Assembly (NCBI GenBank): GCA_900315155.1
Contig: OMYB01000010.1
Span: 1 to 64,000, forward strand
Direction of reading: 5' to 3'
DNA from: an uncultured Selenomonadales bacterium
Lineage (GTDB): Bacteria; Bacillota; Negativicutes; Selenomonadales; Selenomonadaceae
DNA: 64,000 nucleotides
The notes below the pieces were generated by a model, which ran no database searches, was not told the DNA's origin, and was given only the letters and a program-made list of their open reading frames with translations. The position numbers were made by a program, and so were the translations under genes. Positions 1-64,000 of this stretch are shown piece by piece. Numbering within the stretch: position 1 is the stretch's first letter; each line of letters begins with the position of its first letter.

Positions 1-25
1 CCCCGAGCGCACCAGATGAAAGGAC

Positions 26-66
26 AAGACCGTCAGAGGATACACTCCTTTGACGGTCTTTTTTTG
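26..66 (+). terminator. Intrinsic terminator of an upstream gene
   Basis: Stem of about 15 pairs (26-40 with 46-60, one G-U) with a five-base loop, followed by a run of T. It ends a transcript entering from the left edge. Confidence 0.85.
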
Positions 67-88
67 ATATGTAGGAAAGAAGTCCTGT

Positions 89-117
89 TTGACGGGGCGG
101 GGGTTATCGGGTAGAAT
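89..117 (+). promoter_or_regulatory. Promoter of the outer-membrane protein gene
   Basis: TTGACG at 89-94, 17-base spacer, TAGAAT at 112-117, about 55 bases before the start codon of the next gene. Confidence 0.7.
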
Positions 118-171
118 ATTACCCGTAGTTTGAGAGAAAGAGAAAGCAGGAACTTAGGGAGGAAAAGAAAC

Positions 172-678
172 ATGAAAAAGACTCTTCTGATTGCCGCTGC
201 TATCATGGCGATGAGTGCGTCGTCCGTCATGGCTGCCCCAATCAACCAGATGACCGGCAACGAGACGGCCATCGGCGCTGGCTCGAAGGAGCAGTACATC
301 GAGCACAAGGTGACGCCGAAGGCAACGCTCGGCTATCAGCACATGGACCGCGATGAGTTCGGCAAGGATCAGCAGGACGCCTACCTGCAGTACGATGTCG
401 TTGGTTCGCAGGTGAAACTCATCGGCGGCTACCGCTGGAAACTGCCGGGTGACAAGGACAACGCGTTCGGCGGTGTCGCGGTCAGCACGCCGCGCGTCTT
501 TGGCTTTGATGCCTATGCGTCCTATGTGGCCGGCAAGGATTTCAACGAGACGCAGGTCGGCATCAACAAGAATATCCTGTTCAATGTCGATCTCAATGTC
601 AACTACCACAACACGAAGCTCGATGGCATCAGCCACCGCGAGCACGGTGTCGGCGCCGGCCTGACGGTCAAGTTCTGA
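172..678 (+). CDS. Small outer-membrane beta-barrel protein
   Basis: 168 residues. An ATG at 130 is in frame, but 172 is preferred because GGGAGGAAAAG lies just upstream and the product then starts with a classic signal peptide (MKKTLLIAAAIMAMSAS, cleavage probably after the AMA/AA region near residue 21). The mature part is rich in alternating polar/aromatic strands and glycine, and the last residue is Phe, as in proteins inserted by the Bam complex. The exact family was not recognised; it resembles the small porin-like hypothetical proteins of Negativicutes. It stands alone between its own promoter and a terminator. The outer-membrane location is inferred. Confidence 0.75.
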   Translation: MKKTLLIAAAIMAMSASSVMAAPINQMTGNETAIGAGSKEQYIEHKVTPKATLGYQHMDRDEFGKDQQDAYLQYDVVGSQVKLIGGYRWKLPGDKDNAFGGVAVSTPRVFGFDAYASYVAGKDFNETQVGINKNILFNVDLNVNYHNTKLDGISHREHGVGAGLTVKF

Positions 679-696
679 TTTCCGTTATCGCCACAC

Positions 697-733
697 AAAA
701 AACCGCTGGGAGAAATCTCTCAGCGGTTTTTTT
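697..733. terminator. Bidirectional terminator between convergent genes
   Basis: A-tract, CCGCTG/CAGCGG stem extended by GAG/CTC, then a T-tract, so it can work in both directions. It separates the outer-membrane protein gene from the aminotransferase gene on the other strand. Confidence 0.85.
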
Positions 734-747
734 GCCCCTCCGGTCCC

Positions 748-1935
748 TTATTTCTTGTGGTTTTTGATGAAGTTCTCGATGCGGGCGAGGGCTTCGGAGA
801 TCTGGTCGATGGACGTGGCGTAGGAGCAGCGGACGTGGCCTTCGCCGCAGGCGCCGAACGCGGTGCCCGGCACGAGCGCGACGTGCTCGGCCTGCAGCAG
901 GGCCTCGGCGAATTCGTCGGAGGTGTAGCCCGTGCTCGTGATGTCCGGGAAGATGTAAAATGCGCCCTTTGGCTCGAAGCAGTCGAGGCCCATCTTCGTG
1001 AAGCCGTCGTAGATGAGGCGGCGGCGGCGGTCGTACTCGCTCAGCATCTTCTTGCGCGCCTTTTCGCCGTGGCGCAGCGCCTCCATGGCGCCCATCTGGG
1101 CCGTGATCGGGGCGCAGAGCATCGTGTACTGATGGATCTTCGTCATGGCGGCGAGGATCGTCGGGTTGCCGAGCGCGTAGCCGATGCGCCAGCCCGTCAT
1201 CGCGTAGGCTTTCGAGAAGCCGTTGAGGAGGATCGTGCGCTCCTGCATGCGCGGCAGGGCGGCGAAGCAGACGTGCTCCTCGCCGCCGTACGTGAGGGCG
1301 CCGTAGATTTCATCGGAAATGACGATGAGGTCGTATTTCTCGGCGAAGTCCGCGATCTTCTCGAGGTCGGCGCGCGTCATGATGGCGCCCGTCGGGTTGT
1401 TCGGGTAGCCGATGAGCAGCACTTTCGTGCGGTCCGTGACGTGCCCCTCGAGCTCCTCCGGCGTGATGCGGAACTCGTTCTCACGTTTCGCGGGGACGGG
1501 GACGGCGACGCCGCCGGCGAGCGTCGTGCACGCGGCGTAGGAGACGTAGCACGGCTCCGGGATGAGCACCTCGTCGCCGGGCTCCAGGATGGCACGCAGC
1601 GCGAGATCCATGGCCTCGCTGACGCCGACGGTCACGAGGATGTCTGTGTCCGGCGTGTAGTCCACGTGGTAGCGCGTGGCGTACATGGCGGCGATTTCCT
1701 GGCGCAGTTCCATGAGGCCACGGTTTGCCGTGTACGACGTGTAGCCCTGCTCGAGGCCGTAGACGCAGGCCTCGCGGATCGGCCACGGCGTGACGAAGTC
1801 CGGCTCGCCGACGCCGAGGGAGATGACGTCGTCCATCTGGGCGGCGATATCAAAGAATTTGCGGATGCCCGAGGGGGCGACGGCATTGACTCGGGCTGAG
1901 AGGCGGTCATGCCAGTCTGTGCGCGTTTCCTTCAT
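748..1935 (-). CDS. PLP-dependent class I/II aminotransferase (AlaT/PatA-like)
   Basis: 395 residues, the full length of the aspartate-aminotransferase family. Visible motifs: YPNNPTG (about 177-183), SDEIYG (207-212) and the PLP-binding lysine in GFSKAYAMTGWR (about Lys242). It should move an amino group between an amino acid and a 2-oxo acid in the cytoplasm. The start overlaps the stop of the upstream Lrp-family gene by one base (TGATG), so the two are co-translated. This pairing matches the Bacillus subtilis alaR-alaT (yugG-yugH) arrangement, which makes alanine transamination the best guess; aspartate or aromatic substrates remain possible. Confidence 0.9.
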   Translation of the reverse strand: MKETRTDWHDRLSARVNAVAPSGIRKFFDIAAQMDDVISLGVGEPDFVTPWPIREACVYGLEQGYTSYTANRGLMELRQEIAAMYATRYHVDYTPDTDILVTVGVSEAMDLALRAILEPGDEVLIPEPCYVSYAACTTLAGGVAVPVPAKRENEFRITPEELEGHVTDRTKVLLIGYPNNPTGAIMTRADLEKIADFAEKYDLIVISDEIYGALTYGGEEHVCFAALPRMQERTILLNGFSKAYAMTGWRIGYALGNPTILAAMTKIHQYTMLCAPITAQMGAMEALRHGEKARKKMLSEYDRRRRLIYDGFTKMGLDCFEPKGAFYIFPDITSTGYTSDEFAEALLQAEHVALVPGTAFGACGEGHVRCSYATSIDQISEALARIENFIKNHKK

Positions 1936-2429
1936 CAGGGGGACACCACCAATCTGCGGTCTTTCTCTTTATCGTCGATGATCGTGCCGTCTTTCTTGTA
2001 CGGTTTCAGCATGAAATGCGTGCGCGTCGCCGTGACGCCCTCGATCGTGGAGAGGCGCTTCGCGACGAAGTTCGCGACGTCCTTCAGCGACTGGCCCTCC
2101 AGGATGACCATGAGGTCGAAAGAGCCGCTCATGAGGTAGACCGTGCGGACCTCGTCGTAGCGGTAGATGCGCTCGGCGATGGCGTCAAAGCCGACTTCGC
2201 GCTGCGGCGTGAGGTTGATCTCGATCATGGCCGTGACCATGTCGTCACCGAACTTTTCCCAGTCGATGAGGGTATTATAGGAAAGGATGACCTTATCCTT
2301 TTCGAGTTGCTTGATGTCCTGCTCGACTTCGTATTCGCTCTTCTTGAGGATCGGGGCGATCTCGCCGACGGGGCGGCGCGCATCGTGCTCCAAAAGCTCC
2401 AAGAGGTCGCGCGTGGATGATTCTGCCAT
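1935..2429 (-). CDS. Lrp/AsnC-family transcriptional regulator
   Basis: 164 residues: an N-terminal winged helix-turn-helix (about 1-60) followed by the Lrp/AsnC ligand-binding alpha-beta domain (about 70-150), which normally senses an amino acid and drives dimer/octamer assembly. A strong AAAGGAGG lies before the ATG. It is first in a two-gene operon with the aminotransferase, so it probably regulates that operon in response to an amino acid (alanine, by analogy with AlaR). The divergent promoter region at 2430-2736 is the expected operator site; no clear palindrome was identified there. Confidence 0.9.
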   Translation of the reverse strand: MAESSTRDLLELLEHDARRPVGEIAPILKKSEYEVEQDIKQLEKDKVILSYNTLIDWEKFGDDMVTAMIEINLTPQREVGFDAIAERIYRYDEVRTVYLMSGSFDLMVILEGQSLKDVANFVAKRLSTIEGVTATRTHFMLKPYKKDGTIIDDKEKDRRLVVSP

Positions 2430-2470
2430 GCTGGTTCCTCCTTTGTATATGTCGAAAAGATAACACCTTT

Positions 2471-2500
2471 ACCGTAGCATATTTCCCGTATCGTGTGCAA
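2471..2500 (-). promoter_or_regulatory. Possible promoter of the Lrp-aminotransferase operon
   Basis: Reading the minus strand, TTGCAC (2495-2500), 18-base spacer, TACGGT (2471-2476), about 40 bases before the Lrp start. A moderate match. Confidence 0.4.
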
Positions 2501-2617
2501 GGATTTTTTTTCAATTTTCGCAACAATTTTCATCGGAAATTCCGCCTTTTTTTGCGTGAGACCATAGAAAAAGTAAAAAAGGACATGCGACAGGGGAGAA
2601 ATAGAGCATTGTTCGCC

Positions 2618-2646
2618 TTGCAAATACCGGCGGTTTTCGGTACAAT
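2618..2646 (+). promoter_or_regulatory. Promoter of the YhcH-family gene
   Basis: TTGCAA at 2618-2623, 17-base spacer, TACAAT at 2641-2646; the gene starts 90 bases downstream. The rest of the 307-base divergent gap (2430-2736) holds nothing else recognisable. Confidence 0.65.
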
Positions 2647-2736
2647 AAGAGGAGGTGTTATCCGCAAGGAAAGTGTAAGCTGGATCACACAAAAACAAAC
2701 GGGATAGGCCGGCTAGCAGAAAGGAAAGGGAACGCT

Positions 2737-3213
2737 ATGTTTATTGGATCGGTCCACCATCTCGAGGATGGGCATGTCAACTATCCGGAGGCGATCTGGA
2801 AGTCTCTGGAGTATCTGCGCGATCACGATTTCACGAAAATGGCCGATGGCTCCTACGACGTGGATGCCGCGGGCCGGATCAAGGCCAACGTGCAGCGCTA
2901 TACGACGCGGCCCGTGTCGGAGTGCCGTCCCGAGGCACACCAGAAAATGGTGGATATCCAGTACATCGTCGAGGGCGAGGAGTATATGGGCTGGTGCCCG
3001 ATCAGCCCGGATCTCGTGGTCTCGGAGGAATACGACGAAAAGAAGGACGTCGGTTTTTACGCCGCCCTCGTGCCCGACAGCGACATCGTCCTGGTCCCGG
3101 GCGGCTTTGCCGTGCTCTATCCGGAGGACGTGCACCGTCCGCAGGGCGCCGTCGAGGACGCACCGCAGCAGGTGACGAAGGTCGTCGTAAAGATCCCCGT
3201 GGACTTATTATGA
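2737..3213 (+). CDS. YhcH/YjgK/YiaL family protein (DUF386)
   Basis: 158 residues, the usual length of this cupin-like family, which includes E. coli YhcH (a sialic-acid anomerase) and the beta subunit of some beta-galactosidases. Family hallmarks are present: the MFIGS start, a central ExHxKMVDIQYIVEG segment with the metal-site acid and histidine, and a late PEDVHRPQ segment carrying another histidine. The role is probably handling an anomeric sugar or sugar acid in the cytoplasm. No sialic-acid catabolism genes are adjacent, so the substrate cannot be named. A ribosome site (AAAGGAAAGGG) precedes the ATG. Confidence 0.85.
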   Translation: MFIGSVHHLEDGHVNYPEAIWKSLEYLRDHDFTKMADGSYDVDAAGRIKANVQRYTTRPVSECRPEAHQKMVDIQYIVEGEEYMGWCPISPDLVVSEEYDEKKDVGFYAALVPDSDIVLVPGGFAVLYPEDVHRPQGAVEDAPQQVTKVVVKIPVDLL

Positions 3214-3222
3214 AGATAGGAG

Positions 3223-3261
3223 ACAGGCATGGATGAAAGGAAAAGCATCTGTGCCTGTTTC
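3223..3261 (+). terminator. Hairpin between yhcH-like gene and purL
   Basis: ACAGGCA (3223-3229) pairs with TGCCTGT (3252-3258) and GATG with CATC inside; only a short, broken T-run follows. It may be a weak terminator or an attenuator in the purL leader. Confidence 0.4.
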
Positions 3262-3317
3262 TGTCTATACAAATGCTTTATGTTTCCAGGTTTTGGTTTT
3301 GGAGGAAGAGAGTACGC

Positions 3318-6300
3318 ATGTCAGTAAGAAGAATTTTCGTGGAAAAACGGCAGGGCTTTTTTGACGTCGAGGCGCGCCAGCTGTGCGACGACCTCACGGA
3401 GACGTTCCGCCTCACGGGGCTGAAGGCCGTGCGCATCATCAACCGCTACGACATCGAGGGGCTCGATGACAGCGAGTACGCGCAGGTCAAGTCCGTCGTG
3501 TTCTCGGAGCCGACCGTCGATGTCGTCTATGAGGAAAAGCTGCCCCATTTCCCGAACTCCCGCGTGTTTGCCGTGGAGTATCTGCCGGGCCAGTTCGACC
3601 AGCGTGCGGACTCCGCAGCGCAGTGCGTGCAGCTCGTGACGCAGAAAGAGCGCCCCGGGATCGCGACGGCGCGCGTCATCGTCATCGTCGGCAACGTGAG
3701 CCTCGAGGACTTCGAGAAAATCAAGGCCTACTGCATCAACAAGGTCGAGAGCCGCGAGGCCTCGCTTGCGAAACCGGAATCCCTCGAAATGCATGCCGAG
3801 GAGCCCGCGGACGTCGCGGTGCTGCAGACGTTCAACCTCATGGACGCCGGGCAGCTCGCCGCGTTCCATGCGAAGTGCGGCTTTGCCATGAGCCTCGAGG
3901 ATCTCGCGTTCTGCCAGAAATATTTCCGCGACACGGAGCACCGCGCGCCGACGATCACGGAGCTGCGCGTCATCGACACGTACTGGTCCGACCACTGCCG
4001 CCACACGACATTCACGACGGCCATCGACATGGTCGATGTGGAGGACGGGTATTTCACGCCGTCCATCCTGCAGGCGTACCATCAGTACCAGCAGGACCGC
4101 GATGAGGTCTACGGCCCGACGACGCGCGACGTGACGCTCATGGATGTCGCCGTCATCGGCATGAAGGCGCTCCGCCAGGCAGGCAAGCTCGATGACCTCG
4201 ACCAGTCCGAGGAGATCAATGCGTGCAGCATCGTCGTGCCCGTTGATGTAGGCGGGCAGGTGCAGGACTGGCTCATCCAGTTCAAGAACGAGACGCACAA
4301 CCACCCGACGGAGATCGAGCCGTTCGGCGGCGCGGCCACGTGTCTCGGCGGCGCGATCCGCGACCCGCTGTCCGGTCGCTCGTATGTCTACCAGGCCATG
4401 CGCGTGACGGGCGCCGCCGACCCGCGTCGTCCGTTCAGCGAGACGCGCCCGGGCAAGCTCCCGCAGAAAAAGATCACGCTCGGCGCGGCCGCAGGCTACA
4501 GCGCCTACGGCAACCAGATCGGCCTCGCGACGGGGCAGGTCCGCGAGGTCTACCATGAGGGCTACCTCGCAAAACGCATGGAGATCGGCGCCGTCATCGC
4601 CGCGGCACCGAAAGAGAACGTCGTCCGCGAACGCCCGCAGCCAGGCGACTATATCGTGCTGCTCGGCGGCCGCACGGGCCGCGATGGCATCGGCGGTGCG
4701 ACGGGCTCCTCGAAAGAGCACACGGAGGAGTCGCTGACCTCCTGCGGCGCCGAGGTCCAGAAGGGCAACCCGCCGACGGAGCGCAAGATCCAGCGTCTGT
4801 TCCGGAACCCCGCGGTCAGCCGCATGATCAAGCGCTGCAACGACTTTGGCGCGGGCGGCGTGGCCGTGGCCATCGGCGAGCTCGCCGACGGCCTCATCAT
4901 AGACCTCGACACGATCAAAAAGAAATACGAAGGCCTGGACGGCACGGAGCTCGCGATCTCGGAGTCGCAGGAGCGCATGGCCGTCGTCATCGACCCGAAA
5001 GACCTCGAAGCGTTCCAGCGTTATGCGGATGCGGAGAACCTCGAGTCCACGCACGTCGCGACGGTCACGGAGGAGCCGCGCCTCATCATGAAATGGCGCG
5101 GGCAGCCCATCGTGCAGATGAACCGCTCGTTCCTCGACACGAACGGCGTCCGCCAGCACGTCAGCGCCATCATCAGCCAGCCGGACGCGGAGCACCGCTA
5201 CCTCCACGAGATCCCGGCCCCCGTGCAGGCACTCCGCCGGAACCTCCCGGCCGCCTGGCTCGAAAACCTCAAAAGCCTGAACGTCTGCAGCCAGAAAGGC
5301 CTCGCGGAGCGCTTTGACTCCACGATCGGCGGCAACACGGTCCTCATGCCTTTTGGCGGCCGCACGCAGCTCACGCCGGCCGAAGGCATGGTCGCGAAAG
5401 TCCCGGTACAGGGCGCGGAGACGAATACGGCCACGGCCATGACGTTTGGCCTCGACCCGGATTTCATGAGCTGGAGCCCGTTCCATGGCGCCGTGTACTC
5501 CGTCGTCGCGGCTGCGGCGAAGATGGTCGCGCTCGGCGGCCGCGCGGAGACCATCCGCCTGACGTTCCAGGAGTACTTTGAGAGCCTCGGCAAGGACGAG
5601 CGCAAGTGGGGCAACCCGTTCGCTGCGCTCATCGGCGCCCTCTGGGCACAGCACCAGCTCGAGATCCCGGCTATCGGCGGTAAGGACTCCATGTCCGGCA
5701 CGTTCGAGGACATCCACGTCCCGCCGACGCTCGCGGCCTTTGCCGTCGACGTCCTGCCGGCCGACCACGCCGTTTCGCCAGAGTTCAAATACGCGGGCAA
5801 CAAGGTCTGGATCGTGCCGTGCAAGAAGGACACGCAGGATCTGCCTGTCTTCGCGCAGCTGCGCAGGAACTTCGAGAAGATTGAGGCCATGACCGCGAAA
5901 CGCCAGGTGTTCTCCGCGCAGAGCGTCGGCGTCGGCGGTATCGCGGCAGCCGTCACGAAGATGACGCTCGGCAACCGCATCGGCTTTAAGTTCACGACGT
6001 TCCTGAAGCGCGACGAGCTGTTTACGCCGGACTACGGCACGATCCTCCTCGAGGTCGCCCCGAACGCAAAGATGGACACGCTCCTCGCGGGCACGGGAGC
6101 CTACGAGCTCGGCGAGACGACGGATGTCCCGAGCATCGTCGTCGACAACGAGGTCATCACGATCGCCGAGGCCGAGACGGCCTACACGACGCCGCTGGAA
6201 AAGATTTTCCCGACGCGCGTCAAACAGCCGTCGAAGGAGCGTGCGACGTGGGTGCCGTACGAAAAGGGCAACAAGCTCCCGGGCGGCCTGACGCATGTCG

Positions 6301-7100
6301 CGCAGCCGCGCGTCTTTATCCCCGTGTTCCCGGGCACGAACTGCGAGTACGACTCCGCGCGCGCCTGGGAGCGTGCCGGTGCCACGGCGGAGACGCTCGT
6401 CGTCCGCAACCTCACGCCGCAGGCTGTCGAGGAGACGGTCGAGGCCATCGTGCGGGGCATCCGGAGGGCGAACATCATCATGCTGCCGGGCGGCTTCTCC
6501 GGCGGCGACGAGCCGGACGGCTCCGGCAAGTTCATCGCGGCCATGTTCCGCAATCCGCGCATCGCCGAAGAGGTCATGCGCCTGCTGCACCACCGCGACG
6601 GCCTCATGCTCGGCATCTGCAACGGGTTCCAGGCTCTCATCAAGCTCGGCCTCGTGCCGTACGGCGAGATCCGCGACCTCAGCAGCGACGCGCCGACGCT
6701 CACGCACAACACGCTCGGCCGCCACGTCTCCTGCATGGTCCAGACCCGCGTCACCTCGAACCTCTCGCCGTGGTTCAACAACGTCCAGGTCGGCGACCTC
6801 CACACGATCGCCGTCTCGCACGGCGAGGGCCGCTTCGTCGCGAGCCCCGAGGTCATCGCCGCACTCCGCGTCCGCGGCCAGATCGCGACGCAGTACGTCG
6901 ACCCGCAGGGCAATCCGTCCATGGCCATCCCGTTCAACCCGAACGGCTCCATGAACGCCATCGAAGGCATCACGAGCCCCGACGGCCGCGTCCTCGGCAA
7001 GATGGGACACAGCGAGCGCATCGGTAAGAGCGTCGCCCGCAACGTCCCGGGCGAAAAAGACCAGCAGCTCTTCGAAGCCGGCGTTAACTACTACAAATAA
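3318..7100 (+). CDS. purL: Phosphoribosylformylglycinamidine synthase, single-chain form
   Basis: 1,260 residues from the ATG at 3318. A longer in-frame start at 3273 exists, but GGAGGAAGAG lies directly before 3318 and the family begins near this point (MSVRRIFVEKR). It catalyses the fourth step of purine synthesis, converting FGAR, glutamine and ATP to FGAM. The long form seen in proteobacteria and some Firmicutes fuses the synthase to a glutaminase: the synthase domains fill about 1-1030, and the C-terminal amidotransferase shows FPGTNCE, the nucleophile Cys in GICNGFQ (about residue 1100) and the catalytic His in SHGEGRF. No other pur genes are in the window, so it is transcribed alone and ended by the hairpin at 7121. 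Confidence 0.95.
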   Translation: MSVRRIFVEKRQGFFDVEARQLCDDLTETFRLTGLKAVRIINRYDIEGLDDSEYAQVKSVVFSEPTVDVVYEEKLPHFPNSRVFAVEYLPGQFDQRADSAAQCVQLVTQKERPGIATARVIVIVGNVSLEDFEKIKAYCINKVESREASLAKPESLEMHAEEPADVAVLQTFNLMDAGQLAAFHAKCGFAMSLEDLAFCQKYFRDTEHRAPTITELRVIDTYWSDHCRHTTFTTAIDMVDVEDGYFTPSILQAYHQYQQDRDEVYGPTTRDVTLMDVAVIGMKALRQAGKLDDLDQSEEINACSIVVPVDVGGQVQDWLIQFKNETHNHPTEIEPFGGAATCLGGAIRDPLSGRSYVYQAMRVTGAADPRRPFSETRPGKLPQKKITLGAAAGYSAYGNQIGLATGQVREVYHEGYLAKRMEIGAVIAAAPKENVVRERPQPGDYIVLLGGRTGRDGIGGATGSSKEHTEESLTSCGAEVQKGNPPTERKIQRLFRNPAVSRMIKRCNDFGAGGVAVAIGELADGLIIDLDTIKKKYEGLDGTELAISESQERMAVVIDPKDLEAFQRYADAENLESTHVATVTEEPRLIMKWRGQPIVQMNRSFLDTNGVRQHVSAIISQPDAEHRYLHEIPAPVQALRRNLPAAWLENLKSLNVCSQKGLAERFDSTIGGNTVLMPFGGRTQLTPAEGMVAKVPVQGAETNTATAMTFGLDPDFMSWSPFHGAVYSVVAAAAKMVALGGRAETIRLTFQEYFESLGKDERKWGNPFAALIGALWAQHQLEIPAIGGKDSMSGTFEDIHVPPTLAAFAVDVLPADHAVSPEFKYAGNKVWIVPCKKDTQDLPVFAQLRRNFEKIEAMTAKRQVFSAQSVGVGGIAAAVTKMTLGNRIGFKFTTFLKRDELFTPDYGTILLEVAPNAKMDTLLAGTGAYELGETTDVPSIVVDNEVITIAEAETAYTTPLEKIFPTRVKQPSKERATWVPYEKGNKLPGGLTHVAQPRVFIPVFPGTNCEYDSARAWERAGATAETLVVRNLTPQAVEETVEAIVRGIRRANIIMLPGGFSGGDEPDGSGKFIAAMFRNPRIAEEVMRLLHHRDGLMLGICNGFQALIKLGLVPYGEIRDLSSDAPTLTHNTLGRHVSCMVQTRVTSNLSPWFNNVQVGDLHTIAVSHGEGRFVASPEVIAALRVRGQIATQYVDPQGNPSMAIPFNPNGSMNAIEGITSPDGRVLGKMGHSERIGKSVARNVPGEKDQQLFEAGVNYYK

Positions 7101-7120
7101 TCTGGAGGATTCCAACCTAC

Positions 7121-7151
7121 AAACGGCAGGCCGGGTGCCTGCCGTTTTTTT
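7121..7151 (+). terminator. Terminator after purL
   Basis: ACGGCAGGC pairs with GCCTGCCGT around a short loop, followed by seven T. Confidence 0.9.
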
Positions 7152-7231
7152 GTACGCAGCAGGCAGGATTTTTTTGGTGGATGGCTAATAGGTAACGGTG
7201 TGAATATCGAAAAGGAGGCAGTCGAGAAACA

Positions 7232-7618
7232 ATGGTAGGTATCGTAATCGTATCCCACAGCCAGAAGCTCGCGGAGGGGGTCGTGGAGCTCGCGCAGATG
7301 ATGGCGCGGGAGGTGAATATCGCGGCGGCGGGGGGCCTGGAGGATGGCTTGCTCGGCACGAGTTACCAGCGCATCGTCGAGGCCATCGAGGACGTCAACG
7401 GCACAGACGGGGCCATCGTGCTCATGGACATGGGCTCCGCCGTCATGACCGCCGAGCTCGCGCTCGAGGAGATGAAAGACGACCACATCCGCCTCGTCGA
7501 CTGCCCGCTCGCCGAGGGCGCCGTCCTGGCCGCCGTCTCCGCCTCCACCGGCGCCGACCTCGCCACCGTCGCCGCCCAGGCCGAAAGCGCGCGCGATATG
7601 CGGAAACTTGGAAAATGA
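7232..7618 (+). CDS. dhaM: DhaM-like PTS phosphocarrier for dihydroxyacetone kinase
   Basis: 128 residues, the size of the EIIA-mannose-like domain of DhaM. It starts MVGIVIVSHSQKLAEG, where His9 is the expected phosphorylation site, and has the GxEDGLLGTSYQRI and LMDMGSAVMT segments of the family. DhaM takes phosphate from HPr and passes it to the ADP bound in DhaL, so that DhaK can phosphorylate dihydroxyacetone. The ribosome site GGAGG is rather far from the ATG (about 13 bases). DhaK and DhaL are not in the window, which is unusual because the three are normally adjacent. Confidence 0.85.
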   Translation: MVGIVIVSHSQKLAEGVVELAQMMAREVNIAAAGGLEDGLLGTSYQRIVEAIEDVNGTDGAIVLMDMGSAVMTAELALEEMKDDHIRLVDCPLAEGAVLAAVSASTGADLATVAAQAESARDMRKLGK

Positions 7619-7665
7619 AGTGAAATTTGTGAATGTGCTTTGGTCACTATTCTTTTTTGACAGGT

Positions 7666-7675
7666 TTGCTATAAT
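7666..7675 (+). promoter_or_regulatory. Extended -10 promoter of the DUF2156 gene
   Basis: TATAAT at 7670-7675 preceded by TGC (extended -10). A TTGACA at 7656-7661 is too close to act as its -35. Start of translation is about 43 bases downstream. Confidence 0.5.
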
Positions 7676-7717
7676 GGTAGTGTCTGAAAATGGGATGCAC
7701 AGGAAGGATGACACAAA

Positions 7718-8623
7718 ATTAATTTCCATACACTGACCAAGGCCGACAAGCCTTTACTGGACCGCTATTTCCATGCGCGCTACTATGAGAATGCGCATTT
7801 CACGTTTACGAATTTCTACATGTGGCGCGAGCCGTTTCACCTGCAGGTCGCGGAGGAGGCGGAGACGCTGTTCCTCGTGACGGAGTACCATGGCACGCGC
7901 ATCATGCTGCAGCCGTTCTGCGCGGAGGAGCGCGAGACCGCGGCCGTGGAAAAGATCGTCGCGTGGTTCCGCGAGCAGGGGCAGCCGTGCCGTTTCATGG
8001 GCCTCGAAAAGTCCTTTGCCGAAAAGCTCGCGGCCATGCCGGCGTACCACTTTGAACTCGGCACGAGCGAGAACGAGTCCGACTACGTCTATCTCGCGGA
8101 AAAGCTCGCGACGCTCTCCGGGCGCAAGCTGCACTCGAAAAAGAACCACCTCAACGCGTTCCGCAAGCTCTACCCGCAGGCCGTCTACGTGCCGATTACG
8201 GAGGACATCCTGCCCGCGTGCCGCGAGGTCCTCGACGAGTGGTACCAGAACCGCACGCACACGACGGAAAAGGACGACCCGTTCATCGCGACGGAGCGGA
8301 AGGGCATCCTCGAGGTCTTTGATGACTGGGCGTTCTTCGGCGTCACGGGCGGCGCTATCCGAAACGGGGGCCGCATCGTCGCGTTCACGTTCGGCGAGCA
8401 GCTGAACACGGACACGGCCGTCGTCCACGTGGAAAAGGCCGACCCCGACATGCGCGGCGCGTTCACGGCCATCAACCAGGGCTACGTTGAGCACACGTGG
8501 CTCGGCAAGGTCACCTACATCAACCGCGAGGAGGACATGGGTCTGCCGGGGCTGCGTCACGCGAAGGAGTCCTACAAGCCCGTGAAACGCATCGAGAAAT
8601 TTACGGCCACGCTGAAGGCTTGA
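7718..8623 (+). CDS. DUF2156 (phosphatidylglycerol lysyltransferase C-domain-like) protein
   Basis: The first ATG is at 7820, but the 34 codons before it clearly belong to the family (a typical N-terminal LTKADKPLLDRYF...FTNFYMWR segment). The open frame begins after a stop at 7709-7711 and contains no ATG, GTG or TTG before 7820. AGGAAGG at 7701-7707 is spaced correctly for an ATT at 7718, which is taken as the start (301 residues, the usual family length). Members have two GNAT-like folds and resemble the aminoacyl-transfer domain of MprF, but stand-alone soluble members have no settled function. The gene precedes the phoH-ybeY-era cluster. Confidence 0.7.
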   Translation: MNFHTLTKADKPLLDRYFHARYYENAHFTFTNFYMWREPFHLQVAEEAETLFLVTEYHGTRIMLQPFCAEERETAAVEKIVAWFREQGQPCRFMGLEKSFAEKLAAMPAYHFELGTSENESDYVYLAEKLATLSGRKLHSKKNHLNAFRKLYPQAVYVPITEDILPACREVLDEWYQNRTHTTEKDDPFIATERKGILEVFDDWAFFGVTGGAIRNGGRIVAFTFGEQLNTDTAVVHVEKADPDMRGAFTAINQGYVEHTWLGKVTYINREEDMGLPGLRHAKESYKPVKRIEKFTATLKA

Positions 8624-8697
8624 GACGCCGGAACGTGGATACAGGGAAATAAGACCCCATGCACGATGGACATGGGCGATATCCGTGGAGGGATTTT

Positions 8698-9750
8698 TTG
8701 CAGCAGGCACTAGAAAAACAGATCGCATTCGCCGACCACCAGGAGGTCTATGCGCTGCTCGGCGACAAAGACGCGTTCCTGCAGATCCTGCGCGACAGTT
8801 TCGACTGCCAGATGATCTGCCGCGGCGGCGTGCTCAGCCTCATGGGCGAGGCCGCAGAGGTACGGCAGGCTGCGCAGGTCATGGAGGAGCTCCAGTACCT
8901 CTACCGCCAGGGCACGACCGTCACGACGCATGAGGTCCGCTACGGCATCCGCCTCGTGCGCGAGGGCAAAGGGGAGACGCTGCACCAGCTCTTTGGCGAC
9001 ACGATCCTCGTCACCTCGCGCGGCCACCACGTCAAGCCGAAGACGCTCGGCCAGCGGCACTATCTCGACCTCATCCGCCGCGAGCCCATCACGTTCGGCA
9101 TCGGGCCGGCGGGCACGGGAAAGACCTACCTCGCCGTCGTCATGGCCGTCGCGGCGCTGCGCAACAAAGAGGTGCACCGCATCATCCTCACACGCCCGGC
9201 CGTCGAGGCGGGGGAGCGGCTCGGCTTTCTCCCCGGCGACCTGCAGGACAAGGTCGACCCGTACCTGCGGCCGCTCTACGACGCGCTCGAGGACATCCTC
9301 GGGCTCGACACCTACCGCAAATTCATGACGAAAAACATCATCGAGATCGCGCCGCTGGCGTACATGCGCGGCCGCACGCTCGAGGACGCGTTCGTCATCC
9401 TCGACGAGGCGCAGAACACGACGGGCAAACAGATGAAAATGTTCCTCACGCGCCTCGGTTTCGGCTCGAAAATGGTCGTCACGGGCGACCTCGGGCAGGT
9501 TGACCTCCCGCGCGGCGTGCCCTCCGGCCTGCGGCAGGCCGCGGAGGTGCTGCAGGGGGTCAAAGGCATCGGCATCGCGCGTCTCGCCCCCGCGGACGTC
9601 ATCCGCCACGACGTCGTCACGCGCATCGTCGAGGCGTACGGGCGCTGGGAGCAGCAGAAACAGCAGGAAAAACACGAAAACCACGAAATCCACGAAAAGC
9701 ACGAAAAAAAGGACGGACAACATGAACGTAATGATCAGCAGCTATCCTGA
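8698..9750 (+). CDS. phoH: PhoH-family ATPase
   Basis: 350 residues from the TTG at 8698, chosen over an in-frame ATG at 8659 because GGAGGG sits five bases before it and the family starts here. Walker A ([10 protein letters not shown], about 135-144), Walker B ([11 protein letters not shown]) and the GDLGQVDLP segment mark the PhoH NTPase domain; a small KH-like region precedes it. PhoH-type proteins are RNA-associated NTPases coupled to YbeY, and here the 3' end overlaps ybeY by 29 bases. The last ~30 residues are an odd His/Glu/Lys-rich tail (see findings). Confidence 0.9.
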
Positions 9751-10186
9751 GGGGCTCACGTTCCCCCAGGAGATTATCGATAACGTCACGACGGCCGCAG
9801 AGACCGTGGGGCGGCTCTACGGCGTGGAGAACGGCGAGGTCAGCGTGACGCTCACGGATAACGAATACATCCACAAGCTCAACAAGGAGTACCGGGGCAT
9901 CGACCGGCCGACGGACGTGCTTTCGTTTGCGCTGAACGAGAGCGAGGAGCCGGAGGTGGACGATGGGCCGGATATCAACGTGCTTGGGGACCTCGTGATC
10001 TCTGTCGAGCGCGCGAGGGAGCAGGCCGCCGACTACGGCCACAGCGTGCGCCGCGAGGTGGCGTTCCTCACGGTCCACGGCATGCTGCACCTGCTCGGGT
10101 ACGACCACATGGAGGAGGCGGACCGGCTGGAGATGGAAAAAGAGCAGCGGTTCGTGATGGAGAAATTGGGGATCCCCAGGGAGTGA
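9722..10186 (+). CDS. ybeY: Endoribonuclease YbeY, rRNA maturation factor
   Basis: 154 residues. The ATG at 9722 fits the family; the frame stays open upstream inside phoH but that part is not homologous. The zinc-binding signature H-x3-H-x5-H is visible in [11 protein letters not shown] near the C-terminus, with the DRPTDVLSF segment before it. YbeY is a zinc-dependent RNase needed for 16S rRNA 3'-end maturation and 70S quality control. It overlaps phoH upstream and sits 5 bases before the era start, so the three are co-translated. Confidence 0.95.
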
Positions 10187-10191
10187 TATAC

Positions 10192-11094
10192 ATGGCAGAA
10201 AAGAAACATAAATCGGGTTTTGTGGCGGTCATCGGGCGGCCGAATGTGGGGAAATCCACGCTCATCAACACGCTCATCGGGCAGAAAATCGCCATCATGA
10301 GCGACAAGCCGCAGACGACGCGCAACCGCATCCTCTGCATTCTCACGCAGCCGGATGCGCAGGTCGTGTTCCTCGACACGCCGGGCATCCACAAGCCGCG
10401 CCACAAGCTCGGCGAGTACATGGTGAAGGCGGCGGAGGGCACGCTGAAAGAGGTGGACGCCATCCTGTTCGTCGTCGATGCGACGGAGAAGATGGGGCCG
10501 GGCGAGTACTACATCCTCGAGCGCCTGCAGAGCACGACGCGCCCGGTCATCCTCGTCGTGAACAAGCTGGACCTCATCGAGAAGGAGGATGTGCTGCCGA
10601 TTATCTCGGGGTACGCGGCGAAATATCCGTTTGCCGGGGTCGTGCCCATCTCGGCGAAGGAGGAGATGAACCTCCCGGACCTCATGGAGGAGGTCAAGAA
10701 GTACCTGCCGGAGGGGCCGCAGTACTACCCGGAGGACATGGTCACGGACCAGCCCGAGCGGCTCATCGTCGCCGAGCTCGTGCGCGAAAAGGTCCTGCAG
10801 CTCACGCGCGATGAGGTGCCGCATGCCGTGGCCGTGGAGACGGAGGAAATGACGACGCGCGACAACGGCGACGTCTACATCCGCGCGACCATCTACGTCG
10901 AGCGCGATTCGCAGAAAGGCATCATCATCGGGGCGAAGGGCAGCATGCTCAAACAGATCGGGGCGCTCGCCAGACCTGACATCGAGGCCATGCTCGGGAA
11001 CCGGGTGTACCTCGACCTGTGGGTCAAGGTCAAAAAAGACTGGAGAGACCGCGACGGAGTACTTCGTAACTTCGGGTTTGGGCAGGAGAAATAG
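10192..11094 (+). CDS. era: GTPase Era, 30S ribosome assembly
   Basis: 300 residues from the ATG at 10192 (CAGGGAG upstream); a GTG at 10183 is possible. GTPase motifs: G1 GRPNVGKS, G2 region QTTRN, G3 DTPGIH, G4 NKLD, G5 SAKE. The C-terminal KH domain shows IIIGAKGSMLKQIG and binds the 3' end of 16S rRNA. Era checks late 30S assembly together with YbeY, which explains the neighbourhood. It is followed directly by the long palindrome at 11112-11300. Confidence 0.97.
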   Translation: MAEKKHKSGFVAVIGRPNVGKSTLINTLIGQKIAIMSDKPQTTRNRILCILTQPDAQVVFLDTPGIHKPRHKLGEYMVKAAEGTLKEVDAILFVVDATEKMGPGEYYILERLQSTTRPVILVVNKLDLIEKEDVLPIISGYAAKYPFAGVVPISAKEEMNLPDLMEEVKKYLPEGPQYYPEDMVTDQPERLIVAELVREKVLQLTRDEVPHAVAVETEEMTTRDNGDVYIRATIYVERDSQKGIIIGAKGSMLKQIGALARPDIEAMLGNRVYLDLWVKVKKDWRDRDGVLRNFGFGQEK

Positions 11095-11111
11095 TTCGTG
11101 GCTGATTCTCC

Positions 11112-11300
11112 GCCGCTGGGGGCGTGTCTGGATTCCGCTGAGAAGATTTCCTAAAAGAAAATTTTTCCTTTTAATTATGCCTTCGAAAACAGCTAAACGC
11201 ACTCCGTTTGAACGACGCTGTTTTCAAAGGATTTTAGCAGGAAAAATTTTCTTTCTTCACGGAAATCTTCAACGCTCCATCCATACACGTCCCCAGCGGC
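11112..11300. repeat. 189-nt near-perfect foldback inverted repeat
   Basis: The whole era-DUF502 gap folds on itself. Paired blocks from outside inwards: GCCGCTGGGG (11112-11121) with CCCCAGCGGC (11291-11300); 11123-11133 with 11279-11289 (one mismatch); GAAGATTTCC (11142-11151) with GGAAATCTTC (11261-11270); a perfect 15-bp block (11154-11168 with 11240-11254); and 11180-11193 with 11217-11230 (13 of 14). The AT-rich interior and terminal inverted repeats suggest a MITE-like foldback element or a long structured RNA. No gene is seen within it. Confidence 0.85.
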
Positions 11301-11352
11301 TCCGTAGTGCGAGGTTATGTCTAGGTTGTGCTGAGTGAAGGGAGGGTGCCTG

Positions 11353-12057
11353 TTGTCGGATTCGAAGAAAAATACGCATAAACATTCTTTATCGCATCGG
11401 ATATCCCGGCGGTTTATCAATGGACTGATGGTGCTTGTGCCGATTGCGATTACCATCTGGGTGATCGTGCTGATGCTGCGGTTTACGGAGGGGGTAATCG
11501 GCAAGTATCTGCCGTTTTATTTCCCCGGCATGGGCATCATCACGCTGTTTCTCGGCATTTATTTCGTCGGGTGGCTGTCGTCGTATTATGTGATGCGGCG
11601 GGCGATTAGTCTGGGGGATCGGCTGATCGGGAAGATTCCGTTCGTGAAGTTTATCTATACGAGCGTGAAGGATTTGTCGAAGGCCGTGTTCCAGACGAAC
11701 AGTATGTTTGACCAGGTCGTGCTCGTGCCGTTTCATCAGTCGCAGGCGCTGGGGTTTGTCATGGCGGATGTGCCGGAGGCGTTGAAGGAGAAGCTCGGGG
11801 ATGATTATATCTGCGTGTTTGTGCCGTGGAGCCTGAATATGACGTCGGGGACGAATTTGTTCGTGAAAAAGAGCGATGTCACGTATCTCGATATCAGCGC
11901 GAAGTCGGCGCTGCAGTACATGCTCACGGCCGGTGCCGTCATGCCGGAGCGGCAGGCGAAGACGGCGCGGGAGATGTATCTCAAGGATGCGCCTGAGAAA
12001 GAGGAGAGCCACGTAAAGGATGTGCCCGATGCGCCCGGGAAAGAGGAGAAGCCCTGA
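11353..12057 (+). CDS. DUF502 family membrane protein
   Basis: 234 residues from the TTG at 11353 (AGGGAGGG upstream); a GTG at 11335 is in frame but lies within or before that ribosome site. Two transmembrane helices near the N-terminus (about 20-45 and 52-72), then the conserved DRLIGKIPFVKFIYTSVKD loop and a soluble beta-rich region with VFVPWSLNMTSGT. The tail is charged and Pro/Lys/Glu rich. DUF502 proteins are widespread in bacteria and plants (COV family) without a defined biochemical role. The stop overlaps the recO start by one base. Confidence 0.85.
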   Translation: MSDSKKNTHKHSLSHRISRRFINGLMVLVPIAITIWVIVLMLRFTEGVIGKYLPFYFPGMGIITLFLGIYFVGWLSSYYVMRRAISLGDRLIGKIPFVKFIYTSVKDLSKAVFQTNSMFDQVVLVPFHQSQALGFVMADVPEALKEKLGDDYICVFVPWSLNMTSGTNLFVKKSDVTYLDISAKSALQYMLTAGAVMPERQAKTAREMYLKDAPEKEESHVKDVPDAPGKEEKP

Positions 12058-12791
12058 TGGCGCTGTATACGACGGATGCGGTCGTGATCGGCGCGCGGAA
12101 CTGGGGCGAGGCGGATAAGGTCATGACGTTCTTTACGAAAGAACGCGGCCTCGTCCGGGCGGCGGCGTATGGGTGCCGCAGGCCCAGGAGCCCGCTCGCG
12201 GGGGCCATGCAGATGTTTACGGTCCTCGAGCTGCAGGCCGCGGAGGGGCAGCGCCTCGACAGCGTGCGCACGGCGACGGTGAAAAAGCACATCAAGAAGC
12301 TCGGCGAAGACCTCACGGCCATGGCGTATGGCGCGTTTGTCGCGGAGTTTCTACGCGAGTTCCTGCCGGAAAATCAGCCCGAACCTGCGATGTACGAGCG
12401 GTTTCTCGAGATCCTCGCGGCGTTCGAGACGCGCAACCCGCGCATCACGGCGCTCGCGGCGGCGTATCAGCTCCTCGGCTACACGGGCCTCGAGCTCCAC
12501 TACGAGCGCTGCGTCCACTGCGGCCGGGTCATCGAGGGGGATGCCTTTCTCGACAGCAATGAGGGCGGCGCGCTGTGCCCAGACTGCCGCACCCCGGCCG
12601 CGCTGCCGTACCCAGAGAGCCTCCGCCAGCTCATCGGCACGCTTGGCACGCTCGACTGGGCCAGCACCGCAAAGCTCACCCTCCACGGCACCGACATCGT
12701 AGCCGCCGAGGACCTGCTGCTGCGCTACCTGCAGACCATCACCGGGCGGCCGCTCAAATCCCTGGCGTTCATCCAGCAAATTGCGATGTAA
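12057..12791 (+). CDS. recO: DNA repair protein RecO
   Basis: 244 residues, normal length. An N-terminal OB fold (YTTDAVVIGARNWGEADKVMTFFT) is followed by a helical domain with a C4 zinc site (CVHCG ... CPDC, about 150-180), as in Gram-positive-type RecO. RecO loads RecA onto SSB-coated single-stranded DNA with RecR in the RecFOR pathway. The start overlaps the DUF502 stop (TGATG). Confidence 0.93.
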   Translation: MALYTTDAVVIGARNWGEADKVMTFFTKERGLVRAAAYGCRRPRSPLAGAMQMFTVLELQAAEGQRLDSVRTATVKKHIKKLGEDLTAMAYGAFVAEFLREFLPENQPEPAMYERFLEILAAFETRNPRITALAAAYQLLGYTGLELHYERCVHCGRVIEGDAFLDSNEGGALCPDCRTPAALPYPESLRQLIGTLGTLDWASTAKLTLHGTDIVAAEDLLLRYLQTITGRPLKSLAFIQQIAM

Positions 12792-12802
12792 GAGGTGAAA
12801 CC

Positions 12803-14230
12803 GTGTTATTCAACTCCTTTGCATTTATCTTTTTGTTCCTGCCGATCGCTGTGGTCGGCTTTTTTGGCGTGAGCAGGGTGCGGCACGAGCTCGGGACGGC
12901 CTGGCTCGTGCTGGCGTCGCTGTTTTTCTACGGGTGGTGGGACTACCGGTATGTGCCGCTGCTCGTGGGGTCGATTTTGTTTAACTACCTCGTCGGGCGG
13001 CGGCTGGAGCAGTTGGCGGCGGGGCACGCGATCGAGCGGGGCGGGCATGTGACGGCCGAGATGCCGCATTACCGCGCGCGAAAGGCCTGGCTGGCGTTTG
13101 GCACTCTCGCCAATGTCGCGCTGCTCGGGTATTTCAAATACACGGATTTCTTCCTCGGCACGTGGAACGCGCTCGCGGGGGCTATGGTGTTCGATTTGCC
13201 GCATATCGTGCTGCCGCTCGGCATTTCGTTCTTTACGTTCACGCAGACGGCGTATCTCGTCGATGCGTACCGCGGGCAGGCGAGGACGCCTTCGCTGCTG
13301 GCGTACGGCGAGTTCGTGACGATTTTCCCGCATCTCATCGCGGGGCCGATCATCAACCACAAGAAGATGATGCCGCAGTTCGTGGCGGAGGAGACGTTCC
13401 ACGTGAACTGGACAAACCTGTCTGCGGGGGTCACACTGTTCGTGCTGGGGCTTTTCAAAAAGGTCTGTCTAGCGGACACGATTGCGCCGTGGGTGAACGC
13501 GGCATTTGCGCAGACGGACGGCCTCACGTGCCTCGCGGCGTGGGCGGCCGTGATCGGGTACACGCTGCAGCTGTATTTCGATTTCTCCGGCTACAGCGAG
13601 ATGGCGCTCGGCCTCGGCCTCATGCTGAACCTGCGCCTGCCGCAGAACTTTGACTCACCGTATCAGGCGCGGAGCATCATCGACTTTTGGCGGCGCTGGC
13701 ACATGACGCTCGGCCTCTGGGTGCGCGACTACCTCTACATCCCCATGGGCGGCAACCGCTTTGGGAAATGGCGGCAGATGCGAAACCTTTTCGTCAGCAT
13801 GCTCATCATCGGCCTCTGGCACGGCGCGGGCTGGACGTATGTGCTCTGGGGCGCGTGGCACGGCGTCATGCTCATGATCAACCACGCGTGGCGCGGGATC
13901 GGCCGCATGCTGCCGGAGCCAGTCTGCTGGCTCCTCACCATGGCGGGCGTCATCCTCGGCTGGGTCTTCTTCCGCGCGAGTGACTTCCACACGGCCGGCA
14001 TTATTTTCGCCGCCATGGCCAACCTATCGAGCCTCGCCCTCGACGTCGATGCGGGCCAGCTCGCCTTCCTCGCCGCCTGTGCCGTCGCGACCCTCACCAT
14101 GCCGACCCCCGTCCGCCTCATGGAGAAATTCCGCCCCAGCCTCTCCTGGCTCCTCCTCACGATCGCCCTCGGCCTCCTCGCGCTATCCCAATTCTCTCAC
14201 GTCACCGACTTCCTCTATTTCCAATTTTAA
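12803..14230 (+). CDS. MBOAT family O-acyltransferase (AlgI/DltB-like), copy 1
   Basis: 475 residues from the GTG at 12803 (AGAGGTG upstream; the product begins VLFNSFAFIFLFLP like its paralog at 18757). About ten transmembrane helices. The MBOAT signatures are present: DFWRRWHMTLGLWVRDYLYIP, then LIIGLWHGAGWTYVLWGAWHG, where the His of LWHGAGW is the likely catalytic residue. Such proteins carry acetyl groups across the membrane to polysaccharides, working with a periplasmic SGNH-type partner; one follows immediately. It shares roughly two thirds of its residues by eye with copy 2, but uses C-rich third positions like the core genes around it. Confidence 0.9.
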   Translation: MLFNSFAFIFLFLPIAVVGFFGVSRVRHELGTAWLVLASLFFYGWWDYRYVPLLVGSILFNYLVGRRLEQLAAGHAIERGGHVTAEMPHYRARKAWLAFGTLANVALLGYFKYTDFFLGTWNALAGAMVFDLPHIVLPLGISFFTFTQTAYLVDAYRGQARTPSLLAYGEFVTIFPHLIAGPIINHKKMMPQFVAEETFHVNWTNLSAGVTLFVLGLFKKVCLADTIAPWVNAAFAQTDGLTCLAAWAAVIGYTLQLYFDFSGYSEMALGLGLMLNLRLPQNFDSPYQARSIIDFWRRWHMTLGLWVRDYLYIPMGGNRFGKWRQMRNLFVSMLIIGLWHGAGWTYVLWGAWHGVMLMINHAWRGIGRMLPEPVCWLLTMAGVILGWVFFRASDFHTAGIIFAAMANLSSLALDVDAGQLAFLAACAVATLTMPTPVRLMEKFRPSLSWLLLTIALGLLALSQFSHVTDFLYFQF

Positions 14231-14297
14231 TAAAAAGAGGCAGGGTATAAAAAACGTGGGAAAAGCCCCCTCGCCGGCCCTAAAGGATGTGAATGAT

Positions 14298-15425
14298 TTG
14301 AAACCGAAAACCTACGCCGCGACGGCCATCGCCTTTTTTGCGGCCTTTTTCCTCGGCAACCTCTGCCTGTGGCACTACTTTGTCTACCCGACGTTCCTCG
14401 GGGAAATCGAGACGGGGCACGGCGACCTGCTGCGCGTCGGCGGCATCGCGCGCGTGGATGCGGCGACGGAGCCGCGGATCTACGAGGCGCACCACACGGA
14501 GTTCGCGGATTACCTCAAAGGCCTCGCGGCAGGGGAGTCCGAGGCCTTTGACGTCCTCACGATCGGCGACTCGTTCAGCAACGGCGGCGGGGGCGCGTAC
14601 TATCAGGACATTCTCGGCGCCGAGACGGATTTGCGCATCCTGAACGTCCCCGCGCCGACCGGCAAGCTCAACGCCATCGAGACCTACTACGCCCTCGAAC
14701 GCCTCGGCTACCTCGATAAAATCCAGCCCAAGGTCGTCATCCTCGAGTCCGTCGAGCGCTACATCGACGACCGCTACGGCGAAAAGCTCCTCGAGACCCC
14801 GAAAACCACCGACACCGAACTTCGCCAGCTCATCGCGCCCGACACGTTTCCCTCAGAGGAGGCATCCACAGGCACGGAAAACACGGGTGCCGGACGCCTC
14901 GACTGGCTGCTCCCGCCCGTCATGCTCAACGCGAACGGCGAATACCTCGTGAACAAATGGTTTACGCTCTGGCACCCCGACCAGCTCAGCAGCAACACTT
15001 ACTGCCTCCGCCTCACGAAGCCGTTCTTCACGAACCCCGGCCGCGAAAACCAGCTCCTTTTCTACGACGAAGAACTCGCCTACACGAAACGCCCCATCCG
15101 CACGGACATGGTCGACAAAAACCTCCAAAATGCCGCCGCGCTCGCCAAAAGCCACGGCAGCCAGCTCTACTTCATGCCCGTCGCCGATAAAATCGACCTC
15201 TACCACCCCTGGCTCAGCGAAGCCGACAAAGCCAGATGGGGCGAAAACCCCTTTATCGGCGAACTCCGCGCCAAGGCCCAGACCTACACCGTCATCGACA
15301 CCCGCGCCATCCTGCGCCCCCTCCTCGAACAGGGCGAGCCCGACATCTGGTGGCAGGACGACACCCACTGGACCTGGAAAGCCGCCGAACAAATCAGCAG
15401 CGCCCTGCAGAAAGAGTTGCCATAA
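14298..15425 (+). CDS. AlgJ/AlgX-like (SGNH-fold) polysaccharide O-acetylation partner
   Basis: 375 residues if it starts at the TTG at 14298 (AAAGGA upstream), giving a positively charged start and one membrane anchor; a GTG at 14256 would add 14 residues. The extracytoplasmic part has the SGNH serine motif IGDSFSN (about residue 92) and a late DDTHWTWK segment giving the Asp-His of the triad, as in the DHHW/AlgJ families. It probably receives acetyl groups from the MBOAT protein encoded just upstream and attaches them to an exported glycan. No function is proven for this pair. Confidence 0.75.
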   Translation: MKPKTYAATAIAFFAAFFLGNLCLWHYFVYPTFLGEIETGHGDLLRVGGIARVDAATEPRIYEAHHTEFADYLKGLAAGESEAFDVLTIGDSFSNGGGGAYYQDILGAETDLRILNVPAPTGKLNAIETYYALERLGYLDKIQPKVVILESVERYIDDRYGEKLLETPKTTDTELRQLIAPDTFPSEEASTGTENTGAGRLDWLLPPVMLNANGEYLVNKWFTLWHPDQLSSNTYCLRLTKPFFTNPGRENQLLFYDEELAYTKRPIRTDMVDKNLQNAAALAKSHGSQLYFMPVADKIDLYHPWLSEADKARWGENPFIGELRAKAQTYTVIDTRAILRPLLEQGEPDIWWQDDTHWTWKAAEQISSALQKELP

Positions 15426-15428
15426 AAA

Positions 15429-15490
15429 AGAGACCTGTCTCCTAAATCATGCAGAAATTAGGAAAAGGCAGGTCTCTTATAGATTTTTGC
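15429..15490. terminator. Terminator between convergent genes
   Basis: AAGAGACCTG...TCCTAA pairs with TTAGGA...CAGGTCTCTT (15429-15445 with 15458-15478), followed by ATAGATTTTT. It sits between the SGNH gene and the Rpn gene on the other strand. Confidence 0.75.
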
Positions 15491-15500
15491 AGCAGGAAGT

Positions 15501-16436
15501 TTAGAGCATAGCCAGGATTTTGGACTGTGCCGGTTTGGGGATATCCAACATATCCATGGCCTGCTGGGCGGTCATGTTGAGCTTCTTCATGATGGATTTG
15601 ATGTTCTTCAGCCGTTCTTCCGTAGTGCCTTCTTTTTTCCCTTCCACGCGGATATCGTTGATTGCTTTGCACATATCGATCTTCTCCTTATTTTTGCTAT
15701 AGGACAGGTTCGCTTTGGTGGTTGCGTTCATGACATCGACCGCTTCGCGATCGACCTGGCGAAAGCGGCTATGGCGGGTGACCAGATTTTGCAATTTCTC
15801 GGCATCGTTGGCGCATTGGAGCATCTGTAAGATCTCCCGCATATTTGTGCGAAATTTCATCAAGTCTTTCTCCGTCATGGTTGCCGGGTCGATGAGGTTG
15901 AGATGGTAATCCGGCGCGAGGCGGAGGAGGCGTTTATCGCTGCATTGGTATAGCTCATGCAGTGACCGGGCGCCGTCCCACGGCTCGGTGCCAAAGTGTA
16001 CGACGATGGTCACGACGGGGAGCAGGTGGTCGTTTTTCGTGAAACCGCTCGTGAACGCGGCGCCATTGGTTTTCTGCGTTCCGGTTTCCCGGTTCTTTCG
16101 ATTCTTTTTGGCGATGCTCTGTACTTGTTCATCGAGACGCATCGCGTCATATAGGATTCCACGCACGGGCATGGCATAGTGGACGTTGGTCTGGTCTTCG
16201 ACGCCGATGATGCAGAACGCGGTCTTGCCATCCGTTTTCATGACCATCCGCACGACGTCGCGATCCTTCTGCACGGACGTCCCACGGCTCGTGCGCACCA
16301 GCGACGCGGTATCCAGCTCACGGAGCTGATCCGGCTGGATCACCTGTCGGCCATGATAGATATACTGGTTAACGATATCGGCAAACACATCCTTGCGACG
16401 CACATAAATTTTCGCCGCGCGATCGGGCTCTCCCAT
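15501..16436 (-). CDS. Rpn-like PD-(D/E)XK nuclease / putative transposase (copy 1)
   Basis: 311 residues. It resembles the Rpn/YhgA-like family (recombination-promoting nucleases, often labelled putative transposases), with the acidic/core region near GKTAFCIIGVEDQTNVHYAMPVRGILYD and a C-terminal helical part ending in a TAQQAMDMLDIPK segment typical of these proteins. Rpn proteins are Mg- or Ca-dependent endonucleases that raise RecA-independent recombination. A strong AGGAGGAGG lies before the ATG. It is isolated, convergent with the SGNH gene and next to a broken transposase gene. Assignment rests on overall pattern; active-site residues are less clear than in the copy at 41104. Confidence 0.7.
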   Translation of the reverse strand: MGEPDRAAKIYVRRKDVFADIVNQYIYHGRQVIQPDQLRELDTASLVRTSRGTSVQKDRDVVRMVMKTDGKTAFCIIGVEDQTNVHYAMPVRGILYDAMRLDEQVQSIAKKNRKNRETGTQKTNGAAFTSGFTKNDHLLPVVTIVVHFGTEPWDGARSLHELYQCSDKRLLRLAPDYHLNLIDPATMTEKDLMKFRTNMREILQMLQCANDAEKLQNLVTRHSRFRQVDREAVDVMNATTKANLSYSKNKEKIDMCKAINDIRVEGKKEGTTEERLKNIKSIMKKLNMTAQQAMDMLDIPKPAQSKILAML

Positions 16437-16956
16437 GGGGGTCCTCCTCCTATTATACTATATTTTTCTCCCAGTTACATCTATAAAATAGTATAGTACT
16501 AACATTCGTTTATTTCAAGAGGATATCTCTAATCGATCGCAATTTTACATCATCCAGGATCAAATAAGCAGTTCAGAAAATAGACACGATTTTTATATCT
16601 TTGGCAAAATCATCATTTTTTTGCCGAAGATATAATTCATACAATCCTATCTTAGCAAAATCATCCTGCAGCATGAGCAGGGCTCTTTTTCTATACAACC
16701 TGGCTGTGAGCAGCAGAAAATTTTTGCTCAAGCTAAAGAAAATTACGCAAACGTCATAGATTTTCAGAGTGGAGTACATGAGTCACGTACATCCCTGAGA
16801 GGAGGACAATAGACTATTGAAACCGGCGAATGCGGCTTGCCGCAAGCCGGCGATGGGGTTTCCTTGAATACTTGGCGATTTTTGCGCATGGCAAACAAGC
16901 CTGCAGGTGTGCATTTTTTTGCGAGCCTGCGGCGCGGTTAGCAGTTTATGTCGTTT
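16437..16956. other. Gene-free AT-rich gap with hairpin and short repeats
   Basis: Contains a TATAAT-like box for the Rpn gene just upstream of its start (minus strand, near 16455), a 16-bp hairpin with one mismatch (16594-16609 with 16619-16634), and two copies of GCAAAATCATC (16604-16614, 16655-16665). The 68-codon frame at 16573-16779 (minus) has no ribosome site and overlaps the hairpin; it is not called. Confidence 0.5.
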
Positions 16957-18438
16957 TTATGCAGCGATGGCTTCGTCGGCCAGGGGGGCTTGCAGCGAGG
17001 CAGTATGTTGCCAAGCAACCAGATGCTCGAGCATGAGAATGACATACAGCCGGCAGTACCAGAGCTTGCTGGAACGGTGGTGGCCGTCCTCAAGTTTGTA
17101 GTCGGTCTTAATCCGCTTGTTGTCTCTTTCCGCAGAGGAGCGCCGCTTGTATTCCTTTACCCATTCCTTGCTGCCGCGTGTTGGCTGGCAGAACATGCGG
17201 GGATTCTCCCGCATCGGCAGGTGCACGACACGGCCGTAGTCGGAGGCCGTGCATTTCTGCTCGCAGTTGCAGACGACCTTCTTGCCGCCTTTTCCCTTGC
17301 AATGCTGCAGTTTCGGGCAGCGGAACTTCATGCGCATGCGTGATTTCTCGCAGCCGTCGCTGTGCATGGGCAGGCCGGCCGGGCAGAGCGGGCGCCCGTT
17401 CTCATCCAGCGGGATGTTATGCCATTCGGTGAGCGTGGAGCGTTTGTTGAGGTCAACGAAAGGCTGTATGCCCTCATCCAGGAAATAATGGTAGAGTGGC
17501 ATGGCGTCGTGGGCCGAGTCCAGTAGCAACCGTTTGGTGTGCATTTGCGGCAGGAGGCGTTGACAGAGGAAAAACGTCTCGACAAAGGCGAGCGAGTCAT
17601 GGCGCGAGGCGGGCAGGAGCAGTGGAAACACCGGCAGATCGCTGTGCGACTCGGCGGCCGTCAGCAGGTACAGATTGTAGCCGTTGTAGTAGCAGTTTCG
17701 CGAAGAATCCCAGCCCCAAAAAGAATCCGGCTGGGAATAGTAGCGGTCGCACTCGCAGCGCTCGATGCCACGTGCATGGCAGTCGCAGACACGGTGCTCA
17801 CGGCCTCGTGCGGACGTCCTGACCGGCGTGCCGTCACCGGCCAGGCAGAGATCCCGGGCGTTTATGAGCCCCTCGTCGACGGAACGCTACAAAAACAGCT
17901 GGAAGATGCGCAGGAGCCGGATGTACGGCTCGCCTGCAGGCAGGGAAGCATTCCGCCAGTGCGCAAGCTCTTCGGCAACCTTGCCATCTTCCGGCGTGTC
18001 AGCCTTCTTGTTCTTGCCGTGCGGGGCCTTTGGTACATCCTTCTTCGGGCGCACGTGCGGCCGGATGTTGGGGCTGTCCAGATTCCACAGGCGCGTGGCA
18101 AAATTGTAAAACGTGCCGACGGCAGGGACGTTGCGGCAGTCGCGCCAGCCGCAGATCCGCGCGTAAAGCACGTCGCTGCGGAGCCGTTCCACCCAATCCG
18201 TGATGGACGGCACCTTGAGAAAAGCAGCCAAGAGGCAGGCGATGAGCATGCTGGACGGCGCATAAGGTCTGGGACCAAACTTCGAGTAGGTTTCCGCGAG
18301 AAGCTGATCCACGGGAGCCAGGTCGATGGACATGATGGCGCGGATAAATTTCTTGAGCTTTTTGCTGACATGGCGGTGCGAAAGGAACTCCCGCAGGGAA
18401 GCCGCATAGGCAGACTGGCAAAAAGAATCGGGATACAT
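16957..18438 (-). pseudogene. DDE transposase interrupted by one in-frame amber codon
   Basis: Reading the minus strand from the ATG at 18438, a single frame runs to TAA at 16957-16959 (493 codons) except for one TAG at 17887-17889. The N-terminal half has the helical LAETYSKFGPRPYAPSSML segment seen in IS transposases. The second half has candidate DDE residues: Asp in LAGDGTPV, Asp in LLLDSAHD and Glu in SSAERDNKR, plus a cysteine-rich stretch (CDCHARGIERCECD). The IS family was not assigned. No frameshift is needed, so this is a recent point mutation or a read-through stop. I found no convincing terminal inverted repeats at the flanks. Confidence 0.8.
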
Positions 18439-18530
18439 GGCAATACCTCCTTCGGATCGGTGAAAAAACGTTTCACTTCTCAGAAGGCGCGAAGCGCCCC
18501 GATTTTTGTGGATTTGTCAAGGGGTTAGCG

Positions 18531-18638
18531 GCAAAAAAAATAAAAATTGCCGTTCCGTGTGCGCCATCCGCGGAATCTGTGGGGGGCACAGACAAAAATA
18601 AAGCCTCTAAACCATTGAAAAATCTAGGTTTAGAGACT
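18531..18638. other. Two hairpins upstream of MBOAT copy 2
   Basis: GCGGCAA/TTGCCG around an A-rich loop (about 18531-18555), and GCCTCTAAACC with GGTTTAGAGAC (18603-18613 with 18627-18637). On the minus strand the second is followed by TTTATTTTTG, so it may end a transcript running leftwards. They lie between the transposase gene and the next promoter and may mark the element's edge. Confidence 0.5.
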
Positions 18639-18654
18639 CTGAAAAAATATCGTC

Positions 18655-18683
18655 TTGCAGGGGGGGGACAAACCTTATATAAT
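18655..18683 (+). promoter_or_regulatory. Promoter of MBOAT unit 2 with a G8 tract in the spacer
   Basis: TTGCAG at 18655-18660, 17-base spacer, TATAAT at 18678-18683. The spacer begins with a homopolymer: eight G in a row at 18660-18667. At the present length the spacing is optimal. Confidence 0.75.
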
Positions 18684-18756
18684 GGTTATGGCTTTGGTTT
18701 GGCAGAGATGCGATGAGCTGCGAGTCTTAACGATTATAGAGAAGGGTTGTGTAGAG

Positions 18757-20253
18757 GTGTTATTCAATTCGTATGAATTCATCTTTTTGTTTTTGCCGAT
18801 AACCATTATCGGCTTTTTCCTCGTGAGCAAGAAACGGCGTCAGTATGGAACATTGTGGCTGGTACTGGCGTCATTTTTCTTTTATGGCTGGTGGGACTAC
18901 CACTACGTGCCATTGCTGGCGGCCTCCATCTGCTTCAACTATTGGGTAGGGAAGCATCTGGAGGCGCTGGCAGCCGGGTACGAAATCCCGAAGGGCGGGG
19001 CTGTCACTAAGGACATGCCACAGGCTGCCGCGCGGAAAGGCTGGCTGATTTTTGGTATCGTTGTCAACGTCGCGTTGCTGGGGTACTTCAAGTATACGGA
19101 TTTCTTCCTCGGCACGGTAAATGCGGTAGCGGGCACGGACTGGTTTGACCTGCCGCACATCGTGCTGCCGCTGGGCATCTCCTTCTTCACGTTCACCCAA
19201 ACGGCGTATCTGGTCGATGCCTATCGTGGACAGGCGAAAAATCAATCCTTCCTGACTTATTGCGAGTTCGTGACCATCTTCCCGCATCTGATTGCCGGTC
19301 CGATTATCAACCACAAAGAAATGATTCCGCAGTTCGTTGCGGAAAAGACGTTTCGGGTAGACTGGCACAATGTATCGGTGGGGCTGGCTATCCTCATCAT
19401 GGGTCTGTTCAAGAAGGTAGCTATTGCCGATAAACTTTCGCCGTGGGTTGGTGGAGTATTCAGTCATGCAGACTCCTTGACGTTTATCGAAGCATGGTTT
19501 GGTGTTTTGGCGTATACCTTGCAACTGTACTTCGACTTCTCAGGTTATAGTGAGATGGCCATTGGCCTTGGCTTGATGATAAATCTTCGTCTGCCGCAGA
19601 ACTTCGACTCCCCCTATCAGTCGCGCAGCATTATCGACTTCTGGCGGCGCTGGCATATGACGCTGGGGTTGTGGGTCAAGAACTACCTCTATATCCCGAT
19701 GGGCGGCAACCGTCATGGACAGCTGAAAAAGATGCGGAATTTGTTCGTCAGCATGCTGATCATCGGCCTCTGGCACGGCGCAGGCTGGACGTACGTGTTC
19801 TGGGGCGCATGGCATGGCGTGATGCTCATGGTCAACCATTTATGGCGCAGCCTGCACATCAATCTGCCGCAGGCGCTTTGCTGGCTCATGACCATCACCG
19901 GCGTCATTATCGGCTGGGTGTTCTTCCGCGCGGCCAGTTTTGGCGAAGCGCAGAGCATTCTATACGCGATGACAGATTTTCAGAGCATTGTGTTACCGGC
20001 ATTCTGCGAAAAAGCATTGGGGTTCCTGTCCGCTTTCGGCGTGACGTTCTCGGCAGCGCACGTTGTATCGACAAAACAATTCTTGGAAGTTGTAGCTTTG
20101 TTCGTTGTGGTGGTCTTTATCCCGAATCCGCTCCGTGTTGTTCAGCAATACTTCAAGGAAAACAACAAGTGGCTGCTGGTATTGACGGCCCTGTTGGTGT
20201 ACGCACTTCTCAAACTGAATAGCTATTCGGAATTCCTGTATTTCCAGTTCTAA
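18757..20253 (+). CDS. MBOAT family O-acyltransferase (AlgI/DltB-like), copy 2
   Basis: 498 residues from the GTG at 18757, aligned with the start of copy 1 (VLFNSYEFIFLFLP). The upstream in-frame TTG at 18655 lies in the promoter and is rejected. Same membrane topology and motifs: DFWRRWHMTLGLWVKNYLYIP and LIIGLWHGAGWTYVFWGAWHG with the likely catalytic His. It is about 23 residues longer than copy 1 because of a C-terminal insertion before the last helices. Codon use is more AT-rich than copy 1, which suggests separate acquisition rather than a recent tandem duplication. It probably O-acetylates an exported glycan with the next gene's product. Confidence 0.9.
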   Translation: MLFNSYEFIFLFLPITIIGFFLVSKKRRQYGTLWLVLASFFFYGWWDYHYVPLLAASICFNYWVGKHLEALAAGYEIPKGGAVTKDMPQAAARKGWLIFGIVVNVALLGYFKYTDFFLGTVNAVAGTDWFDLPHIVLPLGISFFTFTQTAYLVDAYRGQAKNQSFLTYCEFVTIFPHLIAGPIINHKEMIPQFVAEKTFRVDWHNVSVGLAILIMGLFKKVAIADKLSPWVGGVFSHADSLTFIEAWFGVLAYTLQLYFDFSGYSEMAIGLGLMINLRLPQNFDSPYQSRSIIDFWRRWHMTLGLWVKNYLYIPMGGNRHGQLKKMRNLFVSMLIIGLWHGAGWTYVFWGAWHGVMLMVNHLWRSLHINLPQALCWLMTITGVIIGWVFFRAASFGEAQSILYAMTDFQSIVLPAFCEKALGFLSAFGVTFSAAHVVSTKQFLEVVALFVVVVFIPNPLRVVQQYFKENNKWLLVLTALLVYALLKLNSYSEFLYFQF

Positions 20254-20268
20254 AGGGAGGGTGGTATC

Positions 20269-21261
20269 TTGAAGAATTTTGCACTGAAATTGCTCGGTCT
20301 GACTGGTATTTGTCTATGTTTAGTAGCTGGGTACAACTATTGGAATGATACGTCTGGGCTGTATAATCAGGATTTCTCTGTACCGCGGCAAGAACCGGAT
20401 CAGCATTTCGTGAAGGTTCGTTACCTGCTGGAGAATCCAACTAAATATGATGCGTATTGCTTCGGTTCATCGCGGGTAGGCAATATTGACTTGACGAAAA
20501 TCGAGGATGGCCATAGATACTACAATATGACGTATTCGGAAGGGCTGCCGGAAGAGTGGCTGGCTGATGTGAAAATTATGCTGAAGCATCAGGTTACCAT
20601 CAAGCGCATCCTGGTCGGGTGTGATGATTTCTCTTTCCGTGTTGATCCCAAAATGCACGAGAGTCAGTATCTGCGTGTCCCCTATAAGGAGGACAATCTC
20701 AAGACATACCTGTCATTCCTGCTGAAAGTACCGTCTATGCCGGTACGCAGCAGTGACAAGAACAGCATTTATGACATATATAGCTCTGGTCGGCCCTTGC
20801 ACGATTTTGTTGACGTAGAGATCGAGAAGAATCCGGAAAAGCATCTGGCGGAGATGGCAGCCAAGCCGCCAACACATTATGCTGGCAACTACATGGAGCA
20901 AACGCTGGACGCTTTGCGTGAGTTGAAACAGATATGCGACGCTAACGGGATAGAGCTGATCGTATTCATCAATCCTATCAACCACAAGACATACATGGAC
21001 ACCAACAAGAAGGAATTCAATGCGTTCAAAGCAGGCCTGGCGGATATTACGGACTACTACGACTTTAGCGGCCTGAACGACATCACGACGAACGACTATT
21101 ATTACTATGAGACCTCGCATTATCGCCCTTTGGTCGGTGATATGATGGTTCATCGGCTTTTGGATGAGCCCAAAGAACTCAATACGGATTTTGGCCGGTA
21201 TGTGACAAGGGAAAATGTGGATACGCACATCGAATTCTTGCAAGCACAATTGGCACAGTAA
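20269..21261 (+). CDS. SGNH-fold-like partner protein of MBOAT copy 2
   Basis: 330 residues from a TTG at 20269 with a strong AAAGGGAGGG. One N-terminal membrane anchor (about 7-24), then an extracytoplasmic domain with FGSSRVGNID (a GDS-like serine block near residue 65) and a late YYETSHYRPLVGD segment giving a Ser-His-type partner motif. This is the pattern of the short membrane-anchored proteins encoded after AlgI-like genes. It does not obviously match the 375-residue partner of copy 1, so the two units may modify different positions. Terminated at 21264-21303. Confidence 0.65.
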   Translation: MKNFALKLLGLTGICLCLVAGYNYWNDTSGLYNQDFSVPRQEPDQHFVKVRYLLENPTKYDAYCFGSSRVGNIDLTKIEDGHRYYNMTYSEGLPEEWLADVKIMLKHQVTIKRILVGCDDFSFRVDPKMHESQYLRVPYKEDNLKTYLSFLLKVPSMPVRSSDKNSIYDIYSSGRPLHDFVDVEIEKNPEKHLAEMAAKPPTHYAGNYMEQTLDALRELKQICDANGIELIVFINPINHKTYMDTNKKEFNAFKAGLADITDYYDFSGLNDITTNDYYYYETSHYRPLVGDMMVHRLLDEPKELNTDFGRYVTRENVDTHIEFLQAQLAQ

Positions 21262-21263
21262 AA

Positions 21264-21303
21264 AAAGGCTCGGCAGGAGAATTCGTCTCTTGTTGAGCCT
21301 TTA
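21264..21303 (+). terminator. Terminator of MBOAT unit 2
   Basis: AAAGGCTC pairs with GAGCCTTT, with an inner GGAGA/TCTC stem, then TATTG. Confidence 0.75.
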
Positions 21304-21305
21304 TT

Positions 21306-21795
21306 GAATAGGGAAGTGTAGAAGGATGAAGTGCGTGGCAGCCAGAACAGGACCCCCTCAGTCGCTGATGCGACAGATCTCCGGTGTATGGCAGGCACTA
21401 AGCGCTGAAGCGCCAAGTGCCTGCGCACACCAACGGGGGGAGCCTAACGCATCATCCGTCTACGGGCATGGGGGAGCCAGACGCAACATCCGGCTGCGGG
21501 GATGGGAAGTGGTTGTGAAGCCGCTGACGTGCGGAGGGGGCGCGGGGGCTGTTTTCGTAATGCAGCGTTTAGTCGCGCAGCGACCGGCCCACCCCACGTA
21601 CCTATGGGAAGCCGCGATGAGGTTTCGCGCCGCGGCCTGCCCGGCGCATTCCCTGAGAAATCGATAAAGTTAGCGGTGGGACGTTTAGCGGAATGAAGAA
21701 AACAGCCCCCGCGCCCCCGGAGCTCCTGCCTCGCACCCTTTCCCGGAGCTCCTGCCTCGCACCCTTTCCCGGAGCTCCTGCCTCGTACTTTCCCA
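21306..21795. other. 490-base GC-rich gene-free stretch with repeats
   Basis: Holds a long hairpin (GCAGGCACT near 21391 pairing with AGTGCCTGC near 21416, with an AGCGCT/AGCGC inner stem), two GGGGGAGCC-type repeat fragments (about 21435 and 21470) related to the dispersed palindromes further right, and a 26-bp triplet repeat (separate entry). Open frames here lack ribosome sites and recognisable products. Confidence 0.6.
21718..21793. repeat. Three tandem copies of a 26-bp unit
   Basis: Copies start with CGGAGCTCCTGCCTCG at 21718, 21744 and 21770; the first two are identical and the third diverges in its last bases. It ends right before the glyQS promoter. Confidence 0.9.
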
Positions 21796-21824
21796 TTGAC
21801 ACATAATTTATCCTTTGCTAAAAT
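21796..21824 (+). promoter_or_regulatory. Promoter of the glyQS T-box transcript
   Basis: TTGACA at 21796-21801, 17-base spacer, TAAAAT at 21819-21824. Confidence 0.85.
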
Positions 21825-21830
21825 AAAGCT

Positions 21831-22030
21831 TAGCTATGAAGAAGAGGAGTAGCGCATGGTTTTAGCGAGCCTGGATGGTGAAAGCGGGCGATTTGCGTGA
21901 AGGCACTTTGGAGCGTTTTTTCGATTGAGGTGGGTCCCTGTGTGGGGCCAATCAGGGTGGAACCGCGGAACTTGATTTTTGAGTCTCGTCCCTGCAGCAT
22001 TAACGTCGCTGCGGGACGAGGCTTTTTGTT
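21831..22030 (+). promoter_or_regulatory. Glycine T-box riboswitch (tRNA-Gly-sensing leader)
   Basis: About 200 bases of leader with the diagnostic T-box AGGGTGGAACCGCGG at 21954-21968, a stem I distal GGTGAAAGC motif near 21876, and a candidate glycine specifier GGC at 21902-21904. The terminator stem (CTCGTCCCTGCAGC / GCTGCGGGACGAG) and its T-run lie at 21983-22027. Uncharged tRNA-Gly pairs with the specifier and, through its free 3' end, with the T-box bulge. This stabilises the antiterminator and turns on glyQS. Confidence 0.93.
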
Positions 22031-22060
22031 TCGCAGCAGATTCAGCAAAGGAGCTGTCTT

Positions 22061-22945
22061 ATGAATTTTCAGGAAATCGTCCTGGCCCTGCAGCAATTCT
22101 GGGCTGAGCAGGGGTGCATCCTGGCGGAGCCGTATGACGTCGAGAAGGGCGCCGGTACGATGAATCCGCACACGTTCCTGCGCGTGCTGGGGCCGGAGCC
22201 CTGGCATGTCGCGTATGTCGAGCCTTCGCGGCGTCCGGCGGATGGGCGGTATGGCGACAACCCGAACCGCCTGTACCAGCACCATCAGTTCCAGGTCATC
22301 ATGAAGCCGTCGCCGAACAACATCCAGGAGCTCTACCTCGCATCGCTCGAGCGCCTCGGCATCAACCTGCAGGAGCACGACGTCCGTTTTGTCGAGGATA
22401 ACTGGGAGTCACCGACGCTCGGCGCCTGGGGCCTCGGCTGGGAGGTCTGGCTCGACGGCATGGAGATCACGCAGTTCACGTATTTCCAGCAGGTCGGCTC
22501 GCAGGACATCAAGCCGGTCGCCTCGGAGATCACGTACGGCCTCGAGCGCCTCGCGATGTACATCCAGGGCGTCGAGAACGTTTACGACCTGCAGTGGAAC
22601 GACGAGTACACCTACGGCGACATCTTCCACCAGAACGAGTTTGAGCAGTCCACGTACTCCTTTGACCTCTCCGACGAGGCGATGCTGTTCGACCTTTTTG
22701 ACAAATACGAGAAAGAGGCCGTCCGCATCATCGGCGAGGGCTATGTGCATCCGGCCTACGACTACGTGCTGAAATGCTCGCACACGTTCAACCTGCTCGA
22801 CGCCCGCGGCGCCATTTCCGTGTCGCAGCGCGCGGAGTTCATCCATCGCGTGCGCAAACTCGCCCGCCTGTGCGCGGTTTGCTATTTGGAGCAGCGGGAA
22901 AAGCTCGGTTATCCGATGCTGCACAGAGGGGAGAAGAAAGCATGA
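22061..22945 (+). CDS. glyQ: Glycyl-tRNA synthetase alpha subunit
   Basis: 294 residues, full length for the alpha subunit of the bacterial heterotetrameric GlyRS. It starts [19 protein letters not shown] and shows the class II motifs: [19 protein letters not shown] (motif 2) and a C-terminal motif 3 region. It carries the adenylation site that activates glycine. Controlled by the upstream T-box; the stop overlaps the glyS start (ATGA). Confidence 0.97.
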
Positions 22946-25002
22946 GCAAGAATCTGTTACTCGAAATCGGCACGGAGGAAATTCCGGCCCATGTCATGCC
23001 GGGCATCCTCGCCCAGCTGAAAGAAAACGCGGAAAAGGCTTTTAAGGAGCAGCGCATCGCGTTTGAAAGCATCCGCACGATCGGCACGCCGCGCCGCACG
23101 GCCCTGCTTGTCCAGGGGCTCGCGGAGAAGCAGGAGGATGTCGAAAGCGAGAACCGCGGCCCGTCCGTGAAAATCGCGTTTGACGCCGACGGCAACCCGA
23201 CGAAGGCCTGCCAGGGCTTTGCGCGCGGGCAGGGCGTGAAGCCCGAGGACCTCGAGCAGCGCGATGGATACGTCTATGCACACGTGCACACGGCCGGTCA
23301 GGAGACGGCGAAGCTCCTCGAGCAGATGCTGCCGGACTTCATCTGCGGGCTGAATTTCCCGAACAACATGCGCTGGGCGGACCTCGACTTCAAGTTTATC
23401 CGTCCGCTGCGCTGGATCGTGGCTCTTTTCGGCGCAGACATCATCCCGTTCACGGTCGCGGAGGTCGCATCCGGGCGCACGTCGCGCGGACACCGCTACC
23501 TCTCGGCGGGCGACTTTGACATCCCGGACGCCGACAGCTATGAAAAGGCCTGCGAGGCGCAGTTCGTCATCGCGGACCAGAAACGCCGCGAGCAGATGAT
23601 CCGCGAGCAGATCACGGCCGTCGCGCGCGAAAATGGCGGCGAGGTCGAGATCAACGAGGATCTCCTGGAGGAGGTCGTCTACCTCGTCGAGTACCCGACG
23701 GCGCTCTGCGGCCATTTTGAGGAAAAATATCTCCAGCTCCCGCCGGAGGCCGTCATCACGCCGATGCGCGACCACCAGCGCTATTTCCCGGTCAAGACGA
23801 AAGACGGCAAACTCCTGCCGCTTTTCATCACCGTGCGCAACGGCGGCAAAGAGCACCTCGAGACCGTCCAGCACGGCAACGAGCGCGTGCTCCGCGCCCG
23901 CCTCGCCGACGCGCAGTTCTTCTTTGACGAGGACCGCAAGAAATCGCTGGAACAGCACCGCGAAAAGCTCGCAACCGTCGTGTTCCAGCAGGGCCTCGGC
24001 ACGATGCTCGAGAAATCCGACCGCCTCGTCGAGCTCTCGGACCTCATCTGCGACCTCGTGAATGCGGACGAAAAGACGCGCAAGCATGCGAAACGCGCGG
24101 CGTATCTCTGCAAGGCCGATCTCGTGACGGGCATGGTCACGGAGTTCACGGAGCTGCAGGGCATCATGGGCCGCGAGTATGCAAAACTCGACGGCGAGTG
24201 CGAGAAAGTCGCCATCGCCATCGACGAGCACTACCAGCCGCGCTTCGCCGGTGACAGCCAGCCGCAGACGCCGGCCGGCCGCATCGTGAGCCTCGCGGAC
24301 AAAATCGACACGATCGTCGGCACGTTCCACCTCGGCAAGATCCCGACGGGCTCGCAGGACCCGTTCGCGCTGCGCCGCCAGGCCCTCGGCCTCGTCAACA
24401 GCCTCATCGAGTCCCACACGACGCTTTCCATCGCAAAGGTCGTCGCAAAAGCCATGGACCTCTACGGCATCCAGGACGAAAAGGCCCGCGCGAAGATGCA
24501 GCGGGATGTCGCGGACTTTTTGAGCCTGCGCCTCAAGAACGTGCTCAGCGACCAGAACATCCGCTACGATGTCATCGACGCCGTGCTCGCGGATGTCGAT
24601 GATGTCTACGGCGTCGAGCTGCGCGCCCAGGCCGTGGCCGACTTCGCCGAGGACGACACGAAACGCGCCGACATCCAGGCCTTCGTCCGCGTCGCGAACC
24701 TCGCGGAGAAAGCAGAGAACGACAGCGTAGACGCGAGCCTCCTGCAGGAAGATGCAGAGAAGGCGCTCTACCAGGTCTACACCTCGACCAAGAGCTCCAT
24801 GGAGAGCCTCGTCAAAGGCCGCGACTACGTCGGCGCCCTCGACGCCCTCACCGAGCTCTCGAAACCCATCGACGCCTTCTTTGACGCCGTGCTCGTCATG
24901 GACAAGGACGAGGCCATCAAAAACAACCGCCTCGGCCTGCTGAAAGCCATCCACGAGCTCGTCGGGCAGGTCGCCGATTTCAAAAAAATCGTCACGGCAT
25001 AA
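22942..25002 (+). CDS. glyS: Glycyl-tRNA synthetase beta subunit
   Basis: 686 residues from the ATG at 22942 (GAGGGGAGAAG before it); upstream in-frame codons overlap glyQ and are not homologous. It starts [17 protein letters not shown], the family hallmark, includes the RDHQRYFPV segment and an HD-like domain, and ends with an anticodon-binding region (about 580-686). It binds tRNA-Gly and completes the alpha2-beta2 enzyme. Confidence 0.97.
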
Positions 25003-25023
25003 CGATTGCCACTATCCATAACA

Positions 25024-25055
25024 AAAAAGCGGACGAATCAGCTCGTCCGCTTTTT
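25024..25055. terminator. Terminator between glyS and the LptA-like gene
   Basis: AAAAAGCGGACGA pairs with TCGTCCGCTTTTT; symmetric A/T tracts allow use from both sides of this convergent pair. Confidence 0.9.
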
Positions 25056-25084
25056 CTGTGCTTGGAAAAGAGGTCACATGTCCT

Positions 25085-25666
25085 TTATTTGGCCTGGTTC
25101 CTTGCGATATCATAGATAAGATGCCCGCACGCGCGGGTCTTGTCCTTTGCGATGTAGAGCACGTGGCCGCTGAACTCGGCGACGCGGTTCTCCCAGTCGT
25201 AGGCGATCGTGTCGCTGTGGATCGTGAGGCCGGGGAGGCTCATGCCGCAGCGCTGGCCGAAGAACCAGGCCTGCTTCTCGTTGAAACTCACGTAGAGGGC
25301 GTCACCCTTGAATACGGGCTCGATGTCCTGCAGCGTCGTGCTGCCCTGCGTCCAGATCTCGCCCGTGCGCGCGCTGAGCTGCGCCTCGTCCGTCGTGATG
25401 ACGCGGGAGTTGTCCCAGGCGATGCGTACGTGCCCCGAGAGCACATAGCGGTCCGTGTCCTCATCGTAGCGCGTCGTGTCCGCCGTCACGGCCGGCTGCA
25501 CGCGCCCCGGCATCTTCTCGAGGATGACCGAGGACCCATCGCGGCCCACCACCATGCCGGCGACGGGCGCGGGCTCCGGCTGCGTGGCGGCATATGAAAT
25601 CGGGGAAAAGGCGATCAGCCCCGCAGCAGCGACTCCCAGGAACAGGTTCTGTGGCTTTTTGAACAT
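25085..25666 (-). CDS. OstA/LptA-like periplasmic protein
   Basis: 193 residues: a signal peptide (MFKKPQNLFLGVAAAGLIAF..., cleavage probably near residue 26), then repeated short beta segments of the OstA-N/LptA jellyroll type (LSGHVRIAWDNSRVITTDEAQ; VAEFSGHVLYI). Such proteins bridge lipopolysaccharide between inner and outer membranes. Its presence supports an LPS-bearing Negativicute. It is monocistronic here, not beside other lpt genes, so it may be a paralog rather than the main LptA. Confidence 0.75.
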   Translation of the reverse strand: MFKKPQNLFLGVAAAGLIAFSPISYAATQPEPAPVAGMVVGRDGSSVILEKMPGRVQPAVTADTTRYDEDTDRYVLSGHVRIAWDNSRVITTDEAQLSARTGEIWTQGSTTLQDIEPVFKGDALYVSFNEKQAWFFGQRCGMSLPGLTIHSDTIAYDWENRVAEFSGHVLYIAKDKTRACGHLIYDIARNQAK

Positions 25667-25804
25667 GAAAAGCCCCCCTTACGTTTCATTCTTCTCCTTC
25701 TATTTTACCGCAGGATGTAGTATTTTGCAAAAAAAAGGATAATGGACCAAGGACATCTAATTATATAGGAGAGAAAAAGAGGTTGCGAACAAGGGGGAAT
25801 TGGT

Positions 25805-26830
25805 ATGAATATCCGGGAGCGTTCGGAGGCTTTGGAGGAGCGGATTCTGGCGCCTTATGCGGCGAAGAGCCGGTTGGCGCGGCGGGAGCAGGCGATGGAG
25901 GAGGACGATTACCGCACGAAGTTTCAGCGGGACCGCGACCGTATCCTCCACGCGAAGTGCTTTCGCCGGCTGAAGCACAAGACGCAGGTCTATATCACGT
26001 CGGGCGACCACTACCGTACGCGCATGACGCACAGCCTCGAGGTGGCGCAGATTTCGCGGACGATCGCGCGCGGCCTGCAGCTGAACGAGGACCTTATCGA
26101 GGCCATCGCGCTCGGGCATGACGTCGGGCACACGCCGTTCGGGCATTCGGGCGAAAAGGTGGTCTCGGATCTCATCGGGCATCCTTTCCACCACAACGAG
26201 CAGAGCCTGCGCGTCGTGAAGTACCTGGAGCGCGGCGGGCAGGGGCTGAACCTCACGCAGGAGACGATGGACGGCATCGAGCACCACAGCGGGCCCATCC
26301 CGCCAAAGACGCTCGAGGGGCAGATCGTCCACACGGCGGACCGCATCGCGTACCTGTCGCACGACTACGACGACAGCCTGCGCGCGGGGCTGCTGCACGA
26401 CGGCGACCTGCCGCAGCGGGTCTACAACGTCCTCGGCCGCACGACGTCCGAGATGATCACGACGATGGTCGCCGACATGATCACCGCCTCGGCGGAGCAG
26501 CCAAAAATCCACCAGTCGCCGGAGGTGGCGGAGGCCATGGATATGTTCCGCACGTTCATGTTCGAGAACATCTACCAGTCCGATATCCTCGCCCACGAGC
26601 GCGACCAGGCCGTGTTCGTGCTGAAAAGCCTGTTCCAGTACTTCGGGGACCACTTCGAGAGCCTCCCCGAGGAGTTCGTCGCGCGCGAGGAACGCTGGTC
26701 GCGCGAGCAGGTCCTCGTCGACTACATCGCCGGGCTCACCGACAGCTACGCGCTGCAGCTGTTTGAGAAAATCTTTCTCCCGCCGCTATGGTCGCTGCCC
26801 AAAGACCCGATTTTGAGAAAATCATCTTGA
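25805..26830 (+). CDS. dGTPase-like HD-domain triphosphohydrolase
   Basis: 341 residues. The HD motifs are intact: RMTHSLEVAQ (His), ALGHDVGHTPFGHSGE (HD doublet), and EHHSGP and LSHDYDD further on. The RDRDRILHAKCFRRLKHKTQV start is typical of the short dGTPase branch found just before dnaG in many Firmicutes. It hydrolyses dNTPs to nucleoside and tripolyphosphate. The exact substrate is not readable from sequence. Gap to dnaG: 88 bases. Confidence 0.9.
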   Translation: MNIRERSEALEERILAPYAAKSRLARREQAMEEDDYRTKFQRDRDRILHAKCFRRLKHKTQVYITSGDHYRTRMTHSLEVAQISRTIARGLQLNEDLIEAIALGHDVGHTPFGHSGEKVVSDLIGHPFHHNEQSLRVVKYLERGGQGLNLTQETMDGIEHHSGPIPPKTLEGQIVHTADRIAYLSHDYDDSLRAGLLHDGDLPQRVYNVLGRTTSEMITTMVADMITASAEQPKIHQSPEVAEAMDMFRTFMFENIYQSDILAHERDQAVFVLKSLFQYFGDHFESLPEEFVAREERWSREQVLVDYIAGLTDSYALQLFEKIFLPPLWSLPKDPILRKSS

Positions 26831-26918
26831 CAAAAAAGAAATTTTGTGCTTGAAAGCAGGAATTTTTCTTTTTTTGACGAAAACAATAAAACAGAGACGC
26901 GAAAGGAGGGGTACGGAC

Positions 26919-28739
26919 ATGCGCAGTGAGAAGATGGACGCGTTTGTCCAGGAGGTGGATGCCCGGACGGACATCCTCCAGGTCGTGCAGAGCTACGTCC
27001 CGATGAAGCGCCGCGGTGGCCGTTACTGGGGCTGCTGCCCATTCCATCACGAGAAGACCCCGTCTTTCTCCGTCGTCCCGGACAAGGGATTCTTTTACTG
27101 CTTCGGCTGCCATGCGGGCGGGAACGCGTTCAAGTTCCTCTCCATGATCGAGAACGTATCGTATTTCGATGCGATCAAGATGCAGGCCGAAAAACTCGGG
27201 ATCCCCATGCCGGCGCGGGACCGCACCCCCGAGCAGGAGGCGCGCGACCGCCAGTTCGCGAATCTGCGGAAAGTCAACCAGATGGCCCGCGATTTTTTCC
27301 ACAACTGCCTCACGATGACGCGTTACGGCGAGCCGGGCAAAGCCTATTTTGCCGGCCGCGGCATCTCGGACGCGACGATCGAGGCATTCGGGCTCGGCTT
27401 TGCGCCCGCCGCGTGGGACAAGCTCAGCACCGCGTTCCAGAAACGGGGTGTGCCGCAGCAGGTCCTCCTTGAGGCAGGACTCGCCGCCGAGCGGAAACAG
27501 GGCCCCGGTCTCTACGACCGCTTCCGCAACCGCATCATCATCCCCATCGCGGACATCCGTGGGCGCGTGGTCGGCTTCGGCGGACGCGTGCTCGATGACA
27601 GCAAACCGAAATACCTGAATACCCCCGAGACCATCCTATTCAACAAGCGGAAACTGCTTTTCGGACTCGACCGCTCGCACCGCGCCATCCAGGACGCCGG
27701 GTACGCCATCGTCGTCGAGGGATACATGGATGCGATCTCCGTATTCGGGGCCGGCGTCGAGAACGTCGTCGCCACGCTGGGCACGGCCTTTACCGCCGAC
27801 CACGCGAAGCTGCTCATGCAGTACCTGCCGCCTGGACATCCCGTCATCTGCTTTTGCTACGACAGCGACGCGGCGGGGCAGAACGCGACGATCCGGGCGC
27901 TCGCCATCATCCAGCACACGGGCGCCGAGGTGCGCGTCATCGTCGTGCCGGACGGCAAAGACCCGGACGAATACATCCGGAAACACGGAGCCGACGCGTT
28001 CCGCTCGCTCGCCGAGCACGCGCAGGGGCTCTTTACCTACCGCCTCCAGTACGTGCTGCGCCACGTGGACTACACGCAGCGCGCGGGAAAAGAGGAGGTA
28101 GAACGCCAGATGGCGCCCGTGATCCTGAGCCAGCCGACCAAGGCCCGCCTCGAGACGACACGGCGCCTCGCGCAGATCCTCATGCTGGACGAGGGTATCG
28201 TGCGCGCGGATCTCCAGGCAGCCGGCCGCCGCGCCCCGGAGCCAGAAAACACTGGCCCCACAGCAGCGCAGCAGCGGCAGCCCGTCCGGAAAGTGGATGA
28301 TGCAGCCGAAGCGGCAGGGCGCGTCATCATCCGCATGGCCTGGAACCACCCCGACGAGCTCACGAGGCTCCGGGATGTGCTACCCACGGACCATATCCCA
28401 TCCCCCGTCCAGCAGGAGATCCTGCGCTACCTGCAGGATCAGCACGATGCCGGCAGGGCTCCCACCGCCGTTCAGGCCGCCGCAGACCTGAGCGATGCAG
28501 CGGGCGAGAAGCTCACCGAGGCACTGACCGAGGACGTAGACCCCAGCGCGGAAGCACAGGCCTATCGGGACTCCGTGTCTATGCTGAGAAAATCCTATTT
28601 CACGCAGCTCATCCAGGAGCACAGCCGCCGCGCCACCGAGGCAATCAACGCCAAAGACAATGCCAGGGCGGAGGCGGAGCTCAAAGAAGTAAAACGAATC
28701 ACGGAGCTGCGCAGTGCTTTAGACGCTGACGAAACCTGA
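26919..28739 (+). CDS. dnaG: DNA primase
   Basis: 606 residues from the ATG at 26919 (AAAGGAGGGG upstream; an earlier in-frame start at 26844 has none). The N-terminal CHC2 zinc finger is seen as CPFHHEKTPSF...FYCFGCHAGGN (about 38-65). The Toprim domain has VVEGYMDAI and the metal-binding DSDAAGQNA (about residue 310), and there is a C-terminal helicase-binding region. It makes RNA primers at the replication fork with DnaB. It lies in the conserved dgt-dnaG-rpoD macromolecular-synthesis order. Confidence 0.97.
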   Translation: MRSEKMDAFVQEVDARTDILQVVQSYVPMKRRGGRYWGCCPFHHEKTPSFSVVPDKGFFYCFGCHAGGNAFKFLSMIENVSYFDAIKMQAEKLGIPMPARDRTPEQEARDRQFANLRKVNQMARDFFHNCLTMTRYGEPGKAYFAGRGISDATIEAFGLGFAPAAWDKLSTAFQKRGVPQQVLLEAGLAAERKQGPGLYDRFRNRIIIPIADIRGRVVGFGGRVLDDSKPKYLNTPETILFNKRKLLFGLDRSHRAIQDAGYAIVVEGYMDAISVFGAGVENVVATLGTAFTADHAKLLMQYLPPGHPVICFCYDSDAAGQNATIRALAIIQHTGAEVRVIVVPDGKDPDEYIRKHGADAFRSLAEHAQGLFTYRLQYVLRHVDYTQRAGKEEVERQMAPVILSQPTKARLETTRRLAQILMLDEGIVRADLQAAGRRAPEPENTGPTAAQQRQPVRKVDDAAEAAGRVIIRMAWNHPDELTRLRDVLPTDHIPSPVQQEILRYLQDQHDAGRAPTAVQAAADLSDAAGEKLTEALTEDVDPSAEAQAYRDSVSMLRKSYFTQLIQEHSRRATEAINAKDNARAEAELKEVKRITELRSALDADET

Positions 28740-28862
28740 GCCAGAGGGCAGTAAATTTTTTCGAGAGAACCAGGCAGCAGCCCTTTTTATAGAAGGAAAC
28801 CTGCCGTTATATGTGTAGGAACGGATGGAGAGCATCCACAAACCCCATAGGAGGCATTCGGA

Positions 28863-30047
28863 ATGGCAGAAGAGAAAGAGACCAAGGCGAAGAAGAGTAC
28901 GGCAAAGAAGACCGCACCCAAGAAGACCGCTGCGAAGAAAAGCGCGCCGAAGGAGGCGCCCAAGCAGTCGGGCGAAGAAGGGGCAGAGCTCATCCTCGAC
29001 CTGGTGGAGAAGGGCCGCAAAAACGGCGGCACGCTGACCGATAGCGAACTCATGGATACTCTGCAGTGCGTGCCCCTCACGGCGGACCAGCTCGACGCCA
29101 TGTACATCCTGTTCAGCAAACAGGGCATCGAGATCGTCGACGACTCGAAAAGCGCCGACGACGACGGCGACGACACAAGCGAGGAGGAGGAGATCGACCT
29201 CAGCGTGCCCGAGGGCGTCAGCATCGACGACCCCGTGCGCATGTACCTCAAAGAAATCGGCCGCGTGCCCCTGCTGACGGCCGAGCAGGAGGTCGAGCTC
29301 GCGAAACGCATGCAGGAGGGCGACATGGAGGCCCAGAAACGCCTCGCGGAGGCCAACCTGCGCCTCGTCGTATCCATCGCGAAACGCTACGTCGGGCGCG
29401 GCATGCTGTTCCTCGACCTCATCCAGGAGGGCAACCTCGGCCTCATCAAGGCCGTGGAGAAATTCGACTACACGAAGGGGTATAAATTCTCCACGTACGC
29501 CACGTGGTGGATCCGCCAGGCCATCACGCGCGCCATCGCCGACCAGGCCCGCACGATCCGCATCCCCGTGCACATGGTCGAGACCATCAACAAACTCATC
29601 CGCGTCTCCCGCCAGCTCCTGCAGCAGCTCGGCCGCGAGCCGAAGCCCGAGGAGATCGCGAAAGAAATGGACATCACGGTCGAACGCGTGCGCGAAATCA
29701 TGAAGATCGCCCAGGAACCCGTCTCCCTCGAAACCCCGATCGGCGAAGAGGAGGACTCCCACCTCGGCGACTTCATCGAGGACCAGGACGCCCCGGCACC
29801 CGCGGACGCCGCCTCGTTCATGCTCCTCAAAGAGCAGCTCGAGGACGTCCTCGACACCCTCACGCCGCGTGAGGAAAAAGTCCTGCGCCTCCGCTTCGGC
29901 CTCGACGACGGCCGCGCCCGCACGCTCGAGGAGGTCGGCCAAAACTTCGGCGTCACCCGCGAACGCATCCGCCAGATCGAAGCCAAAGCCCTCCGCAAAC
30001 TCCGCCACCCCAGCCGCAGCCGGAAACTCAAAGACTTTTTGGATTAA
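28863..30047 (+). CDS. rpoD: Primary sigma factor RpoD (sigma-70/SigA)
   Basis: 394 residues. Region 1.2 ([11 protein letters not shown]...[11 protein letters not shown]), region 2 ([26 protein letters not shown]...[13 protein letters not shown]), region 3 and region 4 ([18 protein letters not shown]...[19 protein letters not shown]) are all intact. The N-terminus (about 1-40) is an unusual Lys/Ala/Pro-rich stretch. It directs core RNA polymerase to promoters of the TTGACA-TATAAT type, which are plentiful in this window. Confidence 0.97.
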
Positions 30048-30061
30048 TTTTCCCAAAAGGG

Positions 30062-30090
30062 TTGACAACACGCGCCCAACCCTTTATAAT
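30062..30090 (+). promoter_or_regulatory. Perfect consensus promoter of tRNA-Asn
   Basis: TTGACA at 30062-30067, exactly 17 bases, TATAAT at 30085-30090, 18 bases before the tRNA. Confidence 0.93.
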
Positions 30091-30108
30091 AATATCTGTT
30101 GTTGAGAT

Positions 30109-30184
30109 TCCTCGATAGCTCAGCCGGTAGAGCACCTGACTGTTAATCAGGCTGTCGCAGGTTCGAATCCTGCTCGAGGAGCCA
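30109..30184 (+). tRNA. tRNA-Asn (anticodon GTT)
   Basis: Acceptor TCCTCGA (30109-30115) pairs with TCGAGGA (30174-30180); D-arm GCTCAGCCGGTAGAGC; anticodon stem CTGACTGTTAATCAG with GTT; T-arm GCAGGTTCGAATCCTGC; genome-encoded CCA at 30182-30184. 76 bases. Confidence 0.97.
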
Positions 30185-30192
30185 GAAATCAC

Positions 30193-30221
30193 AGAGGCGT
30201 AACGTAGTTACGCCTCTTTTT
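30193..30221 (+). terminator. Terminator of the tRNA transcript
   Basis: AGAGGCGTAAC pairs with GTTACGCCTCT around a three-base loop, then T-run. Confidence 0.9.
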
Positions 30222-30250
30222 GTATTATGCAAAGAAAGGAGAGCAACATC

Positions 30251-30943
30251 ATGGAAATCAAACTAGGCGGCCGTCTGCAGGCGGTCGCGGACTTTGTCCC
30301 GGAGGGCGCACCCGCGGCCGACATCGGCACGGACCACGGCTACCTCGCGGCCTACCTGATAGAGAGCGGCCGCGTCCCGCACGTCTACGCCAGCGACCTC
30401 AACGCCGGCCCCTGCGACGCCGCGCACCGCACGGTCCAGCTCACGGGCCTGCAGGAGCAGATCACCGTCCGCCGCGGCAGCGGCCTCGAGCCACTGGAGC
30501 CCGGCGAGGTATCCACGGTCTGCATCGCCGGCATGGGCGGCCAGCTCATGATCGACATCCTCGACGCCAGCCCCGCCACCGTCAAAAAACTCGACACCCT
30601 CGTGCTCCAGCCCCAAAACGCCGCCCCGGAACTCCGCAAATGGCTCTACCGCCACAGCTGGCACATCGAGGACGAAGCGCTCGTTGTCGACGAAGGCCGC
30701 ATCTACGAAATCATCCAGGCCAAACGCGGCCGCCGCAAAGCCCCGGACCCGATCCTCCTCCAGATCGGCCCCATCCTCTGGGCCAAAAAGCCCACCCTCC
30801 TGCGCAACTACATCGAATCGCTCCTTTTCCTCCACAAACGCGTCGCCGCCGGCATGGAAAAGAGCGAAAAGGCTCGCAAGAGCAAGAAATACAAGGACTG
30901 CGTCAGGCAAATACAAGAGTTAGAGCAGTATTTAACGTGGTAA
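30251..30943 (+). CDS. trmK: tRNA (adenine-22-N1)-methyltransferase TrmK
   Basis: 230 residues from the ATG at 30251 (AAAGGAGAG upstream). The SAM-binding motif ADIGTDHGYLAAYLI (about 22-36) and IAGMGGQLMIDIL, then QPQNAAPELRKWL, match TrmK/YqfN of Bacillus. It methylates A22 in the D-loop of tRNAs, and has a C-terminal helical part (LRNYIESLLFLHKR). It sits in the usual place between rpoD and the nif3-like gene. Confidence 0.93.
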   Translation: MEIKLGGRLQAVADFVPEGAPAADIGTDHGYLAAYLIESGRVPHVYASDLNAGPCDAAHRTVQLTGLQEQITVRRGSGLEPLEPGEVSTVCIAGMGGQLMIDILDASPATVKKLDTLVLQPQNAAPELRKWLYRHSWHIEDEALVVDEGRIYEIIQAKRGRRKAPDPILLQIGPILWAKKPTLLRNYIESLLFLHKRVAAGMEKSEKARKSKKYKDCVRQIQELEQYLTW

Positions 30944-30965
30944 GAGATACAAAGAGGTACACGCT

Positions 30966-31790
30966 ATGCATATTCAACAAGTTATGGACGCAATCGAGCA
31001 CCTGGCCCCGCGGCGCCTCGCGGAGGACTGGGACAACCCGGGCCTGCTCGTGGGGGACCCCGGTGAGGAGGTACGCGGCATCGTGACATGCCTCGACGTG
31101 AGCGACGCCGTCATCGACTTTGCCGTCAAAAACGGCGCAAACCTCATCGTCGCGCACCACCCCCTCATTTTCCGCGCGCAAAAACACATCCGCACGGACC
31201 TCCCGCTCGGCCACACGCTGCAAAAACTCCTCATCCACGGCATCGCCGTCTACGCTGCACACACGAACCTCGACATCGCCGTCGGCGGCGTCAACGACGT
31301 CCTCGCAAATGCCATCGGCCTGCGGAAACTCTCCGCCTTTGTCATCACCAGCCAGGATGAAAACGGCCACACCGAAAGCCTCGGCCGCATCGGCACGCTC
31401 CCCGAGCCCATGCGCATCGAGGACTTCGCCGAACACGTCCGCCAGAGCCTCCACGCCGACCACATCCGCTACGTCAACGCCACCCCGCGCCACGGCGGTG
31501 CCAGCGTCATGCCGCGCCCCGTCCGCCGCGTCGCCCTCTGCAGCGGAGCCGGCGCGGAGTACCTCGACCGCGCCCACCACCTCGGCGCCGACGCCTACCT
31601 CACCGGCGACGTCCGCTACCACGACGCCCAGCACGCCATGCAGCTCGGCATCCACCTCATCGACGCCGGCCACTTCGCCACCGAGTATCCCATCGCCCAC
31701 GCGCTCGCCGACTACCTCACCCGCGAGCTCGAGGGCACCGTTCCCATCTACGAAGACAATTTCTCCCACGACTTCTTCACGACCCTATAA
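30966..31790 (+). CDS. Nif3-like dinuclear metal centre protein (YqfO/GCH-I type 2 family)
   Basis: 274 residues. Metal-site residues are visible in VAHHPLIF (about 59-66), YAAHTNLDIAVGG (Asp/His, about 98-110) and the late IDAGHFATEYP. Members form toroidal hexamers with two metals per subunit; hydrolase activities have been reported, but the cellular role is not settled. The insertion domain of long YqfO proteins is absent. It lies 22 bases after trmK, a conserved Firmicutes pair. Confidence 0.92.
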   Translation: MHIQQVMDAIEHLAPRRLAEDWDNPGLLVGDPGEEVRGIVTCLDVSDAVIDFAVKNGANLIVAHHPLIFRAQKHIRTDLPLGHTLQKLLIHGIAVYAAHTNLDIAVGGVNDVLANAIGLRKLSAFVITSQDENGHTESLGRIGTLPEPMRIEDFAEHVRQSLHADHIRYVNATPRHGGASVMPRPVRRVALCSGAGAEYLDRAHHLGADAYLTGDVRYHDAQHAMQLGIHLIDAGHFATEYPIAHALADYLTRELEGTVPIYEDNFSHDFFTTL

Positions 31791-31823
31791 TAAGAATCAA
31801 AAAGGAAAGGCACATTCACGAAT

Positions 31824-32762
31824 ATGTCAAAACATCCAGATTTAGAACTCATCCGTAAACACGCCCTGCGGTATATCCAGGTCACGCTGGGCTGCTTCAT
31901 TACCTGCATGGGCTTCAACCTGTTTTTGATCCCGGCCCACCTCCTCACGGGCGGCATCAGCGGCATCGCGCTCATCATCTACTACCTCACAGGCCTCCCC
32001 GTCGGCATGCAGAACCTCGTGTACAACCTCCCGATCCTCTACGTCGCGTACCGCGTCTTCGGCCGCCTCTACGCGCTCGACACGATCCTCGGCACCGTCG
32101 CGCTCTCCATCATCCTCGACGCCACGCACTTCCTCGTCGACTGGCAGGTCGCCACCGACCCGATGCTCTGCAGCATCTTCGGCGGCGTCCTCGCCGGCAT
32201 CGGCTTCGGCCTCGTTTTCCGCGCCAACGCGAACACCGGCGGCCTCGACGTCATCGGCGCCGTCGTGAAAAAATACTACTCCTACGACGTCGGCACCGTC
32301 ATCTTCGTGCTCAACCTCATCATCGTCATGAGCTCCGCCTTCATGTTCACGCTGCAGGAGGCGCTCTTTACCCTCGTCGCCATCTACGTCACGGCCGAGC
32401 TCACGAACCGCGTCACCGCCGGCCTGAACCGCGAAAAATCCATCCTCATCATCAGCCCGGCTGCCCAGGACATCAGCAAAGAAATCATGGAAAGCATCGG
32501 CCACGGCACCACCTTCATCGACGGCCGCGGCGGCTTCGCGGGCGAGCCCAAAAACATCCTTTTCGCCGTCGTCCGCCTCACCGAAGTCAGCCGCGTCAAA
32601 GCCATCGCCACCCACTACGACCCCCAGGCCTTCATGATCGTCTCCGACACCTCCGAAGTCAGCGGCAAAGGCTTCACCCTCGCCTGCGAAAGCTACGAAT
32701 CCGCGCGGCAAAAATACGAAGAAGCCCTCGAAATGCAGCAAGACCAAAACGGCAGCCGCTGA
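31824..32762 (+). CDS. YitT family membrane protein
   Basis: 312 residues: five or so transmembrane helices in the first 190 residues (LGCFITCMGFNLFLIPAHLLTGGISGIALII is the family hallmark region), then a soluble DUF2179 domain (TFIDGRGGFAG...FMIVSDTSEV). Function is unknown for the family; transport or envelope roles have been suggested. AAAGGAAAGG precedes the ATG, and a weak ACCAGA/TCTGGT hairpin follows the stop. Confidence 0.92.
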   Translation: MSKHPDLELIRKHALRYIQVTLGCFITCMGFNLFLIPAHLLTGGISGIALIIYYLTGLPVGMQNLVYNLPILYVAYRVFGRLYALDTILGTVALSIILDATHFLVDWQVATDPMLCSIFGGVLAGIGFGLVFRANANTGGLDVIGAVVKKYYSYDVGTVIFVLNLIIVMSSAFMFTLQEALFTLVAIYVTAELTNRVTAGLNREKSILIISPAAQDISKEIMESIGHGTTFIDGRGGFAGEPKNILFAVVRLTEVSRVKAIATHYDPQAFMIVSDTSEVSGKGFTLACESYESARQKYEEALEMQQDQNGSR

Positions 32763-32793
32763 CCAGAATGTGTCTGGTTTCGTGCTTTGCCTG

Positions 32794-32823
32794 TTGACGT
32801 TTCCCCTGGATTTAACGTATAAT
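32794..32823 (+). promoter_or_regulatory. Promoter of leuS
   Basis: TTGACG at 32794-32799, 18-base spacer, TATAAT at 32818-32823. Confidence 0.8.
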
Positions 32824-32856
32824 GAGGGTTAGCTGTAAACCATGCAAACTTTGTGT

Positions 32857-32890
32857 CCTCGTCTGCGATTTGCAGAGGGGGATTTTTTTT
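32857..32890 (+). terminator. Terminator hairpin inside the leuS leader (attenuator)
   Basis: CCTC-(G)-TCTGC (32857-32866) pairs with GCAGA-GGGG (32872-32880), then eight T at 32883-32890, all upstream of the leuS ribosome site. An alternative pairing TGCAAA (32843-32848) with TTTGCA (32869-32874) would break it. No T-box sequence is present. Confidence 0.65.
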
Positions 32891-32905
32891 GTAGGAGGGG
32901 TCATT

Positions 32906-35386
<2,481 letters not shown>

Positions 35387-35462
35387 ACGGAAAGTCAACG
35401 TCAAAGAAAATAGAGGAATTCCGCCGCATCCCACGAAATATATAAAAAGATGCGGAACAAAA

Positions 35463-35489
35463 AGAGCCGTCCGTGCGGGCGGCTTTTTC
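35463..35489 (+). terminator. Terminator of leuS
   Basis: AGCCGTCCG / GGCGGCT stem with four-base loop and T5. Confidence 0.85.
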
Positions 35490-35514
35490 TATGAGATAGA
35501 AACGGAGCGATACC

Positions 35515-36603
35515 ATGTTAAAAGCCTATGCGATAGAGGACCTGAAGCCCGGCATGATCGTCGGGCGCGACGTCATGGACCCGACGGGGCTGCCCCTGCT
35601 GAATGCAGGTACTGTCCTCACGAACAAAATCATCTTTGACCTGCTCGACCGGCCCATTTTCTCCATCTACGTCGACGACCAGAAAGAGGTCCCCGACGCC
35701 ATCGCGCCGTCGCATGAGCACCTGCTCGACGACGTGTACGTCGGGCAGTACCAGCTCGTGTACGAGGAGGCACTGTCGCTGTTCATGCGGCTCAGGGATA
35801 CGGGAAAGGTGGACCTCAGTCTCGTGGACGAGATCATCGAGCCGCTCACGAGTGAGCAGATGACGGGCGGCATCCGGGCCATTTCGCAGATCCACAACAT
35901 GAACCGCTCCGGCAGCTACCTCGTGCACCACGGCATCCACGTCGCCATCCTCGCGGGCTTCCTCGGGCGCGTGCTCGAGCTGCCGAAAGCCCAGCGCGAC
36001 GACCTCATCCTCGCGGGGCTTTTCATCGACTGCGGCAAGGTCCGCATCCCCGACGACATCCTCGAGAAAAAGGGCCGCCTCACGGACGAGGAGTTCCAGG
36101 AGATCCGCCGCCACCCGGAGTACGGCTACGAGATGCTCAAAGCCACGCCGCTCGGCGCGAACCGCGAGATCCTCCTCGGCGTCCTCCAGCACCACGAGCG
36201 CTGCGACGGCTCGGGGTACCCCTTTGGCTCGCGCGGCGACGAAATCTCCGACTTTGGCCGCATCCTCGCCATCCTCGACATCTACGACGCCATGGCCGCC
36301 GACCGCAGCTACGCCCGGAGGCACTCGCCATTTGACATCTTCCAGATCCTCATGGACGACATCCTCGCCGGCAAACTCGACACCCACTACGGCATCCCCT
36401 TCATCCGCAACCTCTGCCGCGACCTCAACGGCAGCTGGGTAAAACTCACCACCGGGGAAAAGGGGAGAATCGTGTACATCGACGAAAGCCGGGTCAGCTC
36501 CCTGCCCATCGTGCAGACCGCCAAAAACAAATTCTACGACCTCAATAAAGAGAAGGATGTACACATCGAGCAGATCCTCACGGCCGAAGAAGCCGGGGAG
36601 TAG
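35515..36603 (+). CDS. HD-GYP domain protein with altered HD motif
   Basis: 362 residues. The C-terminal two thirds is an HD-GYP domain as in cyclic-di-GMP phosphodiesterases: VHHGIHVAIL, HPEYGYEML, HHERCDGSGYPFG (GYP motif) and ILDIYDAMAADRSY are all present. The HD doublet itself, usually LLHDIGK, reads LFIDCGKVRIP, with Ile in place of the metal-binding His. The N-terminal ~110 residues have an AIEDLKPGMIVGRDV start common in HD-GYP proteins. Activity may be lost or altered, making it a possible c-di-GMP sensor or scaffold. Monocistronic after leuS. Confidence 0.85.
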   Translation: MLKAYAIEDLKPGMIVGRDVMDPTGLPLLNAGTVLTNKIIFDLLDRPIFSIYVDDQKEVPDAIAPSHEHLLDDVYVGQYQLVYEEALSLFMRLRDTGKVDLSLVDEIIEPLTSEQMTGGIRAISQIHNMNRSGSYLVHHGIHVAILAGFLGRVLELPKAQRDDLILAGLFIDCGKVRIPDDILEKKGRLTDEEFQEIRRHPEYGYEMLKATPLGANREILLGVLQHHERCDGSGYPFGSRGDEISDFGRILAILDIYDAMAADRSYARRHSPFDIFQILMDDILAGKLDTHYGIPFIRNLCRDLNGSWVKLTTGEKGRIVYIDESRVSSLPIVQTAKNKFYDLNKEKDVHIEQILTAEEAGE

Positions 36604-36615
36604 GGGAGTAGGGGA

Positions 36616-36664
36616 GACGACCCTCTCAGCCTCGCAAGCTCGGCAGCTCCCCCAGAGGGGAGCC
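36616..36664. repeat. Dispersed palindromic repeat (REP-like)
   Basis: GACGACCCTCTCAGCC..., then AGCTCCCCC/GGGGAGCC dyad. Member of the family detailed in findings; related but diverged core (CTCGCAAGCTCGG instead of the CAGCTGACGCTG core). Confidence 0.8.
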
Positions 36665-36711
36665 TAACGTGAGGCAGGGGCTCTGTCGTTGAATAGAGAG
36701 AGGCGATTATC

Positions 36712-37257
36712 CTGATAAACAATGATGATTTTTATATGCGCATCGCCCTGGACGAGGCGCGGGTGGCTTTTAACCTCGGCGAGGTCCCGATCGGGGCGGT
36801 GATCGTGGCGGAGGACGGGGAGGTGCTCGTGCGGGCGCACAACCTGCGCGAGACGGCCTACGACGCGACGGCCCACGCGGAGCTCATAGCGATCCGCGTG
36901 GCTTGCGAAAAGCTCGGCCGCTGGCGCCTCACGGGGTGCACGCTCTACGTCACGATCGAGCCCTGCCCCATGTGCGCCGGCGCCATCGTGAATAGCCGTC
37001 TCACCCGCGTCGTCTACGGCGCCCCCGACGCCAAAGCGGGCGCATGCGAGTCCATCTACAACATCCCCGGCAACCCCAACCTCAACCATAGGCCCGACGT
37101 CACCGCCGGGGTGCTCGAAGAAGAGTGCCGGGGGATCATGAGGGAGTTCTTTGCCATGCGGAGGAGGCAGCGGAGGGCCGAGAAAGAGGCAGAGGCAACA
37201 AGACCTCCTCAGCCTCGCAAGCTCGGCAGCTCCCCCAACGGGGGGAGCCAAACGTAA
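36712..37257 (+). CDS. tadA: tRNA-specific adenosine deaminase TadA
   Basis: Deaminates A34 to inosine in tRNA-Arg(ACG). Catalytic motifs: HAELIAI (zinc His and proton-shuttling Glu) and PCPMCAGAI (two zinc Cys). The first ATG (36736) would cut off the family's first helix residues and has no ribosome site. The frame is open back to a stop at 36694, and GAGG at 36700-36703 is spaced eight bases from a CTG at 36712, taken here as start (181 residues, beginning with INNDDFYMRIALDEA). The last ~17 residues (TRPPQPRKLGSSPNGGS) are encoded by a dispersed repeat. Confidence 0.88.
   Translation: MINNDDFYMRIALDEARVAFNLGEVPIGAVIVAEDGEVLVRAHNLRETAYDATAHAELIAIRVACEKLGRWRLTGCTLYVTIEPCPMCAGAIVNSRLTRVVYGAPDAKAGACESIYNIPGNPNLNHRPDVTAGVLEEECRGIMREFFAMRRRQRRAEKEAEATRPPQPRKLGSSPNGGSQT
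37202..37249. repeat. REP-like repeat forming the 3' end of tadA
   Basis: Same core as 36616-36664 (CAGCCTCGCAAGCTCGGCAG then CTCCCCC/GGGGGGAGCC). It lies within the tadA frame and supplies its C-terminal codons. Confidence 0.8.
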
Positions 37258-37302
37258 CATCCGTCTTCGGGAAAGGCTATTATATAGAAAGAAGGTATTT
37301 CG

Positions 37303-38229
37303 ATGAAAATATTGGTTACCGGCGGGGCTGGTTTTATTGGGTCGCATGTGGTGCGGCTTTTGATGTTTGAGGGGCACGATGTGACGGTGCTGGACAATTT
37401 CTCGACGGGGGACCGGTCGCATCTGCCGGCGGGGGGATTTGACCTGTGGGCGATGGACGTGCGTACGGAGGAGGCGCGCATCAAGATGCTTTCGGTGCCA
37501 TTTGATGGCATCGTGCACCTCGCAGCGCAGACGATGGTCGACTCCTCGATCCGAGACCCGCTTTTCGACGCGCAGCAGAACGTCATGGGCTCGGTCAACG
37601 TCCTCGAGGCGGCGCGCCGCACGGGGGCCCGCGTGATTTTTGCCTCGACGGCCGCGGCCTACGGCGACGTGACGGAGGACATGCTGCCCGTCCGTGAGGA
37701 CACGCCGCTGCACCCGCAGTCTTTCTACGGCCTCACGAAGGTCACGGTCGAGCACTACCTCGAGCTCTACCACCGCATCTACGGGCTGAACTACGTCGTG
37801 CTGCGCTTCGCGAACGTCTACGGCGAGCGCCAGGGCGACAAAGGGGAGGGCGGCGTCATCTCCATTTTCTGCAAGCGCGTCGCGAAAAACCTCCCGATCA
37901 CCATCTTCGGCGACGGCGGCCAGACCCGCGACTTCGTCTACGCCGGCGACATCGCGCGCGGCATCTACGCGGCCCTCACCACCGACAGCGTCAACACCGT
38001 CTACAACCTCAGCACCGCGACCGAGACCAGCCTCCACCAGCTCGTCGATGATATCGCTGTCGCCGCCGGCCACGAGATCCAGCCCGCCTTCGCCGAGCCC
38101 CGCGAGGGCGACATCTACCGCTCCATGCTCAGCAACGCCGAGGCCGCCGCCGGCCTCGGCTGGCACCCCGAAATGGCCCTCAAAGAAGGCCTCGCCCGCA
38201 CCTACCAGTACTTCCTTACCTTAAAATAG
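37303..38229 (+). CDS. NAD-dependent sugar epimerase (GalE-like extended SDR)
   Basis: 308 residues. GGAGFIGSH (NAD binding, about 7-15), STAAAYGD with the catalytic Ser/Thr, and YGLTK (YxxxK, about residue 146). The short form lacks the C-terminal extension of classical GalE, as in UDP-glucose/UDP-GlcNAc 4-epimerases of surface-glycan loci. It supplies an epimerised nucleotide sugar, and is the first gene of the polysaccharide locus. Substrate not readable. Confidence 0.88.
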   Translation: MKILVTGGAGFIGSHVVRLLMFEGHDVTVLDNFSTGDRSHLPAGGFDLWAMDVRTEEARIKMLSVPFDGIVHLAAQTMVDSSIRDPLFDAQQNVMGSVNVLEAARRTGARVIFASTAAAYGDVTEDMLPVREDTPLHPQSFYGLTKVTVEHYLELYHRIYGLNYVVLRFANVYGERQGDKGEGGVISIFCKRVAKNLPITIFGDGGQTRDFVYAGDIARGIYAALTTDSVNTVYNLSTATETSLHQLVDDIAVAAGHEIQPAFAEPREGDIYRSMLSNAEAAAGLGWHPEMALKEGLARTYQYFLTLK

Positions 38230-38235
38230 GTTCTC

Positions 38236-38264
38236 TTGCCTTTTGCCTTCCTCTATGGTATATT
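38236..38264 (+). promoter_or_regulatory. Promoter of the polysaccharide export genes
   Basis: TTGCCT at 38236-38241, 17-base spacer ending TATGG, TATATT at 38259-38264. Nearly the same sequence recurs at 43897-43925. Confidence 0.75.
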
Positions 38265-38327
38265 TATACGATAGGAATTGGTATCATCATGTGCATCTTA
38301 TTTTTATAGATGGGAAAGGGAGTTATC

Positions 38328-39239
38328 ATGCAGAGTAAAGCACAATCCCTGGCCGTGGCGGCTGCTGTCGCGCTTTCTTGCTCGCTGCCGGTGACGGCGT
38401 CGGCGTCCTCGACGGATGCGGCGCGGGAGGCGGCGCAGAACCCGGCCGTGTCGCAGCAGAGTGCGGTTTCGATGTCGCAGCGGGGCACGGTCGTGACGCG
38501 CAAGACGGATAAGCAGTCCGGCGCGAACGGCTACGCGGTGAAAGAGGAGGTCGTCACGAAACCGGCGGCCTCGAAGTCCCGCAGCAAGGCGGCGCAGCCT
38601 TCGGAGGAGCGCTATGTGGAGAACGCGCAGATTTTCCAGACGGCGCAGCTCCGCCGGGAGGCGACTTCGCCGAACTACCGGCTTTTTAAGGGCGACTCCG
38701 TGAGCCTGCTCGTCATCGGGTTCCCGGACGGCATCGGGCTGAACGGCTTTACGGTCGGCACGGATGGCTATGTCCAGCTCCCGTATGTCGGCAGCGTAAA
38801 GATGGAGGGCAAGACCCTCGATGAGGCGAAAGACCTCATCATGGCGTCCGTCGGCCGCTACATCAAGATCCCCGACATGTCCCTGCAGATCACGGGCTAC
38901 GGCCCCCGCCGCGTCTACGTCATGGGCGAGGTCTCGAAACCGGGCATCGTGAGCCTCTCCATCGACAGCATGAACGCCTACGCCGCACTCAGCGCTGCGG
39001 GCGGCTGGACGGGCGACGGCCTCAGCACCGGCATCCAGATCATGCGCGTCGTCGACGGCACGATGTACTGGCGCAAGCTCAACATGAAATCCTACGCCCG
39101 CCGCCACGACCTCATGCAGAACGTCGTGGTCGAGGAGGGCGACATCCTCTACGTGCCGCACTCCAACGGCATCAAGCTGGGCCGCGACGTCCTGCCGTGG
39201 TTCAACGCATGGGCACTCTATAAAGGCCTCACCGACTGA
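38328..39239 (+). CDS. Wza/KpsD-like polysaccharide export protein
   Basis: 303 residues from the ATG at 38328 (AAAGGGAG upstream). An N-terminal signal peptide (about 1-27), a Ser/Lys/Ala-rich linker, then the Poly_export domain (YRLFKGDSVSLLVIGFPD, about 110-190) and a SLBB domain (RRVYVMGEVSKPGIVSL). Such proteins form the outer-membrane channel or its periplasmic part for capsule/EPS export. No lipobox Cys is visible, so anchoring differs from E. coli Wza. It is followed 13 bases later by the Wzz-like gene. Confidence 0.88.
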   Translation: MQSKAQSLAVAAAVALSCSLPVTASASSTDAAREAAQNPAVSQQSAVSMSQRGTVVTRKTDKQSGANGYAVKEEVVTKPAASKSRSKAAQPSEERYVENAQIFQTAQLRREATSPNYRLFKGDSVSLLVIGFPDGIGLNGFTVGTDGYVQLPYVGSVKMEGKTLDEAKDLIMASVGRYIKIPDMSLQITGYGPRRVYVMGEVSKPGIVSLSIDSMNAYAALSAAGGWTGDGLSTGIQIMRVVDGTMYWRKLNMKSYARRHDLMQNVVVEEGDILYVPHSNGIKLGRDVLPWFNAWALYKGLTD

Positions 39240-39252
39240 TAAAGGAGATAGC

Positions 39253-40602
39253 ATGAACAATAACATAGACAACGAAGAAAGCATCGACCTGGGCCGGCTG
39301 GCCCGGGTGATGGTCGAGCACAAATCTACCACGGGCGGCATCGTGGTGGGCTGCACGGCGCTGGCGCTGGCGGCGGCCTTTATCCTGCCACCGAAATACG
39401 AATCCTCCACGGTCGTGCAGATCGCGGGCCTCGAGGCGGCGTCCAGCAAAGCATCGGCCCTGGCTGCCCTCGGCGGTGGCGGCTCGACCCCGACGCAGAG
39501 CTACATGGAGCTCATGAAAACGCGCACGGTCCTCGAGCCGATTATCGACGACCTGCCCATCGGCCAGGACCCCGAAAAGCGCCCGAGCTCCAAGGATTTT
39601 GCCAAAAATTTCCTGAAGATCGAGAACACGAAGCAGACGGACCTCATCACGATCACGGCGAAGGCCCCGACGCCGGAGGAGGCACAGTACATCGCGCAGT
39701 CCGTCGCGGACAACTTCCTCGTCCTGCAGACGAACAAGAACACCGAGACGCAGAGCTTCTTGCTGCAGTTCCTGAACGAGCGCATCGAGACGGCGCGCCA
39801 GGAGGCAGAGGACGCCAGCCAGAAATTTGCCGACTACCAGAAAACGCATAAGATCTACAGCCCGACCGACCAGGCGAAATCCATCGTCTCCCAGACCGAG
39901 GCCTGGGACAAAGCCATCGGCGACATGGAGGTCCAGCGCCAGGCCGCACAGGCCCAGCTCGACGCCGTCCGCGCGCAGATCGGCGACCAGGAAAACCGCA
40001 GCGACGCCTTCCAGATCAACGACAACGGAAACGTGCAGGCACTCCGTGGCCAGATCGTGAGCAAGCAGGTCGAGCTCGTCGGCCTCCGCCAGAAATACAC
40101 GGACAACCACCCGGCCGTCAAAGCCGCTGAGGACGAGCTCCAGCAGCTCCGCAGCAGCCTCAGCAACGAGGTCGACGCCGTCGTCCGCTCGCACACCTCC
40201 ACGATGAACCCCACCCACGCCGGCCTCGTGAAACAGCAGGTCGAGGGTGAGGTCGCCCTTGCCACGTCGCAGGCCAGCGAGGCCGCCATCAAGGCGCGCC
40301 GCGACCAGAAGGAAAAAGAGCTCGGCGACTTCCCGCAGGACGTCATGGACTACATGAACCTCCAGCGCGAGGCGGGCATCAAGCAGACCATCTACACGAA
40401 CCTCGTCGAGCAAAGTGAAGCCGCCCGCATCCAGGAAGCCAAGAAGAGCATGGACATCCAGATCATCGACCCGGCCGACCTCCCGCGCGAGGACCGTCCG
40501 GCCTCCCCGAAAAAGCTCCTCTTCACCGCCGTCGGCTTCGTCCTCGGCTGCCTCATCTCCTTCGCCTACGGCCTCGTATGCTACAAACGCGAAGGCTGCT
40601 AA
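39253..40602 (+). CDS. Wzz/GNVR-type chain-length determinant protein
   Basis: 449 residues: a membrane helix near the N-terminus (about 29-48), a long periplasmic coiled-coil region (residues about 150-370; the GNVR-like QREAGIKQTIYTNLVEQSEAARIQEAK segment near 375-400), the PADLPREDRPASPKK Pro-rich motif and a second helix at the C-terminus (about 420-440). It sets polymer length with the export channel. It lacks the cytoplasmic tyrosine-kinase domain of Wzc; no separate kinase gene is in the window. Confidence 0.9.
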   Translation: MNNNIDNEESIDLGRLARVMVEHKSTTGGIVVGCTALALAAAFILPPKYESSTVVQIAGLEAASSKASALAALGGGGSTPTQSYMELMKTRTVLEPIIDDLPIGQDPEKRPSSKDFAKNFLKIENTKQTDLITITAKAPTPEEAQYIAQSVADNFLVLQTNKNTETQSFLLQFLNERIETARQEAEDASQKFADYQKTHKIYSPTDQAKSIVSQTEAWDKAIGDMEVQRQAAQAQLDAVRAQIGDQENRSDAFQINDNGNVQALRGQIVSKQVELVGLRQKYTDNHPAVKAAEDELQQLRSSLSNEVDAVVRSHTSTMNPTHAGLVKQQVEGEVALATSQASEAAIKARRDQKEKELGDFPQDVMDYMNLQREAGIKQTIYTNLVEQSEAARIQEAKKSMDIQIIDPADLPREDRPASPKKLLFTAVGFVLGCLISFAYGLVCYKREGC

Positions 40603-40638
40603 TCCCACCTGAGGGAACCCAGCTCCAGCAGATGGAGC

Positions 40639-40688
40639 GACGACCCTCTCAGTCAGCTGACGCTGACAGCTCCCCCATAGGGGGAGCC
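40639..40688. repeat. REP-like repeat (minus orientation)
   Basis: GACGACCCTCTCAGTCAGCTGACGCTGACAG then CTCCCCC/GGGGGAGCC; outer half of an inverted pair with 40745-40868. Confidence 0.9.
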
Positions 40689-40744
40689 TTTGGATTGTGC
40701 CATTCAGCTGGTATTATACTCTTCCCGAGAAATAGGAATAGCAA

Positions 40745-40868
40745 CCCCAGCCTCCCCCTATGGGGGAGGTGCCGAGCGTCAGCGAGGCGGAGAGGGTCGT
40801 CGCCTGTTGCGAGAGGGTCGTTACTCGTTGCGGAGAGGGTCGTCGCCCGTTGTGGAGAGGGTCGTCAC
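40745..40868. repeat. REP-like repeat (plus orientation) with tandem tail
   Basis: CCCCAGCCTCCCCC/GGGGGAGGTGCCGAGCGTCAGCGAGGCGGAGAGGGTCGTC followed by three further GAGAGGGTCGT units at roughly 21-22 base intervals to 40868. Together with 40639-40688 it fills most of the gap after the Wzz gene. Confidence 0.9.
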
Positions 40869-40930
40869 CACAGCCTCGCGAAGCAGGCTCTCCGCGCCAC
40901 CGATTACCCAAAGCATGACAAGCACTCCTG

Positions 40931-40972
40931 CCCCCGCAGCATCACAAGAACGTGACGCCGCCGGGGCTTTTG
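40931..40972 (+). terminator. Terminator-like hairpin
   Basis: CCCCG...ATCAC pairs with GTGA...CGGGG, then CTTTTG. Its core (ATCACAAG, ACGTGA) resembles the terminator at 56768. Confidence 0.7.
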
Positions 40973-40981
40973 TAATTCCTC

Positions 40982-41024
40982 TTGTATTATACTTTTGTAT
41001 GTGCTATATTGTAAATACAAAAGT
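40982..41024 (+). promoter_or_regulatory. Promoter/operator of the Rpn gene at 41104
   Basis: TTGTAT (40982-40987), 17 bases, TATATT (41005-41010, with TG one base upstream). A perfect 10-bp inverted repeat, ACTTTTGTAT (40991-41000) and ATACAAAAGT (41015-41024), brackets the -10. A second extended -10 (TGGTATAAT, 41078-41086) lies nearer the gene. Confidence 0.65.
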
Positions 41025-41103
41025 ACTTTTAGCAGCCATTTCGGACGAAAACGGTCATTTTTGTTGATGACAAGGTATGGTATAATAAAGGAGAGGAAAC
41101 GAT

Positions 41104-41982
41104 ATGGCAGAAGCGGAACTGAGACGGAAAGTTTTGGCGGATCTCGATGCGCATCGCATCAACCTGATGAATGATGTTTTGTTCAAATTTATCTTTGGCA
41201 AAGAGGAGCGCAAAGCGATCACGATTGATTTTCTGAACGCCGTGCTGGAGGAGTCACTGCAGCACATCATCCGGGATATCCGATTCGTGCAGACAGAGAA
41301 CATCCCGCAGGTGGAGGATGGAAAGCTGACGCGGTTTGACGTGGCATGCGAGCTGGACTCCGGCGAAAGCATCGACGTTGAGGTTCAGGTGATTAACTAC
41401 CAGAACATGGAGCGTCGCACACTGTACTACTGGTCACAAATGTACCTGAATGGAATCGTCAGCGGCGAGCACTACGAGGAACTGCGCCCGGCCATCACGA
41501 TCAACATCCTGTCCTTCCGTCTGCTGCCGCAGGAGAATCCGCACGCGATGTACAGCATCTACAACATCGAGACCGGTGAGCGGCTGAATCGGGACATGGA
41601 GTTGCATTTCCTCGAAATCCCGAAATTCATCAATAAGCCAGTCCAGAACATGACAAAGATGGAACGCTGGATGGCATATTTTTCCAATAAGCTCAATCAA
41701 CAGGAAAGGGAGGAATTAGCCATGAGTGACACGGCAATCAACAGCGCATACGATGCCGCAAGCAAGTTCTTCCTGAGCCCGCAGGAACGGATGAATTACG
41801 TCAACCGGCAGATGGCAATCATGGACTACAACTCAGCCATGGAGGCATCGGAAGAAAAAGGCGAAGAACGTTTCGCACAATTGATTCATCAGCTCAGCGA
41901 ACAGGGGCGGACGGAGGACATTGCCCGTGTTTCTGTTGACAAGGCGTATCGACAAAAACTGTATCGTGAGTTTGATCTATAG
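41104..41982 (+). CDS. Rpn family PD-(D/E)XK nuclease / putative transposase (copy 2)
   Basis: 292 residues, the best Rpn match in the window. N-terminal LMNDVLFKFIFG (the family start), then FDVACELDSGESIDVEVQV (about 78-98) with the D-x(n)-E-x-Q catalytic pattern, and a C-terminal region with MSPQER-like repeats and an RTEDIARVSVDK helix. Rpn proteins cut DNA and promote RecA-independent recombination; defence roles have also been proposed. AAAGGAGAGG lies before the ATG. It is flanked on both sides by REP-like repeats. Confidence 0.88.
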   Translation: MAEAELRRKVLADLDAHRINLMNDVLFKFIFGKEERKAITIDFLNAVLEESLQHIIRDIRFVQTENIPQVEDGKLTRFDVACELDSGESIDVEVQVINYQNMERRTLYYWSQMYLNGIVSGEHYEELRPAITINILSFRLLPQENPHAMYSIYNIETGERLNRDMELHFLEIPKFINKPVQNMTKMERWMAYFSNKLNQQEREELAMSDTAINSAYDAASKFFLSPQERMNYVNRQMAIMDYNSAMEASEEKGEERFAQLIHQLSEQGRTEDIARVSVDKAYRQKLYREFDL

Positions 41983-41991
41983 GTTCCCACT

Positions 41992-42097
41992 CCCAGCCTC
42001 CCCTAGCGGGGGATCCTTTGAGATTGTGCACGCAACCCCAGCCTCCCCCAATGGGGGAGGTGCCGAGCGTCAGCGAGGCGGAGAGGGTCGTCACCCC
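41992..42097. repeat. REP-like inverted pair
   Basis: A partial copy (41992-42020), the spacer GAGATTGTGCACGCAA, then a full plus-orientation copy (42046-42097). The same spacer word occurs in the pair at 47101-47318. Confidence 0.88.
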
Positions 42098-42125
42098 GTT
42101 GCCGTTTTCCTTTGGGCTGGCACAA

Positions 42126-42209
42126 CCCCAGCCTCCCCTATGGGGGAGGTGCCGAGCGCCAGCGAGGCGGAGAGGGTCGTCACCCGTTGCGAGAGGGTCG
42201 TCACCCCGT
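42126..42209. repeat. REP-like repeat with tail
   Basis: CCCCAGCCTCCCC/GGGGGAGGTGCCGAGCGCCAGCGAGGCGGAGAGGGTCGTC plus one extra GAGAGGGTCGTC unit. Confidence 0.9.
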
Positions 42210-42239
42210 TGCTGTTTTCCTTTGGATTACGAAATCCTC

Positions 42240-42268
42240 TTGTATTATACTTTTGTGTGTGCTATAGT
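42240..42268 (+). promoter_or_regulatory. Upstream promoter copy for the Rpn gene at 42369
   Basis: TTGTAT (42240-42245), 17 bases, TATAGT (42263-42268); about 85 percent identical over 50 bases to 40982-41030. A second promoter, TTGAAG (42316-42321), 17 bases, TAAAAT (42339-42344), lies closer to the gene. Confidence 0.6.
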
Positions 42269-42368
42269 GCAAGTGTAAAAGTACTTTTAACTTTTCCGTG
42301 TGCGCATAGAAGAGGTTGAAGTTTTGCCTGTTAATAGGTAAAATGTAAGTGTAAGAGGAAAAAGCAAT

Positions 42369-43427
42369 ATGAAGGATGAGAACACCTATGATCAGGCGGC
42401 GAAAGAGCTCCTCGCGAAGAGGCAGATTCTTGGGCCTATCCTGAAAGAGACGGTGGAGGAGTTCCGCAATCTCGACGTGGAGACCATCGAACGCGAGTGC
42501 ATGGAGGAGCGGGAGGTCGGTACGAGGTATCTGGATCCGGGACTGACGAATACGAGCCAGGCAGAGCAGTCGAGCCAGGTGGACCAGCAGCCGGACCGCA
42601 TTACGCCACGCAGCAACGAGAACGCGGCGAAAGGCGAAGGTCTCGTGACGTTTGATGTGTTCTTCTATGCGCACATGCCGGGCGACGCGAAAAAGCGGAT
42701 CAAGCTGATCATCAACCTGGAGGCACAGCGGAAGGATACACGCTACAGCCTGACAAAACGGGCATTTTTCTATGCGAGCCGCCTGATCTCCTCGCAGAAA
42801 AACCGCGACTTTGCCCGAGATGACTACGATGGTATCTGCAAAGTCTACACGATATGGATCTGTTTCTACCTGCCCGATGACGAAAAGAGCTCGATCAACC
42901 ACTACGAGCTGCGCGAGTTTCACGACTATGGCCAGCATTGCGAGCCGCGCGAGGACTACGACCTCGTAAATATGACCATCATACATATCGGCGGGGATAA
43001 TCCCAAAAATCAATTGCTGAACTACCTGCAGCTCGTATTCCTGTCCCACCTGAACGACGAGCAGCGAACGGCAGAGCTCAATAGGAAATACGGCATCCAT
43101 TTGGAGCCGGATACAAGAGAGGGGCTGAAGAAAATGTGCAATCTCAGCGAAGGCCTGAAAGAACAGGTGACGAAAGAAGTAACGAGAGAAGTAACGAAGG
43201 ACGTAACGGAGAAAGTAACGAAGGATGTAACGAAGAAAGTAACGAAGGACGTAACGAAGAAAGTAACAAAGGAAGTAACGGAAAAGACAGAAAATCGGAT
43301 TTTTCATATTTACGCACTGCTGAATAAAAAGGCATCCCTGCAGGAAATCTCGGAACGGATGAAGATGTCCGTGGAGGATGTTGCCCGCATTGCAAAGCGA
43401 TTTCAGGACAGCACGGTAAAGGCATGA
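42369..43427 (+). CDS. PD-(D/E)XK nuclease family putative transposase (copy 3) with KVT repeats
   Basis: 352 residues. The LVTFDVFFYAHMPGDAKKRIKLIINLEAQRK stretch (about 95-125) holds a D...E-x-Q core. Residues 267-306 are ten four-residue repeats of the type VT-K/E/R-E/D/K, encoded by ten 12-base tandem units (43167-43286) and probably coiled coil. A C-terminal LQEISERMKMSVEDVARI helix pair follows, as in Rpn-type proteins that end in a helix-turn-helix-like segment. It is an independent transcription unit with its own promoters and terminator. Confidence 0.8.
   Translation: MKDENTYDQAAKELLAKRQILGPILKETVEEFRNLDVETIERECMEEREVGTRYLDPGLTNTSQAEQSSQVDQQPDRITPRSNENAAKGEGLVTFDVFFYAHMPGDAKKRIKLIINLEAQRKDTRYSLTKRAFFYASRLISSQKNRDFARDDYDGICKVYTIWICFYLPDDEKSSINHYELREFHDYGQHCEPREDYDLVNMTIIHIGGDNPKNQLLNYLQLVFLSHLNDEQRTAELNRKYGIHLEPDTREGLKKMCNLSEGLKEQVTKEVTREVTKDVTEKVTKDVTKKVTKDVTKKVTKEVTEKTENRIFHIYALLNKKASLQEISERMKMSVEDVARIAKRFQDSTVKA
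43167..43286 (+). repeat. Ten 12-bp tandem repeats inside the nuclease gene
   Basis: Unit of the form GTAACGAAGGAY / GTAACGAAGAAA, in frame, so unit gain or loss adds or removes four residues without a frameshift. Confidence 0.92.
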
Positions 43428-43447
43428 TTCGTTATTGAAGAAAGGAA

Positions 43448-43480
43448 GTCCACAAGCTCAAATGAGGTTGTGGGCTTTTT
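43448..43480 (+). terminator. Terminator of the nuclease gene
   Basis: GTCCACAA-CTCA pairs with TGAG-TTGTGGGC, then T5. Confidence 0.8.
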
Positions 43481-43487
43481 GTATAGA

Positions 43488-43606
43488 GCGAGGCAGGCGA
43501 AACAGGACCTCATCCGTTTTCCGTGGCTGTTTCACTAGAATGAGGCAGGTGCAACAGGACCTCATCAGTCTCGCTTCGCTCGCCAGCTTCCCCAACGGGG
43601 AAGCCA
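43488..43606. repeat. 119-bp direct repeat, copy A
   Basis: Matches 47825-47944 with one substitution and one single-base indel. It contains ACAGGACCTCATC twice and a REP-like CAGCTTCCCC/GGGGAAGCC end. Confidence 0.95.
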
Positions 43607-43681
43607 GGTTCTCATCACGCCCGGATCCTGCGCGAGGCCGGGTTCTCAGCAGAACGTCACGTTCCTGTGATGGGTACGAAT

Positions 43682-43849
43682 CAGCCTTCCCCGTTGGGGA
43701 AGGTGGCCCGGAGGGCCGGATGAGGTCCAGTTCCGGCAGGCACGGACATGGCACATCAGCATCTGCAGCCACGCCCAGCCTTCCCCGCTGGGGTAGGTGC
43801 CGAGCGGCAGCGAGGCGGAGAGGGGCGTCGCCCCGCCTCGCGAGGCAGG
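43682..43849. repeat. Two REP-like repeats
   Basis: CAGCCTTCCCC/GGGGAAGGTGGCCCGGAGGGCCGGATGAGGTCC (43682-43727) and CCCAGCCTTCCCC.../GGGGTAGGTGCCGAGCGGCAGCGAGGCGGAGAGGGGCGTC (43774-43849). Rest of the 43607-43896 gap: nothing recognised. Confidence 0.88.
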
Positions 43850-43896
43850 TGCTGTAACGGAACCGTAACTTGCCCCTTACCCTTCGGATGCGGCTC

Positions 43897-43925
43897 TTGC
43901 CTTTTCTATGCCTGTATGGTATATT
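43897..43925 (+). promoter_or_regulatory. Promoter of the CapD-like gene
   Basis: TTGCCT (43897-43902), 17-base spacer ending TATGG, TATATT (43920-43925), followed by TATAGGATAG. Near-identical to the promoter at 38236-38264. Confidence 0.78.
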
Positions 43926-43972
43926 TATAGGATAGAAAAGAATTCGATGATAATAAAGGATGTAAGGACACA

Positions 43973-45850
<1,878 letters not shown>

Positions 45851-45865
45851 AACAAAACAAACACC

Positions 45866-45893
45866 GAGCTCCGGCCACCGCCGGGGCTCTTTG
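45866..45893 (+). terminator. Terminator of the CapD-like gene
   Basis: GAGCTCCGGC pairs with GCCGGGGCTC, then TTTG. Confidence 0.65.
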
Positions 45894-45912
45894 CATCCAT
45901 CGGGACAGCCGC

Positions 45913-45976
45913 ACCCAGCCTTCCCCCCTCGCTGGGAGAGGGGCGTCACCCCGTTGCGGAGAGGGGCGTCACCCCG
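45913..45976. repeat. Truncated REP-like repeat
   Basis: CCCAGCCTTCCCCC joined directly to two GAGAGGGGCGTCACCCC units; the central core is missing. Confidence 0.75.
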
Positions 45977-46089
45977 GCCACGCTTTTTTCGATTCTTTCC
46001 CATGACCACCCTCGGTTTTTGCCGGGGTATTCTTATGCACAGATTTTTCTGTTTCGTATGTGTTTGCATGATTTTTTGCCTATGCCCTA

Positions 46090-46118
46090 TTGTATCATAC
46101 GATTGTTTGTGCTACGAT
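46090..46118 (+). promoter_or_regulatory. Promoter copy for the Rpn gene at 46191
   Basis: TTGTAT (46090-46095), 17 bases ending TTTGTGC, TACGAT (46113-46118): the same layout and words as 40982 and 42240. A nearer extended -10 (TGGTATAAT, 46166-46174) is also present. Confidence 0.55.
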
Positions 46119-46190
46119 AAGATAGAAATGGACAAATGTACGTTAAATTATTTTGCTAATTTTCGTGGTATAATGTTAGGAGGGAGATCC

Positions 46191-47081
46191 ATGGCGAACC
46201 GCCGTTATAAGGATTCGGTTTTCCGTATGTATTTCAACAACCGGGAGGAACTGGCCAGGTTGTATCAGGCGCTCCGGCCGGATGCCACGATCCGGCCGGA
46301 GGATATCACCATCAACACATTGGAGGACGTCCTGCTCGACCAGCAGAAAAACGACCTGTCGTTTCTGTGGAAGGATCAGTCCATCGTCCTGACCGAACAC
46401 CAGAGCACAATCAGCCCCAACGTCCCGGTGAGGATGTTGATCTACGGCTGCCGCCTGCTCATGGGTACGCTGGCGGATAAAAAGGCGCTTTACCGGCGAA
46501 AGCTCGTACCGCTGCCGGCGATGCATTTTTACGAACTGTACATCGGGAGCGACATGACCGAGGACGAACGCACGCTGCGCCTCTCGGCAGCGTACAAAGA
46601 GGGCGGCGCGGATCTCGAGCTGGTCTGCCACGTCATCAACATCACGTATCAGGAAAACCGCCCAATCCTGCAGGCGTGCCAGCCGCTGCGCGAGTACAGC
46701 CTGTTCGTGCACCGGATCGAGGTCAACCGTCGGCGGGGAATGCCTCTGGATGAGGCGATCCGCGAGGCCATCGACTACTGCGTACAACATCAGATCATGC
46801 AATCGTTTCTGGAGCAATGCCGTGAGGAGGTTTTGCAAATGATGAGTCTGCAATGGAACGCCGACGAGGCGAGGAGAGTACAGGAAGAAGAGCGTAGAGA
46901 AGATATCCAGGAGGTAGCCACCAAGAGTAAGGCTGAAGGCAAGACCGAGGAGCGCACCTTTATGTTCCGCGTCTGGGATATGCTCCAGGAAAAGCGCCCC
47001 TACCAGGACATCGCCCGCGAAATGAAAACCACCGTCGAGGAAGTACGCCAGATCGCCGAGCACTTCGGCATGGCATACTGA
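46191..47081 (+). CDS. Rpn-like PD-(D/E)XK nuclease / putative transposase (copy 4)
   Basis: 296 residues from the ATG at 46191 (AGGAGGGAG upstream); the frame is open far upstream through a repeat, which is not coding. RRYKDSVFRMYFNNREEL is the family start. NDLSFLWKDQSIVLTEHQST (about 64-84) gives the D...E-x-Q core. C-terminal DQ/E-rich helix and a KRPYQDIAREMKTTVEEVRQIAEHFG helix pair like copy 3. Full length. Confidence 0.87.
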   Translation: MANRRYKDSVFRMYFNNREELARLYQALRPDATIRPEDITINTLEDVLLDQQKNDLSFLWKDQSIVLTEHQSTISPNVPVRMLIYGCRLLMGTLADKKALYRRKLVPLPAMHFYELYIGSDMTEDERTLRLSAAYKEGGADLELVCHVINITYQENRPILQACQPLREYSLFVHRIEVNRRRGMPLDEAIREAIDYCVQHQIMQSFLEQCREEVLQMMSLQWNADEARRVQEEERREDIQEVATKSKAEGKTEERTFMFRVWDMLQEKRPYQDIAREMKTTVEEVRQIAEHFGMAY

Positions 47082-47100
47082 CCTGCATGGAGGACAGAGC

Positions 47101-47318
47101 GACGACCCTCTCAGTCGGTGATGGAGTGACGACCCTCTCAGTCAGCTGACGCTGACAGCTCCCCAAAGGGGGAGCCTTTGAGATTGTGCACACAAATCCA
47201 GCCTTCCCCCGTTGGGGAAGGTGCCGAGCTTGCGAGGCGGATGAGGTCCTGTCCCAGCAGGCACGCCCAGCCTTCCCCGCTGGGGAAGGTGCCGAGCTTG
47301 CGAGGCGGATGAGGTCCA
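47101..47318. repeat. Cluster of four REP-like repeats
   Basis: Two minus-type units (47101-47130 partial, 47129-47175), spacer GAGATTGTGCACACAA, then two plus-type units (47198-47253, 47267-47318) with the GAGCTTGCGAGGCGGATGAGG core variant. This fills the gap before the DUF559 gene. Confidence 0.9.
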
Positions 47319-47358
47319 GTTCCGACAGCCACGACCTATACCAAGAGAGGGGTTATCT

Positions 47359-47736
47359 ATGTCTTTTATATATTATGATGCCAAGTCCCGTCGCCATGCG
47401 CGGGCGCTTCGTCGGGCGATGACGCGGGAGGAACGTCATCTCTGGTACGATTTTTTGAAAAGCTACCGGCCTCAATTCTATCGCCAACGGCCGATGGGTC
47501 CCTATATCGTCGACTTTTACTGTCCTCATGCCCGTTTGGTTTTAGAGCTCGACGGCAGCCAGCACGTTGCCTCGGACGCAGTTTCTTACGATGAAAAGCG
47601 CACCGCATATCTGCAGCAGAGAGGGCTGCGGGTGGTACGCTTCAGTAATACCGACATTTGTCAGCGATTCGATTCCGTCTGCCAGTTTATCGACCGTGCC
47701 GTACACGATTCGAACATGCAGGGTCGGATTTACTGA
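47359..47736 (+). CDS. DUF559 endonuclease-domain protein
   Basis: 125 residues. MTREERHLWYDFL...RRQRPMGPYIVDFYCPHARLVLELDGSQH is the family core (Vsr/PD-(D/E)XK-like fold with VDFY and LELDG acidic residues), followed by YDEKRTAYLQQRGLRVVRFSNTDI. Small proteins of this type are common, chromosomal and often near repeats; nuclease activity is inferred from fold only. AGAGAGGGG lies before the ATG. Confidence 0.9.
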   Translation: MSFIYYDAKSRRHARALRRAMTREERHLWYDFLKSYRPQFYRQRPMGPYIVDFYCPHARLVLELDGSQHVASDAVSYDEKRTAYLQQRGLRVVRFSNTDICQRFDSVCQFIDRAVHDSNMQGRIY

Positions 47737-47824
47737 CGTTGTCGCATAGGGAGCGGAGAGGAAGCACATAAAAGCAAGGCAGCCGAAATAAACATCACCC
47801 GTCATCGGCGGGGATTCGGATCGT

Positions 47825-47944
47825 GCGAGGCAGGCGAAACAGGACCTCATCCGTTTTCCGTGGCTGTTTCACTAGAATGAGGCAGGCGCAACAGGACCTC
47901 ATCAGTCTCGCTTCGCTCGCCAGCTTCCCCAACGGGGGAAGCCA
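47825..47944. repeat. 119-bp direct repeat, copy B
   Basis: See 43488-43606; the 4,337-base offset places the CapD-like, Rpn and DUF559 genes between the copies. Confidence 0.95.
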
Positions 47945-48004
47945 TGGCTCAGCCTCTCGATCTGTGTGCTATGGAGTCAGCTGCGCAATAGAGAGGGTCA
48001 CGAA

Positions 48005-48051
48005 CCAGCCTTCCCCCATTGGGGAAGGTGGCCCGGAGGGCCGGATGAGGT
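48005..48051. repeat. REP-like repeat
   Basis: CCAGCCTTCCCCC/GGGGAAGGTGGCCCGGAGGGCCGGATGAGGTCC; nearly identical to 43682-43727. Confidence 0.9.
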
Positions 48052-48068
48052 CCGCCGGGGCTTTTTCA

Positions 48069-48097
48069 TTCCGGTATTCGGCTGGTTGTGCTATACT
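48069..48097 (+). promoter_or_regulatory. Promoter of the NeuD-like gene
   Basis: Weak -35 TTCCGG (48069-48074), 17 bases ending TTGTGC, TATACT (48092-48097) with an extended TG. The TTGTGC-TATA word is shared with the Rpn promoters. Confidence 0.5.
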
Positions 48098-48143
48098 GGA
48101 TGTATTACCGATTAGGAAATAGCGAAAAAGGGGAGTCGTTGGT

Positions 48144-48716
48144 ATGGATCGTCTGTTGATTTTGGGTGCCGGTGGGCATGGGGTGAATTGTTTGGAGATT
48201 GCCCGGCAGATGGGGCGGTTTTCGGAGATTGCGTTCCTGGATGATGGGCAGCTGGGAAAGGTGCTCTGTGACTGCCCGGTCATCGGCGGGCTGAGGGATA
48301 TCGAAAGGCTGCAGGGACTCTATACGGCTGCTTTTGTGGCGTTCGGCAACAACGAAATGCGGGAGCGGTGGATGCGGGAGCTCGCGCGCCTGCAGTATGG
48401 GACTCTTACGCTCGTGAGCCCGCGTGCCTGTGTGAGCGGCTATGCTGAGCTCGGGGCAGGCTCCGTGGTATTCCCGTTCTCCTCCGTCGAGCCGCGGGCA
48501 AAGGTGGGCGAGGGCTGCATCCTGTCCGCCGGTGTCATCGTGAACCACGACGCAGAGGTCCACGCGCATACGCTCATCTATAGCCATACGGTGATCCGCC
48601 CCTACAGCATCATCGGCGACCACACGACCATCGGCTCCGGCTGCATCATCGGCCAGTCCAGCACCATCCCCCTCGGCTCCCACCTCCCCGACGGCACCAT
48701 CCTCGCCAAGAACTAA
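48144..48716 (+). CDS. NeuD/PglD-type sugar O/N-acyltransferase
   Basis: 190 residues. An N-terminal nucleotide-sugar-binding Rossmann-like part (LLILGAGGHGVNCLEIA, about 4-20) is followed by a left-handed beta-helix of hexapeptide repeats (GAGSVVFPFSSVEPRAKVGEGCILSAGVIVNHDAEV...), with the catalytic His in VNHDAEV. It transfers an acetyl group from acetyl-CoA to a sugar intermediate (sialic-acid-type or 4-aminosugar in known members). It probably modifies the amino sugar made in this locus. Confidence 0.9.
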   Translation: MDRLLILGAGGHGVNCLEIARQMGRFSEIAFLDDGQLGKVLCDCPVIGGLRDIERLQGLYTAAFVAFGNNEMRERWMRELARLQYGTLTLVSPRACVSGYAELGAGSVVFPFSSVEPRAKVGEGCILSAGVIVNHDAEVHAHTLIYSHTVIRPYSIIGDHTTIGSGCIIGQSSTIPLGSHLPDGTILAKN

Positions 48717-48723
48717 CGACTCA

Positions 48724-48775
48724 CCACGAACCTGCCCCCTTCTCGGAAGGGGCCGCCGAGCTTGCGAGGCTGAGG
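48724..48775. repeat. Diverged REP-like repeat
   Basis: CCTGCCCCCTTCTCGGAAGGGGCCGCCGAGCTTGCGAGGCTGAGGATGTG. No other feature in the gap except a TATAAT-like box near 48840. Confidence 0.7.
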
Positions 48776-48901
48776 ATGTGCCTGCGGACGCCCGAGATTT
48801 ACGCGTCTCTTTCTCCATAGACACAATCCCGCGAAAGTTATATAATATCTAACGTATATAGGCTCCCACATAGCATCATGTGGGGGAGGAGGAGGATTTT
48901 T

Positions 48902-49573
48902 ATGCAGTATCTTTTCGTAGTGGCGCATCCGGATGATGAGTCGAACGCCGCGGGTGGCACGATCCACCGGCTGATCCAGGAGGGGCATCATGTTGCCGTG
49001 GCGATCATGTGCAGCCAGGCTGCCGCGCGCCGCAACCTTTCGGAGACGCTTTCGACGGACGAGGAGCAGGCTATGGCGATTCTCGGCGTGGAAAAAGTCT
49101 ACCATGCCGATTTCCCGAATATCCAGATGAACACGGTCCCGCACCTGAAGCTCGTGCAGTTCATCGAGTCCTGCATCGACGACTGGCAGGCAGAGGCCAT
49201 CGTGACGCATCACCCGACCGATACGAACAATGACCACGCGGTCACGAGCTACGCGGCCCAGGCAGCCTGCCGCATCTTCCAGCGCAAGCCGACGCCGTAC
49301 CGTCTCCGCCTGCTCATGTACATGGAGACGCCATCCGCCACAGAGTGGTCGCTGGACTCCTCCAGCGCGCGCTTCACGCCGAACTACTACGTCGAGATCG
49401 GCGAGGAGGGCGTCGCGGCAAAGATCCGCGCCATGCAGGCCTACAAAGGCGTCATGCGTCCATACCCGCATCCGCGCTCCGAGGAGGTCTACAAAGGCCT
49501 TGCCGCCTATCACGGCTGTCAGGCGGGCATGAACTACGCCGAGGCATTCGAGGTCGTATTTGAGGCACACTGA
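48902..49573 (+). CDS. PIG-L family N-deacetylase
   Basis: 223 residues from the ATG at 48902 (GGAGGAGGA upstream). VVAHPDDESNAAGGTI holds the AHPDDE zinc/catalytic motif (about 8-13), and THHPTDTNNDH a second His cluster (about 103-113). PIG-L/LmbE/BshB enzymes remove acetyl groups from GlcNAc-type substrates. In this locus it may deacetylate a nucleotide or lipid-linked amino sugar, freeing an amine for another substituent. Substrate unknown. Confidence 0.9.
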   Translation: MQYLFVVAHPDDESNAAGGTIHRLIQEGHHVAVAIMCSQAAARRNLSETLSTDEEQAMAILGVEKVYHADFPNIQMNTVPHLKLVQFIESCIDDWQAEAIVTHHPTDTNNDHAVTSYAAQAACRIFQRKPTPYRLRLLMYMETPSATEWSLDSSSARFTPNYYVEIGEEGVAAKIRAMQAYKGVMRPYPHPRSEEVYKGLAAYHGCQAGMNYAEAFEVVFEAH

Positions 49574-49604
49574 CGCCATGCGTAGAGGAGAGAGAAATAA
49601 GGAA

Positions 49605-50237
49605 ATGGGTTTCTATGAACGTTATGGGAAACGGGCACTGGACGTGCTCATCTCACTGACGGCGATTCTTGTACTATGGCCGATATACCTCATCATTGCT
49701 ATTCTGGTACGGGTGGAGATGGGGAGTCCGGTTCTTTTCGGTCAGGAGCGCATTGGCAAGGATGAAAAGCCTTTTCGTCTGTACAAATTTCGTTCGATGA
49801 CGGATAAAAAGGACGCGAATGGCAATCTGCTCCCTGAGTCGGAGCGATTAACGCGTTTCGGCGCGGCCCTTCGCAGCTCTTCGCTGGATGAGCTGCCTGA
49901 GCTGTTCAATATCTTGAAGGGCGACATGGCCCTTATCGGACCGCGCCCTCTGCCGACATACTATGGTCCGTATTTCCACGAGGATGAGCGGGTACGTCAT
50001 AGCGTTCGCGGCGGACTGATCCCCCCCGATAGCCTCTCCGGCAAAGCCGTGACGGGATGGGAGGAGCAGTTTGAGTACGAGTGTTACTATGCCCGCCACA
50101 TTTCCCTGTGGCTTGACATCAAAGTGTTTTTTACGACGTTCCGCATACTGCTGGGACGAGTAGAGACGGATTATGGTGATGGTACAGGTGGACGTCCACA
50201 TCTCAGCGAGTATCGGAAAGACGAGGTAAAGAATTGA
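49605..50237 (+). CDS. Initiating undecaprenyl-phosphate sugar-1-phosphate transferase
   Basis: 210 residues from the ATG at 49605 (AGGAGAGAG upstream; a start at 49578 is less likely). Monotopic PGT core: KRALDVLISLTAILVLWPIYLIIAILVR membrane helix, FGQERIGKDEKPFRLYKFRSM, the catalytic DE of SSLDELPELFN and GDMALIGPRPLP. It places the first sugar phosphate on undecaprenyl phosphate. It belongs to the short PglC/EpsL type. The 3' end overlaps the next start by one base. Confidence 0.93.
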   Translation: MGFYERYGKRALDVLISLTAILVLWPIYLIIAILVRVEMGSPVLFGQERIGKDEKPFRLYKFRSMTDKKDANGNLLPESERLTRFGAALRSSSLDELPELFNILKGDMALIGPRPLPTYYGPYFHEDERVRHSVRGGLIPPDSLSGKAVTGWEEQFEYECYYARHISLWLDIKVFFTTFRILLGRVETDYGDGTGGRPHLSEYRKDEVKN

Positions 50238-51439
50238 TGAAGCATCAGACTCCTTACTATATCTTTAATGCAGATGAGTTTATCGCGAACTATCGCGAGC
50301 TTGAGCAGGCATTCCGTGCTATTTACCCGAGCTATCACATCGCTTATTCTTTCAAGACGAATTATACACCAGCGGTATGTGAGCTTGTCCGTCAGCTTGG
50401 GGCATATGCCGAGGTCGTTTCGGACATGGAGTATGAGCTGGCAAAGCGCACAGGATTCCCGGATAGCCGTATCCTGTACAATGGCCCAGGAAAAGGGAAA
50501 ATGCTGGAAACATGCCTCCTGCAGGGAGGGCATCTCCATGTGGACAATCACTGTGATACAGAACGCGTTCTTGCTATCGCTCGCGCCCGTCGTGAACTGA
50601 CATTCAAGGTTGGCGTGCGTGTCAACTTTGATATGGAAACGCCATTGCTTTCACGCTTTGGCCTTGATTTAGATAATGGAGACTATCAGAAGACAGTAGA
50701 ACTGCTGAATGCAGAGCCGAATGTCACGGTGAATGCTATCCATTTTCATATTAGCAGAGCGCGTGGCCTTGATGCATGGGAAAGGCGCATTGTCAAAGCA
50801 CTGGAAATAGCTAAGACAGTATTTGATTACCCACTGGAATATATCGACATCGGCAGTGGAATGTATGGCCACCTGGATCAGGAACTGCAGGAGCAGTTCG
50901 GTGATACGCCGAGCTATGCCGACTATGCCTCTGTAGTTGCCAGAAAGATGGCAGAGGCCTATCAGGATATGCCAGCAGAGCAGCGTCCACAGCTTATTAC
51001 AGAGCCGGGAACAACGCTTGTATCGAAGTACTTCCATTTATTCACGAAGGTGCTGGATATCAAGGAAATCCGTGGAAAATACTTCGCGTTACTGGATTGC
51101 AGTTTCCATAATGTCGGTGAGATTTGCGGGCTGATGCGCGTGCCTATCCATAATCACGGAGGCGGAGAAGCACGAAAGGCTTATACTGGCTTGGATTTGG
51201 TGGGATATACCTGCCTGGAGCAGGACATTATTTGCCATGACTATCCAGATCCGATTGCTATTGGCGATGAGCTTGAGATTCTGAACGTAGGCGGATACTC
51301 CATCGTAGATAAGCCACCATTTATTCATCCGGACATTCCGATTTATATGCAAAAAGATGGGACTTTAGTCTGTATCAAGAGAGAGCAGACGCTTGACGAT
51401 ATATTTGCGCCCTATTACTTTGGCACCGTGAAGCTTTGA
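50237..51439 (+). CDS. Fold-III PLP-dependent decarboxylase (LysA/NspC-like)
   Basis: 400 residues from the ATG at 50237. Alanine-racemase/ODC-like fold: PLP lysine in AYSFKTNY (about Lys40), HFHISRARG, GSGMYG glycine loop, EPGTTLVSKYFHLF and a late LLDCSFHNVGEICG region around the second active-site half, with CLEQD. Relatives decarboxylate diaminopimelate, ornithine or carboxynorspermidine. The LysA motifs are only partly kept, so the substrate is probably a different amino acid or aminoacyl group. It is lodged between the initiating transferase and an ATP-grasp gene, and has lower GC than its neighbours. Confidence 0.85.
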   Translation: MKHQTPYYIFNADEFIANYRELEQAFRAIYPSYHIAYSFKTNYTPAVCELVRQLGAYAEVVSDMEYELAKRTGFPDSRILYNGPGKGKMLETCLLQGGHLHVDNHCDTERVLAIARARRELTFKVGVRVNFDMETPLLSRFGLDLDNGDYQKTVELLNAEPNVTVNAIHFHISRARGLDAWERRIVKALEIAKTVFDYPLEYIDIGSGMYGHLDQELQEQFGDTPSYADYASVVARKMAEAYQDMPAEQRPQLITEPGTTLVSKYFHLFTKVLDIKEIRGKYFALLDCSFHNVGEICGLMRVPIHNHGGGEARKAYTGLDLVGYTCLEQDIICHDYPDPIAIGDELEILNVGGYSIVDKPPFIHPDIPIYMQKDGTLVCIKREQTLDDIFAPYYFGTVKL

Positions 51440-51459
51440 GCGGATAAGGAGACAGTAAC

Positions 51460-52548
51460 ATGGAACAATCCAGTACGCAGAAACTAAACCCGGTTACCGT
51501 GATGCTTACGGCCAGTGGCTCACAATTCGCGCCGGGTATCATCAAATGCCTGAAGAAAAACGGAGAGCGCGATATCACCGTCATTGGTGGCGATATGTGC
51601 GATGATCCGACGAATCGGTATCTGGTGGATAAGTTCTATCAGATTCCAGCTGCCCGTGATCCTCACTATGCAGAGGCCATTGCAGCGATTTGTCAGAAAG
51701 AGCATGTGGATATTCTTTTGCCACAGATGTCGGCGGAGCTGCCAGCCTACTTTGCTCATCTCGATCTCTTCCAAAAGGCTGGTACCATCGTCTCGATGAC
51801 TCGCACGGAGAATGTAAATATTGCTAATAATAAGTTAAGTCTATTCCAATTTATGGATAAGAATGGAATTCCAACGCCACAGTATCAGGGAGTCTCCAGT
51901 ATGGAGGAGTTCGAGGCGGCGGTATCGGAAATGGGTTATCCGAAAAAGCCAATCTGCGTCAAGATGACCGAGCTGAGCGGCAGCCGTGGTGTCCGCGTGA
52001 TTGATGAGAGCAAGTCCAAATTTGATCTTTTTGCTCACGAGAAGCCGGTTTCCCTATTCGTCACATTGGATGATATGAAAGAGATTCTCGAGGATGTCGA
52101 TGTATTCCCTGAGCTTATGCTCATGGAGTATCTTCCCGGCGACGAGTTGAATATTGACTTACTGGCGGAGGATGGAAAGGTTCTCTACACTGCTGGACGT
52201 CGCGACCCCGTCATGCTCATGAGTATTTCTCAGGAGTCGATTTTGGAGTATGATGAGCGTGCGGACCGCATTTCCCGTATGCTGGTGGAGAAGCTTGGCT
52301 TGGATGGCAATATCGGATTTGACTTTAAATACGATGCGGACGGAAAAGCGCAGCTCCTTGAAATCAATCCTCGCATTGATGCAACTGTGTCGATTATGGC
52401 GGCTGGAGGCCTGAACCTTCCTTATCTGCGCGTAAAACAGCTTCTAGGCGAGAAACTGCCAGAAGTCGATGTTCAGTATGGAACTAGACTAAAGCGCCGC
52501 TATGATGAAATGTTCACGAATGCGGATGGACAAATCATAGACTGGTAA
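51460..52548 (+). CDS. ATP-grasp ligase (carbamoyl-phosphate-synthase-like fold)
   Basis: 362 residues. VMLTASGSQFAPGIIKCLKKNG is the N-terminal nucleotide-fold part; KPICVKMTELSGSRGVRVI is the ATP-binding loop; MEYLPGDELNIDLLAEDG and LLEINPRIDATVSIMAAGG are the metal-binding acidic/asparagine motifs. Such stand-alone enzymes activate a carboxylate as acyl phosphate and join it to an amine or thiol. Placed after a decarboxylase in a glycan locus, it could link an amine to a uronic-acid carboxylate or charge an amino acid onto a sugar amine. That is inference. Confidence 0.85.
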   Translation: MEQSSTQKLNPVTVMLTASGSQFAPGIIKCLKKNGERDITVIGGDMCDDPTNRYLVDKFYQIPAARDPHYAEAIAAICQKEHVDILLPQMSAELPAYFAHLDLFQKAGTIVSMTRTENVNIANNKLSLFQFMDKNGIPTPQYQGVSSMEEFEAAVSEMGYPKKPICVKMTELSGSRGVRVIDESKSKFDLFAHEKPVSLFVTLDDMKEILEDVDVFPELMLMEYLPGDELNIDLLAEDGKVLYTAGRRDPVMLMSISQESILEYDERADRISRMLVEKLGLDGNIGFDFKYDADGKAQLLEINPRIDATVSIMAAGGLNLPYLRVKQLLGEKLPEVDVQYGTRLKRRYDEMFTNADGQIIDW

Positions 52549-52563
52549 ATTTGCTATATATGT

Positions 52564-52602
52564 GAAACAGCCTGCAGGTTTTGCCCTGCAGGCTGTTTTT
52601 GT
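52564..52602 (+). terminator. Terminator at the end of the first polysaccharide block
   Basis: AACAGCCTGCAGG pairs with CCTGCAGGCTGTT, then T5; a perfect long stem. Confidence 0.92.
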
Positions 52603-52626
52603 TGTGCCGATGATGCTGACTGCGTT

Positions 52627-53238
52627 TTACTGCAGCAGTTTGTCCTTGGGCGAGACGGCCTTCTTTTCCTTGTTTTTCCCCTTGTCCGTGCCCTGTGGCA
52701 GCTGTTTGTTCTCGGCGAGGTCGCTCATGAGTTTTTTGATTTTCTCGTCGCCGAAGCGTTTGATGAGGTTTGCCATGTTTTTCTTGATTTTCTCCGTCTC
52801 GATGCACTGCTGGTAGATGCGCATGAACTGGGCGCGGGCGGTGTTGACGTCGTCGGTTTTGAGCTCGAGGAGGGCGGTGTAGCCGAAGCGTTTGACGGCC
52901 ATCTTGACCTCGGGACAGGAGAACGGATAGGGCTTCTGCGAGCCGTTGTGCTTGATGCAGTCGATGGCTTCCTCCCACGCCTCGCCGGAGGTGGGGAGGG
53001 TGCGTTTCATGAGGGCTGCCTGGATGGTCTCCGCGGCCTCGATGATCTCGACGGGCTTCGGGAAAAAGCGGCTCGTGCGCAGGAGCTGGAACATGGCGAG
53101 CTTGATGATCTCGTAGTTCAGGTCCTCGAGGATGGGGACGTAGAGCGCGACGGTCTCGGGGTCGGCTTTGCTTTCGGGGTACAGCTGGTGGCAGAGGCTC
53201 ATGAGCTGCACCGTACGGATGCGGTCCTCCTGGGTCAT
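52627..53238 (-). CDS. Phage-type replicative helicase loader/inhibitor-like protein
   Basis: 203 residues. The N-terminal region (LMSLCHQLYPESKADPETVALYVPILEDLNYEIIKLAMFQLL) resembles the G39P-type helicase loader/inhibitor family, followed by a basic Lys-rich tail (DKGKNKEKKAVSPKDK). It would deliver a DnaB-type helicase to an origin. The start overlaps the upstream HTH gene's stop by four bases (ATGA), the usual phage replication-module layout. Confidence 0.65.
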   Translation of the reverse strand: MTQEDRIRTVQLMSLCHQLYPESKADPETVALYVPILEDLNYEIIKLAMFQLLRTSRFFPKPVEIIEAAETIQAALMKRTLPTSGEAWEEAIDCIKHNGSQKPYPFSCPEVKMAVKRFGYTALLELKTDDVNTARAQFMRIYQQCIETEKIKKNMANLIKRFGDEKIKKLMSDLAENKQLPQGTDKGKNKEKKAVSPKDKLLQ

Positions 53239-54047
53239 TCGATCATTCCTTTCTGCTTCATGATCGCGATCGTCTGCGCTGCAAAGGACTGGACGGAGGA
53301 CTTGCCTGGCGCGCTGCCTCCCGCGCCGCAGGGGGAGGGCTGCCGCGCCGGATAGACCGTCTTCCAGCCGTGCTCGATGGCCTCGTTGAGGAGGCTGAGC
53401 TGCTGCGCGTCGTTCTGGCCGGCATACTCCACGAGGCGCTTGAGGATGAGCTCAGCCGCACGTGGCGTCACGGGGGAGTTCATCTTTGCGCGCATTTTCA
53501 TGAAATCCTGAAACGCCTCGCGGACATCCGGGGAAAATCCCTCCATCCTACCTGACAGGCCCTGGGTATTTTTTATCCCCTTCGTACTTCCTTGGTACGT
53601 CATTACGTGATTCTTATTTCCTTCGTGTGTACTTCCTGCCTTCGTACTTAATTGTGGCAGATTTTCCTGTTTAGGATTTTCCTGTGCAGGCTTTCCCTGT
53701 GCGGGTGCCACCTTTTTAGGGAGAGCCTGCGTGGGCATATCCTGTTCCGGGACCTGCGGCTTTTCATAGAGCGTGTAGTTCGTGCCGCGGAGGGTGCCCT
53801 TTTCATCGCGGACGCGTTCCATGACGAGATAGTGGTGATGCTCGAGCTCTGCCAGCGCCGAGCGGACGGAGTCCTCACCGTCGCTGCTCAGCGTCGCGAG
53901 TCCGCGCACGGAGTAGGTCCAGGTGTCCGGCAGGCTCAGGATGACGGACATGAGCCCCTTTGCCTTCAGGGACATGTGCTTTTCGCAGAGATGGTAGTTT
54001 GCCATGCAGGTATAAAACCGGTTTTTCTTTTCACGGATAATAGGCAT
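53235..54047 (-). CDS. Winged-helix replication initiator-like protein
   Basis: 270 residues. N-terminal winged helix (KKNRFYTCMANYHLCEKHMSLKAKGLMSVILSLPDTW, about 8-90), common at the start of phage replication proteins, then a low-complexity Gln/Pro/Lys linker (about 115-165) and a C-terminal helical domain (about 175-265). It probably binds an origin and works with the loader encoded downstream. No phage structural genes, integrase or attachment sites are in the window, so this is a remnant or a small mobile island. Confidence 0.6.
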   Translation of the reverse strand: MPIIREKKNRFYTCMANYHLCEKHMSLKAKGLMSVILSLPDTWTYSVRGLATLSSDGEDSVRSALAELEHHHYLVMERVRDEKGTLRGTNYTLYEKPQVPEQDMPTQALPKKVAPAQGKPAQENPKQENLPQLSTKAGSTHEGNKNHVMTYQGSTKGIKNTQGLSGRMEGFSPDVREAFQDFMKMRAKMNSPVTPRAAELILKRLVEYAGQNDAQQLSLLNEAIEHGWKTVYPARQPSPCGAGGSAPGKSSVQSFAAQTIAIMKQKGMIE

Positions 54048-54140
54048 GTGTCGATAACTCCTTTCTGTGTGCAGTCGAAAAGCAGCCCACAGGCACGCGA
54101 GGCGCCTGTGTCTGCAAAAGGGATAGGGCGTGGGGGAGGA

Positions 54141-54437
54141 TCAGCGGACGTCGATCGAGCCGTCCTCGCACTCCTCGAACTCGTACCAGTCGCCGTGGGT
54201 ATACGTGTCGTCGAATACCATGAGGGTGTGGGGGTTGCTTTTCGGTGCCGCGAAGCGGATATCCTCGCCGATCAGCTTCATGAGGGCCCCTGCCCACGTC
54301 GCGAAGCAGTCGAAACACCCGCTCAGATGCGGCATGTCAGCCCAGCACGGGCGCGTGGTCATCTTTGCCTGCTCGCCTCCCTGAGCATCGAACACCGTGA
54401 CCAAAACCAGTTTCGTGACAGATTTCTTTTTCGACAT
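54141..54437 (-). CDS. Unknown protein with a domain shared with the gene at 55290
   Basis: 98 residues; TAGGAGG lies before the ATG. No named family was recognised. The last ~65 residues (from ADMPHLSGCFDCFATWAGALM to SIDVR) align without gaps to the C-terminal part of the protein at 55290-55757: the shared pattern is DMP-x3-G-x-F-x2-F-x2-WA-x-A-x-M-x3-G-x4-F, ending in D-G-(S/T)-(I/L)-x-V. The N-terminus is a lysine-rich beta segment. Small soluble protein, function unknown. Confidence 0.7.
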   Translation of the reverse strand: MSKKKSVTKLVLVTVFDAQGGEQAKMTTRPCWADMPHLSGCFDCFATWAGALMKLIGEDIRFAAPKSNPHTLMVFDDTYTHGDWYEFEECEDGSIDVR

Positions 54438-54452
54438 ATATGATTCCTCCTA

Positions 54453-54508
54453 TTGCTGTTGCTTTGTCATCCGACCGTCATTTTGCTGTTGCCTTGTCTT
54501 CCGACAGT
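54453..54508. repeat. Two 26-bp direct repeats, 30-bp spacing
   Basis: TTGCTGTTGC(T/C)TTGTC(A/T)TCCGAC(C/A)GT at 54453-54478 and 54483-54508 (3 differences). They lie upstream of the gene at 54141-54437, next to its ribosome site, and may be iterons or operators. Confidence 0.85.
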
Positions 54509-54588
54509 AGTTATTTTAGCACAATAGGCTGTCTAAAGTTATACAAAGCAGATAATTTTTTAAATTGTAAGTATATTCATAATAGGTG

Positions 54589-54616
54589 TTGACATAGAAA
54601 TCTGTCTTGCTATAAT
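54589..54616 (+). promoter_or_regulatory. Strong promoter of the HTH gene
   Basis: TTGACA (54589-54594), 16 bases, TATAAT (54611-54616). Confidence 0.85.
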
Positions 54617-54679
54617 AGAATTAATGGCGAAAAAAGCCAAAATATGTATAATCGTGTATTCAGAGAGGAGTTTATCAAA

Positions 54680-55066
54680 ATGAACGTAGTACTGCAGGAG
54701 AGCGTACTGGTTGCAATCGTCATGGCTTGCCGGGAGGAGATCCTCAAAGTGCCATACGAGAAATGGCTGAAGGATCCGGATAGCTATCATCATATCCGGC
54801 TGTCCGACACGACAATCCTGAAATACGCGGGATGCTGCCGCCAGACGATTCGGGATGCCTGTGACTGGCTCTCGCTGCGTGATATTATTTCCAAGCAGGT
54901 CGACGGCGGGACGAGCATCTATGATATCCATCTGCCTGTGACGAAGGTTGAAATCCTTTTTCATAGCGCCTTGAAGGCACGCCAGATTTTTTGGCCATTA
55001 ACCGGTATACACGTATACTGTAGCACCAAAAAGACAGATGCTATCGGACCAAGCCGAGACCTCTAA
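54680..55066 (+). CDS. Small DNA-binding (HTH-like) protein
   Basis: 128 residues from the ATG at 54680 (GAGAGGAG upstream); an ATG at 54644 lacks a ribosome site. SDTTILKYAGCCRQTIRDACDWLSLRDIISKQ (about 50-82) reads like a winged helix-turn-helix with a recognition helix RQTIRDA. The last ~30 residues look unrelated and could be the result of a frameshift. With its strong promoter it is a candidate regulator of the island. Family not recognised. Confidence 0.55.
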   Translation: MNVVLQESVLVAIVMACREEILKVPYEKWLKDPDSYHHIRLSDTTILKYAGCCRQTIRDACDWLSLRDIISKQVDGGTSIYDIHLPVTKVEILFHSALKARQIFWPLTGIHVYCSTKKTDAIGPSRDL

Positions 55067-55122
55067 ACGTGCCGTTATCTCCTGTTCGTTCGTAATAGCG
55101 AGAAAAAAGTTCATAAATTCGC

Positions 55123-55150
55123 TTGCATTCTGACGAAACAGGAGTATAAT
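55123..55150 (+). promoter_or_regulatory. Promoter with inverted repeat, for the gene at 55290
   Basis: TTGCAT (55123-55128), 16 bases, TATAAT (55145-55150). CTCCTGTTCGT (55079-55089) and ACGAAACAGGAG (55133-55144) form an inverted repeat, one base short of perfect, whose right arm abuts the -10: a likely operator. Confidence 0.65.
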
Positions 55151-55289
55151 AATCTATGGTGAACAAAAATCCATGCCGAGAAAATAGAACCCGTGGATGG
55201 AGCTTCGTTCCTGGCATGGACCTCACCGCAGCCATTTTCTACAGAACCTGCTCATGGAGTTGGGCAGGCGCGTTTCTAGGAGAAGGAAT

Positions 55290-55757
55290 ATGAGCGTTAA
55301 GAAAAAGAACCCGGGTAAAAAGCTGATGGAAGCCATCCAGTGCTGGGAGGGCCGTCCGATGTACGAGCGGGAGTTCCGCAAGTACTGCGACCTCGGCCAT
55401 GAGCTGCTGCTGAAAGTCCGCAAGCCGCTCGTGATCGCCGGACTCATCACGTACCAGGTCACGCCGCGCGGCACGATCTACCGCCTCACGGACCAGGGCC
55501 GCCGCATGATGGAGCCCGATGAGTCGCTCGACCACCGCATTCCTCCGGAGTACCTCTCCGACATGCCGCGCGTCACCGGACACTTCACCGACTTCTCCGC
55601 ATGGGCCGAGGCCATCATGGACAAGATGGGCGACAACGTCCACTTCGTCGGCCTCCGCTACCGCCGCGACCTCATCCGCGTCTACAGCGAGCGCTACCTC
55701 CAGAACGGTTACTATCGCATCCGCGAAATGAAAGACGGCACGCTCCTCGTGGACTGA
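55290..55757 (+). CDS. Winged-helix-like protein with the shared unknown C-terminal domain
   Basis: 155 residues from the ATG at 55290 (CTAGGAGAAGG upstream; an in-frame start at 55197 has none). The N-terminal half (about 10-80) resembles a winged helix (ELLLKVRKPLVIAGLITYQVTPRGTIYRLTDQGRRMM). The C-terminal half (about 90-155) aligns with the 98-residue protein at 54141-54437. Probably a transcription factor whose C-terminal domain senses or binds a partner. Function unknown. Confidence 0.65.
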   Translation: MSVKKKNPGKKLMEAIQCWEGRPMYEREFRKYCDLGHELLLKVRKPLVIAGLITYQVTPRGTIYRLTDQGRRMMEPDESLDHRIPPEYLSDMPRVTGHFTDFSAWAEAIMDKMGDNVHFVGLRYRRDLIRVYSERYLQNGYYRIREMKDGTLLVD

Positions 55758-55798
55758 CCCCCAAATTGCTATCCCTATAAATAGATAAATACACAAAA

Positions 55799-55909
55799 AC
55801 CGGCAGATAAAAAGGCTCCCCCCTTTGGGGGAGCTGTCAGCGTCAGCTGACTGAGAGGGTCGTCACTCCATCACGGACGGATGATCAACCCCGTTTCTGC
55901 CGGTTTTTG
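55799..55909 (+). terminator. Terminator whose loop contains a REP-like repeat
   Basis: ACCGGCAGA (55799-55807) pairs with TCTGCCGGT (55896-55904), followed by a T-run. The 88-base loop contains a complete REP-like element at 55814-55864 (GGCTCCCCCCTTTGGGGGAGCTG...CTGACTGAGAGGGTCGTC). Confidence 0.75.
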
Positions 55910-56033
55910 CATGAGAAAAGCTTGCACCACCCTAGTCGGTAACCTACAATTATATATGTAAGGGTCATGAACCCCAGGGAGCCGCCAGGCCCGCAGCTCC
56001 CGCCAAGGGCCGTAGTATTTAGGAGGAATCAAC

Positions 56034-56258
56034 ATGGCAAAGCGCACGAATCCCAAGACGAAACTCATGATCAACATCGAAACCGGCAAGAAAGCCGACG
56101 GCACGTCCATCCTGAAGGCCCGCACGATCTCGGGCGTTAACCCGAACCTCACGGACGACGAAGCCCTCGCCATCGGCAACGCCCTCGCCAAGCTCCAGTC
56201 CTACCCCGTCCACAGCATCTCCCGCCAGGACGTAGCCGAGGTCAGCTCCGAGGCATAA
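56034..56258 (+). CDS. DUF1659 family protein
   Basis: 74 residues; TAGGAGGA before the ATG. It matches the small DUF1659 family (AKRTNPKTKLMINIE...KARTISGVNPNLTDDEALAIGNALAKLQSYPVHSISR). Unknown function; nearly always encoded next to DUF2922 and YvrJ genes, as here. Confidence 0.85.
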   Translation: MAKRTNPKTKLMINIETGKKADGTSILKARTISGVNPNLTDDEALAIGNALAKLQSYPVHSISRQDVAEVSSEA

Positions 56259-56302
56259 TTGAGGTTTACAAGGAAGTAAAGTAGTAGAAAGGAAGCAATA
56301 AC

Positions 56303-56521
56303 ATGGACGCAACGCTCAAACTCATTTTCACCGCCGCCGGCAGCAACGTGACGGTTTCCCTGAAATCCCCGCTCGACACCCTCACGCCGGAGCAGGTCCA
56401 GCCCGTCGTCGACGACATCCTCGCGAAAAAGGCCTTCGTCGCCTCGAAGACGGGCGACCCGATCGACGCCTTCAAGGAAGCCTACATCCGCACGACGGAC
56501 ACGAAGGTCGTCATCGAGTAA
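56303..56521 (+). CDS. DUF2922 family protein
   Basis: 72 residues; GAAAGGAAG before the ATG. ATLKLIFTAAGSNVTVSLKSPLDTLTPEQVQPVVDDILAKKAF is typical of DUF2922 (YvlD-region small proteins of Firmicutes). Unknown function; second gene of the DUF1659-DUF2922-YvrJ trio. Confidence 0.85.
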   Translation: MDATLKLIFTAAGSNVTVSLKSPLDTLTPEQVQPVVDDILAKKAFVASKTGDPIDAFKEAYIRTTDTKVVIE

Positions 56522-56575
56522 TGACGGCACCCCACCAAATCGCCACGCACTGGCGATGAATAGGAGGCAATCAGC

Positions 56576-56728
56576 ATGGACACCATCCTCGCAGCGGTCA
56601 GCTCGGTAGGATTCCCCATCGTGATCACATTCTACCTCCTGACCCGCTTCCAGGCCTCGATGGACCACCTCAGCCACGAGCTCGGCGACCTCGTCAACGA
56701 GCTCCGCAGGAACCACCTCGCAGCCTGA
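56576..56728 (+). CDS. YvrJ family small membrane protein
   Basis: 50 residues; TAGGAGGCAA before the ATG. MDTILAAVSSVGFPIVITFYLLTRF is a single membrane helix, followed by an amphipathic charged segment (MDHLSHELGDLVNELRRN). Matches YvrJ (about 50 residues). Third member of the trio. Confidence 0.82.
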   Translation: MDTILAAVSSVGFPIVITFYLLTRFQASMDHLSHELGDLVNELRRNHLAA

Positions 56729-56767
56729 ATCCCAACCCCATGACATAGACGATCTCCCTTACCCCAG

Positions 56768-56810
56768 CCCGGCAGACATCACAAGGACGTGATGGCTGCC
56801 GGGTTTTTTT
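56768..56810 (+). terminator. Terminator of the DUF1659-DUF2922-yvrJ operon
   Basis: CCCGGCAG pairs with CTGCCGGG and ATCAC with GTGAT inside, then T7. Confidence 0.92.
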
Positions 56811-56814
56811 GTGT

Positions 56815-56843
56815 TTGCGTTCTATGTCTCTCTGTTGTATAAT
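56815..56843 (+). promoter_or_regulatory. Promoter of the second polysaccharide block
   Basis: TTGCGT (56815-56820), 17 bases, TATAAT (56838-56843); no internal terminator is visible through 63.6 kb, where genes overlap or abut. Confidence 0.75.
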
Positions 56844-56885
56844 ATGGACTGTGTATAACAAGGAAGGAAGTGCATTTCTCCCACT

Positions 56886-57749
56886 GTGAAGAAGATTCTT
56901 GTTTTAGGAAAGAACAGCTACATCGGGAAGAACATTTATCGCTGGCTCAGCCAGTATCCTGACCGTTACGACGTCTCCATCTCGGCGACCCGCGACCATG
57001 CGTGGCAGCAGGCGGACTGGGAGGGCCTCGATGCGGTGGTTGACTGTGCCGGCGTTGCGCATATCAACCATATCACGGAGGACATGCGTGGCCTGTTTTA
57101 CGGCGTGAACCGCGACCTCACGATTGAGATCGCACGCTACGCCAAGGACCACGGTGTCCGCCAGTTCATTCTGTTCAGCAGCATGAACGTCTATGGCGAC
57201 TACTGCGAGCACATTACCGACCTCGCAGACGTGCACCCGACGAGCTTCTACGGAGACAGCAAACTCCAGGGCGACCTCGGCGTCCAAGCACTGGCCGACG
57301 AAACCTTCACCGTCGCGCTCGTACGCCCGCCCTTCGTCTATGGAAAAGGCTGCTCCGGCAACTACAACACGATTGCCCGCATCGCCAAGATCACGCCCAT
57401 ATTCCCGACCTACCGGAACCGAAAAAGCATGATCTACATCGACAACCTCTGCGAATTCATCCGGCTCCTAGCTGAATCCGGCGACGGCGGCGTATACGCC
57501 CCGCAAAACAAAGAACTCGTCTCCACCGCAGACCTCGTACGAGCCATCAGCCGGGCGACCGGACACAGAGTATGGTTCACGGGGCTGTTCAACTGGATGA
57601 TTCCCATCGGAAATAAAATCACCAGAATGGTAAGACGAGGATTCGCCGACGACTGCTACGATATGGGCTTATCAGAGTACTGGAGTCAAAAATACTGCGT
57701 TGTAGGGTTTGTAAAAAGTATACAAGAAACGTGTGAGAGAACTCGTTAA
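56886..57749 (+). CDS. NAD-dependent epimerase/dehydratase (SDR)
   Basis: 287 residues from a GTG at 56886. AAGGAAGG lies about 17 bases upstream, farther than usual, and no other start is in frame. LVLGKNSYIGKNIYRWL is the nucleotide-binding turn (GxxxxIG), SSMNVYGD the catalytic Ser region, and FYGDSKLQGD the YxxxK. It resembles the epimerase/reductase genes that accompany fnl/cap loci (WbjF-like) and may set the stereochemistry of a second amino sugar. Substrate not readable. Confidence 0.8.
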   Translation: MKKILVLGKNSYIGKNIYRWLSQYPDRYDVSISATRDHAWQQADWEGLDAVVDCAGVAHINHITEDMRGLFYGVNRDLTIEIARYAKDHGVRQFILFSSMNVYGDYCEHITDLADVHPTSFYGDSKLQGDLGVQALADETFTVALVRPPFVYGKGCSGNYNTIARIAKITPIFPTYRNRKSMIYIDNLCEFIRLLAESGDGGVYAPQNKELVSTADLVRAISRATGHRVWFTGLFNWMIPIGNKITRMVRRGFADDCYDMGLSEYWSQKYCVVGFVKSIQETCERTR

Positions 57750-57767
57750 GGAAGAGGAAAAACAACA

Positions 57768-58958
57768 ATGTCTAGAAAAGAAAAAATATTGTTCCTATGT
57801 CAGTATTTTTATCCAGAAACACTGTCTTCCGCTGTCCTTCCTTATGAGCTTGCTTCAAAATTTTCTGCAGATGGTTATGATGTCTCGGCTATGGTTGGAT
57901 ACCCCAACGAATACATAGATACTAAGTATGTATGCCCTAGCCAGGAGACCGTAAAGAATATCAAGATAAAGAGGCTAAAATATTCAGGACTAAATCGTCA
58001 TAAGGCATTAGGTCGTATAGCGAATATTTTGAGCTTTTCTTTTGCTGTTTTTATGCACCCAAAGCGTATGCGTCTGGCTGACACGTATATTTGTACGACG
58101 AATCCACCGTTGCTACCATTTACTGCTGCGCTTTATGCAAAGCTATTCCACAAGAAACTATTTATTATTATGTATGACTTGTATCCGGATAGCGTAGTTA
58201 GTGTTGGATATTTGAAGAAAACGAGCTTCATTGTTAAGGCATTTGAGTGTGTAAATCAGTTTGCATTTCGTAATGCGACGGGGGTTATTGCCTTATCTTC
58301 CGAAATGAAGGATTATCTGGTAAGGAATAAAAAGATACCGAGCGGTAAAGTTGCTATTATTCCCAACTGGTATCAGGACTGCCATAGAGATGATAAATAC
58401 GATGTTTCCCTTCCTCTGCATATTGTTTATGGTGGTAATATGGGAGAGGGGCAGGAGTTTGATACCTTACTATCGGCTATAAATGCTTTGAAGGAGGATA
58501 AAAGGTTTAAGTTTACCTTTATAGGGCAAGGCTCCCAAAAACAAAAAATTAAAACATTCATTAAGGATAATAGAATCTCAAACTGTGAATGTAAAGACTT
58601 TATCCCTAAGGATGAATATGATAAACTTTTAAATCATGCGCATCTTGCCGTTATGACACTGAAAGAGAGTGAGTGCGGACTAGGTTCACCAAGCAAGTTT
58701 TATGGATATCTTGCTGCAAAAAAACCAGTAGTTGCAGTGCTTCCTGAATCTATGGATGTAGCGAAAGATTTAAAGGATTATCGTGCTGGTATTTGCGTAT
58801 CTAACGGAGATAGCGAGCAGTTAGTTCATATGCTTCTTGGTTTAGCAGATAATCCAGATAAGTTGAAAGAAATGTCGAATCATGCCTATCAACTGTTTTT
58901 GGAAAAATACACATTGGATAAATGTTATCAGAAGTATGAGAAGCTTGTAAGGAGTTAA
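57768..58958 (+). CDS. Glycosyltransferase family 4 (WbuB/WbjE-like)
   Basis: 396 residues. N-terminal CQYFYPETLSSAVLPYELASKF and C-terminal GT-B Rossmann domain with YGGNMGEGQEFDTLL, FIGQGSQKQKI, and the sugar-nucleotide E-x7-E loop around GLGSPSKFYGYLAAKKPVVAV. WbuB-type enzymes, found next to fnlABC (capEFG) in E. coli O26 and others, are proposed L-FucNAc transferases, so that is the best guess. The gene is strikingly AT-rich against the GC-rich capEFG that follow it. Confidence 0.85.
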   Translation: MSRKEKILFLCQYFYPETLSSAVLPYELASKFSADGYDVSAMVGYPNEYIDTKYVCPSQETVKNIKIKRLKYSGLNRHKALGRIANILSFSFAVFMHPKRMRLADTYICTTNPPLLPFTAALYAKLFHKKLFIIMYDLYPDSVVSVGYLKKTSFIVKAFECVNQFAFRNATGVIALSSEMKDYLVRNKKIPSGKVAIIPNWYQDCHRDDKYDVSLPLHIVYGGNMGEGQEFDTLLSAINALKEDKRFKFTFIGQGSQKQKIKTFIKDNRISNCECKDFIPKDEYDKLLNHAHLAVMTLKESECGLGSPSKFYGYLAAKKPVVAVLPESMDVAKDLKDYRAGICVSNGDSEQLVHMLLGLADNPDKLKEMSNHAYQLFLEKYTLDKCYQKYEKLVRS

Positions 58959-58959
58959 C

Positions 58960-60000
58960 ATGTCAGTTTTTAGTAATAAAACACTTTTGATTACAGGGGG
59001 CACTGGTTCTTTTGGACATACTGTCCTAAATAAGTTCCTTACCTCGGATATTGCTCAGATCCGGATTTTTTCGCGTGACGAGAAGAAGCAGGATGATATG
59101 CGGCATGAGCTGCAGGCACAGGCACCGGAGGATTTCCAGAAGGTGAAGTTCTACATCGGGGATGTCCGTCACAAGGACAGCCTGCGCAATGCGATGCATG
59201 GGGTGGATTTTGTGTTCCATGCGGCTGCGCTGAAGGAGGTGCCGTCCTGCGAGTTTTTCCCGATGGAGGCGGTCCGCACGAATGTCATCGGCACGGATAA
59301 CGTGGTGAGTGCGGCGATTGAGGCGCATGTACGGAGCGTGGTCCTGCTTTCAACGGATAAGGCGGCGTACCCGATCAATGCGATGGGTATCTCGAAGGCG
59401 ATGGCGGAGCATGTGATGTATGCGAATGCGCAGTTTGCGGCGGAGAATGGCACGACGCTTTGCTGCACGCGGTATGGCAATGTCATGTGCAGCCGCGGGT
59501 CGGTAATTCCGCTTTTCATCGAGCAGACGCGCAATGGCCATCCGCTGACGATCACGGACCCGAACATGACGCGCTTCATGATGAACCTCGATGAGGCGGT
59601 GGCGCTCGTCATGTATGCCTTCCAGCATGCGGAGCCGGGCGACCTTTTCATCCAGAAGGCAGATGCCAGCACGATCGGCGACCTCGCTGCCGCCGTGCAG
59701 AGGCTCTTTGGCGAGACGGGCACGCGCATCATCGGCACGCGGCATGGCGAGAAGCTGTATGAGACGCTCATGACGCGCGAGGAGCGCCTGCGTGCCATCG
59801 ACCAGGGCGACTACTACCGCATCGTGGCAGACAGCCGCGACCTGAACTACGACCAGTTCGTCGTAAAGGGCGATGTGGAGACCCAGGCGGATGAGGCGTA
59901 TACGAGCCATAACACGAGACGCCTCGATGTGGATGGTACGGTAGAGAAACTGCTGACGACCTCGTATGTCCAGCAGGCGTTGAAGGAGTGGGGCAAATGA
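58960..60000 (+). CDS. capE: CapE/FnlA: UDP-GlcNAc 4,6-dehydratase / 5-epimerase
   Basis: 346 residues. LLITGGTGSFGHTVLN (NAD binding, about 9-24), STDKAAYPINAMGISKAMAEH with Met replacing the SDR Tyr, as in this inverting family, and TRYGNVMCSRGSVIPLF. First enzyme of UDP-L-FucNAc synthesis. It overlaps capF by four bases (ATGA). The first ~70 bases are AT-rich like the upstream gene, and the rest is GC-rich. Confidence 0.95.
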   Translation: MSVFSNKTLLITGGTGSFGHTVLNKFLTSDIAQIRIFSRDEKKQDDMRHELQAQAPEDFQKVKFYIGDVRHKDSLRNAMHGVDFVFHAAALKEVPSCEFFPMEAVRTNVIGTDNVVSAAIEAHVRSVVLLSTDKAAYPINAMGISKAMAEHVMYANAQFAAENGTTLCCTRYGNVMCSRGSVIPLFIEQTRNGHPLTITDPNMTRFMMNLDEAVALVMYAFQHAEPGDLFIQKADASTIGDLAAAVQRLFGETGTRIIGTRHGEKLYETLMTREERLRAIDQGDYYRIVADSRDLNYDQFVVKGDVETQADEAYTSHNTRRLDVDGTVEKLLTTSYVQQALKEWGK

Positions 60001-61220
60001 AGATTCTCGTCACCGGTGCAAAAGGCTTCGTCGGCAGGAATCTTGTCGAGTCGCTGAAAAATATCCGCGATGGCAAGGATCAGACGCATCCCATCCCGGG
60101 GCTGACGGATCCCTCGCAGCTCGAGATCGTCGCCTACGACCGTGAGAGCACCCGGCAGGAGTTGGATGCCGCCTGTGCCGACTGCGATTTCGTCTTTAAC
60201 CTGGCGGGCGTGAACCGTCCGAAGGATAATGCGGAGTTCATGAAGGGTAATGTCGGCTTTGCCACGAAGTTGCTCGATACGCTGAAAAAGCACCACAACA
60301 CGTGCCCGGTCATGCTGAGCTCGTCCATCCAGGCGACGCTCATCGGGCGTTATGGCGAGTCGGACTACGGCAAAAGCAAGCTGGCAGGGGAGAAGCTTTT
60401 TTTCTGGTATGGCAAGGAGACGGGCGCGCGGGTGCTCGTCTACCGCTTCCCGAACCTTTTCGGCAAATGGTGCCGTCCGAACTACAACTCGGTGGTGGCG
60501 ACGTTCTGCTACAATATGGCGCGGGAGATGCCGGTGACGGTCAACGACCCGTCGACGGTGCTGACGCTGCTTTATATCGACGACCTCGTCGAGGAGATGC
60601 TGCAGGCCCTGTGCGGCCGCGAGCACCGCTGCCATTTCGATGGACTGGATCCCGTCGCGGATAAAGAGGGCCGTTACTGCTACGTCCCGACGACGTATCA
60701 GGTGAGCCTCGCGGATATTCTCCTCATGCTCGATTCGTTCGGCGACCAGCCGTACACGCTCCAGATGCCGGAGATTCCGGAGGGCAGCTTTAAAAAGAAG
60801 CTTTACAGCACGTATCTCTCCTACCTGCCGAAGGAAAAAATCGCTTTCTCGCTGCCCATGCATGAGGATGCGCGCGGTTCCTTTACGGAGCTCCTGCGCA
60901 CGGCAAGCTGCGGGCAGGTCAGCGTGAACATCAGCAAACCGGGCGTCACGAAGGGCGAGCACTGGCATCACAGCAAGTGGGAGTTCTTTATGGTGGTCAG
61001 CGGGCATGGCCGCATCGAGGAGCGCCGCATCGGCTCGGATGAGGTCCTGACGTTCGACGTCTCGGGCGACCACATCGTGGCCGTGCATATGCTGCCGGGC
61101 TACACGCATAACATCATCAATCTGTCGGATACCGAGGACCTCGTGACCGTCATGTGGGCGAACGAGCCTTTTGATCCCAAGCATCCGGATACCTATAGGG
61201 AGGCCGTAGAGCAGAAATGA
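59997..61220 (+). CDS. capF: CapF/FnlB: bifunctional 3-epimerase / 4-reductase
   Basis: 407 residues from the ATG at 59997. An N-terminal SDR (LVTGAKGFVGRNLVESL; YGKSKLAGEKLF as YxxxK) fused to a C-terminal cupin (HWHHSKWEFFMVVSGHGRIEER, about residues 325-347) with the zinc-binding His cluster. This is the exact domain layout of Staphylococcus CapF. Second enzyme of the UDP-L-FucNAc pathway. It overlaps capE and capG by four bases each. Confidence 0.95.
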   Translation: MKILVTGAKGFVGRNLVESLKNIRDGKDQTHPIPGLTDPSQLEIVAYDRESTRQELDAACADCDFVFNLAGVNRPKDNAEFMKGNVGFATKLLDTLKKHHNTCPVMLSSSIQATLIGRYGESDYGKSKLAGEKLFFWYGKETGARVLVYRFPNLFGKWCRPNYNSVVATFCYNMAREMPVTVNDPSTVLTLLYIDDLVEEMLQALCGREHRCHFDGLDPVADKEGRYCYVPTTYQVSLADILLMLDSFGDQPYTLQMPEIPEGSFKKKLYSTYLSYLPKEKIAFSLPMHEDARGSFTELLRTASCGQVSVNISKPGVTKGEHWHHSKWEFFMVVSGHGRIEERRIGSDEVLTFDVSGDHIVAVHMLPGYTHNIINLSDTEDLVTVMWANEPFDPKHPDTYREAVEQK

Positions 61221-62416
61221 GCAACGAGAAAAGCATAAAACTCGACTACAGCGATGTCCATTTCCAGAACGATGGGCGGCTGAAGCTCCTCATCATCGTG
61301 GGCACGCGCCCGGAAATCATCCGGCTCTCCGCCACGATTACGGCCTGCCGCCGGTATTTCGACGTCATCCTCGCGCATACGGGGCAAAACTACGACTATA
61401 ACCTGAACGGCGTGTTTTTCCATGACCTGCAGCTCGGTGAGCCAGAGGTCTACATGGACGCGGTCGGCGACGACCTCGGCGCCACGGTCGGCAACATCAT
61501 CAACGCTTCGTACAAGCTCATGCGCGCCATCCAGCCGGATGCGCTGCTGATCCTCGGCGATACGAACTCGTGCCTGTCGGCCATCCCGGCCAAGCGCCTG
61601 CATATCCCGATTTTCCACATGGAGGCGGGCAACCGCTGCAAGGACGAGTGCCTGCCGGAGGAGACGAACCGCCGCATCGTGGACATCATCAGCGATGTCA
61701 ACATGCCCTACAGCGAGCATGCACGCCGCTATCTCGCCGAGTGCGGCCTGCCGAAGGAGCGCACCTTTGTCACGGGCTCCCCGATGGCGGAGGTCCTGCA
61801 CAAAAATCTCGAAGCCATCGAGCAGAGCGACATCCTCCAAAAACTCAACCTGCAGGCCGGTCACTACATCCTGCTCTCGGCGCACCGCGAGGAAAACATC
61901 GACACGGAGGAAAACTTCCGCAGCCTGTTCACGGCGATCAACGCCCTCGCGGAAAAATACGACATGCCGATCCTCTACAGCTGCCACCCGCGCAGCCGTA
62001 AACGCCTGGAGGAAAGCGGATTCCCGCTCGATAGCCGCGTCATCCGCCACGAGCCGATGGGATTCCACGACTACAACAACCTCCAGATGAACGCCTACGC
62101 CGTCGTCAGCGACAGCGGCACCCTGCCCGAAGAAAGCTCCTTCTACGCCAGCATCGGCCACCCCATCGCCGCCGTCTGCATCCGCACCAGCACAGAAAGG
62201 CCCGAAGCCATGGAAAAAGGCTGCTTCATACTAGCAGGGATAACGGAAAAAAGCCTCCTGCAGGCCGTAGACACCGCTGTGGGCATGAGAGACAACGGAG
62301 AAATGAGCACGCCCGTGCCTGACTACACCGAAGAAAACGTCAGCGGGAAGGTCGTAAGGATCGTGCAGAGCTGGACAGGGGTCGTCGATAGGATGGTGTG
62401 GAGGAAAAATCCATGA
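61217..62416 (+). CDS. capG: CapG/FnlC: UDP-N-acetyl-sugar 2-epimerase
   Basis: 399 residues. Non-hydrolysing 2-epimerase (WecB fold): GTRPEIIRLSATI, HTGQNYDYNLNGVFF, HMEAGNRCKDECLPEETNRRIVD, SAHREENID and SDSGTLPEESSF. It finishes UDP-L-FucNAc synthesis. It follows capF and overlaps the next glycosyltransferase gene (ATGA). Confidence 0.95.
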   Translation: MSNEKSIKLDYSDVHFQNDGRLKLLIIVGTRPEIIRLSATITACRRYFDVILAHTGQNYDYNLNGVFFHDLQLGEPEVYMDAVGDDLGATVGNIINASYKLMRAIQPDALLILGDTNSCLSAIPAKRLHIPIFHMEAGNRCKDECLPEETNRRIVDIISDVNMPYSEHARRYLAECGLPKERTFVTGSPMAEVLHKNLEAIEQSDILQKLNLQAGHYILLSAHREENIDTEENFRSLFTAINALAEKYDMPILYSCHPRSRKRLEESGFPLDSRVIRHEPMGFHDYNNLQMNAYAVVSDSGTLPEESSFYASIGHPIAAVCIRTSTERPEAMEKGCFILAGITEKSLLQAVDTAVGMRDNGEMSTPVPDYTEENVSGKVVRIVQSWTGVVDRMVWRKNP

Positions 62417-63669
62417 AAGTGCTGCTAGCCAACGTCTGCTGCAAGGAAGGCTCCACAGGCAAAATCGTTTATGACCTATATCATGGCCTGCGGAAAGACG
62501 GACACGAAGCGGTCATCGCCTACGGGCGCGGAAGGAAAATCAATGAGCCGGGTATCCATCGCGTAGGCATCCCTGCAGAAACCTATATCCATGCAGGACT
62601 CACGAGACTGACGGGATACACAGGCTGCTTCTCTCCAATATCGACGAGACGCATGATACGCCTCATCGACGAATTCCGACCGGACGTCATCAACCTCCAT
62701 GAAATGCACGCCTATTTCATGAATATCCGGCCGCTTGTCCGGCATATCCGTAAGAAGGGCATTCCTACGGTATGGACGTTCCATTGTGAAGAAATGTACA
62801 CCGGGAAATGTGGGCATGCATACAACTGTACACGTTACAAAGACGGATGCGGCAAGTGCCCTGCCGTTCATGACTATCCCAAAAGTCTTTGGCTGGATCA
62901 AACGCATAAAATCTGGCAGCGAAATAAAGACTTATTTGACGGATGGGATGTTACTATCGTGACGCCATCCCAGTGGCTGGCGGACCGCGTGAAGGGCTCT
63001 TTTCTTGCGGATAAGCGTATCGAGGTCATCCACAACGGCATCGACACGGAGCATATCTTTTACCCGCACGACGCCACGACCCTGCGTGAGCAGTACGGCC
63101 TCACAGGGAAAAAGGTCGTACTGGCCGTCATGCCCAACATCCATGACGAGCGCAAAGGCGGCCCTGTCGTCCTGGCATTAGCCACACAGATGCCGGATTT
63201 GCAATTCGTTATCGTTGGCGCGGACGAAACCGAGAACTACAGCGACAATGTACTGCTTGTCAAGCGCATGCAAGATCAGCAGGAGCTTGCCACGTGGTAC
63301 TCGCTGGCCGATGTTTTCCTGCTGACCAGTCAAAAGGAGACTTTTTCTATGACCTGTGCCGAAGCCCTATGCTGTGGCGCCCCCGTGGCGGGGCTGGAAA
63401 GCGGTGCACCCGAGACGGTGTTCCCGCAACCTTACGCCCGCTTTGTTGGGGATAACCCACTGATTGGTGATATATCTGCCCCCCCCCCGATGGACAACAC
63501 GTTTGCGCCGTCTGCTGTGGCCTATACACGGCTGGCGACAGCGGTGGGTGAGCAGCTGGCGGCGGGGTATGACCATAGCGCAGTCAGCGCAGCCATGTCA
63601 CCACTCTTCGCCGACCACAACATGTACCAGCACTACCGCGACCTCTACCGAGAGCTCTGCCAGCAGTGA
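62413..63669 (+). CDS. Glycosyltransferase family 4 with an internal C10 tract
   Basis: 418 residues from the ATG at 62413 (GTGGAGGAAAA upstream). VLLANVCCKEGSTGKIVYDLYHGL is the typical N-terminus of WcaC/CapM-like GT4 enzymes; NLHEMHAYFMNI, IVTPSQWL, HNGIDTEHIF and the donor-site SQKETFSMTCAEALCCGAPVAGLESGAPE (E-x7-E) follow. A run of ten C at 63479-63488 encodes PPP in the C-terminal third. It probably adds a sugar to the lipid-linked repeat unit; donor and acceptor unknown. Confidence 0.88.
   Translation: MKVLLANVCCKEGSTGKIVYDLYHGLRKDGHEAVIAYGRGRKINEPGIHRVGIPAETYIHAGLTRLTGYTGCFSPISTRRMIRLIDEFRPDVINLHEMHAYFMNIRPLVRHIRKKGIPTVWTFHCEEMYTGKCGHAYNCTRYKDGCGKCPAVHDYPKSLWLDQTHKIWQRNKDLFDGWDVTIVTPSQWLADRVKGSFLADKRIEVIHNGIDTEHIFYPHDATTLREQYGLTGKKVVLAVMPNIHDERKGGPVVLALATQMPDLQFVIVGADETENYSDNVLLVKRMQDQQELATWYSLADVFLLTSQKETFSMTCAEALCCGAPVAGLESGAPETVFPQPYARFVGDNPLIGDISAPPPMDNTFAPSAVAYTRLATAVGEQLAAGYDHSAVSAAMSPLFADHNMYQHYRDLYRELCQQ
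63479..63488 (+). repeat. Homopolymer of ten C in a glycosyltransferase gene
   Basis: GC-C(10)-GATGG within codons for Ala-Pro-Pro-Pro-Met. A one-base slip would truncate or extend the reading frame. Confidence 0.95.
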
Positions 63670-63685
63670 GCCGCAAAAGGTGCTC

Positions 63686-64000
63686 ATGCTCGGCACGCGC
63701 GCCTTTGGCGACTCCATCATCATGAGCGACTTCATCAACCAGCTCGCGGCGACGGGCGCGTACACCATCGACGTGTTCTGCAAGCCAGAGCTCGCGGCCG
63801 TCTTCGAGATGAATCCCTCCGTCCAGCACATCTACACCGCGCCCATGCCGTTCTGCGGTAAAAAAGGCTGGAACCTCCTGCGCCTTGTCGCTCAGACCCT
63901 GCGCCTGCGAGGTAAGTATGATCTGATTGTTGACATTGTGGGTGATATCCGCGAGCGGGTGTTCGCATGGATGCTCCATCCCGCGCGCATCGTTAGTATC
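63686..64000 (+). CDS. Glycosyltransferase family 9 (heptosyltransferase-like), cut by the window end
   Basis: At least 105 residues. The frame reads MLGTRAFGDSIIMSDFINQLAATGAY...DLIVDIVGD...RIVSI, the N-terminal GT-B domain of heptosyltransferase-type enzymes (R-x-x-GD motif). AAAAGG lies five bases before the ATG at 63686; a GTG at 63680 would restore the usual KVL start of the first strand. It follows the GT4 gene by 16 bases. LPS-core or O-unit role likely; the rest lies outside the window. Confidence 0.75.
   Translation, partial: MLGTRAFGDSIIMSDFINQLAATGAYTIDVFCKPELAAVFEMNPSVQHIYTAPMPFCGKKGWNLLRLVAQTLRLRGKYDLIVDIVGDIRERVFAWMLHPARIVSI

Follow-up and report, generated by a model that had tools for sequence, protein, structure and literature searches.

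A recurrent poly-G block with promoter-like spacing precedes mostly surface genes in Selenomonadaceae and may make their transcription phase variable

Most of what is known about poly-G promoter switches comes from a small number of pathogens, in which they were described gene by gene. Neisseria opc resembles porA, and in the case of the poly-C tract of Bordetella fim, of Moraxella uspA1 and of the poly-G tracts of Treponema pallidum tpr genes, a homopolymer in or near the promoter tunes the transcription of a surface protein. For porA of Neisseria meningitidis, the length of the tract sets the level of expression: in an 11G strain, variants with 10G show intermediate and those with 9G low expression (PMC3639595). 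In Campylobacter, poly-G tracts of at least 7 residues count as mutable and switching was shown from eight onwards; these tracts lie mostly within reading frames (77% in the study; PMC6321876). Our literature search (most subscription papers were outside its scope) returned no paper linking Selenomonas or Negativicutes to homopolymeric phase variation, and the block sequence described below retrieved unrelated papers only.

Here, we analyzed a stretch of 64,000 nucleotides from an uncultured Selenomonadales bacterium (contig OMYB01000010.1; hereafter the window), in which positions 18651-18683 read CGTCTTGCA GGGGGGGG ACAAACCTTA TATAAT. The block begins with a conserved 5' element on the plus strand, (C)GTCTTGCA (18651..18659; family consensus TGTCTTG(C/T)(G/A)), which contains a -35-like TTG at 18655. 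TTGCA from 18655 is followed by the tract GGGGGGGG (18660-18667, plus strand), the part of the spacer that differs in length among related copies, by the 3' part of the spacer, ACAAACCTTA (18668..18677, plus strand), and by a -10 box predicted from the sequence, TATAAT (18678..18683, plus strand). In this 3' part, ACA is frequent across the module, and the TGn of an extended -10, often seen at other copies, is missing at this locus. The initial annotation had described TTGCAG and then eight G. The eight G are confirmed, but they do not follow TTGCAG, since the first of them is also its sixth base and one G had been counted twice (8 in total). Its spacing is correct: with the -35 taken as TTGCAG (18655-18660), the distance to TATAAT is exactly 17 bp, and the locus holds a homopolymer of at least about 7 nt between -35 and -10 (8 G in a 17-bp spacer).

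Taken as a single site, the case is weak. TTGCAG matches the -35 consensus TTGACA at 3/6 positions (TATAAT at 6/6, with a spacing of 17 bp), and because of this 3/6 match a generic sigma-70 consensus scan returned no entry for the TTGCAG/TATAAT pair at 18655-18683. Furthermore, G/C runs of at least 6 nt are depleted in the 64-kb window (12 seen versus 29 expected under a first-order Markov model) and runs of at least 8 nt are near expectation (2 versus 1.5), so that the G8 tract is unremarkable by itself. An argument from the G-run counts of the window was dropped, as the runs are depleted and not enriched.

Downstream of the block, a gene with a GTG start (18757..20253, plus strand) encodes an MBOAT-family membrane O-acyltransferase of 498 aa (Pfam MBOAT, E=1.6e-30), preceded by a likely ribosome-binding site, GAAGGG, at 18741-18746; the block at 18651-18683 would be the active promoter driving this gene. 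Its stop is followed after 15 bp by a gene for a 330-aa protein (20269..21261, plus strand). Of the MBOAT/SGNH unit named in the initial annotation, the MBOAT part is supported by the profile match, whereas the SGNH label is unconfirmed, because the product of 20269-21261 had no Pfam or NCBIfam match in the profile searches. Judged by its position and by a paralogous unit, this product is a probable partner of the MBOAT protein in an AlgJ/AlgX-like position. The paralogous unit (12803..15425, plus strand) is without a G-tract promoter and consists of an MBOAT gene (12803-14230), whose protein is 66% identical to that of the gene at 18757, and an overlapping ORF (13980-15425), the partner, which matches the ALGX domain in Pfam. 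The unit at 18757-21261 is indeed AT-richer, as proposed earlier (GC per kb of 0.53 and 0.47 versus about 0.63). Elsewhere in the window, a run of ten C on the plus strand (63479-63488) lies near the 3' end of a group-1 glycosyltransferase frame (62398-63669); slippage there would alter the C-terminus of the glycosyltransferase, which may make the run a second switch of the window, one acting on translation.

Directly upstream of the block lies an IS1182-like insertion sequence on the minus strand (16753..18650), beginning at 16753 with GTCATAGATTTTCAGAGT and running with ACTCTGAAAAAATAT to 18650; both ends are approximate and were placed by comparison with the copies in genomes G003 and G130. 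The transposase frame is interrupted (17887-18438 and 16957-17631, both minus). Both pieces match the NCBIfam model transpos_IS1182 (E=3.4e-13 and 3.7e-8), below its curated cut-off because the gene is broken. As in IS1182, the transposase is located between inverted repeats of about 16 bp, and the imperfect ends are common to copies elsewhere. The element has replaced the A-rich sequence that is usually found just upstream of the block. Four copies or relatives of the element (window 16753-18650; L087 1-292; L086 1501-2058; L101 1501-1650) end 11-14 nt from a poly-G tract of 7-9, and two of the four adjoin a TGTCTTG-polyG promoter block directly. This suggests a preference for such sites and hints that the element may target poly-G promoter sites. 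IS1272, a member of the same family, targets inverted repeats (PMC5678879). Beside the element, the window also contains a Transposase_31/YhgA-like (Rpn-type) gene (15501-16436, minus strand), the upstream region of which has a 73-bp match with 78% identity at G000:C23:10716.

Within Selenomonadaceae, a loose pattern search of 189 genomes and the sequence around its matches yielded the full block consensus (A)ATGTCTTG(C/T)(G)-poly(G)-(A)CA-N-TGn-TATAAT. The pattern TTGNNG6N8-14TANNNT occurs at 3 sites in the genome of the window, versus 0 for the reversed control. These copies are TTGCA(G8)ACAAACCTTATATAAT at 18655, before the MBOAT gene; TTGT(G9)ACACTTCCTATATAAT at G000:C10:81208, before an MBOAT gene beside a flippase-like polysaccharide gene; and TTGCA(G7)ACAAGACTGTTATAAT at G000:C15:46604, before a gene for a ShlB/FhaC-type outer-membrane protein. 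The core TGTCTTGNNGGGGG was found at 151 sites (24 reversed) in 189 genomes of the same family, at 61 sites (6 reversed) in a second family of the class and at 29 sites (16 reversed) in the remaining genomes, the family sums being transcribed by hand from the search table. In G220, which belongs to this second family, there are 22 sites versus 0 reversed (about two dozen copies). With 3 versus 0 sites in the genome and these family counts, the case goes beyond the single-site evidence. Upstream of the TTG, where the loose searches imposed nothing, GTC is present in 92/108 distinct sites and TGTC in 86/108. The block is absent from 4/6 of the closest named MBOAT relatives and from about two thirds of 30 ShlB-like loci. 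In S. ruminantium HD4 (L008), an interrupted block, TGTCTTGTCCGGGGAGGGGTATTTGTAGTATGAT, immediately precedes the MBOAT homolog at 4001, as if locked with respect to slippage.

Two ideas about the nature of the block were discarded. A phage origin was rejected after a comparison of three versions of the block with 2.9 million viral contigs, which gave 0, 1 and 0 matches. Likewise, a dimer-type operator of the form TGTC...GACA was rejected, as many sites lack the ACA and the distance between the arms shifts with the tract.

Relative to the predicted ORFs, the placement of the block is that of a promoter. A same-strand ORF with a Shine-Dalgarno sequence starts within 300 nt at 130/150 sites, at a median distance of about 68 nt, compared with 32/155 for the opposite strand and 219/447 for random positions (minimum ORF length 100 aa, Shine-Dalgarno-like sequences accepted, sites with enough flanking DNA). 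According to a Pfam tally of 145 downstream proteins, the genes behind the block are mostly surface genes: 19 proteins match Bac_transf (bacterial sugar transferases of the capsule priming type), 11 MBOAT, 11 ShlB, 4 SLH, 3 YadA_head and 3 Poly_export, besides others. A strongly hydrophobic N-terminal stretch is present in 99/145 of the downstream proteins versus 13/54 background ORFs of the window. By gene type, in this tally as well as for the MBOAT gene of the window, the block is thus associated with surface or antigenic genes. In the genus of the window, it precedes MBOAT genes (twice in this genome, once in G002), an acyltransferase-3 gene (G001) and a LicD-family gene (G003). There are also non-surface targets, namely helix-turn-helix regulators, a TerD-like protein and a ribonucleotide-reductase-like protein, the latter two named by eye from the sequence.

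Several poly-G promoters of G220 (L252, L273, L274) lie before small XRE-type helix-turn-helix regulators, so that some regulators may be switched themselves. The LicD-family gene of the same-genus species is located behind an IS-adjacent poly-G promoter (L251, G003:C71:277-302); in Haemophilus, a different mechanism makes lic genes phase variable.

The related sites comprise 167 distinct sequences with tracts of 6-11 G. Among these, we defined near-identical groups by flanks of at least 88% identity over 25 nt upstream and 35 nt downstream, compared without gaps; flank-indel rates from gapped alignments were judged unreliable, being permissive, and the ungapped groups were used instead. Tract lengths in related genomes, a count that the initial annotation had proposed, are not invariant: they differ in 8/13 near-identical promoter groups, between species or paralogs. 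For example, L241 (7G) and L244 (8G) have identical flanks, and L304 (11G) and L373 (8G), both before related ShlB-type genes, show one flank difference. Other near-identical promoters differ by one G (L317 with 7G and L319 with 8G; L336 with 9G and L346 with 10G; L287 with 10G and L307 with 9G), as do two paralogous promoters within G010 (L178 with 10G, L182 with 9G). The block is kept in the ShlB-type target of the window's own genome, with 7G, and in the three loci most closely related to it, each with 8 G. As there is one genome per species, the comparison is limited to related promoters, where differences between species can also build up slowly, and for single tract differences a homopolymer assembly error is possible. 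Tracts of 6-7 G, which may be too short for frequent switching, make up about a third of the sites, including nearly all of those in G220.

The length of the spacer is held more narrowly. Where an extended -10 could be placed, the tract and the 3' part together measure 18 nt in 74/134 sites, 17 in 26 and 19 in 18; the spacer is centred on 16 bp, while 15 or 17 bp account for most of the remaining sites and a tail extends up to 19. The 3' part is longer where the tract is shorter (7+11, 8+10, 9+9), and this compensation indicates that the spacing is under selection. Such compensated spacing is what an ordinary promoter would be expected to require. Slippage-like changes of 1-3 G would shift individual promoters off the optimum, which fits a spacing switch as well as a plain promoter with drift.

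Considering the block itself, its recurrence, the type of gene downstream, its placement, the constraint on spacing and the tract differences among near-identical promoters, we regard it as probable that the block represents a promoter module found throughout the lineage and that its poly-G spacer renders the transcription of surface genes phase variable. The earlier idea of slippage in a poly-G spacer is strengthened by the recurrence before surface genes and by the 8/13 differing groups, while its view of an isolated, porA-like case gives way to a shared module. The block at 18651-18683 would be one copy of a module that surface genes share across the Selenomonadaceae and in part of the related Negativicutes. 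The -35 with its TTG and the TATAAT-type -10, usually extended by TGn, would be read by the housekeeping sigma factor, with the poly-G tract of 6-11 G located in the spacer between them. Slipped-strand mispairing would add or remove G, so that the spacer leaves about 16-17 bp (to 15, 18 or 19) and transcription is raised or lowered reversibly. This reading takes the block to be the active promoter, expression to depend on tract length and the tract to vary within a population, three points that we infer from sequence comparison. In this genome, the genes varied would be the O-acyltransferase unit 18757-21261, the second MBOAT gene in the polysaccharide region and the ShlB/FhaC-type protein. 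The outcome would probably be a random up and down switching of surface structures, for instance of glycan O-acylation.

The main rival, which we judge unlikely, is a regulated promoter class that does not switch. Here, TGTCTTGYG and the poly-G would form the binding site of a putative activator, repressor or accessory sigma factor; the G run would be a part of the recognition sequence or a structural spacer, and the length differences slow drift. The conservation of TGTC goes far beyond the needs of a -35 element and would permit a trans-acting regulator, and in a small sample 0/7 promoters of the type TTGACA-N16-18-TATAAT in the same DNA carry this extension. As TGTCTTG is superfluous for slippage, it points to a DNA-binding regulator, and both the nearly uniform 7 G of the roughly two dozen G220 sites and the compensation that holds the spacing are consistent with a fixed site. 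However, tract length is the main difference among near-identical promoters and reaches 3 G, which a rigid site would hardly tolerate, and the downstream genes are typical targets of phase variation. Regulation and switching may also coexist. A further reading, less likely than not, is a class-wide phase-variable regulon with two layers, in which one trans-acting factor on the shared TGTCTTG-polyG would coordinate genes for capsule, O-acylation, two-partner secretion and adhesins, and independent slippage at each gene would decide which of these genes respond in a given cell.

The neighbouring transposase reported initially belongs to a real, though broken, IS1182-like element, which could have given the -35 and the G tract, with a hybrid promoter formed on insertion. 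Its end adjoins the block, and poly-G likewise flanks the copies in G003 and G130. Yet the conserved part of the IS ends with AAAAAATAT (18650), ahead of GTCTTG, and the IS copies differ beyond this point; the block is hence not IS-derived, and nearly all of the about 160 sites are without a neighbouring IS. An IS origin of the G tract is therefore refuted for the block, and we give this explanation very little credence. Very unlikely, too, is a translational switch, in which a start at TTG 18655 would place the G tract in frame and slippage would cause a frameshift: the frame is open from this TTG through the MBOAT gene, but the homologs and the paralog begin with MLFNS, matching the GTG at 18757, no ribosome-binding site precedes 18655, and elsewhere the block sits tens to hundreds of bases ahead of the gene. 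We rejected a start at 18655 on these grounds. Finally, one G8 run per 64 kb is within expectation, and a functionless homopolymer beside chance promoter-like hexamers would suffice for the window alone; with the block present three times in the genome (0 for the control pattern) and hundreds of times across the class, such a coincidence is refuted and has a negligible probability.

The switching of promoters by poly-G in the spacer is already known, and what the literature searched did not contain is one shared block that marks surface genes across a class. In Selenomonadaceae and relatives from gut, rumen and mouth, the block appears to mark capsule priming enzymes, O-acyltransferases, secretion partners and adhesins. 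If this is confirmed, the sequence of any such genome would be enough to list its candidate phase-variable surface genes. The conserved TGTCTTG part additionally raises the question of a regulator that reads the switches.

Compared with the known systems, the module is set apart from the fim, uspA1 and tpr cases, which occur in other bacteria, have the tract at another position and no TGTCTTG element, and concern few genes per genome. The downstream unit resembles the MBOAT plus SGNH units AlgI/AlgJ and PatA/PatB in the order of an MBOAT gene and a second surface-associated gene, with an ALGX-domain paralogous unit nearby, but its partner (20269-21261) has no detectable SGNH domain. With the Campylobacter phasome, the genomes studied here have in common that many poly-G tracts of at least 7 per genome accompany surface genes and differ in length from one homolog to another; the difference is that the tract occupies a fixed position within a promoter. 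The architecture resembles that of porA, a surface gene with poly-G between its -35 and -10, where the number of G moves the spacing of these elements (PMC3639595). In that system, however, individual genes are concerned, with no common flanking block across the genome. The predicted switch of the Negativicutes, a different class, is instead built on TGTCTTG(C/T)(G)-polyG-...-TGn-TATAAT, common to unrelated surface genes in many genera.
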